The notes beneath the pieces were generated by a model. The model saw only the letters and a list, made by a program, of their open reading frames with translations, did no database searches and was not told the DNA's origin. A stretch of DNA of 51,756 bases from Alphaproteobacteria bacterium (GTDB taxonomy: Bacteria; Pseudomonadota; Alphaproteobacteria; Rs-D84), in NCBI GenBank assembly GCA_017427405.1, contig JAFRSV010000016.1, positions 95,333 to 147,088 on the forward strand. Reading direction: 5' to 3'. The translations under genes were made by a program, and so were the position numbers. Of the stretch, positions 1-51,756 are shown piece by piece (the first letter of the stretch is position 1; every line of letters begins with the position of its first letter).

Positions 1-495
1 TGTGGACGTTTGGCTAAGTGCGTTTTCGCGCGATTGCACCGTGTTTAATTTTGAAGAACATATACAGCGACGGTAATGGTCGTCAACCGTTGCACAAAAT
101 TGATCCATGCATGAAAAATACGCCGCATAGCAATTATGATATTTTTCATCAAATGTATTTGTTGGAATTGTTTGCGTTGCCGTCGCGCGTGCGGTTGCCA
201 CGCGGTTCGTTGTGGCGCGCGATGTGATGCGCGCAACCGCCGCGGTTGTTATTGCGCCCCGTGGGTTTGTTGCGGTGCGCCCCAGACGCGCCGCACGTGT
301 GGTGCCATTTCGAACATTTGTTGTTCGTGGTGTAACGGCGCGTGTAATGGCCGCGGTGCGCGATGCGACATTTTGACCACCCCTGGTGGTTTCATTTGTT
401 TGAACGCGCGTGGGTGAATTTTGTGTGCGAACCGCCGCCAACGCCGACATGGCGCATAACGCGCATATTGCAAAAGAAAGTATTTTTCCTTTCAT
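1..495 (-). CDS. Large secreted Cys-motif protein, 5' part only (runs off the window)
   Basis: Reading the minus strand from the ATG at 495 gives 165 codons without a stop, leaving the window at base 1. The product starts with a signal peptide (about residues 1-21, cut after ALA). A low-complexity stretch rich in Arg, Thr and Ala follows (about 22-112). Then comes a cysteine block with C122, C129, C134, C144 and C146, of the pattern C-x6-CMDxFCA, x2, D, x3, RRCxCS. The same architecture and the same cysteine block (C153 to C176) occur in the 936-residue protein at 15496-18306, so the two are paralogues. Both starts share the context AAAGGG directly before ATGAAAGG. The family is not recognised and the function unknown; an envelope or surface role is inferred from the signal peptide. 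Confidence 0.8.
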   Translation of the reverse strand, partial: MKGKILSFAICALCAMSALAAVRTQNSPTRVQTNETTRGGQNVASRTAAITRAVTPRTTNVRNGTTRAARLGRTATNPRGAITTAAVARITSRATTNRVATARATATQTIPTNTFDEKYHNCYAAYFSCMDQFCATVDDHYRRCICSSKLNTVQSRENALSQTST

Positions 496-638
496 CCCTT
501 TACTAAAACACTGCTAGCAAAAAAATAAAAAATCCCGCAAGTAGTTTTTGAGGATAACGGTTAGTGGTTCGTACATATTTTCGTTGCAGAATTCTTTGGT
601 TATGATACAATCGTTCGGTAATGAAAAAGGGGTTAAAA

Positions 639-1025
639 ATGTATGATTCAAATAATGTCTTTGCGAAAATAATTCGTGGGGAAATACCGTCGAAGAAAGT
701 TGTCGAAAACGAATATGCGATGTCTTTTTATGATGTGAACCCGATGTGTGAAAAGCATGTGTTGGTTGTGCCAAAGGGTGAATATGAAAATATCCTTGAT
801 TTTGCACGGCGGGCACCCGCGGCACAGCAGGCGGGATTTTGGGATTGCTTTGTCAAAACCGCGGACGCAATTGGTGTAAGTGGTGCGTTTAATGTCTTTG
901 CAAATGCGGGATTGGATGCGCCGCTCTTTAACCAAAGCGTGTTTCATTTTCATTTGCACTTGCTTGCAGGTGAAAAAACAGATGCGTGCTTGGATATTAT
1001 GAAGTGTATGTTATGCAAAAAGTAA
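639..1025 (+). CDS. HIT family protein (histidine triad nucleotide hydrolase)
   Basis: This is a cytoplasmic histidine-triad protein of 128 residues, the usual size for bacterial HIT/HinT proteins, which hydrolyse nucleoside phosphoramidates and similar substrates. The opening with FAKIIRGEIPS and the later block HVLVVPK are typical of the family. Near the C-terminus the triad reads HFHLHLL. The triad begins with VFHFHLH, as in HinT. The start at 639 is preferred over 621 because GGGG stands 7-10 nt upstream of it. The 3' end overlaps the start of the DUF167 gene by 13 nt, so the two are probably translated together. The physiological substrate cannot be told. Confidence 0.9.
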   Translation: MYDSNNVFAKIIRGEIPSKKVVENEYAMSFYDVNPMCEKHVLVVPKGEYENILDFARRAPAAQQAGFWDCFVKTADAIGVSGAFNVFANAGLDAPLFNQSVFHFHLHLLAGEKTDACLDIMKCMLCKK

Positions 1026-1237
1026 AACTGCGTGTGATTCCGCGTGCGCGACAGAATAAAATTACCGCCGATGCGGATGGGACACTTCGTGTGCATATAA
1101 CCGCCGCGCCGGTTGATGGCGCGGCGAATGACGCGGTTATTCGGGCACTGGCCGATTTTTTTGATGTACCGAAATCGCAAATAAAAATCATTCGTGGCGC
1201 CACATCGCGGGACAAGGTGGTGGAGTTGGCGGGCTAG
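1013..1237 (+). CDS. DUF167 / YggU family protein
   Basis: A 74-residue protein with the DUF167 hallmarks: an early basic segment (LRVIPRARQNKI), then the strand LRVHITAAPVDGAAN and the helix DAVIRALADFF, followed by the closing segment IIRGATSRDKVVEL. The family forms a small alpha/beta fold; its biochemical function is unsettled. ATG 1013 lies inside the end of the HIT gene, which suggests coupling. An in-frame GTG at 986 would add nine residues that do not belong to the family, so it is not used. The gene ends 4 bp before the tail of the convergent LOG gene, showing how compact this stretch is. Confidence 0.88.
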   Translation: MQKVKLRVIPRARQNKITADADGTLRVHITAAPVDGAANDAVIRALADFFDVPKSQIKIIRGATSRDKVVELAG

Positions 1238-1241
1238 GTTG

Positions 1242-1799
1242 TTATTTGTCGTAATTCAAAATCTGATTGAACAATTCGTCGGGCGTATCCGCAACGTGGA
1301 CATGATAGTCATTGACACTTTCAATAAAACCATTGTCTTGCATGTTCAAAAACATTTGCGAAAAAGAATTCCAGAACTTTGCCGTGTTCATGAAAAATAT
1401 CGGTTTTCGCGTTTCACCGATTTGTTGCATCGTTAAAATGTCGGTGAATTCGTTTAGTGTCCCGATGCCGCCAGGTAAAATTATAAAACCGTCGGAAAGG
1501 TCGTACATGCGTTGTTTACGTTCGTTGACGCCGTTGACAATTTCAACCGTGATTTCTTCGTGGGCGGGTTCTTGCTTGGCAACGACGTTGTGGGTCGATA
1601 CACCCAACACAACCCCGCCGTTGCGCAGTGCCGATGATGCGGTCCGTCCCATAAGGCCAACATTGCCGCCGCCGAAAATCATCCTAATTTTATTCCGGGC
1701 AAGCAATTCACCAACGCGTACTGCGTCACGTTCAAATTGCGGATTTGTCCCGAATTCATGCCCACAATACACCGCCAAAGAATTTAATTTTTGTACCAT
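1242..1799 (-). CDS. LOG family protein (nucleotide 5'-monophosphate phosphoribohydrolase-like)
   Basis: A 185-residue Rossmann-fold protein of the LOG family, long mis-annotated as lysine decarboxylase. The two diagnostic motifs are clear: GGGNVGLMG near residue 43 and PGGIGTLNE near 109. The latter holds the catalytic Glu; the conserved Arg lies shortly before, in ERKQRM. Characterised members cleave the N-glycosidic bond of cytokinin ribotides or AMP; the bacterial housekeeping role is usually nucleotide salvage. A ribosome site (AAGGA) lies 6 nt before the ATG, and a TATAAT on the minus strand (1821-1826) can serve as its -10. It is divergent from tilS, whose start is only 40 bp away. Confidence 0.92.
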   Translation of the reverse strand: MVQKLNSLAVYCGHEFGTNPQFERDAVRVGELLARNKIRMIFGGGNVGLMGRTASSALRNGGVVLGVSTHNVVAKQEPAHEEITVEIVNGVNERKQRMYDLSDGFIILPGGIGTLNEFTDILTMQQIGETRKPIFFMNTAKFWNSFSQMFLNMQDNGFIESVNDYHVHVADTPDELFNQILNYDK

Positions 1800-1838
1800 G
1801 TTTTTCCTTTATTTTTCGAAATTATAGCATAGAATGTG

Positions 1839-2831
1839 ATGGTTATGAACAAAAAATTTATAGATTTTATGGAAAAATATCGTGGCAAAAAAATTGCCGT
1901 CGCCGTTAGTGGTGGGGTCGATTCGGTTGCGTTGCTGTATTGGATGGCGGAAATTATGCCTGGGGATATTGTGTGTTTGCATGTGAATCACGGCCTGCGT
2001 GCCGCTGCAGATGTTGAAACACAATACGTTAGGGATTTGTGCAAAGGGTTAGATGTGCCGTGTCATGTCTTTTACTGGGACGGGGAAAAGCCGGAAACTG
2101 GGGTCGAAGATGCGGCGCGTCTTGCACGGTATAAAATGATGACGGATTTTTGCCACGAAAACGGAATCGAATTTATCGCCACCGCGCACCAGGCGGACGA
2201 CCAAATTGAAACTTTTTTGATGAACCTTGGGCGGGGCAGTGGGGTTTACGGCCTTGCGGCGATGCGGGGCGAAGGTTTAATGAATGGGATTAAAATTATT
2301 CGGCCGCTTTTGTCCGTGTTTCGTCGTGAACTGCGCGCGTTTTGCGATTCGCGTGGCATTAGGTATTTTTCTGATGAAATGAACGATGATGCGCACTATA
2401 CCCGTGTGCGTATTCGGCAAAATCGGCATTTGTTATATGACAAACTTGGTATTTCTGATGAGCGCATTTTGCGTGCGATTCAAAATCTTGGGCGTGTGCG
2501 GGGCGAACGCGAATTAAACCTTGGGCGATTGGTGCGGCGTGTGGTGCGTGGGAACCGTGCAATGTTTGATGAAACTTTTCTATTTGACCTTGGCGATGAT
2601 ATTAGGCTAAAGTTTATCGGAACAATCATTCGCCGAATTGGGGGGGACAGGTATTTACCACGGTTGGATTCGTTGCTGCGTGCCACGGAAATGTTGCGTG
2701 CGGATTGTAAATTCACATTGGGACATTGCACGGTGCGACGATTGCGCGGTCAAATCTTGGTCGTTCCCGAAGGCGAAAAAACAAGCTTTAGGAAAAAACA
2801 TGGAAAAAAATATATTCAAAAATTCAAGTAA
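1839..2831 (+). CDS. tilS: tRNA(Ile)-lysidine synthetase TilS
   Basis: TilS ligates lysine to C34 of the CAU-anticodon tRNA-Ile using ATP, so that it reads AUA. The N-terminal PP-loop SGGVDS is intact, followed by LHVNHGLR and the TAHQADDQIETFLMNL segment, all typical of TilS. At 330 residues it carries a shortened C-terminal part compared with E. coli TilS, which is common in alphaproteobacteria. No Shine-Dalgarno is visible; GTG 1836, ATG 1839 and ATG 1845 are all in frame, and weak -10-like boxes (1823-1828, 1830-1835) end close to them. Translation may therefore start at or near the 5' end of the mRNA. The last 32 nt overlap ftsH, the order seen across alphaproteobacteria. Confidence 0.93.
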   Translation: MVMNKKFIDFMEKYRGKKIAVAVSGGVDSVALLYWMAEIMPGDIVCLHVNHGLRAAADVETQYVRDLCKGLDVPCHVFYWDGEKPETGVEDAARLARYKMMTDFCHENGIEFIATAHQADDQIETFLMNLGRGSGVYGLAAMRGEGLMNGIKIIRPLLSVFRRELRAFCDSRGIRYFSDEMNDDAHYTRVRIRQNRHLLYDKLGISDERILRAIQNLGRVRGERELNLGRLVRRVVRGNRAMFDETFLFDLGDDIRLKFIGTIIRRIGGDRYLPRLDSLLRATEMLRADCKFTLGHCTVRRLRGQILVVPEGEKTSFRKKHGKKYIQKFK

Positions 2832-4686
2832 ACCAAAATCCCGCTTTGGAATTTCAACTGTTTTCTTTGGCATATTTGTTGCGTTATTCTTGGCGGTGGT
2901 TGCAAATTCATTTGTTGCGGAAAATAATTCTGGTGCGGTTGTAAAATCGGGACCGGTGGAACTGACTTTTTCTGATGTGTTGCGGCGCGCGGATGAGATT
3001 CAGACGATGAATGTTCGTGGTGATATGGCAACAGGGAAACTTTCTGATGGAACCGAATATCGTGCGACCGTTGTGTATAGCCCTGAAATGCTTGAAAAAT
3101 TTGCGGACCGTGGCACGGCCATTTCGATTGACACGTCCAAGGGTTGGGTGGACTACCTTGGTGTATGGGTGCCGATTATTATGGGTGTGCTGTTTATATG
3201 GTGGTTATTCCGTGGCATGCGTGGTGGTGGTGCGGGAATCGGGCGGGCATTGGTTGGGCAAAACCCGACCAAGGTTGTGACTGGAAAGCCAAAGACCACA
3301 TTCAAAGATGTCGCCGGAATCGATTCGGAAAAACAAGAATTGAGTGAGGTTGTAGATTTTCTGCGCGATAAATCAAAGTTTGCCGCCGTTGGCGCGCGCG
3401 TGCCGCGGGGGGTGTTGCTGTCGGGGGAACCGGGGACGGGTAAAACATTGCTTGCACGGGCGATTGCGGGCGAAGCGAATGTTCCGTTCTTTGCCACATC
3501 GGGCAGTGATTTTTCCGGAATCATCGTCGGTTTGGGTGTTGCAAAAATCAAAGATATTTTTGAAATGGCAAAGCGGAATGCGCCGTGCTTGCTGTTTATT
3601 GATGAAATCGATGCGATAGGTCAACGGCGCAGTCAAAATTCGTTCAATGACCAAGACCGCGAACAGACGTTGAATCAATTACTGATTGAAATGGACGGTT
3701 TTTCAAATGAAACCGGAATTATTGTGATTGGTGCGACGAATCGACCGGATATGTTGGATCCCGCGCTGTTGCGGCCCGGTCGGTTCGATAGACAGGTGCA
3801 CATTGATTTGCCGGATATGGCGGGACGCGAAGAGATTTTAAAACTGCATGCGAAAAAAATCAAAATGCACGAAGGCGTTGACCTTGGGAAACTTGCGCGC
3901 GGAACGACCGGGTTTTCGGGTGCGGACCTTGAAAATTTGTTGAACGAGGCCGCATTGCACGCCGTACGTTCGGGTCGCAAACTGGTCGCGGATGAAGATA
4001 TAGAAGAAGCACGCGATAAATCACTGATGGGCCCGCGCAAAATCCGCAAGATGCGTCCCGAAGATATCAAACTGACCGCGTATCACGAAGCCGGACATGC
4101 ATTCGCCAGTACCGCGTTCACTGGCATCGCCGACCCGATACACAAGGCGACGATTATTCCGCGCGGACGGGCATTGGGGATGGTGCAACATTTACCGATT
4201 GATGACAAAGTGTCCATGAGTTTGGCCGAAGTTAGGGCGAATTTAGTAATCGACCTTGCCGGGCGGGCGGCCGAAGAAATTTTCTTTGGTGCGGATAAAA
4301 TCACGACCGGGGCGGAATCGGATATCGCGGCGGCGACGGCATTGGCGCGGCGTTCGATAACCATGTCGGGACTTTCGAATAAAATCGGTATGGTTTCCGT
4401 GAACCAGGCGCAAACGTTCGGTGCGCGCGTGCCGCTTGAGGCCGCGTCTGAAAAAACCGCCGAAATGGTTGATGCGGAAATACGCGCGTGGACCGATGCG
4501 GCGTATAAAGATGCGGTTAAAATATTGACCAAAAATAAAGCGACCGTTGAAAAATTGGCAAATGAATTATTGAACCGTGAAACACTGACCGGGGAAGAAA
4601 TTATGGAAATTGTTTCGGGGAAAAAGGCGACGAAAAAAGTCACGGCGGCGGCAAAACCCAAAAAGGCGCGTGTTGCAAAAAAATAA
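2800..4686 (+). CDS. ftsH: ATP-dependent zinc metalloprotease FtsH
   Basis: FtsH is the membrane-bound AAA+ protease that extracts and degrades membrane and short-lived cytosolic proteins. This 628-residue copy has an N-terminal membrane helix (about 17-37), a periplasmic domain, and a second helix near 122-140. The AAA domain carries Walker A GEPGTGKT (K215), Walker B LLFIDEIDA and the second region of homology GATNRPDMLDPALLRPGRFDR. The zinc site is HEAGH (H429, H433). The start is ATG 2800, preceded by AGGA and inside the end of tilS. One oddity is that the pore loop normally reading MFVGVG reads IIVGLG here (I242 where Phe is expected). The C-terminus is Lys/Ala-rich and without family character. 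Confidence 0.97.
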   Translation: MEKNIFKNSSKPKSRFGISTVFFGIFVALFLAVVANSFVAENNSGAVVKSGPVELTFSDVLRRADEIQTMNVRGDMATGKLSDGTEYRATVVYSPEMLEKFADRGTAISIDTSKGWVDYLGVWVPIIMGVLFIWWLFRGMRGGGAGIGRALVGQNPTKVVTGKPKTTFKDVAGIDSEKQELSEVVDFLRDKSKFAAVGARVPRGVLLSGEPGTGKTLLARAIAGEANVPFFATSGSDFSGIIVGLGVAKIKDIFEMAKRNAPCLLFIDEIDAIGQRRSQNSFNDQDREQTLNQLLIEMDGFSNETGIIVIGATNRPDMLDPALLRPGRFDRQVHIDLPDMAGREEILKLHAKKIKMHEGVDLGKLARGTTGFSGADLENLLNEAALHAVRSGRKLVADEDIEEARDKSLMGPRKIRKMRPEDIKLTAYHEAGHAFASTAFTGIADPIHKATIIPRGRALGMVQHLPIDDKVSMSLAEVRANLVIDLAGRAAEEIFFGADKITTGAESDIAAATALARRSITMSGLSNKIGMVSVNQAQTFGARVPLEAASEKTAEMVDAEIRAWTDAAYKDAVKILTKNKATVEKLANELLNRETLTGEEIMEIVSGKKATKKVTAAAKPKKARVAKK

Positions 4687-4702
4687 ATTTGAAGTTTTGC
4701 AG

Positions 4703-5302
4703 ATGGAACCCAAATTTACCAATTCTGTGTTGGTGACATCGGGCGCGGATGCGGTGATTTTTGATGCGTGGGGGCGGGGCGATGCGTGGGAAAATTTATT
4801 GAATACGCGAAAATTAAACCTGCGCGCGATTTACGCAACCCATGGACACAGTGACCATATTAGTGCCGCACCGGAACTTGCCAAAATTTATAATGTGCCG
4901 TGGTTTTTGAATTCGGCGGATGTGCCATTGATTTTATGGGGAAATCAGATTTTAGATTTTTGGGAATTGCCACGGATTCCGGATGATTTTGTAAAACCAA
5001 ATGATTTGCGTGCCGGGAAAACGAAAATCCTTGGTGATATAGATATGAAAATAATCGCGGCGCCGGGGCATTCGGCGGGCGGTGTTATGTTTTACTTTCC
5101 GGAATATAAAATTTTACTAAGTGGTGATACGATTTTTCGTGATGGCGTGGGACGCGTCGATTTACCGGGCGGAAACGCCGATGAATTACAAAAAACGATT
5201 TCCGAACTTGTTGCGCGCAATTTGCCCGACGATACATATGTTGTCCATGGCCACGGCACGGATTCCATGATGCGCGATATCAAGGCGCGGTTTTATGCGT
5301 AG
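4703..5302 (+). CDS. MBL-fold metallo-hydrolase, glyoxalase II-like
   Basis: A 199-residue cytoplasmic metallo-beta-lactamase-fold hydrolase. The binuclear metal motif THGHSDH is present near residue 50. Further ligands sit in PGHSAGG, in GDTIF (the bridging Asp) and in the late VVHGHG. Length and motif order match the small hydroxyacylglutathione hydrolase-like (YcbL/GloB-like) group, but substrate cannot be assigned from sequence. The start at 4703 is chosen because the fold begins right after it; only a weak purine stretch precedes it. It follows ftsH by 16 bp and is probably in the same transcript. Confidence 0.85.
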   Translation: MEPKFTNSVLVTSGADAVIFDAWGRGDAWENLLNTRKLNLRAIYATHGHSDHISAAPELAKIYNVPWFLNSADVPLILWGNQILDFWELPRIPDDFVKPNDLRAGKTKILGDIDMKIIAAPGHSAGGVMFYFPEYKILLSGDTIFRDGVGRVDLPGGNADELQKTISELVARNLPDDTYVVHGHGTDSMMRDIKARFYA

Positions 5303-5414
5303 TTTATAGAGTGTGATAATTTTTAGAATGTCATCATCCCCAACGACGTTACTAAATTCTTGCGGCCTGCGCTGTAATGACAATAATAGTGCGCTGTTCC
5401 TGAATATTTTTGTC

Positions 5415-5515
5415 ATGGTGTCCTGAAACAAGTTCAGGATGATAAAGTATTAGTTTTTTGTCATGGCGGTCCTGAAACAAGTTCAGGATGACAAGAAACA
5501 AGTTCAGGATGACAA
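5415..5515. repeat. REP-like palindromes (three partial copies)
   Basis: The unit CCTGAAACAAGTTCAGG, an imperfect palindrome followed by ATGA, occurs at 5422-5438 and 5471-5487. A truncated third copy lacking the left arm (GAAACAAGTTCAGGATGAC) follows immediately at 5495-5513. This closely resembles the short palindromic repeat seen in many alphaproteobacterial genomes. The 312-bp gap 5303-5614 otherwise holds only the promoter region of the next gene. Confidence 0.75.
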
Positions 5516-5553
5516 TTGTCATCGAATTTATAACATTTGCGTTATGATAAAAT

Positions 5554-5581
5554 TTGACATCATTATAAATTGTGCTATCCT
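5554..5581 (+). promoter_or_regulatory. Sigma-70-type promoter for the ACP-like gene cluster
   Basis: A perfect -35 TTGACA (5554-5559) is followed after 16 bp by TATCCT (5576-5581), a weaker -10. It lies 33 bp ahead of the first ACP-like gene, whose ribosome site AAAGGA is at 5602-5607. Confidence 0.5.
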
Positions 5582-5614
5582 TTCTGGCGGTATTTATAAC
5601 AAAAGGATAAAAAA

Positions 5615-6103
5615 ATGAATCAAACATTGGATGAAAAAATATTTGAAGAAATTCGACAATATATCGATAAAGAGTACAGTGTGCTATTTGGTATTACAGC
5701 AAAAGATGTTAAATCACCGGCCATTGATTTACGTTATGAATTGGGTTTAGATTCTCAAGATATGGTTCTTATGCTGGCTAATTTTGAAAAAAAGTATCAA
5801 CTTGATATTCCTGATGACAAAGCCGTAACAATTCGCACCGTTGGCGATGTGATAGATCTTATAAAGAGAATGAGTTCATTAGACTGGATACGCAATGGCC
5901 AGGTACAACCGGCAAAGGAAACCGTTGCACCGAAAGCCGCTGAACCCGTACAAAAGCCCGCTATTCAAAAACCATCGGCCATGGTGTTGTTTTTTATGAC
6001 GCGTGGCGGGGAAAAGTTGCCTCGTAAAACGCCGCGGAAACCGGTGGGCAAATTCGTAATGCCACAAAAACCCATGATGTTTAACCCAGGTAAAAAAAGA
6101 TAA
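5615..6103 (+). CDS. Acyl-carrier-protein-like protein with basic tail (first of three)
   Basis: The first 85 or so residues have the ACP fold pattern: a helix 1 region, then LGLDSQDMV with Ser47 as the predicted 4'-phosphopantetheine site, an acidic helix (LANFEKKYQLDIPDD), and the closing TVGDVIDLIKR. Normal ACPs end here at about 78 residues. This one continues with a Pro/Ala/Lys linker (about 98-122) and a basic tail that includes MVLFFMTRGG and ends GKKR. The linker resembles that of the next gene (both contain WIRNG and then AAEP-QKPA), so the two are recent relatives. No fatty-acid or polyketide synthase gene is nearby. Function is unknown; carrying an acyl or amino-acyl group is inferred from the Ser motif. 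Confidence 0.8.
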   Translation: MNQTLDEKIFEEIRQYIDKEYSVLFGITAKDVKSPAIDLRYELGLDSQDMVLMLANFEKKYQLDIPDDKAVTIRTVGDVIDLIKRMSSLDWIRNGQVQPAKETVAPKAAEPVQKPAIQKPSAMVLFFMTRGGEKLPRKTPRKPVGKFVMPQKPMMFNPGKKR

Positions 6104-6128
6104 AATAAAAAACTAAAAGGATGGAAAA

Positions 6129-6926
6129 ATGAATAAAACAATAGATGAACAAATACTTGAACAAATTCGGCCGTATATCTCCGATAAGTTGGGGGTTGGC
6201 CCAGAAGAAGTCACACTGGGGGCAGATTTACAAAATGATTTGGGTGCGGACTCTCTGGATATGATTGAAGTAATCATGGAGTTTGAAAGAAAGTTTAGTT
6301 GTAGCATTCCCGACGAGCAACAAGAGTTAATTCGGACCATTGGTGATGTGGTAAGTGCCGTAAAAGAAACAAGCACATTGGAATGGATACGCAATGGGCA
6401 TACACAGTCGACCGCAACGGTTGCGAAACCGGCCGCAGAACCGGAACAAAAACCGGCCGTTTTGAATAGTGGAACAGTGGCGAAAAAATTTGTGATGGTT
6501 CAAAACTTTACTTATGACCCCAATACCCCGGATTATTCGGGTCGGGCGACACAAATAAATGTAGGTGTGATATCCGAAGAAGTTCGGAAAAATTTTATTG
6601 AATGTATTCGTAATTGCAAACCCATAGATGGAAATAAATTCCATTGTGGGTTCGATGTCTATTGTGATGACAAGACGGGATTCGAAGTAAGACCAAATCG
6701 TAAACAACCGGCGGTGGATTGGAATGTGCCGGATTGCCTTAATCGTGCCGGCAAGAATGAAATGGTTATTGAAATGCGACCAGGAAAATTGAAAGAAACC
6801 GATTGTCCTGTGTCGCGCAGCCACGATTGTCCGTTGTGCATTGCATCGGGGAAATGTCCATCACCATTTATCAAAAAATATATCGGTAAAGTTTTCTTTC
6901 CCAACCAATATGGAAAACAAAGATAA
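6129..6926 (+). CDS. ACP-like domain fused to a Cys-rich C-terminal domain (second of three)
   Basis: Residues 1-85 form a canonical ACP with LGADSLDMIE (Ser42 as phosphopantetheine site), EFERKF and IRTIGDVVSAV. After WIRNG comes a Pro/Ala linker (about 95-115). A C-terminal domain of about 135 residues follows, not recognised, with Cys residues spread through it and a tight group CPLCIASGKCP near the end; it could bind metal or be disulfide-linked. The protein ends in GKQR, like the third member. A good AAAGGA precedes the ATG, 25 bp after the first gene. A fused enzyme or partner domain acting on the group carried by Ser42 is one possibility. No known ACP fusion matches this that I can name. 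Confidence 0.8.
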   Translation: MNKTIDEQILEQIRPYISDKLGVGPEEVTLGADLQNDLGADSLDMIEVIMEFERKFSCSIPDEQQELIRTIGDVVSAVKETSTLEWIRNGHTQSTATVAKPAAEPEQKPAVLNSGTVAKKFVMVQNFTYDPNTPDYSGRATQINVGVISEEVRKNFIECIRNCKPIDGNKFHCGFDVYCDDKTGFEVRPNRKQPAVDWNVPDCLNRAGKNEMVIEMRPGKLKETDCPVSRSHDCPLCIASGKCPSPFIKKYIGKVFFPNQYGKQR

Positions 6927-6945
6927 AAATTAAAAAGAATATAAA

Positions 6946-7341
6946 ATGACAGAGGAACAAATACTTGAAAAATTGAAGTTTATTCTTGTGTATCATTTGG
7001 CTGTTGAGCCATCTGATATTACAATGGATGCTGATTTATCATATGATTTGGGCGGAGATTCGATGACTCTTTATAATATACGATACGAATTGCACAAAGA
7101 ATTTGGTATTAGTTATCCTTATAGTGTACAAGAAGAGTCCGAGTATGTAGAAAACGAAATACATACTGTTGGTGACGTGGTAGAATTTATAAAGAGAAAG
7201 TTATATGGTGCGCAAGAAACACAAACCTTGCAAAAATCGGATGTGAAAAACAAGCCTGAGAAAAATTCGATAAATAAAAAAGTTCCAAAATCAAACATGG
7301 TTTTGTTCTTGGCTATGTCTAAATGCCGCAAACAAAGATAA
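6946..7341 (+). CDS. Divergent ACP-like protein with basic tail (third of three)
   Basis: This 131-residue protein keeps the ACP outline: an N-terminal helix (EQILEKLKFI), DLGGDSMTLYNI with Ser39, then HTVGDVVEFIKRK. It is more divergent than its two neighbours, having a longer loop (about residues 57-68) before the last helix. The tail is Lys/Asn-rich and includes MVLFLAMSK, similar to MVLFFMTRG of the first member, and it ends CRKQR. It has only a weak ribosome site (AAAGA) and follows the second gene by 19 bp. An intrinsic terminator directly after it ends the three-gene unit. Confidence 0.72.
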   Translation: MTEEQILEKLKFILVYHLAVEPSDITMDADLSYDLGGDSMTLYNIRYELHKEFGISYPYSVQEESEYVENEIHTVGDVVEFIKRKLYGAQETQTLQKSDVKNKPEKNSINKKVPKSNMVLFLAMSKCRKQR

Positions 7342-7348
7342 AAACAAA

Positions 7349-7371
7349 CCCCGAATTTTTTCGGGGTTTTT
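7349..7371 (+). terminator. Intrinsic terminator of the ACP-like unit (bidirectional)
   Basis: The stem CCCCGAA (7349-7355) pairs with TTCGGGG (7360-7366), followed by a run of five T. On the other strand the stem is followed by TTTGTTTTT. It can therefore also serve prmC, whose stop codon at 7370-7372 touches the T-run. Confidence 0.88.
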
Positions 7372-8134
7372 AAATTGTAAATATCAATACCCGTGTTATG
7401 CCCCCCAGGTCGCGGGCGGCGCGGATGAATTTCCAACCGGCGTATTCAAAAATTTTTCGAACCGATACTTCCGCGCCCGCGCCGATTTCAATATATAATT
7501 TTCCGCTTTCCGCAATCCAGTTTTTTGCATTTTTTGCAATTTGTTCGTATGCCGCCATGCCGCGGTTTTTCGCATAAAGTGCAATGCGCGGGTCGTGCGT
7601 TGCGCCCGCATCCACGCGCGGGTCGCCCATTGCAATATATGGCGGATTTGAAACGATGATATCAAATTTTTCGCATGACAACCGCGGGTTTGCAAACGAA
7701 CCGTGCTTTATTTTTACTCGGTCGCGTAGGTTCAGGTTTTTTATGTTTCGGCGTGCCACACGCAGTGCGCCATGTGATATGTCGACCGCGATGCCGGTTG
7801 CAGAATCGATATTTTTAACCAGTGCGGCGATTATGCACCCCGTGCCTGTTCCCAAATCTAAAATTCTTGGGGCGCGCCACCCGTCCGATAAAACAGATTC
7901 AACCAATGTTTCGGTATCTGGGCGTGGGTCCAGTGTTTTGCGGTTCGTATAAAATTCCAAACCATAGAACCATTTTTTATGTATGATTTTTGCGACGGGC
8001 GCGCCGTGACGCAACCGGTGCGCGATTATATGCGCGCGAAACCACGAAATTTTTGGAAAGTTGTCCGTAATAATTCGGGCCGCGCGAATGCCGCCGGCAT
8101 CTTTCAAAAGTTCAAAGGCTTGATTTATTGTCAT
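7370..8134 (-). CDS. prmC: Peptide chain release factor N5-glutamine methyltransferase PrmC
   Basis: PrmC (HemK) methylates the Gln of the GGQ motif in release factors RF1 and RF2 using S-adenosylmethionine. The 254-residue product has a helical N-terminal part with PRPDTETLVE, the SAM motif LDLGTGTGCI, and the catalytic SNPPYI. All are expected for this family and length. No Shine-Dalgarno precedes the ATG at 8134. Instead a minus-strand TATAAT (8141-8146) ends 6 nt upstream, so the mRNA should start at or next to the ATG. The gene is head-to-head with the M23 endopeptidase gene. Confidence 0.95.
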   Translation of the reverse strand: MTINQAFELLKDAGGIRAARIITDNFPKISWFRAHIIAHRLRHGAPVAKIIHKKWFYGLEFYTNRKTLDPRPDTETLVESVLSDGWRAPRILDLGTGTGCIIAALVKNIDSATGIAVDISHGALRVARRNIKNLNLRDRVKIKHGSFANPRLSCEKFDIIVSNPPYIAMGDPRVDAGATHDPRIALYAKNRGMAAYEQIAKNAKNWIAESGKLYIEIGAGAEVSVRKIFEYAGWKFIRAARDLGGITRVLIFTI

Positions 8135-8169
8135 AAAACTATTATAATGGACGCCATGGAAAAAGCAAA
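8120..8169. promoter_or_regulatory. Back-to-back promoters sharing a palindromic -10
   Basis: The palindrome ATTATAAT (8141-8148) gives a TATAAT on each strand. Plus strand: TTGATT (8120-8125), 17-bp spacer, TATAAT (8143-8148), then 7 nt to ATG 8156. Minus strand: TTGCTT (8169-8164), 17-bp spacer, TATAAT (8146-8141), then 6 nt to ATG 8134. Neither gene has a Shine-Dalgarno. Both transcripts are therefore predicted to be leaderless, and only one polymerase could occupy the site at a time. Confidence 0.7.
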
Positions 8170-9457
8170 AAATATTATAACTTCTAAGAAATTTGTTCGC
8201 GCGGTTTTATGGATTGCGGGGGCATGCGCGGTGATTGCGGTTGTGGTTGTTTTATGGGCCGTTTTGCGCGGGCGGACGGTGGACGATGTTTCGGGAACGG
8301 CGGACTTTGTGACGGAAACGATTGCGCCGGTGGACAATAAAACCACGGTCATAGATGTTGTCGCGGGTGATACGCTTTCAAAGATTTTGTCGGCCAATGG
8401 CGTCGGGGGCAAGGATATAAATTCCATCGCCGGTGTTTTAAAGGCCAAAGCGGGCATAACGGGACTTCGCGCGGACAAGGATAAAATCGAAATCGTGCGT
8501 GACGGTGGGCCCGATACGCCGATAACAAAAATTGTCGTGTTGCCGGGGCCGTGGCGGCGTGTGGAATTGACCTGTGACGATGCGGGGGTGTGGAATTGCA
8601 ACGCGATTGATATTGAACGCGATACGCGCCTGGTTTATCGCCAAGGGGAAATTTTGGACGGCGACAGTTTTTACCTTGCCGGGATGCGGGCAAATATTCC
8701 GGCGGGAATTTTGGCGGATGTTTATGATTTGTTGGCGTTTGAAATGGACTTTGAACGCGATGTGCGCGCGGGGCAAAAGTTTTCTGTGTTGTATGAAGAA
8801 AACTATCATGACAATGTGCATGTTGATAACGGCGCTGTGTCGGTTGTGTCGTTTGATGCGCTGCGTGGGAATGTGAAAATGTATCGATTCAAAAAGGCCG
8901 ATAAAACGGTCGGATACTATGACCCAAATGGAAATGGTGCGATTAAATCGTTGAAACGCACACCAATAAATAATGCGAAAGTGACAAGCAGTTTTTCAAC
9001 GCGGCGTAAGCATCCCGTGTTGGGATTTACGCGTGCGCACAAGGGTGTCGATTTTCGTGCACCGACCGGAACGCCGATTCCCGCCGCCGGCGCGGGGCGT
9101 GTCGTTGCACGTGGATATAATCGCGGGCATGGGAACTTTATAAAAATTAGGCACAATGGTTCGTTTGAAACGCTTTATGCACACATGTCAAAATTTGCAA
9201 AAAATGTAAAGGTTGGCACCACGGTAAAGCAGGGACAGATTATCGGATATTCCGGTTCAACCGGGTTGTCGACGGGGCCACATTTGCACTATGAAATTAT
9301 CAAGGATGGCAAGCATGTAAACCCGATGACTGTGAAATTGCCGGCGATAAATAATTTGGACGCGGAAAATAAAAAGAAATTCTTGGAATATCGCGAAACA
9401 TTGGACAAGGCCATCGAAGATTTGGAAAATAACCCAAAAGGATTTATTCAGTTGTGA
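8156..9457 (+). CDS. M23 family peptidoglycan DD-endopeptidase, MepM-like
   Basis: A 433-residue envelope protein. A membrane helix near the N-terminus (about 15-37) is followed by a LysM/OapA-like region (VVAGDTLSKILSANGV) and a middle beta domain. The C-terminal LytM (M23) domain has zinc ligands in HKGVDF and the pair in HLHYE, both intact, so it should be an active endopeptidase cutting peptide cross-links during wall growth. Order and length match MepM/YebA-type enzymes. Start ATG 8156 is placed 7 nt after the -10; an ATG at 8147 lies inside that -10. It is followed by cutA after 15 bp. Confidence 0.9.
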   Translation: MEKAKNIITSKKFVRAVLWIAGACAVIAVVVVLWAVLRGRTVDDVSGTADFVTETIAPVDNKTTVIDVVAGDTLSKILSANGVGGKDINSIAGVLKAKAGITGLRADKDKIEIVRDGGPDTPITKIVVLPGPWRRVELTCDDAGVWNCNAIDIERDTRLVYRQGEILDGDSFYLAGMRANIPAGILADVYDLLAFEMDFERDVRAGQKFSVLYEENYHDNVHVDNGAVSVVSFDALRGNVKMYRFKKADKTVGYYDPNGNGAIKSLKRTPINNAKVTSSFSTRRKHPVLGFTRAHKGVDFRAPTGTPIPAAGAGRVVARGYNRGHGNFIKIRHNGSFETLYAHMSKFAKNVKVGTTVKQGQIIGYSGSTGLSTGPHLHYEIIKDGKHVNPMTVKLPAINNLDAENKKKFLEYRETLDKAIEDLENNPKGFIQL

Positions 9458-9472
9458 TTTTGGAGTAAAATT

Positions 9473-9790
9473 ATGGATAGTTATTTGTTGATTCAAACAA
9501 CCACGGATAATAAAGAATGGACAGCAAGACTAATAAATGCATTGTTGAAAAATAAATTATCGGCGGATGTTCAGGTGTCGTCAATTGATTCGCACTATTG
9601 GTGGAAAGGCAAGGTTAATAATAAAACGGAATGTTTACTAAGTATAAAAACGCGGGCGGATTTGTTTGACAAGGTGATGGCGGCAATCAAAGAATGTTCT
9701 GAATATGAAGTCCCGCAAATAATCGCGACGCCGATTGTTGCAGGAAGTTCGGATTATTTGGATTGGATAAAACAAAATACGATATCTTAA
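9473..9790 (+). CDS. cutA: Divalent-cation tolerance protein CutA
   Basis: A 105-residue CutA1 protein, a small trimeric ferredoxin-like fold named for copper tolerance in E. coli, although its general role is unclear. Typical segments are LLIQTTTDNKE at the start, SSIDSHYWWKGKV in the middle, and the end region VPQIIATPIVAGSSDYLDWI. An AGTAAAATT stretch rather than a strong ribosome site precedes the ATG. The stop at 9788-9790 directly abuts the stop of polA on the other strand, with no spacer. Confidence 0.92.
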   Translation: MDSYLLIQTTTDNKEWTARLINALLKNKLSADVQVSSIDSHYWWKGKVNNKTECLLSIKTRADLFDKVMAAIKECSEYEVPQIIATPIVAGSSDYLDWIKQNTIS

Positions 9791-12553
9791 TTACTTCCCC
9801 CAAAATGGCGCAATGACATAGTCGGCGCGCAATGGCACGGATATCTTGGTCACATTTTCCATGATGTTTTTAATTTGTTCGGCGAAACTTTCAGCAAGAT
9901 TTTCATCGCATTCAAAGACCATTTCGTCGTGAACCTGCATAATAAGTTTTATTTTGTCGGCATTCGGAACAACGATTTTGTTATAAACATTTATCATCGC
10001 ACGGCGCATTAAATCGGCCTCGTACCCCTGAATGGGGGCGTTGATTGCGGCACGCATTGCGTATGCGCGCAGACGGGAATTTCGGACCTCTGGTAATTCT
10101 ATCCTGCGGCCCCATGGGGTATAGACGCATGCGTTTTCGCGCGCAAATTCCCTGGTATCGTCGATATATTTTTTTATTTCCGGTAATCCCGCCATGTATG
10201 AATTTATTATTTCCGCCGCGCGCGCACGCGAAACATTTAATTGTGCCGCAAGGCCGATTGATGAAATTCCGTATATGATGGAAAAATTCACTGTCTTTGC
10301 CGCACGGCGCAAATCCCGTGGAACAATTGTTGTTGGTGGAATATCGAAAATTTTTCGCGCGGTTTGTTCGTGAATGTCCGCGCCCGCGATAAATGTATCC
10401 TTGAACGTTTTAATGTCCGCAACGTCCGCAAGCAGGCGCAGTTGAATCTGTGAATAATCGACCGCGATAAGTTTTTTGTTTGGGGTTGCTACAAAACATT
10501 TTCGAATTTCTTCGCCAAGTTCGGTTTTGACCGGAATGTTTTGCAGGTTCGGGTCGCGACTTGACAAGCGGCCGGTATTCGTACTTGTTTGCAAATATGT
10601 TGTATGAATGCGGCCGTCGTCACCAATTTGCCGGGGCAGGGCATCCGCATACGTTCCCGCAAGTTTCGCAATTGAACGCCAATTCAAAATCTTTTCTATA
10701 ATTTCATGGTGTTCGATTAAATCGTTTAGTGAATCCGCATCGGTGGAACGCCGTTTATTTTCGGGCAAATGCAATTCGTCAAACAGAACGGTTGCAAGTT
10801 GCTTTGGACTGGCGATATTAAATTCGTGCCCGGTAAGGTCGAAGATTTCGTTGCCGATGTTCGTAAGTTGTTCGTGAAACACACCCGAAAGTTGTAATAA
10901 TTTATTTTTGTTCACCAATACGCCGGCGCGTTCCATCATTGTCAAAACCATTAGCAACGGTCGGTCGCATTTTTCGTACAATTCGTGCAGTTTTTCATTC
11001 GCATCGATTTGCGACCGCATAAGTTTATATAGTGCCATTGTGACGGCGGCATCTTCGGCGGCGTATGGATATGCGGCATCGATTGGTAATTCATCAAAGT
11101 GCATGTCGGCATCGCGCGTCTTGGGCGGGAACAGTGATGCAAAAGTTATATTTTGATGATTCAGGTATTTTAACGCCAATTCGTCCATGCCGTGCGAATG
11201 CAATGTTCCATGCAACGCGTACGATAACAACATTGTATCGTCAATCGGAGAAATTTTTTCGATGTCCCACCCTTCGTTCGCCATGATGTGCAGGTCGAAT
11301 TTTAGGTTGTGTCCAACCTTGGTAATTTTTTTATCCGTCAAAATTGGCCAGATTTTTTTATACAAATCTTTTATTGAAATCTGTCCCGGGGCAATAGGGT
11401 CACCACCAAATAAATCGCCCGCCGCCGCGCGATGACGCAATGGAATATAAACGCCGTGTGTCGCATCGATTGCCAATGACATACCGACCATTTTTGCGGT
11501 CATTTGGTCCAGGCCCGTTGTTTCGGTGTCAAGTGCGATAACATCACGGGTGCCCGATAAAAATTTTTCCAATTCCGTGACGGTCGTAATTTTCGCAAAG
11601 GTCGTTTTCGATTCGTTTTGTGTTGGTGTGGTGGGTGCGGGCGCATCGATGGGGCATGCGGAACCAGGGAATTCGAATTTTGTTGTCTTTGTATCGGTTT
11701 CACTAAACAGTTTTGAAATTTTTTCATACAGTGAATTGCTTTCGATTTCTTTTTGAACAAATTCCAGTGCGGCGGCGCGGTTGAAATGCAACGGCCCAAG
11801 TTTTAATCCCGACAAATCGACATCGCGTTTAAGTGTGACGAGTTTTTGTGATATATATGCCGCATCGCGTGATTCAGCAAGAAGTTTTCGCGTGCGTTCA
11901 TTTTTTATATCGTCCAAATGTGCATAGAGTTCGTCAAGTGAACCGAATTCGTTGATAAGTTCCGCCGCTTTTTTCGGGCCAATTCCGTGAACACCCGGAA
12001 CATTGTCAGACGAATCGCCCATCAGTGATTGAACATCGATAACGCGTTCGGGTGGCACACCAAATTTTTCAATAACCGCGTCGCGTTCGATGCGTTTTTG
12101 CTTCATACCGTCATAAAGGAAAATGCAATCAGACACCAATTGCATTAAATCTTTGTCACCGGTCATAATGCGGGTTTTGTCGGCGATGGTGCAATTTTGT
12201 GTTGCGATTGTGGCTATTACATCGTCGGCTTCGACCCCGGGAACGCAAAGGACGGGGACACCCATTTCGGCAAGACCGCGGCGAATCAACGCGCCTTGGG
12301 AAATTAAATCGGCGGGCGTCTCAAGGCGATTCGCCTTGTATTCCGGGTATATTTCTTGACGGAAAGTTTGGCGCGACGCATCAAACACGCATACGAAAAT
12401 ATCATCGGGCTTGGCGGCGGCAAATACCGGCAACATCATGTTGAAAAAAGCAAACGCCGCGCCGGTTGGGGTGCCGTCGGCACGTGTAAGGCGACTGTGC
12501 ACACCATAATATGCGCGAAATAAAATCGAATTTCCGTCAATCAGTGTTAGCAT
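9791..12553 (-). CDS. polA: DNA polymerase I
   Basis: PolA removes RNA primers and fills repair gaps. The 920-residue product has all three domains. The 5' nuclease begins LIDGNSILFRAYYG and includes GDKDLMQLV and GDSSDNVPG. The 3'-5' exonuclease keeps LDTETTG, NLKFD and YAAED, so proofreading should be active. The polymerase has DYSQIQLR and HDEMVFE. ATG 12553 is chosen because the conserved N-terminus begins there; the frame is open further upstream, but those residues are not family-like. Upstream is a GC-rich hairpin and a run of G; no clear promoter was found. Confidence 0.97.
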   Translation of the reverse strand: MLTLIDGNSILFRAYYGVHSRLTRADGTPTGAAFAFFNMMLPVFAAAKPDDIFVCVFDASRQTFRQEIYPEYKANRLETPADLISQGALIRRGLAEMGVPVLCVPGVEADDVIATIATQNCTIADKTRIMTGDKDLMQLVSDCIFLYDGMKQKRIERDAVIEKFGVPPERVIDVQSLMGDSSDNVPGVHGIGPKKAAELINEFGSLDELYAHLDDIKNERTRKLLAESRDAAYISQKLVTLKRDVDLSGLKLGPLHFNRAAALEFVQKEIESNSLYEKISKLFSETDTKTTKFEFPGSACPIDAPAPTTPTQNESKTTFAKITTVTELEKFLSGTRDVIALDTETTGLDQMTAKMVGMSLAIDATHGVYIPLRHRAAAGDLFGGDPIAPGQISIKDLYKKIWPILTDKKITKVGHNLKFDLHIMANEGWDIEKISPIDDTMLLSYALHGTLHSHGMDELALKYLNHQNITFASLFPPKTRDADMHFDELPIDAAYPYAAEDAAVTMALYKLMRSQIDANEKLHELYEKCDRPLLMVLTMMERAGVLVNKNKLLQLSGVFHEQLTNIGNEIFDLTGHEFNIASPKQLATVLFDELHLPENKRRSTDADSLNDLIEHHEIIEKILNWRSIAKLAGTYADALPRQIGDDGRIHTTYLQTSTNTGRLSSRDPNLQNIPVKTELGEEIRKCFVATPNKKLIAVDYSQIQLRLLADVADIKTFKDTFIAGADIHEQTARKIFDIPPTTIVPRDLRRAAKTVNFSIIYGISSIGLAAQLNVSRARAAEIINSYMAGLPEIKKYIDDTREFARENACVYTPWGRRIELPEVRNSRLRAYAMRAAINAPIQGYEADLMRRAMINVYNKIVVPNADKIKLIMQVHDEMVFECDENLAESFAEQIKNIMENVTKISVPLRADYVIAPFWGK

Positions 12554-12576
12554 ACTGGCCCCCCCGTTATTTAAAT

Positions 12577-12597
12577 GCGGGGCACGCGGCCCCGTTT
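12577..12597 (-). terminator. GC-rich hairpin between two minus-strand genes
   Basis: GCGGGGC pairs with GCCCCGT across a five-base loop. It lies just past the stop of the outer-membrane gene and may end that transcript. The T-rich flank is, however, on the other strand, so termination efficiency is doubtful. Confidence 0.4.
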
Positions 12598-12602
12598 TGA
12601 TT

Positions 12603-13145
12603 TTAGAATAAATAGCGAAGTTTAATTTTTGCCTCGTAATGCAAAATGTCGGGGCGTTCGTTACCGAATCGCAAAACATCCGGGATATAAATCGCGTGCG
12701 CTTCGACATCAAACTTAAACGGTAATTTTGGGACGTCGATTGTCACGCCCAACATGCCTTGGTATGCCGGTTTTGTATCATATTTTTCGTTATATTGTTT
12801 GTTTTCTTCGCCGGCGAACATCAATCCGACCCCCAGTCCAAGGTACGGGCGAATCACGGTCGAAGGCATTTTGAAATATGCGTTTGCGAAGCCGATACTT
12901 GCATGTGAATCAGATGTGCCGATGTATGTATATTCAATTTCGCCGCGGAAAACCGGGACATCAATTCCGAACATCGCGCCAAAGGATTGTGAAGTGTTTG
13001 TTTCATTTTTCCCATCGCCGAACAATGTTTGTGCGCCAACGCCAACCGAAACACCGGCGTAAAGGTCAAATGCGGAATTTGCAACCGCGGGCATTGTCGT
13101 GGCGGATGCAAGGGAACATAAAATAATTGATGTTTTTAACTTCAT
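12603..13145 (-). CDS. Outer-membrane beta-barrel protein (small, porin-like)
   Basis: A 180-residue protein with a signal peptide (about 1-22, ending AVANS) and alternating hydrophobic strands typical of an eight-stranded barrel. Examples are FDLYAGVSVGVGAQ, RGEIEYTYIG and RPYLGLGVGLMFAG. It ends in KLRYLF, the C-terminal Phe signal that the BAM complex recognises. This matches the outer-membrane beta-barrel (OmpA/OprF-like or Opa-like) fold group, but no specific function can be given. A strong ribosome site (AAGGAG) lies 7 nt before the ATG. Confidence 0.8.
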   Translation of the reverse strand: MKLKTSIILCSLASATTMPAVANSAFDLYAGVSVGVGAQTLFGDGKNETNTSQSFGAMFGIDVPVFRGEIEYTYIGTSDSHASIGFANAYFKMPSTVIRPYLGLGVGLMFAGEENKQYNEKYDTKPAYQGMLGVTIDVPKLPFKFDVEAHAIYIPDVLRFGNERPDILHYEAKIKLRYLF

Positions 13146-13194
13146 CTTTCACTCCTTTTTATGATAATATAATAATAGAAAAAGAGTTTGGTAT

Positions 13195-13716
13195 ATGCAA
13201 GCGAATAAACCTATTTTTTTAATTGTTGGACTTGGGAATCCGGGTGCGGAATATGAAAGAACGCGGCACAATGTCGGATTTATGGCGGTGCGCTATTTTG
13301 CGGGTGCGGACGCAACGTGGAAAAACGAACTGTTTGCCAAAACATATCGGGTCGATATTGACGGCGTTCGGATAATTTTCGCAATGCCACAAACATTTAT
13401 GAACGACAGTGGGCGCGCGGTGCGTGCGATTGTTGATTACTATAAAATTCCGATTGAAAATGTGACGGTGATTCATGACGATATGGATTTGAAATTGGGC
13501 GACACGCGAACCAAGGTTGGCGGGGGCAGCGCCGGTCACAACGGCATAAAGTCAATCGATTCGGCGATTGGTCGTGAATATAGGCGCATAAGAATTGGAA
13601 TTGGCCATCCGCGTGATTTGGGTTTGCCAATTGATGCCGCAGATTGGGTTTTGGGAAAATTTACCGCGACGCAACTGGCCGAAATTCATAGTGTAATTGA
13701 AAAGATTGAATTATAA
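13195..13716 (+). CDS. pth: Peptidyl-tRNA hydrolase
   Basis: Pth frees tRNA from peptidyl-tRNA that drops off the ribosome. The 173-residue product has the signature GLGNPGAEYERTRHNVGF (catalytic His within TRHNVG), then PQTFMNDSG, the HDDMDL motif and GGGSAGHNGI, so all active-site elements are there. A GAG-containing purine stretch precedes ATG 13195. Its last 6 bases overlap the stop of the convergent Cys-rich gene. Confidence 0.96.
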   Translation: MQANKPIFLIVGLGNPGAEYERTRHNVGFMAVRYFAGADATWKNELFAKTYRVDIDGVRIIFAMPQTFMNDSGRAVRAIVDYYKIPIENVTVIHDDMDLKLGDTRTKVGGGSAGHNGIKSIDSAIGREYRRIRIGIGHPRDLGLPIDAADWVLGKFTATQLAEIHSVIEKIEL

Positions 13717-14805
13717 ATCGGTCCAACTTTCCGGTGCGCCCAAATCACTAAGATTTACGCAACCCGCGCTATCGCATATTTGCGTATCGTCGCCATAGTG
13801 GCAAGCAATTTCAGAGACCGCACCGCCGGGTGTATCTGTGGTTTTTCCTGCCGGACACTTGGTGTAGTGATTAGGTTCTGGGTTGCTGTATACTTGGGTA
13901 GTAAATGTCCATTTGATTCCGGTTGTATTGTAATGCCCCTGTGGAATAAGGTCGCACTTGCATGCTTTATATTCTGTACCTGTATCTGGTGCCTTGCAAG
14001 TTGCATTGCTTGTAACCCGGGGATAGTATTTATTGCTCAAACATTCTGTGCAAAAGAATCTTTCACATGTATTGATATCTGCGATGTTATCTATATTGAA
14101 AACTAAAATTCCCTGTGCGTTTGAAACCGTTGACATGTAATATGGTTTGGAAAATGTGCGTCTCATACAATTTCGGTCGGAGTCCGATTTGTTTGATATG
14201 TGTCGGCAATTTGTTATGTCGTAACCATTATTACTATCTATCCAAATAGCGGTGCCTGTGTTGTTGGCTTTGTCTAAATTATTGTCTTCCGGATAGTGGT
14301 CTTCAGTTGAAAACAAATTACAAGGGCGATCGTTTAAGTAACAACCGTAATTATTTCCGCCCAGAACTTCAATGTGATATGTTTCGTCTGTATCCCATGT
14401 TGTTAAAATTTCGTTATTTATACAACTTACGGCAGGATTGCTATAGCTATAATTGCCGTATGTAAGACCGCAATTTTTTGTGTGGTTATTATAGTTATCG
14501 CTATTACCAGAATCATCCGGATTTTCAGCATCATAATAGCACGGTGTGTAACAATCGATTGAGTCACTTGTACCTGGAGTAGAGCTCGAGAAATTTTCAG
14601 GACAACATTTTTCTATACCGTTACCTTTGCAATAATATCCCTCTTCACAAACTGTCCAATCATCTCCATCGTAGTATTTGCCCGGTTTGTATAAAGATGG
14701 ATTAGTAATTATTTCTATACCGTAATCATCGCATGCGCAACCAACAATGGGATCTCCGAGTGCAAACGTCACAAAAGGTAAGATCAAAAAGTTTCTAGTA
14801 CTCAT
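13711..14805 (-). CDS. Secreted Cys-rich protein with ephrin-receptor/TNFR-like repeats
   Basis: A 364-residue protein rich in Cys, Asn, Asp and Tyr and poor in long hydrophobic stretches apart from a short signal-like start (MSTRNFLILPFVTFALG). Two segments have the spacing of GCC2/GCC3 (ephrin-receptor-like) modules: EEGYYCKGNGIEKCCPENFS with SSTPGTSDSIDC, and CPAGKTTDTPGGAVSEIAC. Many Cys pairs imply a disulfide-bonded extracytoplasmic protein. The frame is open to an ATG at 14895 that would overlap the upstream lipoprotein gene by 34 nt. Start 14805 is preferred because it yields the signal-like N-terminus, but neither start has a good ribosome site. Function is unknown; a surface or adhesive role is inferred. 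Confidence 0.7.
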   Translation of the reverse strand: MSTRNFLILPFVTFALGDPIVGCACDDYGIEIITNPSLYKPGKYYDGDDWTVCEEGYYCKGNGIEKCCPENFSSSTPGTSDSIDCYTPCYYDAENPDDSGNSDNYNNHTKNCGLTYGNYSYSNPAVSCINNEILTTWDTDETYHIEVLGGNNYGCYLNDRPCNLFSTEDHYPEDNNLDKANNTGTAIWIDSNNGYDITNCRHISNKSDSDRNCMRRTFSKPYYMSTVSNAQGILVFNIDNIADINTCERFFCTECLSNKYYPRVTSNATCKAPDTGTEYKACKCDLIPQGHYNTTGIKWTFTTQVYSNPEPNHYTKCPAGKTTDTPGGAVSEIACHYGDDTQICDSAGCVNLSDLGAPESWTDL

Positions 14806-14861
14806 GCATTGTATGCTAAAGAATATAAGGAAATTACGCAAGATAAAAAAATAGGATCTTG

Positions 14862-15368
14862 TTATTTCGTTTTTTTGAATCTTGATACTCGCCATCCGTG
14901 ATTAGCGAACCACAAACTGTCTGGTTCCCACATGCCGAACTTTGTTGTTAATGTGTCAGGGGAAATATGAGCGCCATCACGACCAACTTTTACATCGCCA
15001 CGACCATGTACTTTACTAGTGTCAATATTGATGCGTAGTTGCAAGCTGTCATGCGCACGGTTATAACGTATTGGTTCCCATGTTGTTTCATGTCCAGGAA
15101 TTAAATGGATAAAAATGCTTTTTACGGTCGGATCTATTGCATAAAATCTGATTGTATCCATGTTTGGTGCTAATCCATTACTAGCGCTCCAGCACCATGG
15201 AATCACAATTTCACGTGTTGGGACAATTGTGTCTTGTGGTACAGCAGGGGTAATTGTGTCCGTTGGGTGGTTTGGTGTTGGTTCCGGGGAGGGGTCTTTC
15301 TTGCATGCGGTCGCAAGTGCCATCAATGCCGCAAGGAACAAAACACGATTCGTTTTCGGATTTTTCAT
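14862..15368 (-). CDS. Predicted lipoprotein of unknown function
   Basis: A 168-residue protein with a lipoprotein signal: a hydrophobic core (VLFLAALMALA) and a lipobox-like LATAC, giving Cys22 as lipidated residue. A Pro/Thr-rich linker (about 24-50) follows and then a beta-rich domain with several Trp residues (WCWSAS, WEPIRYN, MWEPDSLWF). It is not a family I recognise. AAAGGA precedes the ATG at 7 nt. It is followed by the Cys-rich gene, probably in one transcript. Confidence 0.75.
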   Translation of the reverse strand: MKNPKTNRVLFLAALMALATACKKDPSPEPTPNHPTDTITPAVPQDTIVPTREIVIPWCWSASNGLAPNMDTIRFYAIDPTVKSIFIHLIPGHETTWEPIRYNRAHDSLQLRINIDTSKVHGRGDVKVGRDGAHISPDTLTTKFGMWEPDSLWFANHGWRVSRFKKTK

Positions 15369-15495
15369 GTTGCATCCTTTGGGTTTGGTTATACTTTATT
15401 TTAATAAAATTATTCTGTGTTGTCAAGGTGTTGCAAATTACATTTGCATTGTGTCCCGTAAAGTTTGAAAAAAATTGTGAGTGTTTTTAAAGAAT

Positions 15496-18306
15496 TTATT
15501 CGTGATAGTGTATGAACCAATTATTTTGTGGCCCTGTTGAAATCGGTGTTCCGTGTAGATTGTCAGAATAATGCACCATGGAAACATGGTATTGGTAATC
15601 GCCGTCCGGCCTTGTTGGGTTTGTATAGTTATTTGTATCCGGTTCAATCATAACAAACCGACCGTTACAGGTAATTTGTGTGCCATTTGGATATGTTCCT
15701 GTCGTGTTTGTACCACTAATATTTGCATTCGTGCCATGCACACATACAATGTATTTTGTTCCTTCCGTGGTTTTTAGTGTTGCAACAACATCTGCATTCT
15801 GGGGTATGCAAATGGTTTTTCCGTCTATTGTTTCGGTGCTGCCTTCGCAACAGGCATTATTTTGGTTGCCGGTGGCAGTGGGGATGTATGTGTGGTGCCA
15901 ATGTGAACTGCCACTGAAACAGCAATTGGTCAGATTATCATCGATTTGCATTTGAACATGTGGGGCCGGACAATACATACCTTCGCCCGTGATATTGCCG
16001 GCGGCGGCGTCATCAGGCAGGCATATTTGTTGCCCCATGCTGTTTGTATATGTTGTGTCGGCGGTGCAGCGGTTGTTCACACAACTGCGTGCGTCACTTT
16101 GGTATATGTTTGAAATCATCCGTGCGGTGCCGGTGTTTATTGCAAACCACGAAAGCAAGGTGCTTTGGCCATTTTGTGGCATGTGTATACGGTTGTGTTG
16201 TTCGTCCGCGCTGGTCCCAATGATTACCGCCGGGTATTGTTCGCAATTGCCCCAAATGCGTTCGGCGATTCGACATGCGGCGCATTCGGCGTTTGAATCG
16301 TCACACAAACCGTTCGCGGTGCATATATCTTCGATTGGGGAAATGTTCGCGTTGCCGTATAATTCTTTATAAAAGGCGTATTTGTGGGTGTCACTTGCCG
16401 TTTTGCCAAGGTTATCCATTATCGCCATGATCGCGTCGTCGCCCGCCGATGCGACACAATTTAATACTTCGCCCCAGCATGCCGTGCGTTCAAGTATTGC
16501 GTGCCTGTTTGGTGAAAAATCTATGTCATCGCACAGGTCGAAATTGCCGGAAATTGATTTGCATGATTGGATAATGCAATTTTGACCAACCTGGGTACAA
16601 CTTGAAACAACCGTGTCGTATGTTTTGTCGGTGGCGATTTCGTGAACGCCGGTCCCCCATGACACATCGCCCGTCGAACTTAGCAGGGTTGCACAAGATT
16701 GTTGGACATCGGCGCACATGGTGTTTGCAGTCCTGTCCGCCATGATGCCGAATACGGATAATGCGCGCGCATCAAAATTTTCAATCGAATCGGCCGCAGA
16801 ATTCAAACATTCCGCGGTTAGTTTTGTGCATGCCTGGCGTATTTCCTCTAGCTTTGCGGTTTGTGCAAGTTTGATTTGCGCCAATGCGTCTTCGATAAAT
16901 GCGTCCCAAACGGTGTCGGCAATATCTTCGCAGTGTTCGGTTGCCGTGTTCAGATATTTTTTGCGGTCGTTCAAAAATGTGATGAATTTTCCGGAACTGT
17001 TCGCCGATGTCCATGTTTGGTTCACGCCCGGGCGCGTAATCATGTTATCCAAATCCGCCAAATTCACACTAAGGAATGCGGCCCCCGTTGTTGGGTCGAT
17101 ATAGCGGCCGGTCATATCAAGGCACTTTTCCATTTTTGCCCCGCAAACCGTTGTGTCGGTCAGCATTTCAAGCATTTTCCGCTTGCACGTTAGTAAATCG
17201 TCGGAATTTCGTGTTTGATACGCATCAAGACGCGACATATCAAGCAATGCGCCACTTTCAAATACCTTGGCACGGGCCTGGTCAACCTGGGCCTGGTACG
17301 ACTTTTTGACGGTGTTGCAATCTTGTTCAATTTGCATTTGATAACCACTTTGTGCAAGTGATATTTCTTCGTCGGTGCAAACCTCACGCGCGATGTCGTG
17401 ACAGATGGGCAGGGCGGCATTGTAAAGCGCAACACCGGATTTGGTCGTTGTGTCGATGCCCATAAACGAATCGACCGTATCGAACGCCGCATCAACATTT
17501 AATGCCAATGATATCGCCCCCAGGCCCCCACCACCCGAATCGGTGTCACCGAATTTTGCGTTTAACTTTTTGGCGATGTCGTCCAGTGCGCGTTTTGATT
17601 TTGTTGTGTCGCGGGTGGAATAAAATGCATCTTCGCCCTCTGTTGCGGTGTTTATGGCGTTCACATCTTCGGCATCCATGTTCACCAACAACAATCTTTG
17701 GTTGAAATCCAGCATTTTATTTTCAACGTTTGTCATTTGTTTTTTTATATCGTTGAATTCATTTGAACGGTTTGAGCATGCGCATCGGCGCAGGTTTGCG
17801 TCTTTGTTTGCACAGAATTCATCCATGCATTCATAAAAAATTTCACGACATTTGGTATAGTTTGTGACGATTGCGCCCGCGGTATTGGTTGCCACGCGTG
17901 CGGGCGTGGCGGTTCGTGCATTTGTGCGCGGTGCGCGTGCGGTGCGTGATGCGGTCGCCGTTCGCGCGTTTGTTGCCCGTCGTGTGATGTTTGTGGTTGG
18001 TCGATTTTGAACGGTTGGACGTGTCACGGGGGTGGTACGCGCGGACACGGTGCGTGGCGCGGCGGTGGGTGCCTGAATTGCGCCACGCGATTCGGTTGCG
18101 GCCGTGCGTTGCGTGGTTGATACGTTTCGTGTGGTTGCGTTTTGGTTTGGTGTTGCCGCCGGCGGTGCGGCGCGCGCGGCGGTTGTGGCGGGTGAATACG
18201 CGCGACGCGTCGCGGCACGCGCGGTATCGTCACCATCAACGGCAACCGCGTGCCCAAAGGCAATTATGCCAAGGCATACACAGAAAATTAGTCTGAATCC
18301 TTTCAT
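15496..18306 (-). CDS. Very large secreted Cys-motif protein, paralogue of the window-start gene
   Basis: A 936-residue protein. A signal peptide (about 1-22) is followed by an Arg/Thr/Ala/Pro low-complexity region to about residue 148. A Cys block follows (C153, C160, C165, C174, C176), the same as in the gene at 1-495, then a long mainly helical middle with scattered Cys. The C-terminal third is rich in Cys, Asn, Gly and Thr and reads like an extracellular beta domain. No enzyme motif was seen. Translation starts at ATG 18306, directly after AAAGGG. The sequence upstream (TTTGCTAA) is also conserved with the paralogue. A surface or periplasmic structural role is plausible but unproven. Confidence 0.8.
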   Translation of the reverse strand: MKGFRLIFCVCLGIIAFGHAVAVDGDDTARAATRRAYSPATTAARAAPPAATPNQNATTRNVSTTQRTAATESRGAIQAPTAAPRTVSARTTPVTRPTVQNRPTTNITRRATNARTATASRTARAPRTNARTATPARVATNTAGAIVTNYTKCREIFYECMDEFCANKDANLRRCACSNRSNEFNDIKKQMTNVENKMLDFNQRLLLVNMDAEDVNAINTATEGEDAFYSTRDTTKSKRALDDIAKKLNAKFGDTDSGGGGLGAISLALNVDAAFDTVDSFMGIDTTTKSGVALYNAALPICHDIAREVCTDEEISLAQSGYQMQIEQDCNTVKKSYQAQVDQARAKVFESGALLDMSRLDAYQTRNSDDLLTCKRKMLEMLTDTTVCGAKMEKCLDMTGRYIDPTTGAAFLSVNLADLDNMITRPGVNQTWTSANSSGKFITFLNDRKKYLNTATEHCEDIADTVWDAFIEDALAQIKLAQTAKLEEIRQACTKLTAECLNSAADSIENFDARALSVFGIMADRTANTMCADVQQSCATLLSSTGDVSWGTGVHEIATDKTYDTVVSSCTQVGQNCIIQSCKSISGNFDLCDDIDFSPNRHAILERTACWGEVLNCVASAGDDAIMAIMDNLGKTASDTHKYAFYKELYGNANISPIEDICTANGLCDDSNAECAACRIAERIWGNCEQYPAVIIGTSADEQHNRIHMPQNGQSTLLSWFAINTGTARMISNIYQSDARSCVNNRCTADTTYTNSMGQQICLPDDAAAGNITGEGMYCPAPHVQMQIDDNLTNCCFSGSSHWHHTYIPTATGNQNNACCEGSTETIDGKTICIPQNADVVATLKTTEGTKYIVCVHGTNANISGTNTTGTYPNGTQITCNGRFVMIEPDTNNYTNPTRPDGDYQYHVSMVHYSDNLHGTPISTGPQNNWFIHYHE

Positions 18307-18376
18307 CCCTTTGATACAAGATTAGCAAAATTATGATTTTTCGGGCAAGTGGAAAATGTGCAATAAAATCAAATTT

Positions 18377-18461
18377 TGGTGCGGATAGGGGGACTTGAAC
18401 CCCCACGGATTTCTCCACAGCATCCTTAGTGCTGAGCGTCTACCAATTCCGCCATATCCGC
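18377..18461 (-). tRNA. tRNA-Leu, anticodon AAG
   Basis: The minus strand folds as a class II tRNA. The acceptor GCGGATA pairs with TATCCGC, followed by A and an encoded CCA. The D-arm region TGGCGGAATTGGTAGACGC is typical of tRNA-Leu. The anticodon stem CAGCA/TGCTG encloses the loop CTAAGGA, with AAG at positions 34-36. There is a long variable arm and a T-arm GGGGG-TTCAAGT-CCCCC. AAG reads CUU, and CUC/CUA if A34 is deaminated to inosine. Most bacteria use GAG here. Confidence 0.93.
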
Positions 18462-18565
18462 ACGGCGTGATATTAAAACGGTTGCTATTTTACATAATAA
18501 TGTTTTTTTTTCAATCTTTTTGTGATAAAATATATTTGATAATAAAAAAAGGAATAGGAGTTTCC

Positions 18566-20050
18566 ATGAATACTATCATACGCAGGGCGCTTTTGGGATG
18601 TTCGTTGGTTGCATTGTGCGTTGGCACCGCGGGGGCGGCGGGGACATATTATACGGGGAACTATCGTTCGCCACAGCAAAATTATGCCAAAACATCGTAT
18701 GCCGCACGTCAGCAACAGCAGCAAACAAGTTACGCCCAAGATACAATGTATACACGGACGCGGACGGTTGCGCCGAACAATAATGCATATATTGGTGCGC
18801 CGTACCAAGATTATACGCGGGTTGTTGGAACGGGTGATAAACAGGTTTCGAACCAGACGCGGTTTGTGGATAATAAAAATAAAGTGGAAAAGGGTTTCTT
18901 TTTTGACCTTGGGCTGTCGCATGAATTTGCAAATTGGAACTTTGAAATGAAAGAGGCCGGCAGTAAGTTGCACTATGATAACATTCGTTGGAATGTGATA
19001 GAAGGTGATATGAAATATGTGTTCGGTGGCGATACAACCCCACTGTTGATAGAGGCCGGGGCAAAGTATGGTATGCAATTTGGTGATTCCAATATGGTTG
19101 ATGACGATATTACCAATGGCGGATATTTTATTACCGAATGGTGGAAAGATACTGATTATGACGGAGACGCGGACGAATTGCTTGGGCAACAGATTGGACA
19201 TTCGTTGTCCATTGGCCAAAGCAGCAGTGGTAATATGCTTGGGCTGTATGCCGGATTTGGGTTGCCGGATACATTTCGAATTGGGGTTGCGCGTGTGACG
19301 CCTTCGATTGGGTATCGGTATTTGAAATATAAATTAGAAACCAAAGATGACTATGGTTTAACGGTGGATACCGGATTTTGTACGAATGTTCACGGTGGCG
19401 ATGAAACACAGTGCGACCCAATTGTTATAATTGCATATAATGGAACGCAACAGGTTCTTTGGAATCCTGCGGATGAGAATCAAGATGGTTTTTGGGATAT
19501 TGCAAGTGGCGCGACGGGTGTCAATACAGCCGGGACATATATGTTTCATTTGCCAAGTATAAGTCATTCTTATGAAACGACATGGATGGGGCCATATTTA
19601 GCGTTAGATTTAGATTATGATGTAAATGTGTATAATAAATTTAATGCACGGTTTGAATTTGGATTGCCGATGTATACTTCGACAGGGGACCAGCCGTATC
19701 GTGTCGATTGGCAACATCCGAAAAGTGTCGAAGACAAGGGCGGGTTTGGCGATGCGTGGCATATTGGATTGGGGGCGAATTATATGACGGCGTTGACCGA
19801 AAGCGTGTTTTTCTCGCTTGGGTTCACATTTGATTATTACACCATGTCCGGGGGCGAGGCGAATACATACCTAAACAGTGGGTATTATTCGGATGCTGGT
19901 AATCTTGATAATTTTGAAAATGATGAAACAATCAAAAATATAAAACAAATTCAGGCGGAATGTCCGGGTTGGGTTTGCAAGGTTGACAATGAAATCGAAT
20001 CGATTTATAAATCTATGGGAATCCATGTTGGAATTCAGGCAAAGTTTTAG
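18566..20050 (+). CDS. Omptin-like outer-membrane beta-barrel protein
   Basis: A 494-residue protein with a signal peptide (cut near GTAGA), a Gln/Tyr-rich low-complexity segment (about 30-75), then a barrel. Several blocks line up with OmpT-type proteases as I remember them. SKLHYDNIRWN resembles the SQLDW segment. GDSNMVDDD resembles the GNMVDQD segment that carries the catalytic Asp pair. TTWMGPYLALDLDY resembles a later strand. The second dyad (Asp-x-His in OmpT) may correspond to VDWQHP, but the spacing differs by one. The C-terminus IQAKF ends in Phe as barrels do. AGGAG precedes the ATG. It could be an active surface protease, or a barrel of the same fold without activity. Confidence 0.6.
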   Translation: MNTIIRRALLGCSLVALCVGTAGAAGTYYTGNYRSPQQNYAKTSYAARQQQQQTSYAQDTMYTRTRTVAPNNNAYIGAPYQDYTRVVGTGDKQVSNQTRFVDNKNKVEKGFFFDLGLSHEFANWNFEMKEAGSKLHYDNIRWNVIEGDMKYVFGGDTTPLLIEAGAKYGMQFGDSNMVDDDITNGGYFITEWWKDTDYDGDADELLGQQIGHSLSIGQSSSGNMLGLYAGFGLPDTFRIGVARVTPSIGYRYLKYKLETKDDYGLTVDTGFCTNVHGGDETQCDPIVIIAYNGTQQVLWNPADENQDGFWDIASGATGVNTAGTYMFHLPSISHSYETTWMGPYLALDLDYDVNVYNKFNARFEFGLPMYTSTGDQPYRVDWQHPKSVEDKGGFGDAWHIGLGANYMTALTESVFFSLGFTFDYYTMSGGEANTYLNSGYYSDAGNLDNFENDETIKNIKQIQAECPGWVCKVDNEIESIYKSMGIHVGIQAKF

Positions 20051-20074
20051 GGCATTTATAAAGGTATGACAAGT

Positions 20075-20683
20075 ATGAAAAAATTTTTATCTATTGTGGT
20101 TTTATTTTCGTTGCCGGTGGTTGCGATGGCGGCGGACCTTGTGGGGACGGCGCATGTGAATATGACAAGTGACACCGCCGCGACGGCGAAGCAAATGGCG
20201 TTTGATGATGCGCGGCGGCAAATTATTGTTGATGTGTTGTCGCCATATACGGATGCGGGCGCACTGCGTACGGCGGTTGCGAATGAAAAAAATGCGGTGC
20301 TTACGACACTTGTCGAAAGTTCGGGTATATCGGGGGAAAAAACTTCGGACACGACGTATTCGGCGAATATAAAGATGACCGTGAATCGGGTTGCCGCAAA
20401 AAATTGGTTGGATGGAAATGATGTTCGTAATTGGCTTTCGACCGAAGAAGAGGCGGATAATAAATTCACAATTGTTGCCACGTTAAATGATAAATTTGCG
20501 GATTGGGGTCGAATTCGGCGTGCCGCGAACGGGGTTGGGGTTGATTTGGAAACGGAATCCATTGGCGGTAATCAAATCGTCTTTCGGGCAAATGCCGGTC
20601 GGCGTGCGGCATTGACATCGGCGTTGCGCGAAAACGGTTGGCGGTATCAAGATAAGAATGGACTTTTGCATATTTTTAAGTAA
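20075..20683 (+). CDS. Periplasmic protein of unknown function
   Basis: A 202-residue protein with a clear signal peptide (FLSIVVLFSLPVVAMA, cut before ADLVG). The next segment (GTAHVNMTSDTAATAKQMAFDDARRQII) has the pattern of periplasmic domains in which a strand is followed by a helix of AxxxAxxxAR type, as in FlgT-N- or DUF2066-like proteins. That is only a resemblance. Start 20075 is preferred over 20066 because AAGG then lies 10 nt upstream. It sits between two outer-membrane protein genes, 24 bp after the first, suggesting a shared envelope role. Confidence 0.65.
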   Translation: MKKFLSIVVLFSLPVVAMAADLVGTAHVNMTSDTAATAKQMAFDDARRQIIVDVLSPYTDAGALRTAVANEKNAVLTTLVESSGISGEKTSDTTYSANIKMTVNRVAAKNWLDGNDVRNWLSTEEEADNKFTIVATLNDKFADWGRIRRAANGVGVDLETESIGGNQIVFRANAGRRAALTSALRENGWRYQDKNGLLHIFK

Positions 20684-20718
20684 TAATTTTTTTGGGAATA
20701 AAATCAAAGGAACTAAAA

Positions 20719-21582
20719 ATGAAAAAAATTTCTGTTGCTTTGTGTGCGGCGGCCATGCCTTTGGCGGTGTTTGCCGCGGACACGGATTTAGAAGGTAAAG
20801 AATTGATTTTGAATATTCGGCGAATCGGGCTTGATTTGTCCAAGACCACGGTTCGGCATTCTGATGAATATTATAATTCGCCGATTTCCGCACTAAGTGC
20901 CGATAGCCAAGAATTTATCAAGGGCGTGTTTGATACGGCGTTGGAATATACACATGGGCGTTTGAATTGGGACAACAGTTTGTTTATGGAATACGGGCGA
21001 ACGGAATTGCAACCATATAATGAACCAAAAACCGTGAACGAAAGTGCGGATAAAATTTTATTGTCCAGTAATTTGAACTATGCGTGTTGGGATTTTGATT
21101 CGTTCAAACTTGGGCCAATGGCGCGGGCGGCGTATGAAACGGAATTTGTCCCGGCGAACGATACGGACAATCGGTTAAAGGTTTTGCGTTCTATGGCGGG
21201 TTTTGCGGTGTTCGATTCGCCGATAATCAAAGATTTGCATATCGCGGGCGTGTATGAATATGACTTTACATATGGGCATAGGCAAGTCAGCAAACTTGCC
21301 GCGGAAATTGGTTGGCGACTTGAATACGAATTGCGCGAAGATGTGAAATTTGCGACCGATGGATACTATCGTGAATACCTTGATTATTCGCAATATGTCG
21401 GAACGGATTTGGAACGCGATTTAAGTGTCGTTGCCCGTATGGATACGAACCTTTGGGGTGATTTCACATTGGGACCATATGTGCAATATCGTCGGGCCAA
21501 GGCGCGCGACGCCGAAAGTTATGGCAGCAATTTTATCATCGGCCTGTCGTTTAATTATATAACCAAGTTTGGTTTGTATTAG
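20719..21582 (+). CDS. Outer-membrane beta-barrel protein of unknown function
   Basis: A 287-residue protein with a signal peptide (cut after VFAA). The rest consists of alternating strands rich in Tyr, Asp and Glu: NWDNSLFMEYGRTE, LHIAGVYEYDFTYGHR and FTLGPYVQYRRAKA. The end ITKFGLY is aromatic as in barrels. The pattern suggests a 12-strand barrel, but this is an estimate. AAAGGA precedes the ATG. The gene follows the periplasmic protein by 35 bp and ends directly in a TAAGTG-type repeat. Confidence 0.7.
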   Translation: MKKISVALCAAAMPLAVFAADTDLEGKELILNIRRIGLDLSKTTVRHSDEYYNSPISALSADSQEFIKGVFDTALEYTHGRLNWDNSLFMEYGRTELQPYNEPKTVNESADKILLSSNLNYACWDFDSFKLGPMARAAYETEFVPANDTDNRLKVLRSMAGFAVFDSPIIKDLHIAGVYEYDFTYGHRQVSKLAAEIGWRLEYELREDVKFATDGYYREYLDYSQYVGTDLERDLSVVARMDTNLWGDFTLGPYVQYRRAKARDAESYGSNFIIGLSFNYITKFGLY

Positions 21583-21829
21583 TTGTAAGTGTAAGTGGTT
21601 AGTGTAAGTGGAACCGGCGCATTGCGCCGGTTTTAATTCCCCTTCACTGGCGAAGGGGTGGCGGGGAACACCGCCGGGGTAGTGGTAATAATGTTTTTTT
21701 ATCACCCATACCCCCCGGCTGTTCAGCCGGACCCCTTTCCATAGGAAAGGGGAACTTCATGCTCTGAAATAAAAAAAAAAAAAAACGGGCGTATCGCGCC
21801 CGCTTCACTAACCACTAACACTTACACTA
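21582..21829. repeat. TAGTG/TAAGTG inverted-arm element, copy 1, with two hairpins
   Basis: The left arm (21582-21610) is built from TAAGTG and TTAGTG units right at the stop of the barrel gene. The right arm (21805-21829) is the reverse complement of such units and ends 5 bp before the stop of pbpC. Between them lie a GC hairpin with T-tract (21612-21634), two CCCC-TTC-type palindromic repeats, and a second hairpin CGGGCG-loop-CGCCCG preceded by a long A-run (21773-21802), which can terminate pbpC transcription on the minus strand. The 251-bp gap between the two genes is thus filled. Confidence 0.8.
21635..21757. repeat. Pair of CCCCTTC palindromic repeats in inverted orientation
   Basis: Copy one (21637-21683) has the hairpin CCCCTTCACTGGCGAAGGGG, then GGCGG-loop-CCGCC and GGGGTAGT. 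Copy two (21703-21754) is the inverse: CCCCCCGGCTG-loop-CAGCCGG followed by the hairpin CCCTTTCC-loop-GGAAAGGG. A related pair occurs at 51455-51606. Confidence 0.65.
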
Positions 21830-21833
21830 TCCG

Positions 21834-24179
21834 CTATTTCACCACACTAAAACTCATCTCGCTTGTGGTGCCGGCGGGGTCGGTGACGCGCAGTATATGT
21901 TCGCCCATGGGGACGTTATATTGTAATGTTTCGCCGCTTTTGGTTGTGCCCAATGTTTTGTCGTCCAAAAACCAGAATAACTTTGCGTCCGCATCCGCGC
22001 CAAATGCCATGAATCCGATTGGTTCGAAATCGCGTTCGGCGGTTATTACAATTTTTGTGTCGGGAATTGGTGACACAATTGTTGGCGCGTCCCAATCTTC
22101 GTTTGTTTCCGTGGCTTTGCATCCAGGCATAAACGCCGGCGCGGTTTTTCGTCGGATACCCGCGCGCCGAAACATATCGATGTATTCCGAATCCCAAAAT
22201 TCAAAGATTTCATTGTGTGTGGTCTTTGGGTCGGGGTCGCATGCGCGCAGGCCGGTTTTATTATCAATTGCAATCGAACGGTGCACGGTGTTCCGGGTAA
22301 GTGGTGATTTGCCCGGAATAAAATAAGACGCGACTTTTTTCGGGCAATATGGACCGGCGATGTTGCCACCGATTTCACACATGTCAACGGTTATTACGTT
22401 TAATTCTGGGCGCATAAAGTTGTTGTCCGTAATCGGTGTGCCGATTGATGCATAGTGGTTTGCAATCGTTTGGCCAAGTGCAAAATATATTGGTGCGGCG
22501 GCACGTGCGCCACTAAATTCATTGTTCGGGGTGCCGTCAAAATTGCCGACCCACACGACCAAAACAAAGTCGCCGAAAATTCCCGCCGTCCATGCGTCGC
22601 GATACGATGACGATGTGCCTGTTTTCCAATAGTGCTTTATCGGGCTTTGCGTGTTTTTTGCAAATGGAATTTTTTTCGTCGGTGTTGATTGGTGCCCCAA
22701 CATATCGATGGTTAGGAAAAATGCCTCTGGTGATAAAAGGTTTGTTATTTCTGTGTCTGGTGAATTTAATTCTGTTTTAATTGCGCGACGCGCCCCAAGG
22801 TTTGCCATTGTTGCATAAATGTCCGCAAGTTCGAACATTGAAACCTCGGCCCCGCCAAGTGCAACAGATATGCCGTAATGTTCCGCCGGGCGCAGGTTTG
22901 CAACGCCGGAATCAGACAAAATTTTATGAAAATTTTTTGCACCGATTTCACGGACAAGGTTTATTGCCGGGATATTTCGTGAATGCGTCAATGCGTCGTG
23001 CGCAAGGATGGGACCGTAAAAATCGTTGTCTGAATTTTCCGGCGCATAAACGCCAAAGTTTACGCGCGCATCGCGCAATAATGTCATGCCGTGTATCAAT
23101 CCCATGTCGGTGGCGGTGGCATAAATAAGGGGTTTTAGTGTGGAACCGGGGCTGCGTCGGGCGCGAACGCCGTCGTTTTCACCATATATTTCGCGGTCAA
23201 AATAATTTGCCGAACCAATATAGCAAAGCGTTTCCATTGTTTTATAATTCACCAAAATCGCCGCCGCATTTGTGACACCATGCGACCGGCGTGTGGCGAT
23301 TTCGCGCGCGATTGTTTTTTCCATTTTGGTTTGAAGATTTAAATCCAATGTTGTCGTGATTTCAGATTTCTTTATTTTTTGCGTGTTCAAAAAATCCGTA
23401 AAATGTGGCGCCAAAAAGGGCAGGTCGCGCGGCGATTTTGTTTCAATTGGCATGTCGGCAAATGTCAAAAGGTTTGTGTCGGTTGGGTATTCAGCGACCC
23501 AGCGTTCAATCAAATTTTTACGCATGGATTCAAGGTTTTTTATGCCGGTGGTTGTGTTTAATCCGCGCTTTACGGGGTTTTGCGGAACGGTCGCAAGTGT
23601 GATTGATTCTATTTTTGTTAAATCGCGTGCGGGTTTGCCAAAATATATTGTTGATGCGGCGCCGATGCCTTCGATATTGCCACCATATGGTGCAAGGTTA
23701 AGGTAGGCTTCTATTATTTCATCTTTGGAATGAAACAGGTCAATGTAAAAGGCCAGTGCGATTTGTTGCATTTTGCCAAGAAAAGTTTTGCTGTTTATGT
23801 CGTATTTTAATCGTGCAACCTGCATGGTGATGGTTGATGCGCCAACCGGGTGTGGGGTGCGGGATGCATATTGCTTTATCGCACGAAAAAGTGAAATTGG
23901 ATTTACGCCGATATGATTATAAAAATGTTTATCTTCGTATAAAATAATTGCGTTCGCGATGTGTGGACTTATTTCCGAAAGGGGTGTGTAAACGCGATAT
24001 TTGTCATCGGCGGCAAGGGTCAGGCGCAACAATTTTCCATCGCGGTCGTAATATGCGCGTGAAAAAGAAATGCCGTCTAATATCGGTGCGGTAAAAAAGA
24101 ACCTGATAATCGCCCATACGACAGTAAGTGCGCCAATAATAATTCCGAACCATCGCAAGATTTTTTTAATTCGCTTCAT
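21834..24179 (-). CDS. pbpC: Penicillin-binding protein 1C (bifunctional peptidoglycan synthase)
   Basis: PBP1C builds glycan strands and carries a penicillin-binding domain. The 781-residue product has a membrane anchor (about 9-30). The glycosyltransferase domain includes EDKHFYNHIGV and GASTITMQVARL. The transpeptidase domain has SPGSTLKPLIY (catalytic Ser), SRNIP and KTGTSSSYRDAW, and a C-terminal beta domain typical of PBP1C follows. ATG 24179 overlaps the end of the alpha-2-macroglobulin gene by 14 bp, so the two are translationally linked. The same pairing (yfhM-pbpC) occurs in E. coli and many other bacteria. Confidence 0.95.
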   Translation of the reverse strand: MKRIKKILRWFGIIIGALTVVWAIIRFFFTAPILDGISFSRAYYDRDGKLLRLTLAADDKYRVYTPLSEISPHIANAIILYEDKHFYNHIGVNPISLFRAIKQYASRTPHPVGASTITMQVARLKYDINSKTFLGKMQQIALAFYIDLFHSKDEIIEAYLNLAPYGGNIEGIGAASTIYFGKPARDLTKIESITLATVPQNPVKRGLNTTTGIKNLESMRKNLIERWVAEYPTDTNLLTFADMPIETKSPRDLPFLAPHFTDFLNTQKIKKSEITTTLDLNLQTKMEKTIAREIATRRSHGVTNAAAILVNYKTMETLCYIGSANYFDREIYGENDGVRARRSPGSTLKPLIYATATDMGLIHGMTLLRDARVNFGVYAPENSDNDFYGPILAHDALTHSRNIPAINLVREIGAKNFHKILSDSGVANLRPAEHYGISVALGGAEVSMFELADIYATMANLGARRAIKTELNSPDTEITNLLSPEAFFLTIDMLGHQSTPTKKIPFAKNTQSPIKHYWKTGTSSSYRDAWTAGIFGDFVLVVWVGNFDGTPNNEFSGARAAAPIYFALGQTIANHYASIGTPITDNNFMRPELNVITVDMCEIGGNIAGPYCPKKVASYFIPGKSPLTRNTVHRSIAIDNKTGLRACDPDPKTTHNEIFEFWDSEYIDMFRRAGIRRKTAPAFMPGCKATETNEDWDAPTIVSPIPDTKIVITAERDFEPIGFMAFGADADAKLFWFLDDKTLGTTKSGETLQYNVPMGEHILRVTDPAGTTSEMSFSVVK

Positions 24180-27100
24180 TTGATACGGTAAATTTACCCC
24201 CGTCGCCAATGGCGCGAATGGCCGAATTATACATCGCCGCCGCGGTTATTGGTGGGACCGTGAATTCTCCGGCAACCGATAATTGCGCGCGATATGAAAA
24301 TACCAATGGTGTGCGGCCGATGTTTGCGTATATTAACACACGGTCTTCGCGAATTTCGCTAAAATCCATATCGCCGGCAAGGGAATCAGATATTGGGGCA
24401 AATCCACCCGGCAATAAATCCGATATAACCGCGTTTTCAACATAGTCCGTATCGCCACGCGCACGAACCGATATTTTGACATCGACGATATCGCCGATTT
24501 TACCGGAATGAATTTCGTTGCCGTCCGCATCATAATATGTGCGCGTGACATCCAATCCATGTGATGTGGGTGAAACAGATTTCGGGAAACCTTGTTGCAA
24601 CATTGTATAGAATAATGGTTCTTTGCAATTCTTGCATCCAATATTCAATTTTGTTATTTCCCGGGGCAGGTTCGCATAAATTGTGCCTGATTCAAATTGT
24701 GGTTTAACCTGTTTCCCGTCGGCAAGTATTGATATGGCATCTGTGTCGCCAAGGTTCAGGCTTTCTGTATCAACAAATACGGACATTACAATTGCCGCCG
24801 CAACAAAAGAATCATAATTTCCGGCATTTATGTATTCCATTATGCTTTGTTCCAAATCGTTTTTTGCCGTATCAAAATAGCGACGCATGATAAAGGTATA
24901 ATTTGCATCGTTTGCCACAACGTTATTAAATATATTGTCATTTGATTTTGGTGTCGGTTTGTTTAGTTCGTATTTTGAAATCAGATTAAATGCCTTGTCC
25001 GTTTGTTTTAACATTTTATAGGATGCAGCGATGTATGCGCCGATTGGGCCGGTTTGCCAATCTTTTATCATTTCGTTTGCGTATTCTTCGAGTGAATCAA
25101 TATAACTTGTCGTCACATAATCGTTTAATGAAAGGACATATATCGCAAACGCCTTGGCGAACGCATCGGTTTTTGTTGTTGTATTTTGCGCGGCATATTC
25201 ACGCAAGAAATCGATTCCGCGTGCAAACATTGACTGGGGCACGGTAAAGCCAGATTGACGTGCAAGGGTCAAAAAGTTCATAACATATGCGGTGACGTAT
25301 GGGGTTGTATCACTTGTTAAACTTTCGACATAATCCGAACCGTTTGCCCAAAGTGTAAATGAACCGTCGTTGTTTTGCCGATTCCCAAGGGTTTGAATCG
25401 TCTTGGCAATTTTTTCGGCGGAATCTTTGTATTCGGTCCCAAGCAATTTGTTTTCTGGCATTAAAACATAAGGCAATGTTTTCGATACCATTTGTTCCGT
25501 GCATGTATAATCGTAATTCTTAAGATACATAAACAACGGACGGACCAATACAGATGGCGAACTGGAAATATAAATTGTTCGTGTAAAATGTTCGTCATAC
25601 ATATTGTTTTCAAAGTGCCGTAGTGTCGTGTTCGTGTCTTTTAATATCCCAGTCTTTATTTCCGTTGTAAATGTTGTTGCGGGTCTTATTGATAAACTGT
25701 TTGATGTGCGACGTGACGCGATTGCGGTGTTTTTATCGTCAAACAATGTTGTTGATACATTTATGTCGGTTGTCCCCGGTGTGTTATTTGCCGTTACATC
25801 AAATGCCCAAAGTTTTTCGGTGTTTTCAGGGACGGACATTGTGTTTGTATTATTTGCGATGGCCAGTAAATTGTTCGACGATGACGTGTCCACGCGTGCG
25901 GTTGCGTTTTCGCCGGATTCAGGGGTTAGGTTTGATACTATTGTGTTTACGGTAAATTTGTCATTTGGTGCAACAAACGATGGTGCAGATACCGATATAA
26001 TAACCGGTGATTGAACGGTTGTGGATGTGTGTGCCGAACCGATTGCGCCGTTTGACGCCGCAACGGCATATACATTGATTGAGCCGTTAAAGTATTCGGG
26101 AATTTCAAAACTTATGTTTTTCTTTTCATTTGCGGTTGTTTTTAATATGCCCGAATAAAATGCAATAGACGGCAGATTTTTACGCGCAAATGGGTTGCTT
26201 AGTGCCGATTTTTCGTTCGCGAAATCCGCAAAAGATTCGTCGCTGCCCCCGGTTTTGGCGACTTCGCGTAAGATATTGTATTCCGGCAACAATAGTGACA
26301 ATATCTGGGTCGTTTGGACTTGCAATGCCGCCTTTTGAAAGAAATGTTTAATTGGACTTGGTAATTCATATCCGGCAACTTGCAAAATTCCGGTGTTTAC
26401 CGCGAAAATCATTAAATCAGAATCTTTGTTGGTTGAATATTCAATATCCAATTTATTGTCACGTATTATGGGTTCGGTTTTTAATTCAACCTTGATTTTA
26501 TGCTTGTCGATATTTGTTGAAAATGGCGCGATTGCATATGTATACGGACTGGTAAAGATATCGCGACTGTTGATGTTGCGGACAAACGAAACATTGATAT
26601 ATCCCGTGCCTTCGAAATCGTCGGGCAGGGTGATTTTCTGGGTCGATGCGGTCGTGGTTGCGTTAAACCATGTATGTGCATAAACCTTGTCGCGTTCAAT
26701 TGTGATAAGACCGGTTCCGGTGTATGGTGCAACAATTCCGATATTTATTGTTTCGCCGGGTTTATATTCGTCTTTATTAAGCTTTATTTGTAATTCTGCG
26801 TTCGCATCGCCCCCAAGTTCGGCATCTTCATCAGAGGCCACAAAGTATTCAATGTTTGCCAATATGTTGTCGTCCGCATCCGTTATTTGAACATAATATG
26901 TTCCGCCGTTTTTGGTATTTAGTTCGATTTCGGTTCCCTTTTCGGGTATTGTCAATTGCGTCACAGAAACGACGGTGTCGCGCGATGTAGTTTTATATTT
27001 ATAATTATTGGCATAGTCCTTGATAAGGCTTGTTAAATTTTCGCGCTTGATAAATTTTAGACTAAGGTTTTCGGCATTTGTGGCCTTGGCATCATTATCA

Positions 27101-29898
27101 AGTGCAATAAGTTTGATTTTATGTTCGGAATTGCGTGCAACATAGGATAAATCGGAATCCGCATGAAAGCCCACAAGGTATCTTAGGTTTGAAACACGGG
27201 ACGCGATGGCGGTTTGAATGCTTTTGCCGTCGCCGGCTTCGAACCCGCGAATTTCAAGGTTCAACATATATGTGCCCATTGGAATTTCGCGATTAAAATT
27301 CACATCTATTTTTGCAACACCGTTTTCGTTGGTGCGCACATCGGGCAAATCAATACTAAATGTTTGGCCGGCGTGGGCAAGACCGCGCGATATCACACCA
27401 TCAGATATGAAATTGCCGGTGAATTTATATTCGCGATATTCGTCAAATGTGAAATTAAATGGGCGTAATGTTGCATGCGCGGAAACACGGCGGTCGGTTG
27501 CGGGTGTGCCGTAAAGGTTGTTCAAAAACACGGTTGCCTGAATATTTTCGGGGGAAATCCAACCGTTTGTTTTTGCGTTGTCCACCTGAACATTTATTTT
27601 CATTGTGTCGGGAACAAATTCTTGGACATTGAATTGCGCGGTTCCGATTGAATCTTGGATTCGGCCGCGATTATTCAATGAATATATGGATACATCGTAT
27701 CGACCGATGGTTGCGTCGGTTGATAATTGATGGGTAACATCGAACATTCCGTCCGAATTAAGTGAAATCTTTTTTTCAAGCATTGTGCGCCCGCGTGGGT
27801 CGGTAATTTCGATTTTTACCGGGATTTCCGCAACGGATGAAAAGTTTTGATTTTCAACAATCGCGCCAATTATGACGGATTCGCCGGGGCGATATATGCC
27901 ACGGTCCGAAAACACAAATGACCGCAGTGGTGTCGTGTTTGATGTGTATGTTCCGCCAACATCAAATTTTGAAAATTCGGTTGTTTGTTCGCCTTCGGCA
28001 TTATAGGGGATAAACGATACATCATTTCCGGTGCGGGCAATGATTGCAACCGGTTCTTTGGCATTGCGATATTCGTCATATGAAAAATGCGGAATATCGA
28101 TAACGCCGTCCGTGTTTGTGACCCCAGACCATATTGGTTGACCATTTCGGCCAAGGACCGTGATATCAATGTCCTTGGCGGGTTTGCCATCGGACAAATA
28201 TGAAACGAATACGACCGAAGACCTATCAAGATTTATTTTGCGGATAATTCCAAGATCCGTTAGCAATATAAGCCGTGCATCACCATATTCGGCATCATTT
28301 TCGGTTGCACCGGCCTTTATAACAAATATACCCGTTTGATCTTTATATGTTCTATCAAGGTATTCGCCAAGGTTGACGGAAGTATAATTCACATGGTCGC
28401 GTGCCGTGTTTGCAAATGGTATTTTCTTTTGAAAAACAACCGACATATCGTACGCATCAAAAACCCAAGGTGCGCGGAATTCAAGGTTTGAAAATAAATT
28501 ATATGTTTGTGTAATAAGATGATTTATTTCGCGCGATTCTATTTTATATATATCGACATGTGCCGTATCAACGCCACCACGTGCCACAAGTCCCAACTTT
28601 TTGTCGCCGGCAAGCGAAAGCAACGCGCCACGGCCAACAATTTTGACACTGCGTTCTGGGAATGCCACCGACATAACGGTGTTCATGCCGTTTTTCATTA
28701 TAAATCCGTTTTCCGATTGCATATCAGGTGCAATATCGACATAAATATACCTTGTCACATCATCAGAAACATCGTATGAAAATGCATATTGATATGTTCC
28801 CGCCGGATTTACAAATTCAACATGTTTAAGTGCAAGTTTTTCGGATTTATTAAGAATTTCTGGGGTAATTTCATCACGTGCCCATGCATGAACATCTTCG
28901 TCGGGTTCCGACGCTTTTTTCTTTGGCAATAAATATGCGGTGATATATTTTGACCAATTTGTATTTTCTTTTGCCGCCGCGGTTGTGTTTAGCAATAATA
29001 ATTGTTGCGGGTTGCCAAATTTATCGTCCGCGGTTATCGTCGTGACATCCGCGATTTTAAAGAAGTCGTCTGCGGAATTTATGATTGTTTTTGCGGTTAT
29101 CTTTTCCGTGCGTGATTTTTCGTCCGCATCCGATATGCGATTTAATTTAAGGCGCAATGTTTGCGGTTCGTCGGTTATTTTTATTGGCGTGGTTTGTATC
29201 ATCGCGGTGCGCATGTACCTATCGAACTTTACGGTAAAATCAATATGTCGTCCGTCAAGTTTTATTGAAACCTTGTTCGCAAAATCGCGCGTTTGGATCG
29301 GATAATTAAATGATATTATCGCAACACCGGTGACCGAATTTTTTTCACCCGGTGTCGCATATGTATTAAATATGTCGGTTGTTGCAACAATTGGTTCAGT
29401 TTTGAAAGATACGGTTGAACGATTTGGGCGAACATCACGCGTAAATAATTTGTTGCTGATTTTTACGGTAAACTTGGTTGCCGTCGGCCAATCTTGTTCG
29501 GGGGTAAATGTTATTTCGTTCGGACTTGGCATTTTCCATGTACCGCGGACCATGGGTGTTATTTTGACATTTTCGGCAACCTTGGTATTTGACGAATCGT
29601 ATTTGAACGCCGAATTATTTGGACCAGACACCGAATCATAAGATATGCGTAGTGTGGCAGGTTTGGATAATTCGCGGTTATTGTTTATGTTTGGGAAATT
29701 GTTTGAAAGCACCGTGGACGCGTCATCTGTGAAATTTGTTGGTGTTGGGGCGGAAACATAAACATCCATCTTTGTTATATGTGCGCCACGATGCCCCAGC
29801 CAATAAAGCCCAGATGCCGCAACGATTCCAACAGAAATTGCGATAACAAGTGCGGTGCGTATCCGCCCGCCCACAGATTTTTTATTCTTTTTTTTCAT
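24166..29898 (-). CDS. yfhM: Bacterial alpha-2-macroglobulin (YfhM/MagD type)
   Basis: A 1910-residue periplasmic protease trap. It begins with a basic stretch and one membrane helix (about 14-32) rather than a lipobox, then repeated MG beta domains with an N-terminal part as in YfhM. The thioester motif CTEQ is intact near residue 1466 and is followed by the alpha-helical thioester domain (QNNDGSFTLW, YVTAYVMNFL). The family covalently traps foreign proteases that enter the periplasm, next to PBP1C as a repair synthase. It uses a membrane anchor in place of the usual lipoprotein signal. Its promoter region lies in the gap 29899-30064, shared with repeat copy 2. Confidence 0.95.
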   Translation of the reverse strand: MKKKNKKSVGGRIRTALVIAISVGIVAASGLYWLGHRGAHITKMDVYVSAPTPTNFTDDASTVLSNNFPNINNNRELSKPATLRISYDSVSGPNNSAFKYDSSNTKVAENVKITPMVRGTWKMPSPNEITFTPEQDWPTATKFTVKISNKLFTRDVRPNRSTVSFKTEPIVATTDIFNTYATPGEKNSVTGVAIISFNYPIQTRDFANKVSIKLDGRHIDFTVKFDRYMRTAMIQTTPIKITDEPQTLRLKLNRISDADEKSRTEKITAKTIINSADDFFKIADVTTITADDKFGNPQQLLLLNTTAAAKENTNWSKYITAYLLPKKKASEPDEDVHAWARDEITPEILNKSEKLALKHVEFVNPAGTYQYAFSYDVSDDVTRYIYVDIAPDMQSENGFIMKNGMNTVMSVAFPERSVKIVGRGALLSLAGDKKLGLVARGGVDTAHVDIYKIESREINHLITQTYNLFSNLEFRAPWVFDAYDMSVVFQKKIPFANTARDHVNYTSVNLGEYLDRTYKDQTGIFVIKAGATENDAEYGDARLILLTDLGIIRKINLDRSSVVFVSYLSDGKPAKDIDITVLGRNGQPIWSGVTNTDGVIDIPHFSYDEYRNAKEPVAIIARTGNDVSFIPYNAEGEQTTEFSKFDVGGTYTSNTTPLRSFVFSDRGIYRPGESVIIGAIVENQNFSSVAEIPVKIEITDPRGRTMLEKKISLNSDGMFDVTHQLSTDATIGRYDVSIYSLNNRGRIQDSIGTAQFNVQEFVPDTMKINVQVDNAKTNGWISPENIQATVFLNNLYGTPATDRRVSAHATLRPFNFTFDEYREYKFTGNFISDGVISRGLAHAGQTFSIDLPDVRTNENGVAKIDVNFNREIPMGTYMLNLEIRGFEAGDGKSIQTAIASRVSNLRYLVGFHADSDLSYVARNSEHKIKLIALDNDAKATNAENLSLKFIKRENLTSLIKDYANNYKYKTTSRDTVVSVTQLTIPEKGTEIELNTKNGGTYYVQITDADDNILANIEYFVASDEDAELGGDANAELQIKLNKDEYKPGETINIGIVAPYTGTGLITIERDKVYAHTWFNATTTASTQKITLPDDFEGTGYINVSFVRNINSRDIFTSPYTYAIAPFSTNIDKHKIKVELKTEPIIRDNKLDIEYSTNKDSDLMIFAVNTGILQVAGYELPSPIKHFFQKAALQVQTTQILSLLLPEYNILREVAKTGGSDESFADFANEKSALSNPFARKNLPSIAFYSGILKTTANEKKNISFEIPEYFNGSINVYAVAASNGAIGSAHTSTTVQSPVIISVSAPSFVAPNDKFTVNTIVSNLTPESGENATARVDTSSSNNLLAIANNTNTMSVPENTEKLWAFDVTANNTPGTTDINVSTTLFDDKNTAIASRRTSNSLSIRPATTFTTEIKTGILKDTNTTLRHFENNMYDEHFTRTIYISSSPSVLVRPLFMYLKNYDYTCTEQMVSKTLPYVLMPENKLLGTEYKDSAEKIAKTIQTLGNRQNNDGSFTLWANGSDYVESLTSDTTPYVTAYVMNFLTLARQSGFTVPQSMFARGIDFLREYAAQNTTTKTDAFAKAFAIYVLSLNDYVTTSYIDSLEEYANEMIKDWQTGPIGAYIAASYKMLKQTDKAFNLISKYELNKPTPKSNDNIFNNVVANDANYTFIMRRYFDTAKNDLEQSIMEYINAGNYDSFVAAAIVMSVFVDTESLNLGDTDAISILADGKQVKPQFESGTIYANLPREITKLNIGCKNCKEPLFYTMLQQGFPKSVSPTSHGLDVTRTYYDADGNEIHSGKIGDIVDVKISVRARGDTDYVENAVISDLLPGGFAPISDSLAGDMDFSEIREDRVLIYANIGRTPLVFSYRAQLSVAGEFTVPPITAAAMYNSAIRAIGDGGKFTVSNEAN

Positions 29899-29964
29899 CG
29901 ATTTTTCCCCAATCCTATGTTTATGTTTGTATCATAAAACATAAATATGAAAACACAAGTGAAA

Positions 29965-30055
29965 AGTGTTAGTGTAAGTGGTTAGTGTTAGTGGGGCCCC
30001 GTGGAACGGGGCAGGGTATGTTTCACTAACCACTAATCACTATCACTAACACTAT
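29965..30055. repeat. TAGTG/TAAGTG inverted-arm element, copy 2, between divergent genes
   Basis: The left arm (29965-29994) is made of TTAGTG/TAAGTG units. The hairpin GCCCCGT-loop-ACGGGGC lies at 29996-30012. The right arm (30022-30053) holds the complementary CACTAAC units. Unlike the other copies it sits upstream of both neighbouring genes, so it does not act as a normal gene-end terminator here. Confidence 0.8.
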
Positions 30056-30064
30056 AAAAAATAC

Positions 30065-30093
30065 TTGCTTTTTTGAAATTTTTATCATATTAT
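30065..30093 (+). promoter_or_regulatory. Sigma-70-type promoter of rpsB-tsf
   Basis: TTGCTT (30065-30070), a 17-bp spacer, then TATTAT (30088-30093). It predicts a start near 30100 and a leader of about 110 nt before rpsB. Confidence 0.65.
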
Positions 30094-30114
30094 GATGGCA
30101 CGTGCCGTTTGGCG

Positions 30115-30200
30115 CGAAGAACACAGCCGTTGTGTGGGGTTTCTGTCCGGGCTTTCCGGTTTGCATTTCCCACCAGGGCGAGGATTTAACAGAAACAAAA
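30115..30200 (+). promoter_or_regulatory. Structured rpsB leader, candidate autoregulatory element
   Basis: GTTTCTGT (30139-30146) is perfectly complementary to ACAGAAAC (30189-30196), which ends just before the ribosome site AAAGGA. Inside is a CCGG-loop-CCGG hairpin, and before it ACACA-loop-TGTGT (30121-30135). Known biology: S2 represses its own operon in E. coli through the leader. That this fold does the same is inference. Confidence 0.45.
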
Positions 30201-30210
30201 AGGATAAATC

Positions 30211-31080
30211 ATGGCATTGCCAAAATTTTCTATGCAACAATTGATGGAGGCCGGCGTTCATTTCGGACACCACACCCGTCGTTGGAATCCACTCATGACA
30301 CCGTATGTTTATGGGGTCAAAGATAAAATTCATATTATCAATTTGAATAAAACCGCACCGTTGTTGCACCGCGCACTGGTCGCACTTGAGGCGATTACCG
30401 CCGCCGGTGGCAAGGTTTTGTTTGTTGCGACCAAGCACCAGGCCAAAGATATTGTCAAAGATGCGGCGGAACGTACCGGGCAATTTTATGTGAATAATCG
30501 TTGGTTGGGTGGGATGCTTACCAATTGGACAACCGTGTCGCAATCGATTCGTCGTTTGAAAAAGATGGAATCGGATATTGAAAATGCCGATAAATTGGGT
30601 CTTACCAAGAAAGAAGTTGGTGTTATGACCAAAGAAGTCGCAAAATTGCGCGATGTGTTTGGTGGTATTTTGGCTATGCACGGTATCCCGCAGGTTATGA
30701 TTGTTATTGATGTGCCACGCGAAATGAACGCGGTACGCGAAGCGAAAAATTTGGATATTCCGACAATTGCAATCTGTGATACGAACGCAAATCCGGAAAT
30801 GGTTGACTATCCGGTGCCGGGAAATGACGATGCGTCGCGCGCAATTCAACTTTATTGCGATTTGTGTGTGGATGCGATTTTGTCCGGTATTGAAAAGCGT
30901 CTTGGTGGGGCGGCCGGCAAAAAGGTAGAGGCATCCATGGTCGATGATGCGAACGATGCGTTGGAAGATGAAATGAAAGACAAAGAAATGAAACAAAAGT
31001 CCAAGGTTTCCGAAGCACGCGAAGTTCGCCGCAGCAAGTTGGCCGATAAAGCGGACAAGGCAGAAAAAGCCGATAAATAA
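30211..31080 (+). CDS. rpsB: 30S ribosomal protein S2
   Basis: A 289-residue S2 with the conserved opening MQQLMEAGVHFGHHTRRWNP and later TNWTTVSQSIRRL, IVIDVPREMNAVREA and PIAICDTNANP-like segments. The C-terminal tail (about 235-289) is Lys/Glu/Asp/Ala-rich and longer than in E. coli (241 residues); extended S2 tails are common in alphaproteobacteria. AAAGGA stands at good distance before ATG 30211. It is followed by tsf, the usual order. Confidence 0.97.
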   Translation: MALPKFSMQQLMEAGVHFGHHTRRWNPLMTPYVYGVKDKIHIINLNKTAPLLHRALVALEAITAAGGKVLFVATKHQAKDIVKDAAERTGQFYVNNRWLGGMLTNWTTVSQSIRRLKKMESDIENADKLGLTKKEVGVMTKEVAKLRDVFGGILAMHGIPQVMIVIDVPREMNAVREAKNLDIPTIAICDTNANPEMVDYPVPGNDDASRAIQLYCDLCVDAILSGIEKRLGGAAGKKVEASMVDDANDALEDEMKDKEMKQKSKVSEAREVRRSKLADKADKAEKADK

Positions 31081-31091
31081 TCAAAATGTGT

Positions 31092-31119
31092 GTTGCCTGG
31101 TGTGAAAAAATCGGGCAAC
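31092..31119 (+). other. Hairpin between rpsB and tsf
   Basis: GTTGCC (31092-31097) pairs with GGCAAC (31114-31119) across a 16-base loop. It is not followed by a clean T-run, so it may be an mRNA processing or partial attenuation site rather than a full terminator. Confidence 0.5.
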
Positions 31120-31151
31120 AAAATCAATCTTTATTAAAAAAGGGGGAAAAA

Positions 31152-32021
31152 ATGGCGGAAGTGACAGCAAAACTTATTCAGCAATTACGTGAAAAAACAT
31201 CCGCGGGGATGCTTGATTGCAAAAAGGCATTGATTGAAAATAATGGCGATATCGAAGCGGCGGCGGATTGGCTGCGTCAAAAGGGTATTGTCAAGGCCGC
31301 GTCCAAGGCCGGTCGTGTTGCGGCGTCGGGATTGGTGACCGTTGTAAAGTGCGACAATATGGGATGTGTCGTTGAATTAAACGCCGAAACGGACTTTGTT
31401 GCGAAAAATGATAAATTCCAAAAGTTGGTCGCAGATGTTGCGAACAAGGCGTTGGAATTGTCCGGTGATTTTGATGCGACGCTTGCCGCGGTGCACGATG
31501 ATATCGCGGCGACAATCGCGACGATTGGCGAAAATATGAATCTGCGCCGTATCGCAAAGGTTTCGGGTGACCATGTGTTTAGTTATATTCATAACGCACT
31601 TGTTCCGGGAATGGGGCAAATTGGTGTTGCGGTCGCGATTGACGGCGATTCGGATAAAATAAATGAAATCGGACCGAAAATTGCGATGCACATTGCCGCG
31701 AATAAACCGGAATTTATGACGGTTGCCGATGTTGACCCGGTGGCGGTTGAACGCGAGAAGAAGGTGTTCATTGAATCCGGCGCGACGGCGGGCAAACCGG
31801 AAAACATTGTCGAAAAGATGGTAAATGGCCGTATTCGGAAATGGTATGCGGAATCGGTGTTGGAAGAACAACCGTTTGTTATGGATCCGTCTAAATCTGT
31901 TAAACAGGTTTTAGACGAAGCGGGCGGTAAACTTGCCGGGTTTGCGTATTTCGTTTTGGGCGAAGGTATTGAAAAACGCGAAGATAATTTGGCCGACGAA
32001 GTCGCAAAAATGTTGAAATAA
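31152..32021 (+). CDS. tsf: Elongation factor Ts
   Basis: EF-Ts recycles EF-Tu from GDP to GTP. The 289-residue product opens with TAKLIQQLREKTSAGMLDCKKAL, followed by AADWLRQKGIVKAASKAGRVA and the core segment ELNAETDFVAKND, all diagnostic. The end QVLDEAGGKLAGFAYFVLGEG is also typical. ATG 31152 is preceded by AGGGGG at 5-6 nt. The stop TAA forms part of the first TAAGTG unit of repeat copy 3. Confidence 0.97.
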   Translation: MAEVTAKLIQQLREKTSAGMLDCKKALIENNGDIEAAADWLRQKGIVKAASKAGRVAASGLVTVVKCDNMGCVVELNAETDFVAKNDKFQKLVADVANKALELSGDFDATLAAVHDDIAATIATIGENMNLRRIAKVSGDHVFSYIHNALVPGMGQIGVAVAIDGDSDKINEIGPKIAMHIAANKPEFMTVADVDPVAVEREKKVFIESGATAGKPENIVEKMVNGRIRKWYAESVLEEQPFVMDPSKSVKQVLDEAGGKLAGFAYFVLGEGIEKREDNLADEVAKMLK

Positions 32022-32107
32022 GTGTAAGTGTTAGTGGCTAGTAGTTAGTGCGGGCACATCCAATCGCGACGGAGCGGTAGCGAAGACGGATGCGCCCGTT
32101 TTTTTGT
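32019..32107 (+). terminator. TAAGTG element, copy 3 (left arm only), with terminator of rpsB-tsf
   Basis: From the tsf stop codon run TAAGTG/TTAGTG/TAGTTAGTG units (32019-32050). They lead into a hairpin whose arms CGGGCACATCC (32051-32061) and GGATGCGCCCG (32088-32098) pair with one mismatch, followed by eight T. No right arm of the repeat is present. The remaining stretch to 32154 holds nothing else visible. Confidence 0.8.
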
Positions 32108-32154
32108 TGTGCGTATAAACTTTTTGTCAAATTGTTTTTACGAAAAAAGTTTGG

Positions 32155-32183
32155 TTGAATTTTGCCCGGGGTTCGGTTAGAAT
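32155..32183 (+). promoter_or_regulatory. Sigma-70-type promoter of tyrS
   Basis: TTGAAT (32155-32160), a 17-bp spacer, TAGAAT (32178-32183), 38 bp before ATG 32222. Confidence 0.6.
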
Positions 32184-32221
32184 TGACATAATCAATGGTT
32201 GAATTTTAGTTGAGGTATATT

Positions 32222-33436
32222 ATGCAAAATGACTTATTACATGAATTGGAATTGCGCGGGTTTATAAACCAGTGTTCGGATATGGGGGCGTTGAACGATG
32301 CACTAAATAACGGTAAAATCACCGCGTATTTGGGGTCGGATCCAACGGCGGATTCGTTGCATGTGGGGCACCTTGTCCCCGTTATGATGATGCGATGGTT
32401 GCAAAAATATGGACATCGGCCATTGATGTTGGTTGGTGGTGCAACCGGGCGCATTGGTGACCCGTCGGGGCGTGATACGGGCCGGCCGATGATGACCGAA
32501 GAAACTTTGGCCAAAAATATCGCGGGGCTTAAGAAATCTTATTCCAAGTTTTTGAATTTTGGCGATGGCGCGGCGGGCGCGATTATTGTTGATAACTATG
32601 ATTGGATGAAGAATTATGGGCATATTGATTTCCTTGCGCAATTTGGAACGGACTTTACCGTGCCGCGTATGTTGTCCATGGAAAGTGTAAAACGTCGGTT
32701 GGAAAACGGAATGACGTTTTTAGAATTTAACTATATGACGTTCCAAGCGGTGGATTTTTTGACGCTTTATCAAAAATATGGTTGTGTGTTGCAACTCTGT
32801 GGTGCGGACCAGTGGGGAAATGCCGTTATGGGAATCGAACTGATACGTAAAAAATTGGGCAAGGAGGCATATGTTTTGTCCACCGCATTGATTACAGATG
32901 CCGCGGGGAATAAAATTGGAAAGTCAGCCGGAAATGCGGTTTGGGTAAATGAAGACAAATTATCGCCGTATGATTATTGGCAATATTTTCGTAATACGCC
33001 GGATGAATTGGTGGAAAAGTTCCTTAAAATCTTTACGGAAATTCCGATGGATGAAATTGAAAAGTTGTCGCGGTTGCAAGGTTCGGAATTGAACGATGCG
33101 AAAAAAATTCTGGCGCGGGCGGCGACAACAATCGCGCATGGTGCGGCGGCGGCAGATGCGGCGGAACGCGCGGCGGCGGCGCTGTTTGGTGGTGGCGGCG
33201 ATATGCAAAATGTGCCGTCGGTGGAAATTGAAATGCCGGATCAGATGGGGGCACTTGATTTCCTGTGTGCGGCGGCGCTGTTTGATACCAAATCTGATGC
33301 ACGTCGTATGATAGAACAGGGTGGTGTTCAAATTGATGGTGAAAAATTGACTGATTGGCGTGCGGTTATTGCGAAAAAGCCGGAATTTATGGTGCAACGT
33401 GGTAAAAAAACGCACCTAAAGGTGATTGTGAAATAA
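32222..33436 (+). CDS. tyrS: Tyrosyl-tRNA synthetase
   Basis: A 404-residue class I synthetase charging tRNA-Tyr. The HIGH motif appears as SLHVGHLV in the segment after GSDPTADSLH. The KMSKS-type loop reads KIGKS (residue 231 on), close to the KFGKS of bacterial TyrRS. The C-terminal S4-like RNA-binding domain (DARRMIEQGGVQIDGEKL) is present. ATG 32222 is preceded by GAGGT. The stop is followed immediately by the ATG of the envC-like gene. Confidence 0.96.
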   Translation: MQNDLLHELELRGFINQCSDMGALNDALNNGKITAYLGSDPTADSLHVGHLVPVMMMRWLQKYGHRPLMLVGGATGRIGDPSGRDTGRPMMTEETLAKNIAGLKKSYSKFLNFGDGAAGAIIVDNYDWMKNYGHIDFLAQFGTDFTVPRMLSMESVKRRLENGMTFLEFNYMTFQAVDFLTLYQKYGCVLQLCGADQWGNAVMGIELIRKKLGKEAYVLSTALITDAAGNKIGKSAGNAVWVNEDKLSPYDYWQYFRNTPDELVEKFLKIFTEIPMDEIEKLSRLQGSELNDAKKILARAATTIAHGAAAADAAERAAAALFGGGGDMQNVPSVEIEMPDQMGALDFLCAAALFDTKSDARRMIEQGGVQIDGEKLTDWRAVIAKKPEFMVQRGKKTHLKVIVK

Positions 33437-34513
33437 ATGTTGCGTGTGGCGGTGGTTTTGGGAATTTTGTTAGGGGGGACGGGGTTTGTGTGTGCCGCCC
33501 CGTCGGAACTTGATAAAATTCAACAGCAAATTCGCCAGACGGAACAGAAAAACAAGCAACTTGAACAACAGGTTAAATCGTCCGACAAGGATGTTGAAAA
33601 AACAAAAAAACAACTTGTGACCGCGGCGGACAAGGTTTCGTCGTTGGAAGAATTGCGTGCGGAATTGGCAAAAAAAATTGCAGAATTGGATGCGCGGCGC
33701 GCGGTTGTTTCGGCGGAATTGGAAAAAAATCGCGAACGTGTGGCGGATGCGGCGGCGACGGTTTTGTTCTTTGCCGCGAACCCAAGTTTTGATACCGATG
33801 ATATGCATAATTTCGTCCTAACATCCGCGGTGATGACGGGTATGGCGGATAATTTGGAAGAACATATTCGCGATGCGGCGGAAAAAATTGCGGAACTTGA
33901 TAAAATTCGTGCGGCGCGTGCGATTGAAAAAGAAAAACTTGATAGAACCGCGAAAAAATATGCCGATGAAAAAAGTTTGCTTGATAAATTATTGCGGCGG
34001 CGGTCGGCGCAAAATGAAAAGTTGCGGGGCGAACATGCGGCATTGCAAAAAAAATTGCGTGAATTGTCGGCGCGCGCAAAAAGTATTTCCGAATTGTCAG
34101 CCGGCGTGGGGAGTTCCGAAATGTCCGAAGATGCGCGTTTTTCAACCCGAAAATTAAATCTGCCGGTGCGTGGGCGTATTGTTGTGCGATTTGGCGAAAA
34201 GACGGCGTTGGGGTTGAAATCAGACGGTTGGCGGATTCATACGCGGTCGGACGCATTGGTTGCGGCGCCCGCCGATGGTGTTGTGAAATTCGCGGACAGT
34301 TTCAAAGGATATGGTCGTGTTATAATCATTTCGCATAAAAACGGATATAATACGGTGATGACGAACCTTGGGAACATCGATGTTATTGTTGGGCAAGAGG
34401 TTTTAGGTGGCGAACCCGTGGGGCGGATGAATCCGGATAAACCCGAAATGTATTTGGAAGTGCGGCGTGGCAACAAAGTCGTTGACCCCGCAAGAATTTT
34501 CAAGGAAGAATAA
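33437..34513 (+). CDS. EnvC-like murein hydrolase activator (degenerate M23 domain)
   Basis: A 358-residue exported protein with a signal peptide (cut after VCAA) and a long coiled coil (about 24-215) rich in Lys, Glu and Gln. The C-terminal LytM domain lacks the usual zinc ligands: the site that would read HxGxD has no such His/Asp pair (SDGWRIHTRSDA), and the HxH is replaced by MYLEV. This matches EnvC-type activators of amidases, which are catalytically dead. ATG starts directly after the tyrS stop, so translation is likely coupled. In alphaproteobacteria such a gene usually lies directly before ctpA; here a kinase-like gene stands between. Confidence 0.85.
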   Translation: MLRVAVVLGILLGGTGFVCAAPSELDKIQQQIRQTEQKNKQLEQQVKSSDKDVEKTKKQLVTAADKVSSLEELRAELAKKIAELDARRAVVSAELEKNRERVADAAATVLFFAANPSFDTDDMHNFVLTSAVMTGMADNLEEHIRDAAEKIAELDKIRAARAIEKEKLDRTAKKYADEKSLLDKLLRRRSAQNEKLRGEHAALQKKLRELSARAKSISELSAGVGSSEMSEDARFSTRKLNLPVRGRIVVRFGEKTALGLKSDGWRIHTRSDALVAAPADGVVKFADSFKGYGRVIIISHKNGYNTVMTNLGNIDVIVGQEVLGGEPVGRMNPDKPEMYLEVRRGNKVVDPARIFKEE

Positions 34514-34520
34514 ATTATAC

Positions 34521-34549
34521 TTGACAAAATAAAAATAAAGTATTATATT
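34521..34549 (+). promoter_or_regulatory. Strong sigma-70-type promoter of the kinase-like gene
   Basis: Perfect -35 TTGACA (34521-34526), a 17-bp spacer, TATATT (34544-34549). The -10 ends 10 nt before ATG 34560, so the leader would be only a few nt, and no Shine-Dalgarno is present. Confidence 0.75.
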
Positions 34550-34559
34550 AGTCCATGTT

Positions 34560-35483
34560 ATGACAGATATAAGAAATTTGAATCATGGACGTGAAACTTA
34601 CGCCGTTTATTACGGCGGTGGATATGTATTAAAACGTCCTTTGCCAAATGCGACCGAAGAACAGAGACAAAGTTGGCTTGCCAAGCAACATAGAACCAAG
34701 GAATGCATAGATGCGTTGCGTGGGGTAAATCATACGGTATATAATGTTCCAAAGATGGAATTTATAAATGATGATGAATATCAAATTTTGGAAGAACGCG
34801 CCCCGGGTGATAAATTAACCAAAGATGTTTTTATTAAATTGTCCAAGCGGCAACAATATGAAATTGTGAATAGTATAGGGACTTTTCTTGTTGATATGAA
34901 TGAACTGAAACCGGTTCATACGGAATTGAATCATAAAATAACGACAGAATTTAAGTTTGATGTTTTGATGAATTTTATCAATAATCGAATGGATAGGTGG
35001 TTTAATAAGAATGAAATTTTGCAAATGAGAAAGTTTTGTGAACAAATAGATTCTTTTACCTATGATACATATATGGCGTGGTCGCATGGCGATTTGAATT
35101 CTGGGAACGTCTATTATGACCCTGAAACAAGCAAATTATCTTTTATAGATTTTGCCGAAGCCGATTATCATCTTATTTATGCGGATATTTTCGCCCCATT
35201 GCAAACTGATTTACGAATAGAAAAACGTGTTTATGAAAAATATTTGGAATATCACCAATCGTCACTTTGGCGAATGATGAGTTTGCGTAACCCAAAAATG
35301 CAGGAAATTATGAAATATCGTGCGGAAAGCGTGTTGATGAAGCGTTTCCTTAAGGCGTCACAGGATTTGCGAACCAATCCACAGACCGAGAAAGGAAAAA
35401 GAAATACGCATGAAAAAGTTCTTTTTATGCGTCAACAAATGGCCGAGATATTAAAACTTGAACAAAAATTTTCAAAACGTTAA
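34560..35483 (+). CDS. Aminoglycoside phosphotransferase/choline-kinase-like protein
   Basis: A 307-residue protein with the bacterial APH kinase fold pattern. It has an N-terminal lobe with an ATP-anchoring Lys candidate (YVLKRP) and a Glu-containing hinge (YQILEERAPG). The catalytic loop is SHGDLNSGN (H176, D178, N183). The metal-binding Asp is in LSFIDFAEADY. The substrate is unknown; small-molecule alcohols such as choline, sugars or lipid head groups are typical for the fold. Its sequence is clearly more AT-rich than its neighbours, and it has its own promoter and terminator. It may have been inserted between envC-like and ctpA. Confidence 0.78.
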   Translation: MTDIRNLNHGRETYAVYYGGGYVLKRPLPNATEEQRQSWLAKQHRTKECIDALRGVNHTVYNVPKMEFINDDEYQILEERAPGDKLTKDVFIKLSKRQQYEIVNSIGTFLVDMNELKPVHTELNHKITTEFKFDVLMNFINNRMDRWFNKNEILQMRKFCEQIDSFTYDTYMAWSHGDLNSGNVYYDPETSKLSFIDFAEADYHLIYADIFAPLQTDLRIEKRVYEKYLEYHQSSLWRMMSLRNPKMQEIMKYRAESVLMKRFLKASQDLRTNPQTEKGKRNTHEKVLFMRQQMAEILKLEQKFSKR

Positions 35484-35507
35484 TAAAGTGCAAATTAAAA
35501 ATCCGAA

Positions 35508-35534
35508 AAATCGTGTTGCGGACACGATTTTTTT
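35508..35534 (+). terminator. Intrinsic terminator after the kinase-like gene
   Basis: AAATCGTGT (35508-35516) pairs with ACACGATTT (35522-35530) across a five-base loop, followed by a T-run. Confidence 0.88.
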
Positions 35535-35563
35535 ATTATAAAATCTGCGCAAAAGGATTTGTT

Positions 35564-36976
35564 ATGCTTAAAAAAATTTTTGTTTTGATTGCTTTGTGTG
35601 TGCCGGTGATTGTTTGCGCCGCGCCGGAAAAGAAAAAAGAACCCATCGTTCATATGACGGATGAAGAAATATATACGGAACTTAAAAAACTTGCCATGGT
35701 GTTTGAGGTTTCGCGTGAAAACTTTGTCGAAGAAGTCGATGAACGCAAGATGTTGGAAGGCGCGATGAACGGTATGTTGGAAGCGTTGGACCCGCATTCG
35801 TCGTATTTGTCGGCGGATGATTTCAAAGATTTTAATGATAAGTCCAGTGGTTCTTTTGGGGGCCTGGGGATACAGATTACGTCCGATCGTGGGGCGGTGC
35901 GTGTGATTTCGCCAATTGATGATACGCCGGCGGCCAAGGCGGGGATAAAGGCGGGCGACTATATCACGCATATTGACGATGAACCGGTGTTTGATTTGAC
36001 ATTGAACCAGGCGGTAAAGCGTATGAAGGGGAAACCCGGAACCAAGGTGAAACTTACCGTTGTGTCGGGAACAGAAGAACCAAAAACATTGACACTTAAA
36101 CGCGCGATTATCAAGGTGCAATCGGTAAAGTTTAGTGAAAAAACATTGGCCGATGCGGACGAAGAGACACCAAAGGTTGGGTATATTCGTATTTCGGACT
36201 TTGGTGCGACAACGGCCAAGGATTTACGCGATGCGATAACAAAACTTCAAAAGAAAAATGTCGCGGGTTATGTTTTGGATGTTCGTAATAACCCAGGTGG
36301 ATATTTGACCGCGGCGATTGAGGTTTCTGATGCATTCTTGGATGGTGGTGAAATTGTGTCCACGCGCGGAAAAAACAAGACCGATGTAGAACGCAGTTTT
36401 GCAACACCGGGTGATATGACGGATGGGAAACCATTGGTCGTTCTGATTAATCATGGGTCGGCATCGGCATCCGAAATTGTCGCGGGTGCAATCCAAGATA
36501 ACGGCCGTGGTGTAATTATGGGGTCGCAAAGTTTCGGCAAGGGCAGTGTACAACAGCAAAAACCTTTTGGCGATGGAACGGCAATTCATTTGACGATTGC
36601 GCGATATTATACCCCAAGTGGTACATCAATTCAAAATACCGGAATTACCCCGGATGTAGAGGTTTTGCAGAGCAAAGTTGAAAAAATTGAAAAGCGCGAA
36701 AGTTTTTATTCCGAAGCGTCTTTCCGTAATGCCCTAAAAAATGAAGAGGCAGAAAAAAAGGCAAAGAAAAAGGCGGAAAAAACCGATAAGAAAGACGATG
36801 ATGACGATGACCGTGAATTGACCGACGAAGAAAAGGATGCACGTGATTATCAATTGCAACGCGGTATGGAAATGGTGATTGCGTTATCAAAAATGTCCGA
36901 GCATGCGCGCACCGCGGCAGAATCAAGGCCGGAATCCGATGAAGACGCGGATGACAATGAAACTGATAAAAAATAA
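35564..36976 (+). CDS. ctpA: C-terminal processing peptidase CtpA (S41)
   Basis: A 470-residue periplasmic serine protease. The signal peptide is cut after VCAA. A PDZ domain follows with LGIQITSDRGAVRVISP and AGIKAGDYI. The S41 catalytic core has GSASASEIVAGAIQD (Ser) and QSFGKGSVQQ (Lys), both intact. The C-terminus (about 395-470) is unusually charged, with runs of Lys, Glu and Asp. CtpA trims proteins at the C-terminus and regulates peptidoglycan hydrolases; neighbouring envC-like and M23 genes fit this. AAAAGGA precedes ATG 35564. Confidence 0.94.
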   Translation: MLKKIFVLIALCVPVIVCAAPEKKKEPIVHMTDEEIYTELKKLAMVFEVSRENFVEEVDERKMLEGAMNGMLEALDPHSSYLSADDFKDFNDKSSGSFGGLGIQITSDRGAVRVISPIDDTPAAKAGIKAGDYITHIDDEPVFDLTLNQAVKRMKGKPGTKVKLTVVSGTEEPKTLTLKRAIIKVQSVKFSEKTLADADEETPKVGYIRISDFGATTAKDLRDAITKLQKKNVAGYVLDVRNNPGGYLTAAIEVSDAFLDGGEIVSTRGKNKTDVERSFATPGDMTDGKPLVVLINHGSASASEIVAGAIQDNGRGVIMGSQSFGKGSVQQQKPFGDGTAIHLTIARYYTPSGTSIQNTGITPDVEVLQSKVEKIEKRESFYSEASFRNALKNEEAEKKAKKKAEKTDKKDDDDDDRELTDEEKDARDYQLQRGMEMVIALSKMSEHARTAAESRPESDEDADDNETDKK

Positions 36977-37000
36977 TTTGTTGTTTTATGTGAAAAAATT

Positions 37001-37025
37001 ATGGGCGCGACGCGCCCATTTTTAT
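37001..37025. terminator. Intrinsic terminator after ctpA
   Basis: ATGGGCGC (37001-37008) pairs with GCGCCCAT (37012-37019), followed by five T and an A/T-rich stretch. It stands between ctpA and a convergent small gene and may serve both. Confidence 0.85.
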
Positions 37026-37040
37026 CATGATTATTTTTTT

Positions 37041-37259
37041 CTATTTCTTTTTTGTTGGTTTTGTTTTCGCCGGTGTTTTTTTGAATTCACGATACAGCGC
37101 AACAATGCATGCGTATGCAATCAGTGCCGATATCGCGGTTATCGCGCCACTGATTAAACCGTCAGAAAATATCGCAAACAATATAATCGCCAAGACCAAC
37201 ACGATTGTATAGCCAAGGTTTTTTACCAATGTGGATAAAATCTTTTCAAGTGTTTTCAT
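37041..37259 (-). CDS. Small two-helix membrane protein
   Basis: A 72-residue protein of unknown function. Two hydrophobic helices, NLGYTIVLVLAIILFAIF and the one within LISGAITAISALIAYACIVALY, are joined by a short turn, and the C-terminal tail is basic and Lys/Pro-rich (KKTPAKTKPTKKK). ATG 37259 is preceded by AAGGA at 7 nt, which decides the start. It is not recognised as any named family. Confidence 0.7.
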   Translation of the reverse strand: MKTLEKILSTLVKNLGYTIVLVLAIILFAIFSDGLISGAITAISALIAYACIVALYREFKKTPAKTKPTKKK

Positions 37260-37320
37260 ATTTATTCCTTTTGTTATGTGCACGTGGCATTATACCATAT
37301 TTTTGATTTTTTTGATAGTA

Positions 37321-37346
37321 AAAAAAACGCCATTTGGCGTTTTTTT
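37321..37346 (-). terminator. Intrinsic terminator of the 52-codon gene
   Basis: On the minus strand AAAAAACGCCA is followed by its complement TGGCGTTTTTTTT, giving a stem with T-run. The stop codon of the small gene (37345-37347) touches its foot. Confidence 0.8.
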
Positions 37347-37503
37347 ACCGACGTTTTGATTTTCTTGATTCTAACTGTAATTCAACCCATCGGCGCAATG
37401 CCTGGGCTAAATTTGTGTAATGTTCTGACATGCGGCCATTCCAAGACGGATATGAAATCCGCCATTCGTCACCACTGATCCGTTTAAGTTTTACTTTTTT
37501 CAT
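37345..37503 (-). CDS. Small basic protein, 52 residues
   Basis: An ORF of 52 codons on the minus strand. It has a good ribosome site (AGGGG about 7 nt before the ATG) and a terminator that begins at its stop, so it looks like a real gene. The product is basic with several Trp residues (DEWRISYPSWNGRM, ALRRWVELQL) and ends in KSKRR. The middle helix could bind nucleic acid, but this is speculation. It is not recognised. Confidence 0.65.
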   Translation of the reverse strand: MKKVKLKRISGDEWRISYPSWNGRMSEHYTNLAQALRRWVELQLESRKSKRR

Positions 37504-37517
37504 ATTTGTTCCCCTTT

Positions 37518-38306
37518 TTATAAAATTATTTGTCCGCCCAGGTATGCGTTCTTTGGAATTGGTCCAAACGAAGAATTTGGCGTGACGTATATGTTTCCCG
37601 TTATATCAAATCGCCCGCAAAAATGCAAGATACCTAAATCGCGCAGGAATAAATTACCTTCGATTTTTATGTCGCACGGCAAAACATATTTATACATATT
37701 TTGTAAATAAAGGTTCCCGCGAATATGCGCGCCATTTTTCAAAACAATTGCTTCTTCACGCGATTCGATGATAATGTCGCCGTATATTTTCCCGTCGCCT
37801 TGGGGTTTTAGTGTCGGATCATCGGACGGAACGGTTTCAACAACATTTATTGTCGTTTCCATGTTGCCCGTTTTCGCATCGCGTTTGACCGGTATGGTTT
37901 TCGATATTGTTTTTGCCCCAGATTTTGCGACAACCGTCACGGCCTTTTCGCCCGCGTGAACAACAACCGGTGCACGACGGCAATTTACGATATTGATTAT
38001 CAGTATGGAAAACAGCACGATTATCGCGGTAAGCAAGGTCAGGTTGATAAGTCCAACCAAATTGATTCTACACAACCATTTCCAGATTTTATTTGCCACC
38101 CAAACTATACCGTCCCAAATCCACGAACAAACCGCACAAACAGTATCAAAAATCCATCGCAACGCGCGTGCAATCATACGAAAAGGAAATAATATTGCAC
38201 GTTCGAATGCGGTTTCCGTTTGTTGGGCACGTTTGTTCGCCGCCACTTGGTCGGCCGTGCGACGCGTGCGTTTCGCATCAAGTTTTGCTTTCAATTTTTT
38301 AAACAT
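37518..38306 (-). CDS. Membrane protein with a beta-helix (bactofilin-like) C-terminal domain
   Basis: A 262-residue protein. The N-terminus is basic (KKLKAKLDAKRTRR) and followed by amphipathic Trp-rich helices (about 45-85) and a hydrophobic helix (LINLTLLTAIIVLFSILIINIV). After a linker, the C-terminal 100 residues form short regular repeats such as GKIYGDIIIE, HIRGNLYLQN, IKIEGNLFLR and DITGNIYVT, spaced by about 20. This is the rhythm of a right-handed beta-helix as in bactofilins, but this is a pattern match only. AAGG lies 5 nt before the ATG. A scaffold role on the membrane is possible. Confidence 0.65.
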   Translation of the reverse strand: MFKKLKAKLDAKRTRRTADQVAANKRAQQTETAFERAILFPFRMIARALRWIFDTVCAVCSWIWDGIVWVANKIWKWLCRINLVGLINLTLLTAIIVLFSILIINIVNCRRAPVVVHAGEKAVTVVAKSGAKTISKTIPVKRDAKTGNMETTINVVETVPSDDPTLKPQGDGKIYGDIIIESREEAIVLKNGAHIRGNLYLQNMYKYVLPCDIKIEGNLFLRDLGILHFCGRFDITGNIYVTPNSSFGPIPKNAYLGGQIIL

Positions 38307-38378
38307 TTTTTGCCTTTTTTAATTATTGTGCTATAAATATAGTATAAAAAATTCTTTTGTCAAACAATTTTATTGTTT

Positions 38379-38407
38379 TTGGTGAAATTTTGTTTTTGGT
38401 GTATAAT
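38379..38407 (+). promoter_or_regulatory. Promoter of the hydrolase lipoprotein, predicted leaderless
   Basis: TTGGTG (38379-38384), a 17-bp spacer, perfect TATAAT (38402-38407). The -10 ends 6 nt before ATG 38414, and no Shine-Dalgarno is present. Confidence 0.6.
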
Positions 38408-38413
38408 TGTATT

Positions 38414-39139
38414 ATGCGGGGGATATTTTTTGCGTTTTTATTGTGTTCTTGTGCGGCGACGTGGCGACCGGCGGATGATTTTGCGACTGTTCCGGTGCAC
38501 GCGGGCAAGTTTGATATTGTGACATACCAAAAAAACACCGACACGCGCGCGCCGGTGCATATTTATATCGAAGGCGATGGTCATTCGTTTGATGCCTATG
38601 GCGCGCCGACGGGCGACCCGACACCGCGCGACACAATGGTGCGCGATTTGGCGATGCGCGATGCCGCCCCTAATGTTGTTTATATTGCGCGCCCGTGCCA
38701 GTATATAATGTCCGAAAAATGCGACGAAAAATACTGGACCGATGGGCGTTTCGCGCCGGCGGTGATAAATGCGATGAGTATGGCCGTGACCCAGGTTGCA
38801 TCCGGCCGGCCAATTGTTTTGATTGGGTATTCCGGCGGTGCGATGGTCGGCGGTTTGATTATAAAGCGCAACCCAGCGTTGCCGATCAAAAAGTGGATTA
38901 CGATTGCGGGCGTGCTGAATCATGCGGATTGGACGGCGTATTTTGGGGACACACCGTTGCGGCAATCGTTAGACCTGAAACGGTTGCCGGACGTGCGTGC
39001 GTTGCACTATGTTGGCGCGGACGATGATGTCGTACCGATGGAACTTTCGCAGAAATGGATTGGCGATAACGACAAAATAATCATCGTCCCCAACGCCGAC
39101 CATGATGATTTCGCAGATTTAGATATTGATTTTGAATAG
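38414..39139 (+). CDS. Alpha/beta-hydrolase lipoprotein
   Basis: A 241-residue protein with a very short lipoprotein signal (FFAFLLCSC) and an alpha/beta-hydrolase domain. The nucleophile elbow is GYSGGA with Ser140. A late Asp is in VGADDDVVP and the catalytic His is probably in NADHDDF. The beginning of the domain (IYIEGDGHSF) suits an oxyanion region. Substrate is unknown; esterases or thioesterases of the envelope are typical. The start at 38414 gives the lipobox, and it sits 6 nt after TATAAT. Confidence 0.78.
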   Translation: MRGIFFAFLLCSCAATWRPADDFATVPVHAGKFDIVTYQKNTDTRAPVHIYIEGDGHSFDAYGAPTGDPTPRDTMVRDLAMRDAAPNVVYIARPCQYIMSEKCDEKYWTDGRFAPAVINAMSMAVTQVASGRPIVLIGYSGGAMVGGLIIKRNPALPIKKWITIAGVLNHADWTAYFGDTPLRQSLDLKRLPDVRALHYVGADDDVVPMELSQKWIGDNDKIIIVPNADHDDFADLDIDFE

Positions 39140-39188
39140 TTTTTTCTGTTGATTTTGTTTGTTTGATAAATAATAATCATTGTGTCGT

Positions 39189-39355
39189 GCAGGGATGTAC
39201 GGCGGGGCTGTGGTGGCTCACAAGTGCGGTGCGAAAGCATCGTAATTCTATGATTTCGATGCTTTTCGCATCGTTACCGTCCCTGGCTTTTTGGTCGGGG
39301 AGCCGTTCAACCGTAAGGCACGGAACATTCACTTGTTAACACCAACTCCCCGGCC
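39189..39355 (+). ncRNA. Candidate structured RNA or 5' leader of a lipoprotein gene
   Basis: Two folded domains are visible. Domain one: CAGGGA (39190-39195) with CGG (39200-39202) pairs with CCG-TCCCTG (39277-39285) and encloses a long hairpin, GCGAAAGCATCG (39231-39242) against CGATGCTTTTCGC (39257-39269). Domain two: GGTCGGGGAG (39293-39302) pairs with CTCCCCGGCC (39346-39355) and contains CCGT-loop-ACGG (39303-39323) with a T-loop-like TTCAA. It ends 32 bp before the ribosome site of the next gene. It resembles in outline the phage C4-type antisense RNA, but that identity is not established. Confidence 0.5.
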
Positions 39356-39401
39356 ACCATCGTTGTATGGCGGCTATTTTTATACAAAAAAGGAGAATCT
39401 C

Positions 39402-39716
39402 ATGAAAAAAATAGTTATTGGTATCGCATGTCTTGCAACAGGTTGTACAGTCAGTGATACATATTACTTACCAGCCGTTGGTGAAAATAATGTTGCGACG
39501 GCAACTGGTGTATACTTGGATTATAATCGAGATGAACACAAAAGATTTGAGGATTATTGTCTTTATCTTTTAGGTATTAAACTCAATCATGATTGTTCCC
39601 CAACAGAAATTGCTATGAGGTATAATTTGAAAACTATTACTGAACAAAATACTCAATGGTTTGTTGCTTTTCCTTTCGTTGCTCAACGAACTACAATAGC
39701 GGGTATTCCTAAATAA
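39402..39716 (+). CDS. Small lipoprotein of unknown function
   Basis: A 104-residue protein with a lipoprotein signal (KKIVIGIACLATGC, Cys15) and a mature part with aromatic and charged residues (VYLDYNRDEHKRF, DYCLYLLGIKLNHDC). AAGGAG stands about 10 nt before ATG 39402, which sets the start. The codon use looks more AT-rich than that of neighbouring housekeeping genes, which together with the odd leader may point to acquired DNA. Not recognised. Confidence 0.7.
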   Translation: MKKIVIGIACLATGCTVSDTYYLPAVGENNVATATGVYLDYNRDEHKRFEDYCLYLLGIKLNHDCSPTEIAMRYNLKTITEQNTQWFVAFPFVAQRTTIAGIPK

Positions 39717-39727
39717 TGTGAATAAAC

Positions 39728-39770
39728 CAAAAACCCTTTGATAACATTGTTATCAAAGGGTTGTGTTTTG
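39728..39770. terminator. Strong bidirectional terminator between lipoprotein gene and groEL
   Basis: AACCCTTTGATAAC pairs perfectly with GTTATCAAAGGGTT across a three-base loop, with T-rich flanks on both sides. It sits between convergent genes. Confidence 0.9.
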
Positions 39771-39781
39771 CCGCCGTCTTT

Positions 39782-41398
39782 TTACATCATACCTGGCATG
39801 GCGCCCGGCATTTGTGATGCGGGTTTTTCTTCGGGAATTTCAACCATCACCGCACCGGTGGTAAGCAATACGCCCGCCGTCGATGCCGCCGCCATGATTG
39901 CGGTTTTTACAACCTTGACCGGGTCAATAATTCCCGCCTTCATCATATCGACGTATTCGCCGGTTTGCGCGTTGTATCCAAAATTATATTCTTTGTTTTC
40001 AGAAACCTTGCCCACGACAATTTCGCCCGACACGCCGGCGTTTTCCGCAATTTGTGCACACGGCGCAACAATTGCACGACGAACGATATCGATACCGACA
40101 TTTTGATCGGCGTTTTCGCCCTTGGCCTTGGCCAATGCCGCGCCCGCGCGCAACAGTGCAACGCCACCACCCGCGACAATTCCGTCCGCCACCGCGGCAC
40201 GTGTCGCCGCCAGTGCATCGTCAACGCGGTCTTTCTTTTCTTTGACCTCTACTTCGGTCATGCCACCAACCTTGATAACCGCGACACCACCAACGATTTT
40301 CGCAAGCCGTTCAGACAATTTTTCACGGTCATAGTCACTGGTGCTTGTCTTTATATTCGCACGAATTTCGTCCGCGCGTGCGGCAATCGCCTTTTTATCA
40401 CCCGCGCCACCGACAATAAGTGTTGTTGATTTATCGACAACAACACGCTTTGCCGCGCCCAACACCGCCGGCGTCAGGTTTTCGAACGTCATTCCCATAT
40501 CGTCTGACACAACCGTCGCGCCCGTCACAATCGCAATATCGCGCAACATTTCTTTGCGGCGGTCGCCAAACCCCGGTGCCTTGACCGCGCAAACCTTTAA
40601 TCCCCCGCGCAGACGGTTCAACACCAATGTCGCCAACGCTTCGGATTCAACATCTTCGGCGATAATAAGCAACGGTTTGCCCTGTTGTGCGATGGGTTCC
40701 AGAATTGGCAACAATGCTTGAATCCCCGTGATTTTCTTTTCGGAAACAAGTATTTGCGCGCCGTCAAGTTCCGCAATCATTTTCTCGCTATTGCTGACAA
40801 AGTATGGCGACATGAAACCTTGGTCGAATTGCATGCCTTCAACGACATCGATTTCAGTGTCCAATCCCTTGGCTTCTTCAACCGTGATAACGCCTTCTTT
40901 GCCAACGCGTTCCATTGCATCGGCGATTTTTTTACCAATGTCCGCGTCGCCGTTTGCAGAAATCGTTGCAACCTGGGCAACTTCGGAACTGTTTTTCACC
41001 GGGCGCGCGTGCGATTCAATATCCGACACGACCGCGGCGGTTGCGATGTCAATTCCGCGCTTGATGTCCATTGGGTTCATGCCCGCGGCGATAACGCGAC
41101 GACCTTCGCGAAAGATTTTTTGAGCCAGTACCGTTGCCGTAGTCGTTCCGTCCCCGGCATCATCGCCCGCCTTTTTCGCAACTTCTTGAATCATGCGTGC
41201 GCCAATGTTTTCCGCCGGGGCTTGCAAAGATACCGCCTTGGCGACCGTAACACCGTCCTTGGTTGCGACCGGCGCGCCATAAGATTTATCGATAACGACC
41301 GTGCGACCCTTTGGCCCCATAGTAATCTTTACCGCATCGGCAAGTTTATCAACACCCTCCGCAATTTTGTCAGTATTAAAAATAATATCTTTTGCCAT
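39782..41398 (-). CDS. groL: Chaperonin GroEL
   Basis: A 538-residue group I chaperonin. The start [22 protein letters not shown] and [14 protein letters not shown] are typical, as are [11 protein letters not shown] (ATP pocket), [22 protein letters not shown], and the end with a GMPGMM-like tail. GroEL folds newly made proteins inside a cavity capped by GroES. It follows groES by 13 bp in the usual order. Confidence 0.98.
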
Positions 41399-41411
41399 AA
41401 TTTCCCCCTTT

Positions 41412-41699
41412 TTATTTAATTATTCCCAAAATATCAGATTCTTTGACAAGAACATATTCCTTGCCATCAATTTTAACCTCGTTCGCAGATGCCGCCCATT
41501 TCGCGACCAAAACAATATCTTTGGGCTTTACGGTCATCGCCATTCGCGCCCCGTTTTGAAATTCGCCGTCGCCGACCGCAATTACTTCGCCCCGTGCGGG
41601 CTTTTCACGGGCGGTGTCCGGAATAATGATTCCGCCGGCGGTTTTGTTATCTTCATCCATTCGTTTGATAAGCACATAGTTATTTAATGGTTTAAACAT
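41412..41699 (-). CDS. groS: Co-chaperonin GroES
   Basis: A 95-residue GroES. It opens with [26 protein letters not shown], which includes the mobile loop, and later has [24 protein letters not shown] and [20 protein letters not shown] 41699 follows AAGGAG at 7 nt. First gene of groES-groEL, divergent from the pyruvate:ferredoxin oxidoreductase gene. Confidence 0.97.
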
Positions 41700-41747
41700 A
41701 AACTTACTCCTTTTGTTATATTCTATGCCGATTTTGATAAACAAGAT

Positions 41748-41773
41748 ATAATGAATAAAAACAATGTTTCAAG
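41748..41773 (-). promoter_or_regulatory. Heat-shock (RpoH)-type promoter of groES-groEL
   Basis: On the minus strand CTTGAAA (41773-41767, preceded by CC) is followed after 13 bp by CATTAT (41753-41748), close to the sigma-32 consensus CTTGAAA and CATNTA. No CIRCE inverted repeat was seen around the start. Confidence 0.5.
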
Positions 41774-41791
41774 GGTTGGTGTTTTAATCCC

Positions 41792-41820
41792 TTGCCTTTG
41801 GTTTGAAAAGGGGCTATGAT
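41792..41820 (+). promoter_or_regulatory. Sigma-70-type promoter of the pyruvate:ferredoxin oxidoreductase gene
   Basis: TTGCCT (41792-41797), a 17-bp spacer, TATGAT (41815-41820). AAAAGGGG lies about 9 nt before ATG 41851. Confidence 0.7.
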
Positions 41821-41850
41821 TGGGCGAAATAAAAAAAGGGGATTTAAGAT

Positions 41851-44800
41851 ATGGCAAATTTAATTGTTGATGGAAACTGGGCGGCGGCGGATGTTGCGTA
41901 TCGCTGTGTGGACTTTGCGGCGATTTATCCAATTACCCCAAGCAGTACTATGGGCGAACTGGCCGATGAATGGTCGTTTCAGCACAAGAAAAATATATGG
42001 GGCGCAATTCCGCAAATAATCGAAATGGAATCCGAAGGTGGTGCGGCGGGTGCGATGCATGGCGCGTTGCAAATGGGGACACTTGCCACGACCTTTACCG
42101 CGTCGCAGGGGCTTTTGCTTATGATTCCGAATATGTATAAAATCGCCGGGGAACAGACGCCGTTTGTTATGCATGTTGCGGCGCGGGCACTTGCGACACA
42201 TGCGCTGTCGATTTTTGGTGACCATAGTGACGTTATGGCGGTGCGGTCGACGGGCTTTGCGTTGCTTTCGTCGCACAATGTGCAACAGGCACATGATATG
42301 GCGGCGATTGCGCATGCGGCAACAATTCGTGCGCGCGTACCGTTTTTGCATTTCTTTGATGGGTTCCGAACAAGTCACGAAGAATCAAGGTTAAACCGTA
42401 TCGATGATGATGTTTTGCGTAAAATGATTCCCGAAGATTTGGTTGCACGCTATCACGCGATGGGGATGAATCCGGATAATCCGACAATTCGTGGAACTGC
42501 GCAAAATCCCGATGTTTATTTTCAGGGGCGCGAGGCCGCAAATGAACTTTACGCCGCGACACCGAAAATTGTGGCGGAATGCATGGATGAATTCGCGCGA
42601 CTTACGGGGCGTCGGTATGGGTTGGTTGAATATGTCGGCGATAAAAAGGCGGAAAATGTTATTGTTGCGCTTGGGTCCGCATGTGAAACAATCGAAGAAA
42701 CAATCGCGCATTTGCCGGCCGGATTTGGCCTGATTAAAATTCATCTTTATCGGCCGTTCCCGGTGGATGCGTTTTTGGCGGCGTTGCCAAAGGGTGTAAA
42801 ACAAATTGCGGTACTTGATCGGACAAAGGAACCGGGTGCGGTTGGTGAACCACTTTATGTGGATGTAAAATCCGTTGTTGGTGATCGGGCACGCGTTTGT
42901 GGTGGACGTTATGGTTTGGGTTCCAAAGAATTCAAACCGCGTGATGTTGCCGCCATATTTGAAAATATGAAACGCGGGACATTGCATCATAATTTCACGG
43001 TTGGAATTGATGATGATTTGACGGGGCTGTCGCTTAAAACCGACCCGGCATTTTCGATTGAAGACCCGAATGTTCGGACCGCGATTTTGTATGGTATCGG
43101 CAGTGACGGAACCGTTGGCGCGGTTAAAAATATCGTAAAAATTGTTGGGGAAAATTCCGAACTGTATCCGCAATCTTATGCAGTGTATGATTCGAAAAAG
43201 TCCGGTGGACTTACCGCGTCGCATATTCGTTTTTCGGATAAACCTATTCAAAGCCAGTATTTGGTAGAGGTTGCAGATTTTATAAGTGTTTCAAACTTTA
43301 TGATTGCGCAAAGATTTGATGTGTTTCAGTCCTTGCGCGCCGGTGGAACGGTTATGATAAATACATCAATGTCGCCGGATGTGGCGTTTGCAAATTTGCC
43401 AAAAACTGTGCAGGAACACCTTATGCGCCTGCGCGCAAATGTGTATTTCTTGGATGCGAACGGCGCGGCGGCGGAATTGGGATTGGGAAATCGAATCAAT
43501 ACATTTATAATGCTAAATTTCTTTAATTTAACCAAAGTTATTGACCCGTCCGTTGCCGCCGAATCCGCCAAGACCGCAATTGAAAAAACATACAAGAAAA
43601 AAGGTATGGATGTGGTTGCTGCGAACTGGGCGGCGGTGGACAGGGCGGCGGGATATTTGAAACACTTTGATATGCCGTCGTCGGTGTCGAATTTTGCACC
43701 GGACTTTGTGCCGGCGATGACCGCGGACGCGCCGACCGTGATTGCGGGAACACTTGGTGAAATGGCGGCGGGGCGGGGCGATGCAATTCCGGTGTCGCGG
43801 TTTCGTGTTGGTTCTGAATTCGGCGCGGGCCAGTATCCGGTTGGAACATCAAAATATGAAAAGCGTGCCGTTGCCGCGCGTGTCGCAAAGTGCGATTTGG
43901 AAAAATGTATTCAGTGCGGGAAATGTTCAATGCTGTGCCCGCATGCGGCGATTCGGATTAAGGCATTGAACGCAGAGCAGGTGGATGCCGCGCGCGGGCG
44001 TGGTGTTATTGTGGTGCCGATGAAAACACCGGAATTGGGTGCGAATATGTATTTCACAATCAGCGTTTCGCCGGCGGATTGCACGGGGTGCGGGCTGTGC
44101 GTGAAAAATTGTCCAACTTCCGCCCTTTCCATGGTTGATGCAAATGCCGATGACCAGCGGGCGTTTGATGAAACGGTAAAATTGCCAGATATCCAGCGGG
44201 AAAAATTGAACCTGAATTTGCCAAAGCATATAGAACTGTTGCCACATTACTTTGAATTTCCGGGCGCATGCGCGGGTTGTGGGGAAACGCCATATATTAA
44301 AATGATGGCGCATTTGTTTGGTGACCATATGGTTGTCGCAAATGCAACGGGGTGTTCTTCGATTTATGGGGCGAATTTGCCGACAACACCGTGGACATGT
44401 GACGCAAACGGGCGCGGGCCGGCGTGGTCGAATTCGCTGTTCGAAGATAATGCCGAATACGGCTTGGGTATGCGGGTTGCATTGAACCAGCGGCGCGATA
44501 TGTTGCGTGGGTTGCTGTTCGAATTGGGCGTAGAAAATGTCGAAGAAATCTTTAACGAAACGGACATCAACAAACAACGCGAAATTAAAGAAAATTTGGC
44601 AAAGAAATTAAAGAAAATTGATTCGCCTGATGCGCGTTTGGCTGAAAGTATGCTGGGCGATGTTGTGCAGAAATCCGTGTGGATTGTTGGTGGCGACGGT
44701 TGGGCGTATGATATTGGGTATGGTGGTTTGGATCATGTGTTGCACAGTGGTGAAAATGTGAATATATTGGTTCTTGATACCGAAGGGTATTCGAATACCG

Positions 44801-45351
44801 GGGGTCAGCAATCCAAGGCGACACCATTCGGCGCAAGTATGAAATTCGCGATTGGTGGAAAAAATCACGCAAAGAAAGATTTGGGCATGATTGCGATGAT
44901 GTCGGGTGCGTATGTTGCGCAAATTGCATTGGGGGCGAATCCGGTTCAGGCGATAAAGGCCTTTCGCGAGGCGGAAAGTTTCAATGGCCCGTCAATAATC
45001 TTGGCTTATGCGCCGTGTATCGCGCATGGGTTCGCGTTGCAAAATGGGCCGGAACATCAAATGCAAATGGTGAACACGGGTGCGTGGCCGCTGTATCGGT
45101 TTGATCCGCGTCTGATTGTTGAAGGACACAATCCATTGGTGATGGATTCAAATGTGGATAATTTGGCGCCACTCGAAGATTTCCTTAAGACCGAAACGCG
45201 GTTCGGTGCGGCGCGTGCGGCGAATCCGAACTTTGATAAATTGGTCGAATATGCCAAGGAAAATAACGAGTATCGGACGCAACTTAAAAAATACATCGCG
45301 CACTTTGCGATGATGCAGGCGAACACCGTCAAAGAAAACGGGGAGGGTTAA
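41851..45351 (+). CDS. nifJ: Pyruvate:ferredoxin (flavodoxin) oxidoreductase
   Basis: A 1166-residue single-chain PFOR that oxidises pyruvate with CoA to acetyl-CoA, CO2 and reduced ferredoxin. The order is canonical. The N-terminal pyrimidine-binding part has IYPITPSSTMGELADEW. The gamma-like domain has RAGGTVMINTS. The two-cluster ferredoxin domain has CIQCGKCSMLCP and CTGCGLCVKNCP. The C-terminal TPP domain has CAGCGETPY, GDGWAYDIGYGGLDHVL and LDTEGYSNTGGQ. All cluster Cys are present. It indicates an oxygen-sensitive central metabolism. It is followed after 2 bp by the bamE-like gene. Confidence 0.97.
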   Translation: MANLIVDGNWAAADVAYRCVDFAAIYPITPSSTMGELADEWSFQHKKNIWGAIPQIIEMESEGGAAGAMHGALQMGTLATTFTASQGLLLMIPNMYKIAGEQTPFVMHVAARALATHALSIFGDHSDVMAVRSTGFALLSSHNVQQAHDMAAIAHAATIRARVPFLHFFDGFRTSHEESRLNRIDDDVLRKMIPEDLVARYHAMGMNPDNPTIRGTAQNPDVYFQGREAANELYAATPKIVAECMDEFARLTGRRYGLVEYVGDKKAENVIVALGSACETIEETIAHLPAGFGLIKIHLYRPFPVDAFLAALPKGVKQIAVLDRTKEPGAVGEPLYVDVKSVVGDRARVCGGRYGLGSKEFKPRDVAAIFENMKRGTLHHNFTVGIDDDLTGLSLKTDPAFSIEDPNVRTAILYGIGSDGTVGAVKNIVKIVGENSELYPQSYAVYDSKKSGGLTASHIRFSDKPIQSQYLVEVADFISVSNFMIAQRFDVFQSLRAGGTVMINTSMSPDVAFANLPKTVQEHLMRLRANVYFLDANGAAAELGLGNRINTFIMLNFFNLTKVIDPSVAAESAKTAIEKTYKKKGMDVVAANWAAVDRAAGYLKHFDMPSSVSNFAPDFVPAMTADAPTVIAGTLGEMAAGRGDAIPVSRFRVGSEFGAGQYPVGTSKYEKRAVAARVAKCDLEKCIQCGKCSMLCPHAAIRIKALNAEQVDAARGRGVIVVPMKTPELGANMYFTISVSPADCTGCGLCVKNCPTSALSMVDANADDQRAFDETVKLPDIQREKLNLNLPKHIELLPHYFEFPGACAGCGETPYIKMMAHLFGDHMVVANATGCSSIYGANLPTTPWTCDANGRGPAWSNSLFEDNAEYGLGMRVALNQRRDMLRGLLFELGVENVEEIFNETDINKQREIKENLAKKLKKIDSPDARLAESMLGDVVQKSVWIVGGDGWAYDIGYGGLDHVLHSGENVNILVLDTEGYSNTGGQQSKATPFGASMKFAIGGKNHAKKDLGMIAMMSGAYVAQIALGANPVQAIKAFREAESFNGPSIILAYAPCIAHGFALQNGPEHQMQMVNTGAWPLYRFDPRLIVEGHNPLVMDSNVDNLAPLEDFLKTETRFGAARAANPNFDKLVEYAKENNEYRTQLKKYIAHFAMMQANTVKENGEG

Positions 45352-45353
45352 AG

Positions 45354-45782
45354 ATGAAAAAAATAATTTTAATTTTGTCATTGGCGCTTTGCGCGTGCAC
45401 TTTTCAGACGAAACACCGTGGATATGTATTTCCAAAAGATTTGGACGTGCAGGTTGCAAAGATAAAAACCACGAATCAGTTGGAAGATTTAATTGGTTCG
45501 CCCCAGGTTAAAACCATTTACGGGGACGAGGTTTGGATTTACTTTGGCGAAGATGAAAACTATCATGGGCCGTTTCCGTTGTCGTATGATGAAAAGACAG
45601 TGTTGCTTGCATGGGTTCGTGGCGGGCGTGTGGCGAAAACACAAATTTTGCACGATGATGATTTGCCGGATGTGTGTATTGATTCGGACGAAACCGAAAT
45701 TCCGGCGGCAATTGAACTTAACGCGTTGCAAGAATTGTTTAATAATATCGGCCGGTTTAGTCCGGGCGCACTTGGGCAATAA
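45354..45782 (+). CDS. BamE/OmlA-like outer-membrane assembly lipoprotein
   Basis: A 142-residue lipoprotein with signal IILILSLALCAC (lipidated Cys) and the SmpA/OmlA pattern: GYVFPKDLDVQ, TTNQLEDLIGSPQVKTIYGDEVWIYFGE. BamE supports the BAM complex that inserts barrel proteins, consistent with the many barrels in this window. The ribosome site GGAGGG overlaps the end of the upstream gene. The protein has a longer acidic C-terminal part than E. coli BamE. Confidence 0.82.
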   Translation: MKKIILILSLALCACTFQTKHRGYVFPKDLDVQVAKIKTTNQLEDLIGSPQVKTIYGDEVWIYFGEDENYHGPFPLSYDEKTVLLAWVRGGRVAKTQILHDDDLPDVCIDSDETEIPAAIELNALQELFNNIGRFSPGALGQ

Positions 45783-45838
45783 AAAACATGTTTGCAAAAT
45801 GTGCGAAAAAAGTGTAAAATTGGGGCAAAGGAAGGAAT

Positions 45839-46369
45839 ATGAAAAAATTTTTATTTGCTCTTTTGATTTGTGGTAATGCGTTTGCGGGTGATTGCGGACC
45901 GGGCTATGTTTTGGTGGATCGGGGTAAAATTGATGGCGTGGTGGCGCGGGAATGTCAAAAACTTTGGTGTGTGGATTTGGAAACGGGACGTGAAATGGGT
46001 TCGGGTGATCGGGCGGCGACCGGGTATGTTATGACGGCCGGACCGGTTGAACTGTGTGATGCGTCCGGGGAATGTATTGAATGCTTTGGTGATCGCAAAT
46101 GGTGCACCGGGGTGCCAAAGGGTGTGTGGAATGCGGAATATGGCGCATATACGCGTGGCGGTGTGGATTCGGCAACATATACATCATCGCAAAAGGGCGG
46201 ATGTTTTAGTTGGAATTTGGAAAAACCGGTGTGTCCCGCGGGCGAAGATGCGATTTTGCAAGACGGCGAATGGGTTTGTGCAATTCGGGTCCAAGGTTCC
46301 GGAAATACCGGGCGTGCGCCGGCGGTGCGTCGAACCGGAACGCGGATGCGTGGAACATTGCGTAAATAG
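45839..46369 (+). CDS. Secreted Cys-rich protein of unknown function
   Basis: A 176-residue protein with a signal peptide (cut after NAFA), then many Cys residues in small groups: GDCGPGYVLVDRG, ECQKLWCVD, ECIECFGDRKWC and PVCPAGEDAILQDGEWVC. The last looks like the CPxG modules of the protein at 13711-14805. The C-terminal 30 residues are basic and low-complexity. AAGGAAGGA precedes the ATG. Likely disulfide-bonded and extracytoplasmic; function not recognised. Confidence 0.72.
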   Translation: MKKFLFALLICGNAFAGDCGPGYVLVDRGKIDGVVARECQKLWCVDLETGREMGSGDRAATGYVMTAGPVELCDASGECIECFGDRKWCTGVPKGVWNAEYGAYTRGGVDSATYTSSQKGGCFSWNLEKPVCPAGEDAILQDGEWVCAIRVQGSGNTGRAPAVRRTGTRMRGTLRK

Positions 46370-46393
46370 TTCGATTTTTAGACAAGAATCTTT

Positions 46394-46425
46394 TCGGGCG
46401 AAAAAATCGCCCGATTTATTTGTTT
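46394..46425 (+). terminator. Intrinsic terminator before carD
   Basis: TCGGGCGA (46394-46401) pairs with TCGCCCGA (46407-46414), followed by TTTATTTGTTTTT. Confidence 0.85.
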
Positions 46426-46448
46426 TTCTGATATTTTTATGTTATAAT
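46420..46448 (+). promoter_or_regulatory. Sigma-70-type promoter of carD
   Basis: TTGTTT (46420-46425), a 17-bp spacer, perfect TATAAT (46443-46448), 41 bp before ATG 46490. Confidence 0.6.
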
Positions 46449-46489
46449 GTGCGAGAATCAGAGAGAATGGCAATATAAAGAGTGATGCT

Positions 46490-47062
46490 ATGCCAAGTAA
46501 AAAATTGGAATTTAAAAACGGTCAATATGTGGTCTATCCGACCCAGGGTGTCGGTAAACTTGTACGCACCGAAGAGCAGGTCATCGGCGGACAAAAAATA
46601 AAAATGCTGGTTATCGATTTTGAAAAAAGTCGTATGACATTGCGGGTTCCGTTGGAACGTGCGGAAATTTCCGGACTGCGGCCGCTTTCGTCCGCAAAAA
46701 AGATGGACGAAGCGATTGCCGCCGCCAAAGGCAAGGCAGGTGCCAAGCGTATGATTTGGGCGCGGCGTGCGGCGCAATACGAAGAAAACATAAATTCGGG
46801 CGACCCCATGAAATTGGCCGAAGTCGTGCGTGACCTGCAACGGCGGAATCCGACAGATACCATTCCTTTTTCGGCGCGGCGTTTATATATGCGCGCGCTG
46901 GAACGTATGGCCCAAGAATTTGCCGTGTTGCACAAAATGGATGTAGAGGCCGCATCCGAAAAAATCGAGGATATTATCGGCGTGCCAAAGGAAATCGACC
47001 TTAATGCCGTTGACGAAGATGAAGAAGACCAGGAAGAGGAATTTACCGATACAAGTGAGTAG
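46490..47062 (+). CDS. carD: CarD-family transcriptional regulator
   Basis: A 190-residue CarD/CdnL protein that binds RNA polymerase beta subunit and stabilises open promoter complexes. The N-terminal Tudor-like domain has NGQYVVYPTQGVGKLV and KMLVIDFEKSRMTLRVPL. The helical DNA-binding domain includes WARRAAQYEENINSGDPMKLAEVVRDL. The C-terminal 25 residues are strongly acidic. The stop codon TAG is the first unit of repeat copy 4. Confidence 0.93.
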   Translation: MPSKKLEFKNGQYVVYPTQGVGKLVRTEEQVIGGQKIKMLVIDFEKSRMTLRVPLERAEISGLRPLSSAKKMDEAIAAAKGKAGAKRMIWARRAAQYEENINSGDPMKLAEVVRDLQRRNPTDTIPFSARRLYMRALERMAQEFAVLHKMDVEAASEKIEDIIGVPKEIDLNAVDEDEEDQEEEFTDTSE

Positions 47063-47146
47063 TGTTGGTGTAAGTGGTTAGTGAAAACGGTCGCAAAAGC
47101 GACCGTTTTTTACAAAAACATTACCACTAACACTTATCCACTTACA
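47057..47146. repeat. TAGTG/TAAGTG inverted-arm element, copy 4, around a terminator
   Basis: The left arm (47057-47083) begins at the carD stop and the right arm (47121-47146) reaches into the stop codon of lptB. Between them a perfect hairpin ACGGTCGC-loop-GCGACCGT with T-run (47086-47111) can terminate both convergent genes. Confidence 0.85.
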
Positions 47147-47873
47147 TGGTGAAATCTTCGCCAAGGTAAACCTTTTTTACCATTTTATCGCGTATGATTT
47201 CGTCACTTGTGCCGTGTTTTAGAATCATGCCGTCATGCAAAACATAACTGCGGTCCGTGATTCCAAGGGTTTCGCGGACATTGTGGTCGGTAATAATAAC
47301 GCCAAGTCCACGATTTTTTAATTGTGACACTAAATCGCGGATTTCATTTACGGCGATTGGGTCGATTCCTGCGAACGGTTCGTCAAGTAGTATGAATTTT
47401 GGATCGTTGGCCAATGCACGTGCAATTTCCACGCGGCGGCGTTCACCCCCGGACAGTGATGTTGCCGGGCTGTGTCGCAAATGCGATATAGAAAATTCTT
47501 CGAGTAATGCATCCAGTTTCTTTTTGCGCACCTTTTTATCGGGTTCAGTGACCTCCAGTATTGCCATGATGTTTTGTTCGACATTAAGGCCGCGAAAAAC
47601 ACTGCTTTCCTGGGGCAAATATCCAATGTGCAGACGTGCACGTTGATAAAACGGTAATTTGGTTATATCTTGGGAATTTAGGAAAATTTGTCCGCGGGAC
47701 GCGTTTAATTGACCCGTTATGCAATAAAACGCCGTTGTTTTTCCCGCCCCATTTGGTCCAAGCAGCCCCACAGATTCCCCTTGGGCCGCAATCATGGAAA
47801 TATCGCGCAGGACCACGCGGCGGCCGTATGATTTCGATAAATGTTCAATTTTTAATACAGATTGTTTCACCAT
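47142..47873 (-). CDS. lptB: LPS export ABC transporter ATPase LptB
   Basis: A 243-residue ATPase that powers LPS extraction from the inner membrane with LptFG. Walker A is GPNGAGKTT, the signature LSGGERRRVEIARAL, Walker B FILLDEPFAGIDP, and the switch His in TDHN. All match LptB. The start ATG 47873 lies 2 bp after the end of lptC, so the two form an operon. lptA, which usually lies between them, is absent here. Confidence 0.95.
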   Translation of the reverse strand: MVKQSVLKIEHLSKSYGRRVVLRDISMIAAQGESVGLLGPNGAGKTTAFYCITGQLNASRGQIFLNSQDITKLPFYQRARLHIGYLPQESSVFRGLNVEQNIMAILEVTEPDKKVRKKKLDALLEEFSISHLRHSPATSLSGGERRRVEIARALANDPKFILLDEPFAGIDPIAVNEIRDLVSQLKNRGLGVIITDHNVRETLGITDRSYVLHDGMILKHGTSDEIIRDKMVKKVYLGEDFTM

Positions 47874-47875
47874 TT

Positions 47876-48364
47876 TTATTCACCAAGCCTTAGTATTAAT
47901 TCGGGTGTTTGTAATTTGTGACCATCGTTTCTTGAAATTATATTCACATTTCCGGTAAGTTGCAAAACCTTGGTTTTTATATCATATTCGCCACCGTCGG
48001 CGGAAAAACTTATTTTGTCTTTTTGACCGTTTTGCATTTGAACCGTGTGTCCAGATATCTTTTCAAGTATCACAATGTTCGGGCGGGTGTATTCCAAACG
48101 GCCACTTGCAGCGGTGATTTGAAATGGTTCGCCCTTGGCATCCGTTCCCGCAAGTGATGCACCCGACATTTTAAATTGATTCTGTATTACATCGGTCATG
48201 TTTATCATCGAAATCGGTGTCCACAATAATTGATGTGTAAAAAGCGCACCGGCAACAAGTGCCGCAACCATTGTGATGCCCCATCCGGTAAAGAAAAATT
48301 GCCAAAGCCGTTGCCAGCGCCGATGGCGATTTACTATTATTAAATTGCGTTTGCTTTTCGTCAT
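47876..48364 (-). CDS. lptC: LPS export protein LptC
   Basis: A 162-residue bitopic protein with one membrane helix (about 27-48) and a periplasmic beta-jellyroll (FKMSGASLAGTDAKGEPFQITAASG and TKVLQLTGNVNIISRNDG). It receives LPS from LptBFG and hands it to LptA. No Shine-Dalgarno stands before ATG 48364; a minus-strand TAATAT ends 7 nt upstream, so a leaderless mRNA is predicted. Confidence 0.88.
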   Translation of the reverse strand: MTKSKRNLIIVNRHRRWQRLWQFFFTGWGITMVAALVAGALFTHQLLWTPISMINMTDVIQNQFKMSGASLAGTDAKGEPFQITAASGRLEYTRPNIVILEKISGHTVQMQNGQKDKISFSADGGEYDIKTKVLQLTGNVNIISRNDGHKLQTPELILRLGE

Positions 48365-48371
48365 GATTTGT

Positions 48372-48400
48372 ATATTAGTCTGTTATAAATCAAAATGCAA
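48372..48400 (-). promoter_or_regulatory. Promoter of lptCB, predicted leaderless
   Basis: On the minus strand: TTGCAT (48400-48395), a 17-bp spacer, TAATAT (48377-48372), then 7 nt to the ATG. Confidence 0.5.
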
Positions 48401-48461
48401 TTTTTATATTTTGTTATTCATTTTTTTGTGGTATAATTGGAATGACGAGAGAATGTAGGAA

Positions 48462-49295
48462 ATGAAAAGATTTAGTGCATTTGTATGCTCTTTGGTTGCG
48501 GTGTTGGTATGCGCGACGGCGTTCGGTGCCGCAAATGTTTTAATGCCGAAAAAGGCAGATTCGGTGGCGAAACGTGACGTGTCAACATCGACAACCGGAA
48601 CGGGCGCAAGTTTGTTGCCGACGGCGGCGAATTTGGTACTTAGTGTTATACAACTTAACCAACAACAAAAGGCATTGACCGCGGAATGTGAACCGACGTC
48701 GCGTGAAATTACCTTTGTCAATAATATGATAAAAGAATGGGCAAATGCCGGTGGACGCAACCCTTTGACGTCGTCAAGTGCGGTGCGGCCGTGCAGTGCA
48801 AATGAAAGTTATGCGACAATGGTGCGTGAGGCTGGAAATGGACTTACGATTGACAATTCAACAATATGTTGGGATACATTTACAGAAACCGAGGCGCGAC
48901 ATGCCGTATGGGCCGGGTACCCAAAAGCATCGGTTGCCGAGTATTGTTCGGATGGTGGGGATAACCTTAGTCTGTGCAGCAAAAATAGCCGCAAGAAAGT
49001 CACGAATATGTGGACACTTTTTGATATGATTGATTTTGAAAATAAAGATTATACCCAGGGCGAGGCAACCCAGGCGGTGGCGTTGTTGGAAAAGGCGACA
49101 AAGTGTTCCACTAATAAATTGGCGGCGAAAAGATTGGAAACCTTTGGTGGGTTTGTAATGAATACAATAAACAATATAGGAAAACCAACAAATACAGAAA
49201 GCATTATGGGTGCGGTTAGCAGTGTTGTTGGGCAAACTGGATTCGGAAATATTGGCGGTATTGCAAATGTGGCGGCGCAGTTTTTAGATAGATAA
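48462..49295 (+). CDS. Secreted protein of unknown function
   Basis: A 277-residue protein with a signal peptide (VCSLVAVLVCATAFGA) and a mostly helical mature part with few, spaced Cys (AECEPT, RPCSANES, TICWDTF, EYCSDGG, SLCSKNS, TKCSTN). Its C-terminal 45 residues are Gly/Asn/Val-rich and end FLDR. GTAGGAA precedes the ATG. It lies just before the OmpA-like gene on the same strand, 90 bp apart. No family recognised. Confidence 0.7.
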   Translation: MKRFSAFVCSLVAVLVCATAFGAANVLMPKKADSVAKRDVSTSTTGTGASLLPTAANLVLSVIQLNQQQKALTAECEPTSREITFVNNMIKEWANAGGRNPLTSSSAVRPCSANESYATMVREAGNGLTIDNSTICWDTFTETEARHAVWAGYPKASVAEYCSDGGDNLSLCSKNSRKKVTNMWTLFDMIDFENKDYTQGEATQAVALLEKATKCSTNKLAAKRLETFGGFVMNTINNIGKPTNTESIMGAVSSVVGQTGFGNIGGIANVAAQFLDR

Positions 49296-49326
49296 TAAAA
49301 ATTGTTTTTTTATGTTTGTTTTTTGC

Positions 49327-49355
49327 TTTACTAAAATCCTTAAAAAATGTATAAT
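49327..49355 (+). promoter_or_regulatory. Possible promoter of the OmpA-like gene
   Basis: TTTACT (49327-49332), a 17-bp spacer, perfect TATAAT (49350-49355), 30 bp before ATG 49386. Confidence 0.5.
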
Positions 49356-49385
49356 GTATGATAAGGTAAGAGAAAGGATTTTTTC

Positions 49386-51164
49386 ATGACATCAAAATCA
49401 AATGTTTCGTTGTATGCAATTTCGCGTGTGTTGGCGGTTGTGGGCGTGCTGTCACTCGCCGCGTGTGCGCGTTCGAATGTTGGTACGGAATATAACGGGG
49501 GGTATATGGCGACACCGACCGTTGACTATGTCGAAGGGTTGGATGTTTATTCCGCGCCGCATCGGGATTCTTTTCTTAACCAATTGGCGATGAATTATCG
49601 TTCTTATGCAATTTATAATGCCAGGACCAGTGGATATCCCGATATCGGCGAATTGTTCGCACAAAAGGCGGTGGCGGCGTTTTCTGGCGAAGTGCCGTAT
49701 CCTGAATCCATTGATAATTGGCCAATCGAAGATGATAATGCCGCATATGATTTGATGATGGCATATAATGATATGGTTGAACTTTTTCAGAATGATGCAA
49801 CCGTGACACAGCCAGAATTGGCGGCAGAGTTGCAGGCAAAATATGATTGCTGGCTGTCGGCGACCGCAAGTGGCCAGGGGGCAACCGCGCGTGAATGTAA
49901 AACGCGTTTTGAAAATACACTAACCGCGTTGCGGGATTGCACGGGCGGGCGTGTTATAAACCCGGTAGTGACCGAAACCACGGTTGAAGAAATGCGTGTT
50001 GATTCTGGACGGACGGTGAATCGGGTGCGGGGTGCGCAAATTGGAACTTTCTATCCCGAAACGACAAATATGTCCGCAATGCGCGGAACGAATCGGGCGC
50101 GTGATGGGGTTATTATCGTGAACAATGTGAATGTGCCGGAAAATCTTATAAACCCGGAACCGGTGCAACCTATGGTATTTAATCAGAATATATATGGTGG
50201 TGATAAAACGTTGAATGACAACAGCACCCGCAACAGTAATAATGTTAAAAATGCCGGTAATACCAGTACGGTTGAAAAGTCTGATTGTCCGTGTGCGGGC
50301 AAAGGTGCAGGTGGGCAACAGAGTGTCCAGGATAACTATCAACCAATATCATTGACGGTGAATTCTAATCCGGTTGTTGTACCGTCCCAGGGCGGAAGCC
50401 AGGTTGATGTTAATGTCCCGGTGTCCGTTCAGGGGGGCACTTGTAACGCGGCGGCCACGGGTGGAACATGCCCACAGACCGTAGTGGCGGATTGCCCGTG
50501 TGCAAATCAGCCTGGTGAGATAGAGATAATTGCTGATGGGTTGGTTTCACGTGATGAATTCATTGAATTGATGATGATGATGCGTGGCGAATTGGCGGCG
50601 ATAAATGCGCGGCTTGATGAATTGGCGGCTAAAAAGAATGAACCGGTTGAACGCATGCGCGATGAAACGACGGTTATCAAAGTGCAACAAATTCCGGTCG
50701 AACCGAAACAACATGTTATGGAAGAAGTGTTCGAAATCCGATTCGATTTTGACAAGGCGATAGTAAAGCCGGAATATGATGACATTATTCGCCAATTGGC
50801 CCAGGTCACCCAGGCGAATCGCAATGTTAAAATTTCAGTGGTTGGGCATACCGATACTTCGGGCAGCCAGGCGTATAACTATGCGCTGGGCGGTCGTCGG
50901 GCCGAAGCGGTTCAGAAAATGTTGATTGAACGCGGTATCCCGGCAAGTCAGATTGTCGCGGTCAGTGCGGGCGAAGAAGACCTGAAGGTGCCGACACCGG
51001 ACGGCGTGCGTAATGCGGAAAACCGCCGTGTGCGCGTTGTCAAAGAGGTTACATATACGGAACCGGCGGGGGAAAAGTATGCCCCGGTTGCGGATGTAAA
51101 TGTTGAACAATTCTATACGGATTGTGCAAACGGTGAATGTGAAACAGAATATCAAAATTGGTAA
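49386..51164 (+). CDS. OmpA-family peptidoglycan-binding lipoprotein
   Basis: A 592-residue protein with a lipoprotein signal (VVGVLSLAAC). The long middle region contains Asn/Thr/Val-rich low-complexity stretches and two Cys pairs of the form DCPCA (near 299 and 368). The C-terminal OmpA domain starts IRFDFDKAIVKPEYDD and has VVGHTDTSGSQAYNYALGGRRAEAV and NRRVRVV, with the diaminopimelate-binding Asp and Arg in place. It anchors the outer membrane to the cell wall like Pal, but it is far longer than Pal. AAAGGA precedes the ATG. Confidence 0.88.
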   Translation: MTSKSNVSLYAISRVLAVVGVLSLAACARSNVGTEYNGGYMATPTVDYVEGLDVYSAPHRDSFLNQLAMNYRSYAIYNARTSGYPDIGELFAQKAVAAFSGEVPYPESIDNWPIEDDNAAYDLMMAYNDMVELFQNDATVTQPELAAELQAKYDCWLSATASGQGATARECKTRFENTLTALRDCTGGRVINPVVTETTVEEMRVDSGRTVNRVRGAQIGTFYPETTNMSAMRGTNRARDGVIIVNNVNVPENLINPEPVQPMVFNQNIYGGDKTLNDNSTRNSNNVKNAGNTSTVEKSDCPCAGKGAGGQQSVQDNYQPISLTVNSNPVVVPSQGGSQVDVNVPVSVQGGTCNAAATGGTCPQTVVADCPCANQPGEIEIIADGLVSRDEFIELMMMMRGELAAINARLDELAAKKNEPVERMRDETTVIKVQQIPVEPKQHVMEEVFEIRFDFDKAIVKPEYDDIIRQLAQVTQANRNVKISVVGHTDTSGSQAYNYALGGRRAEAVQKMLIERGIPASQIVAVSAGEEDLKVPTPDGVRNAENRRVRVVKEVTYTEPAGEKYAPVADVNVEQFYTDCANGECETEYQNW

Positions 51165-51176
51165 TCACAAAAACGC

Positions 51177-51204
51177 TTGACAAAAGTTTTGGTTGGTGTA
51201 TGAT
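51177..51204 (+). promoter_or_regulatory. Sigma-70-type promoter of the 50-codon gene
   Basis: Perfect TTGACA (51177-51182), a 16-bp spacer, TATGAT (51199-51204), 39 bp before ATG 51244. Confidence 0.7.
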
Positions 51205-51243
51205 GGTGGTTGCCAGAGAGATGCTTTGCAAGAGGTATTTAAT

Positions 51244-51396
51244 ATGGTAAGTGAAGTAAAAAAATTGATGAACGCTAGGAAAAGCATGGCTTTTCGTTCG
51301 GGAATGGAAATGGAACGTTTCGATTTGGCGGCGCAACTAACACAACGTGGTGTGCCGGTTCGGTTTCCGGGGATGGATGACCCGACCCAACGATAA
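51244..51396 (+). CDS. Small protein of unknown function, 50 residues
   Basis: A short gene with its own promoter, a GAGG ribosome site about 8 nt before ATG 51244 and a terminator shortly after, which together support it. The product has a helical front (VSEVKKLMNARKSMAF), a second helix (MERFDLAAQLTQRG) and a Pro-containing end. No signal peptide or membrane segment. Not recognised. Confidence 0.68.
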   Translation: MVSEVKKLMNARKSMAFRSGMEMERFDLAAQLTQRGVPVRFPGMDDPTQR

Positions 51397-51420
51397 AGTT
51401 TATTTTCTGTACAATTGGGT

Positions 51421-51452
51421 GTGGCGGCACATGCGTGTCGCCATGCTTTTTT
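51421..51452 (+). terminator. Intrinsic terminator after the 50-codon gene
   Basis: GGCGGCAC pairs with GTGTCGCC (one G-U) across ATGC, followed after a few bases by eight T. Confidence 0.82.
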
Positions 51453-51454
51453 TT

Positions 51455-51606
51455 ATTCCCCTTCACCGTGTGAAGGGGGGGACCGGCGAAGCCGGTGGGG
51501 TAGTTTCCTTCACCGTGTGAAGGGAGCGGGGTTGGTGCGTTGCCCCAAGAATTACCCCGTCTTGTTCGCTTTGCTCGCATCCACCCCTTCTTAAGAAGAA
51601 GGGGGA
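51455..51606. repeat. CCCCTTC palindromic repeats
   Basis: This gene-free stretch (51453-51676) holds the hairpin CCCCTTCACCGTGTGAAGGGG, then ACCGGCGAAGCCGGT and GGGGTAGT. A second shorter CCTTCACCGTGTGAAGG follows, and an inverted end with CCCCTTCTTAAGAAGAAGGGG. The same layout occurs at 21635-21757. From 51607 on there is only the leader of the next gene, with TATAAT at 51640-51645. Confidence 0.65.
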
Positions 51607-51676
51607 TAAAAAACATTTTTTAAATGGGAATTTTTGTGATATAATGTCCCAAAAGGATAGCGAGGGAGTTTTCATT

Positions 51677-51756
51677 ATGTATAAAAATCTAACGTTTATG
51701 TTAATGGCGTTGTGCTTACTGCCGGGACTGTCATTCGGTGTGACATTGAAACAGCG
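51677..51756 (+). CDS. Secreted protein, 5' end only
   Basis: The last 80 bases begin an ORF with ATG 51677 and a signal peptide (FMLMALCLLPGLSFG), preceded by GAGGGAG and a TATAAT. Only 26 codons are visible, so the protein cannot be identified. Confidence 0.6.
   Translation, partial: MYKNLTFMLMALCLLPGLSFGVTLKQ

Follow-up and report, generated by a model that had tools for sequence, protein, structure and literature searches.

Acyl-carrier-like proteins with exchangeable, basic-ended tails at a hypervariable locus in an uncultured alphaproteobacterium: tentative candidates for type IV secretion

The window analysed here is a stretch of 51.8 kb from a 1.06 Mb genome (95% complete), in which a unit of three genes (P1–P3; Table 1) is located between an MBL-fold hydrolase gene and prmC. 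The products of these genes carry domains related to acyl carrier proteins (ACPs), followed by C-terminal regions foreign to ACPs. We found that the unit belongs to a shuffled, lineage-specific family in which the ACP is one module among others, and that it represents one state of a hypervariable cassette locus, the bacterium itself being a host-associated alphaproteobacterium with a reduced genome. The lineage is probably Candidatus Enterousia, of the order Rs-D84, to judge from the genome size and the ruminant-gut origin of related genomes; this group is described as genome-reduced and as likely to depend on partners for its way of life (PMC12306168). The reading that we favour, tentatively and at less than even confidence, is that P1–P3 are candidate substrates of the VirB4/VirD4-type type IV secretion system (T4SS) of this genus, with basic C-terminal signals.

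ACP domains and C-terminal modules of P1–P3

The original prediction that these proteins contain true ACP domains is supported by their PF00550 scores (32.2, 45.1 and 27.2 bits for P1, P2 and P3, respectively), all above the gathering cut-off of 20.8 bits, and by the Ser of a DSL-type motif in each of them; the structure model of P2 also shows an ACP fold. All three fell below the cut-off of 70.45 bits for housekeeping AcpP (TIGR00517), with 45.3, 69.6 and 44 bits, and their lengths (Table 1) compare with about 77 aa for that family. The ACP of P2 exceeds the cut-offs of two NCBIfam ACP subfamilies. The PHROGs matches of P1–P3, to ACP families and families of unknown function, lie over the ACP part, except that one weak match of P1 extends into its tail, and the three tails fall outside every known ACP subfamily searched (Pfam, NCBIfam and PHROGs). 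The earlier observation of three ACP-like proteins with C-termini not typical of ACPs was therefore confirmed, each protein keeping the Ser and ending in K-x-R, but the motif CPLCIASGKC, previously described as the end of P2, actually lies 22 residues ahead of its C-terminus.

Table 1. Features of the three-gene unit in the window, contents of the prmC-adjacent site in seven other genomes of the genus, and loci with a second Cys motif
Feature	Position	Strand	Remarks
Promoter candidate, sigma-70-like	5554..5581	+	TTGACA-16-TATCCT, with TG ahead of the second hexamer
P1	5615..6103	+	162 aa; ACP domain (Ser47), linker and P1-type tail; last residues GKKR
P1 Ser47 codon	5753..5755	+	candidate phosphopantetheine site
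P1 tail module (SAMVLFFMTRGG...KFVMPQKPMMFNPGKKR)	5975..6100	+	in G125 (L157) behind two different ACPs
P2	6129..6926	+	265 aa; ACP domain (Ser42), linker and Cys-rich domain; last residues GKQR
P2 Ser42 codon	6252..6254	+	candidate phosphopantetheine site
P2 Cys-rich module	6480..6923	+	residues 118-265; conserved Cys C173, C226, C234 and C243
P3	6946..7341	+	131 aa; ACP-like domain (Ser39), linker and short MVLFLAMSKCRKQR tail
P3 Ser39 codon	7060..7062	+	candidate phosphopantetheine site
P3 tail module KSNMVLFLAMSKCRKQR	7288..7338	+	a P1-type ACP in G114 (L113) has a tail of this kind
10-pair hairpin AAACCCCGAA-TTTT-TTCGGGGTTT	7346..7369	.	flagged on the - strand
prmC site, G106			one Cys-rich protein
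prmC site, G162			ACP-Cys fusion and two Cys proteins
prmC site, G116			ACP-Cys, 79-aa Cys protein, Cys, ACP-Cys
prmC site, G131			ACP-Cys, 87-aa protein, ACP-Cys
prmC site, G123			unrelated 248-aa protein and two ACP-Cys genes with disrupted ends
prmC site, G114			87-aa protein, ACP with P3 tail, ACP-Cys; contig stops short of the hydrolase side
prmC site, G125			two ACPs with P1 tail and a 103-aa protein
Second small Cys motif	L107:4811-5050, L102:3297-3557, L110:8679-8960, L050:2188-2619, L055:2014-2463		distinct from the P2 domain

The fetched loci encode 27 ACP-like proteins of at least 96 aa, 24 of them with the Ser; L053 and L054, both with the Ser, have a C-terminal ACP and were dropped, leaving 25 tailed proteins, P1–P3 included. 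The Ser is retained in 22 of these 25 and replaced in the other three, by Ala and by Gly in two G096 proteins and by Glu in one G004 protein. This pattern makes it likely that most members have a phosphopantetheine role, which seems to be dispensable in some. The window's own genome has one match to holo-ACP synthase (AcpS; PF01648) and three PP-binding matches besides P1–P3. One of these we take to be AcpP beside a FabF-like gene, and the other two are adjacent ACPs of an aryl-polyene-like cluster (L038, G000:C2:12000-24000), to which we also assign ligase-, acyltransferase- and ketosynthase-like genes, in a genome of about 1 Mb.

The Cys-rich domain of P2 matched no Pfam, PHROGs or PADLOC model. 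Its four conserved Cys residues probably bind metal, and the domain, with strands predicted at E3-9, E24-31, E57-62, E66-70, E78-82 and E94-100 of the model (pLDDT 80.4, pTM 0.80), is predicted to be of the alpha/beta type; a comparison with solved beta-grasp domains left that fold no more than a possibility. Homologues, stand-alone or fused, were present in 47 of the 157 genomes of the genus and, by profile search, in 80 of 202 genomes of the order; in the collections searched, the domain was confined to this genus and two genomes of its family. In the fetched loci, 27 of the 37 members lack an ACP and 10 are ACP fusions (12 members have more than 60 residues ahead of the match, but L131 and L047 are partial matches without an ACP). 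The named relatives among the loci encoding the domain are uncultured Alphaproteobacteria or proteobacteria, and the titles of 11 such loci include goat reticulum, yak rumen, water buffalo rumen, yak omasum and red deer. The domain had no match in phage and plasmid records or in viral contigs (one peptide pattern scanned, 53 stretches checked), and these results, together with the lack of a PHROGs match, led us to reject a mobile-element origin. Five loci encode, alone or behind an ACP, another small Cys motif, C-x2-T(G/D)-x2-C with a further Cys pair after it (Table 1).

The promoter candidate has the top score among 13 sites, where 6.7 were expected by chance, and is suggestive only as the promoter of the unit. 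The downstream hairpin, which was not above the shuffled expectation, is possibly a terminator that P3 shares with prmC, the two genes being convergent. Just 5' of P1, the palindrome-like CCTGAACTTGTTTCAGGA occurs in two exact copies (window positions 5421-5438 and 5470-5487), for a chance expectation of none; L113 has one copy, and there was none in six other loci checked.

A hypervariable locus and the exchange of modules

The site adjacent to prmC was read in seven other genomes of the same genus, and each of them had a different content and gene order (Table 1). The order of the window was found in none of the seven, so a conserved three-gene system is not supported. Nor was a synthase, a ligase or a transferase visible in any of the eight locus versions read, including that of the window. 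Members of the same families also occur between gatC and gatA, between rnhB and pgk, and after a glycyl-tRNA-synthetase-like gene. A Cys-rich-type gene (L042:1931-2350 and homologues) was found between gatC and gatA in nine loci read, which suggests that fixed housekeeping sites have received insertions repeatedly. A second fixed site (L154:2397-2936, L155:2960-3589 and L156:2724-3651), next to what we take to be tsaB- and rimI-like genes, is occupied by ACPs whose linkers are long and Lys-rich, and a neighbouring ACP-like protein of G096 has a Gly where the Ser would be expected.

The ACPs and their tails are, on the evidence of nucleotide comparisons, exchangeable modules, with the switch from one to another falling close to the linker. 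An ACP-Cys fusion from G096 and a stand-alone Cys protein from G131 were 93-100% identical per 10-codon block across the Cys domain, with 83% identity in its first block. The ACP and most of the linker of P2 were 67-100% identical to those of a G116 fusion, and identity beyond the linker was 20-81%, mostly below 65%. P1 and a G114 protein have ACPs that are 90-100% identical and different tails, that of G114 being of the P3 kind, and the two ACPs of G125 that share the P1 tail are different from each other. The same Cys module can therefore be found fused or alone, and near-identical ACPs can carry different tails. Alignments had also suggested that the P1 tail was a deletion remnant of the Cys-rich domain, but this interpretation was dropped, as G125 has the same conserved tail module. 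The dN/dS values for twelve gene pairs (0.17-0.58) indicate purifying selection, which is weak in some genes.

The basic C-terminal ending

Of the 764 distinct genes in the fetched loci, 80 had the ending [KRNQ]-x-R, and these fell into 35 clusters with no similarity to one another at E 0.001, although these loci were picked around ACP and Cys-rich matches and the rates therefore describe a non-random sample of the genomes. It was present in 79 of 514 proteins shorter than 300 aa versus 1 of 250 proteins of at least 300 aa, and the same pattern accounted for 1.0% of internal positions. By type of family (L144 and L145, from other genera, and short automatic loci excluded), the ending was carried by 6 of 283 conserved, 50 of 205 variable and 24 of 276 single-genome genes. 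At four fixed sites, Arg was the last residue in 23 of 39 island genes versus 10 of 176 other genes, and K or R in 29 of 39 versus 67 of 176, where the 39 leave aside three versions of the MBL-prmC site (those of the window, of L106 and of L113) and three weak ORFs (score under 9; two end in K-x-R, one of those being Cys-rich), and the 176 include some island genes from other sites. In a sample of the window's own genome, 11 of 259 genes had the ending, three of them being P1–P3, so it is uncommon outside such loci in this genome. K or R is the last residue in 23 of the 25 tailed ACP-like proteins, the two exceptions being G123 ORFs with disrupted ends. The last 20 residues of P1, P2 and P3 have net charges of +5, +5 and +6, against -5, -11 and -11 for their first 88 residues.

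All six Arg codons and all three stop codons are used at the ending, and we therefore rejected a DNA-level tag in which KQR would be a by-product of the repeated element AAACAAAGATAAAA; a genome search for this element, allowing one mismatch, gave 13 places, and the reversed control 6. The last Arg codon is AGA in 49 of 80 genes, versus 83 of 552 internal Arg codons, an over-use that could mean that the nucleic acid carries some of the signal; both AGA and TAA are preferred at the gene end. Under a crude hydrophobicity rule, 5 of 127 exported-looking proteins (including P3) and 61 of 408 cytosolic-looking proteins have the ending. L047:33-2731 (G016:C55) holds a row of five small consecutive ORFs, from about four families, each of which ends in KQR or KTR, the Arg codon differing among them. 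Its first and fourth ORFs are homologous (33% identity), the third contains the end of the Cys-rich domain, and the last encodes a lipoprotein-like protein ending in KEKQR. Another row, of ten consecutive genes (L110:3014-8960, in G131:C2), eight with a terminal Arg, includes the module YEKTLPA(E/D)YLEYKQAVEHYRDSLMxAKGR, recurrent in other proteins.

Candidate functions and known systems

Four explanations were ordered by our confidence in them: delivery by the T4SS, resident carriers, protein stability and, lastly, competition or defence. The first place of the T4SS rests on the layout of P1–P3, with an acidic start and a basic end as in type IV substrates, and on the K or R ends of nearly all the tailed ACPs; type IV substrates commonly have basic or hydrophobic C-terminal signals (PMC8714903), although a basic end is not peculiar to them. 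The proteins would consist of an N-terminal ACP domain, which could be converted into the holo form by the resident AcpS, a flexible linker and an exchangeable C-terminal module with a basic end, typically K-x-R. The constant end would be the address signal read by a VirD4-type coupling protein, the acidic ACP domain would serve as cargo or payload, and the four-Cys domain, which probably binds metal, could be a second payload or a docking module. We infer secretion here from the basic end of the sequences. The T4SS coupling protein was found in 144 of 152 genomes of the genus, and VirB4 in 15 of 16 other genomes tested; both ATPases are present in the window's own genome. Seven of the eight genomes without a coupling-protein match have VirB4, so there is no clean negative group, and with a coupling protein in nearly every genome of the genus, co-occurrence is uninformative about the link. 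The presence of the same ending on proteins that look Sec-exported or membrane-bound argues against its being a T4SS signal. A VirB10-like protein was found in four of the five genomes searched but not in the window's own genome, which also counts against T4SS delivery. No host-directed or toxic activity was visible.

A broader form of the T4SS reading, which we consider improbable, would make K-x-R a genus-wide address tag on some 35 unrelated small families, recognised by the coupling protein, with P1–P3 as acyl carriers sent into a partner cell and their tails swapped by recombination whenever partners change; the translocated holo-ACP modules would then carry in or capture acyl groups in that cell. 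In openly licensed PMC text, we found no paper on Enterousia with type IV secretion, on an ACP domain effector with type IV secretion, or on an ACP with a C-terminal extension and a cysteine-rich region in Alphaproteobacteria, and the passages of PMC11077975 consulted name neither Rs-D84 nor Enterousia. If the tail is a secretion signal, it would allow the effectors of this uncultured gut lineage, which probably depends on partner cells, to be sought by sequence, and P1–P3 would be, to our knowledge, the first candidate secreted acyl carriers. Even if it is not, the ACP domains here are modules that are shuffled freely and fused to a four-Cys domain not described before, with no recognisable synthase for fatty acids, polyketides or peptides beside them.

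The original prediction suggested that the unit may be an undescribed carrier system, which is supported only in part. In this explanation, which is possible but which we rate below T4SS delivery, the holo-ACPs would remain in the cell as specialised carriers, the C-terminal module docking them to a particular membrane site, metal or enzyme, as part of a lipid or acyl-peptide tailoring branch specific to the lineage. The ACP domains themselves (that of P2 passing two subfamily cut-offs), the Ser in most tailed members, the AcpS match and the tails outside known subfamilies are consistent with such carriers, and the genome has, besides AcpP by a FabF-like gene, two ACPs in an aryl-polyene-like cluster. 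However, no modifying or loading enzyme was seen to travel with the locus in the seven related genomes, and no partner enzyme was found. The unit is not conserved and its tails vary among close relatives, the Ser has been lost in three proteins, and most Cys-rich members have no ACP. A family of exchangeable modules therefore fits these data better than a carrier pathway.

It is less probable still, and in our view unlikely, that these are fast-evolving lineage-specific genes in which the basic ends only stabilise the protein or aid translation termination, the ACP modules having spread by recombination without any function in common with the other K-x-R proteins. The preference for AGA and TAA at the gene end and the AT-rich composition agree with this explanation, as do a general bacterial bias towards C-terminal K/R, with lysine notably raising expression, and the higher expression obtained with charged or polar C-termini in Mycoplasma, both from a single study (PMC7246954). 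However, a general bias fails to explain why the ending is nearly absent from long proteins and rare in conserved ones within these genomes; moreover, it is Arg that is strongly raised in the island genes, with all six of its codons in use. A competition or defence locus, with interbacterial toxins and immunity proteins or anti-phage genes varying in an arms race, is the least probable explanation and a very doubtful one: the hypervariability at fixed sites among housekeeping genes and the small unrelated ORFs with an occasional lipoprotein would suit it, but, among the proteins scanned, PADLOC gave one weak match only (11 bits) and there was no toxin-type Pfam match, Pfam gave nothing for four other island proteins, and the Cys-rich domain was not found in the phage and plasmid records or, with one peptide pattern, in viral contigs.

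AcpM-type ACPs (NF040636) have an extension beyond helix IV, but the cut-off of this family is 146 bits, and P1, P2 and P3 scored 34, 49.3 and 26.8. The peptide-maturation family TIGR04069 is, by its name, also a small ACP-like protein outside fatty-acid synthesis; P1 reached 16.3 bits against 70, P2 and P3 were not among the listed matches, and no peptide-maturation genes were recognised adjoining the unit. P1–P3 resemble acyl carrier proteins in general (PF00550 and the PRK00982 subfamilies of NCBIfam) in their DSL-type Ser, their scores over the Pfam gathering cut-off and the fold modelled for P2, but differ from them in having exchangeable C-terminal modules and no adjoining fatty-acid genes, and in varying between close relatives. 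For the translocation proposed here as a candidate only, the closest comparison is with the Bep effectors of Bartonella, in which a changing N-terminal module (FIC or pY) is followed by a BID domain and a positively charged tail (PMC8714903). The BID family was absent from the Pfam matches of P1–P3 up to E 1, and the C-terminal domain of P2 is predicted to be alpha/beta with four conserved Cys rather than the four-helix bundle of BID. The likeness lies in an N-terminal module that varies, a positively charged C-terminal end that is constant, and resident VirB4/VirD4-type ATPases.
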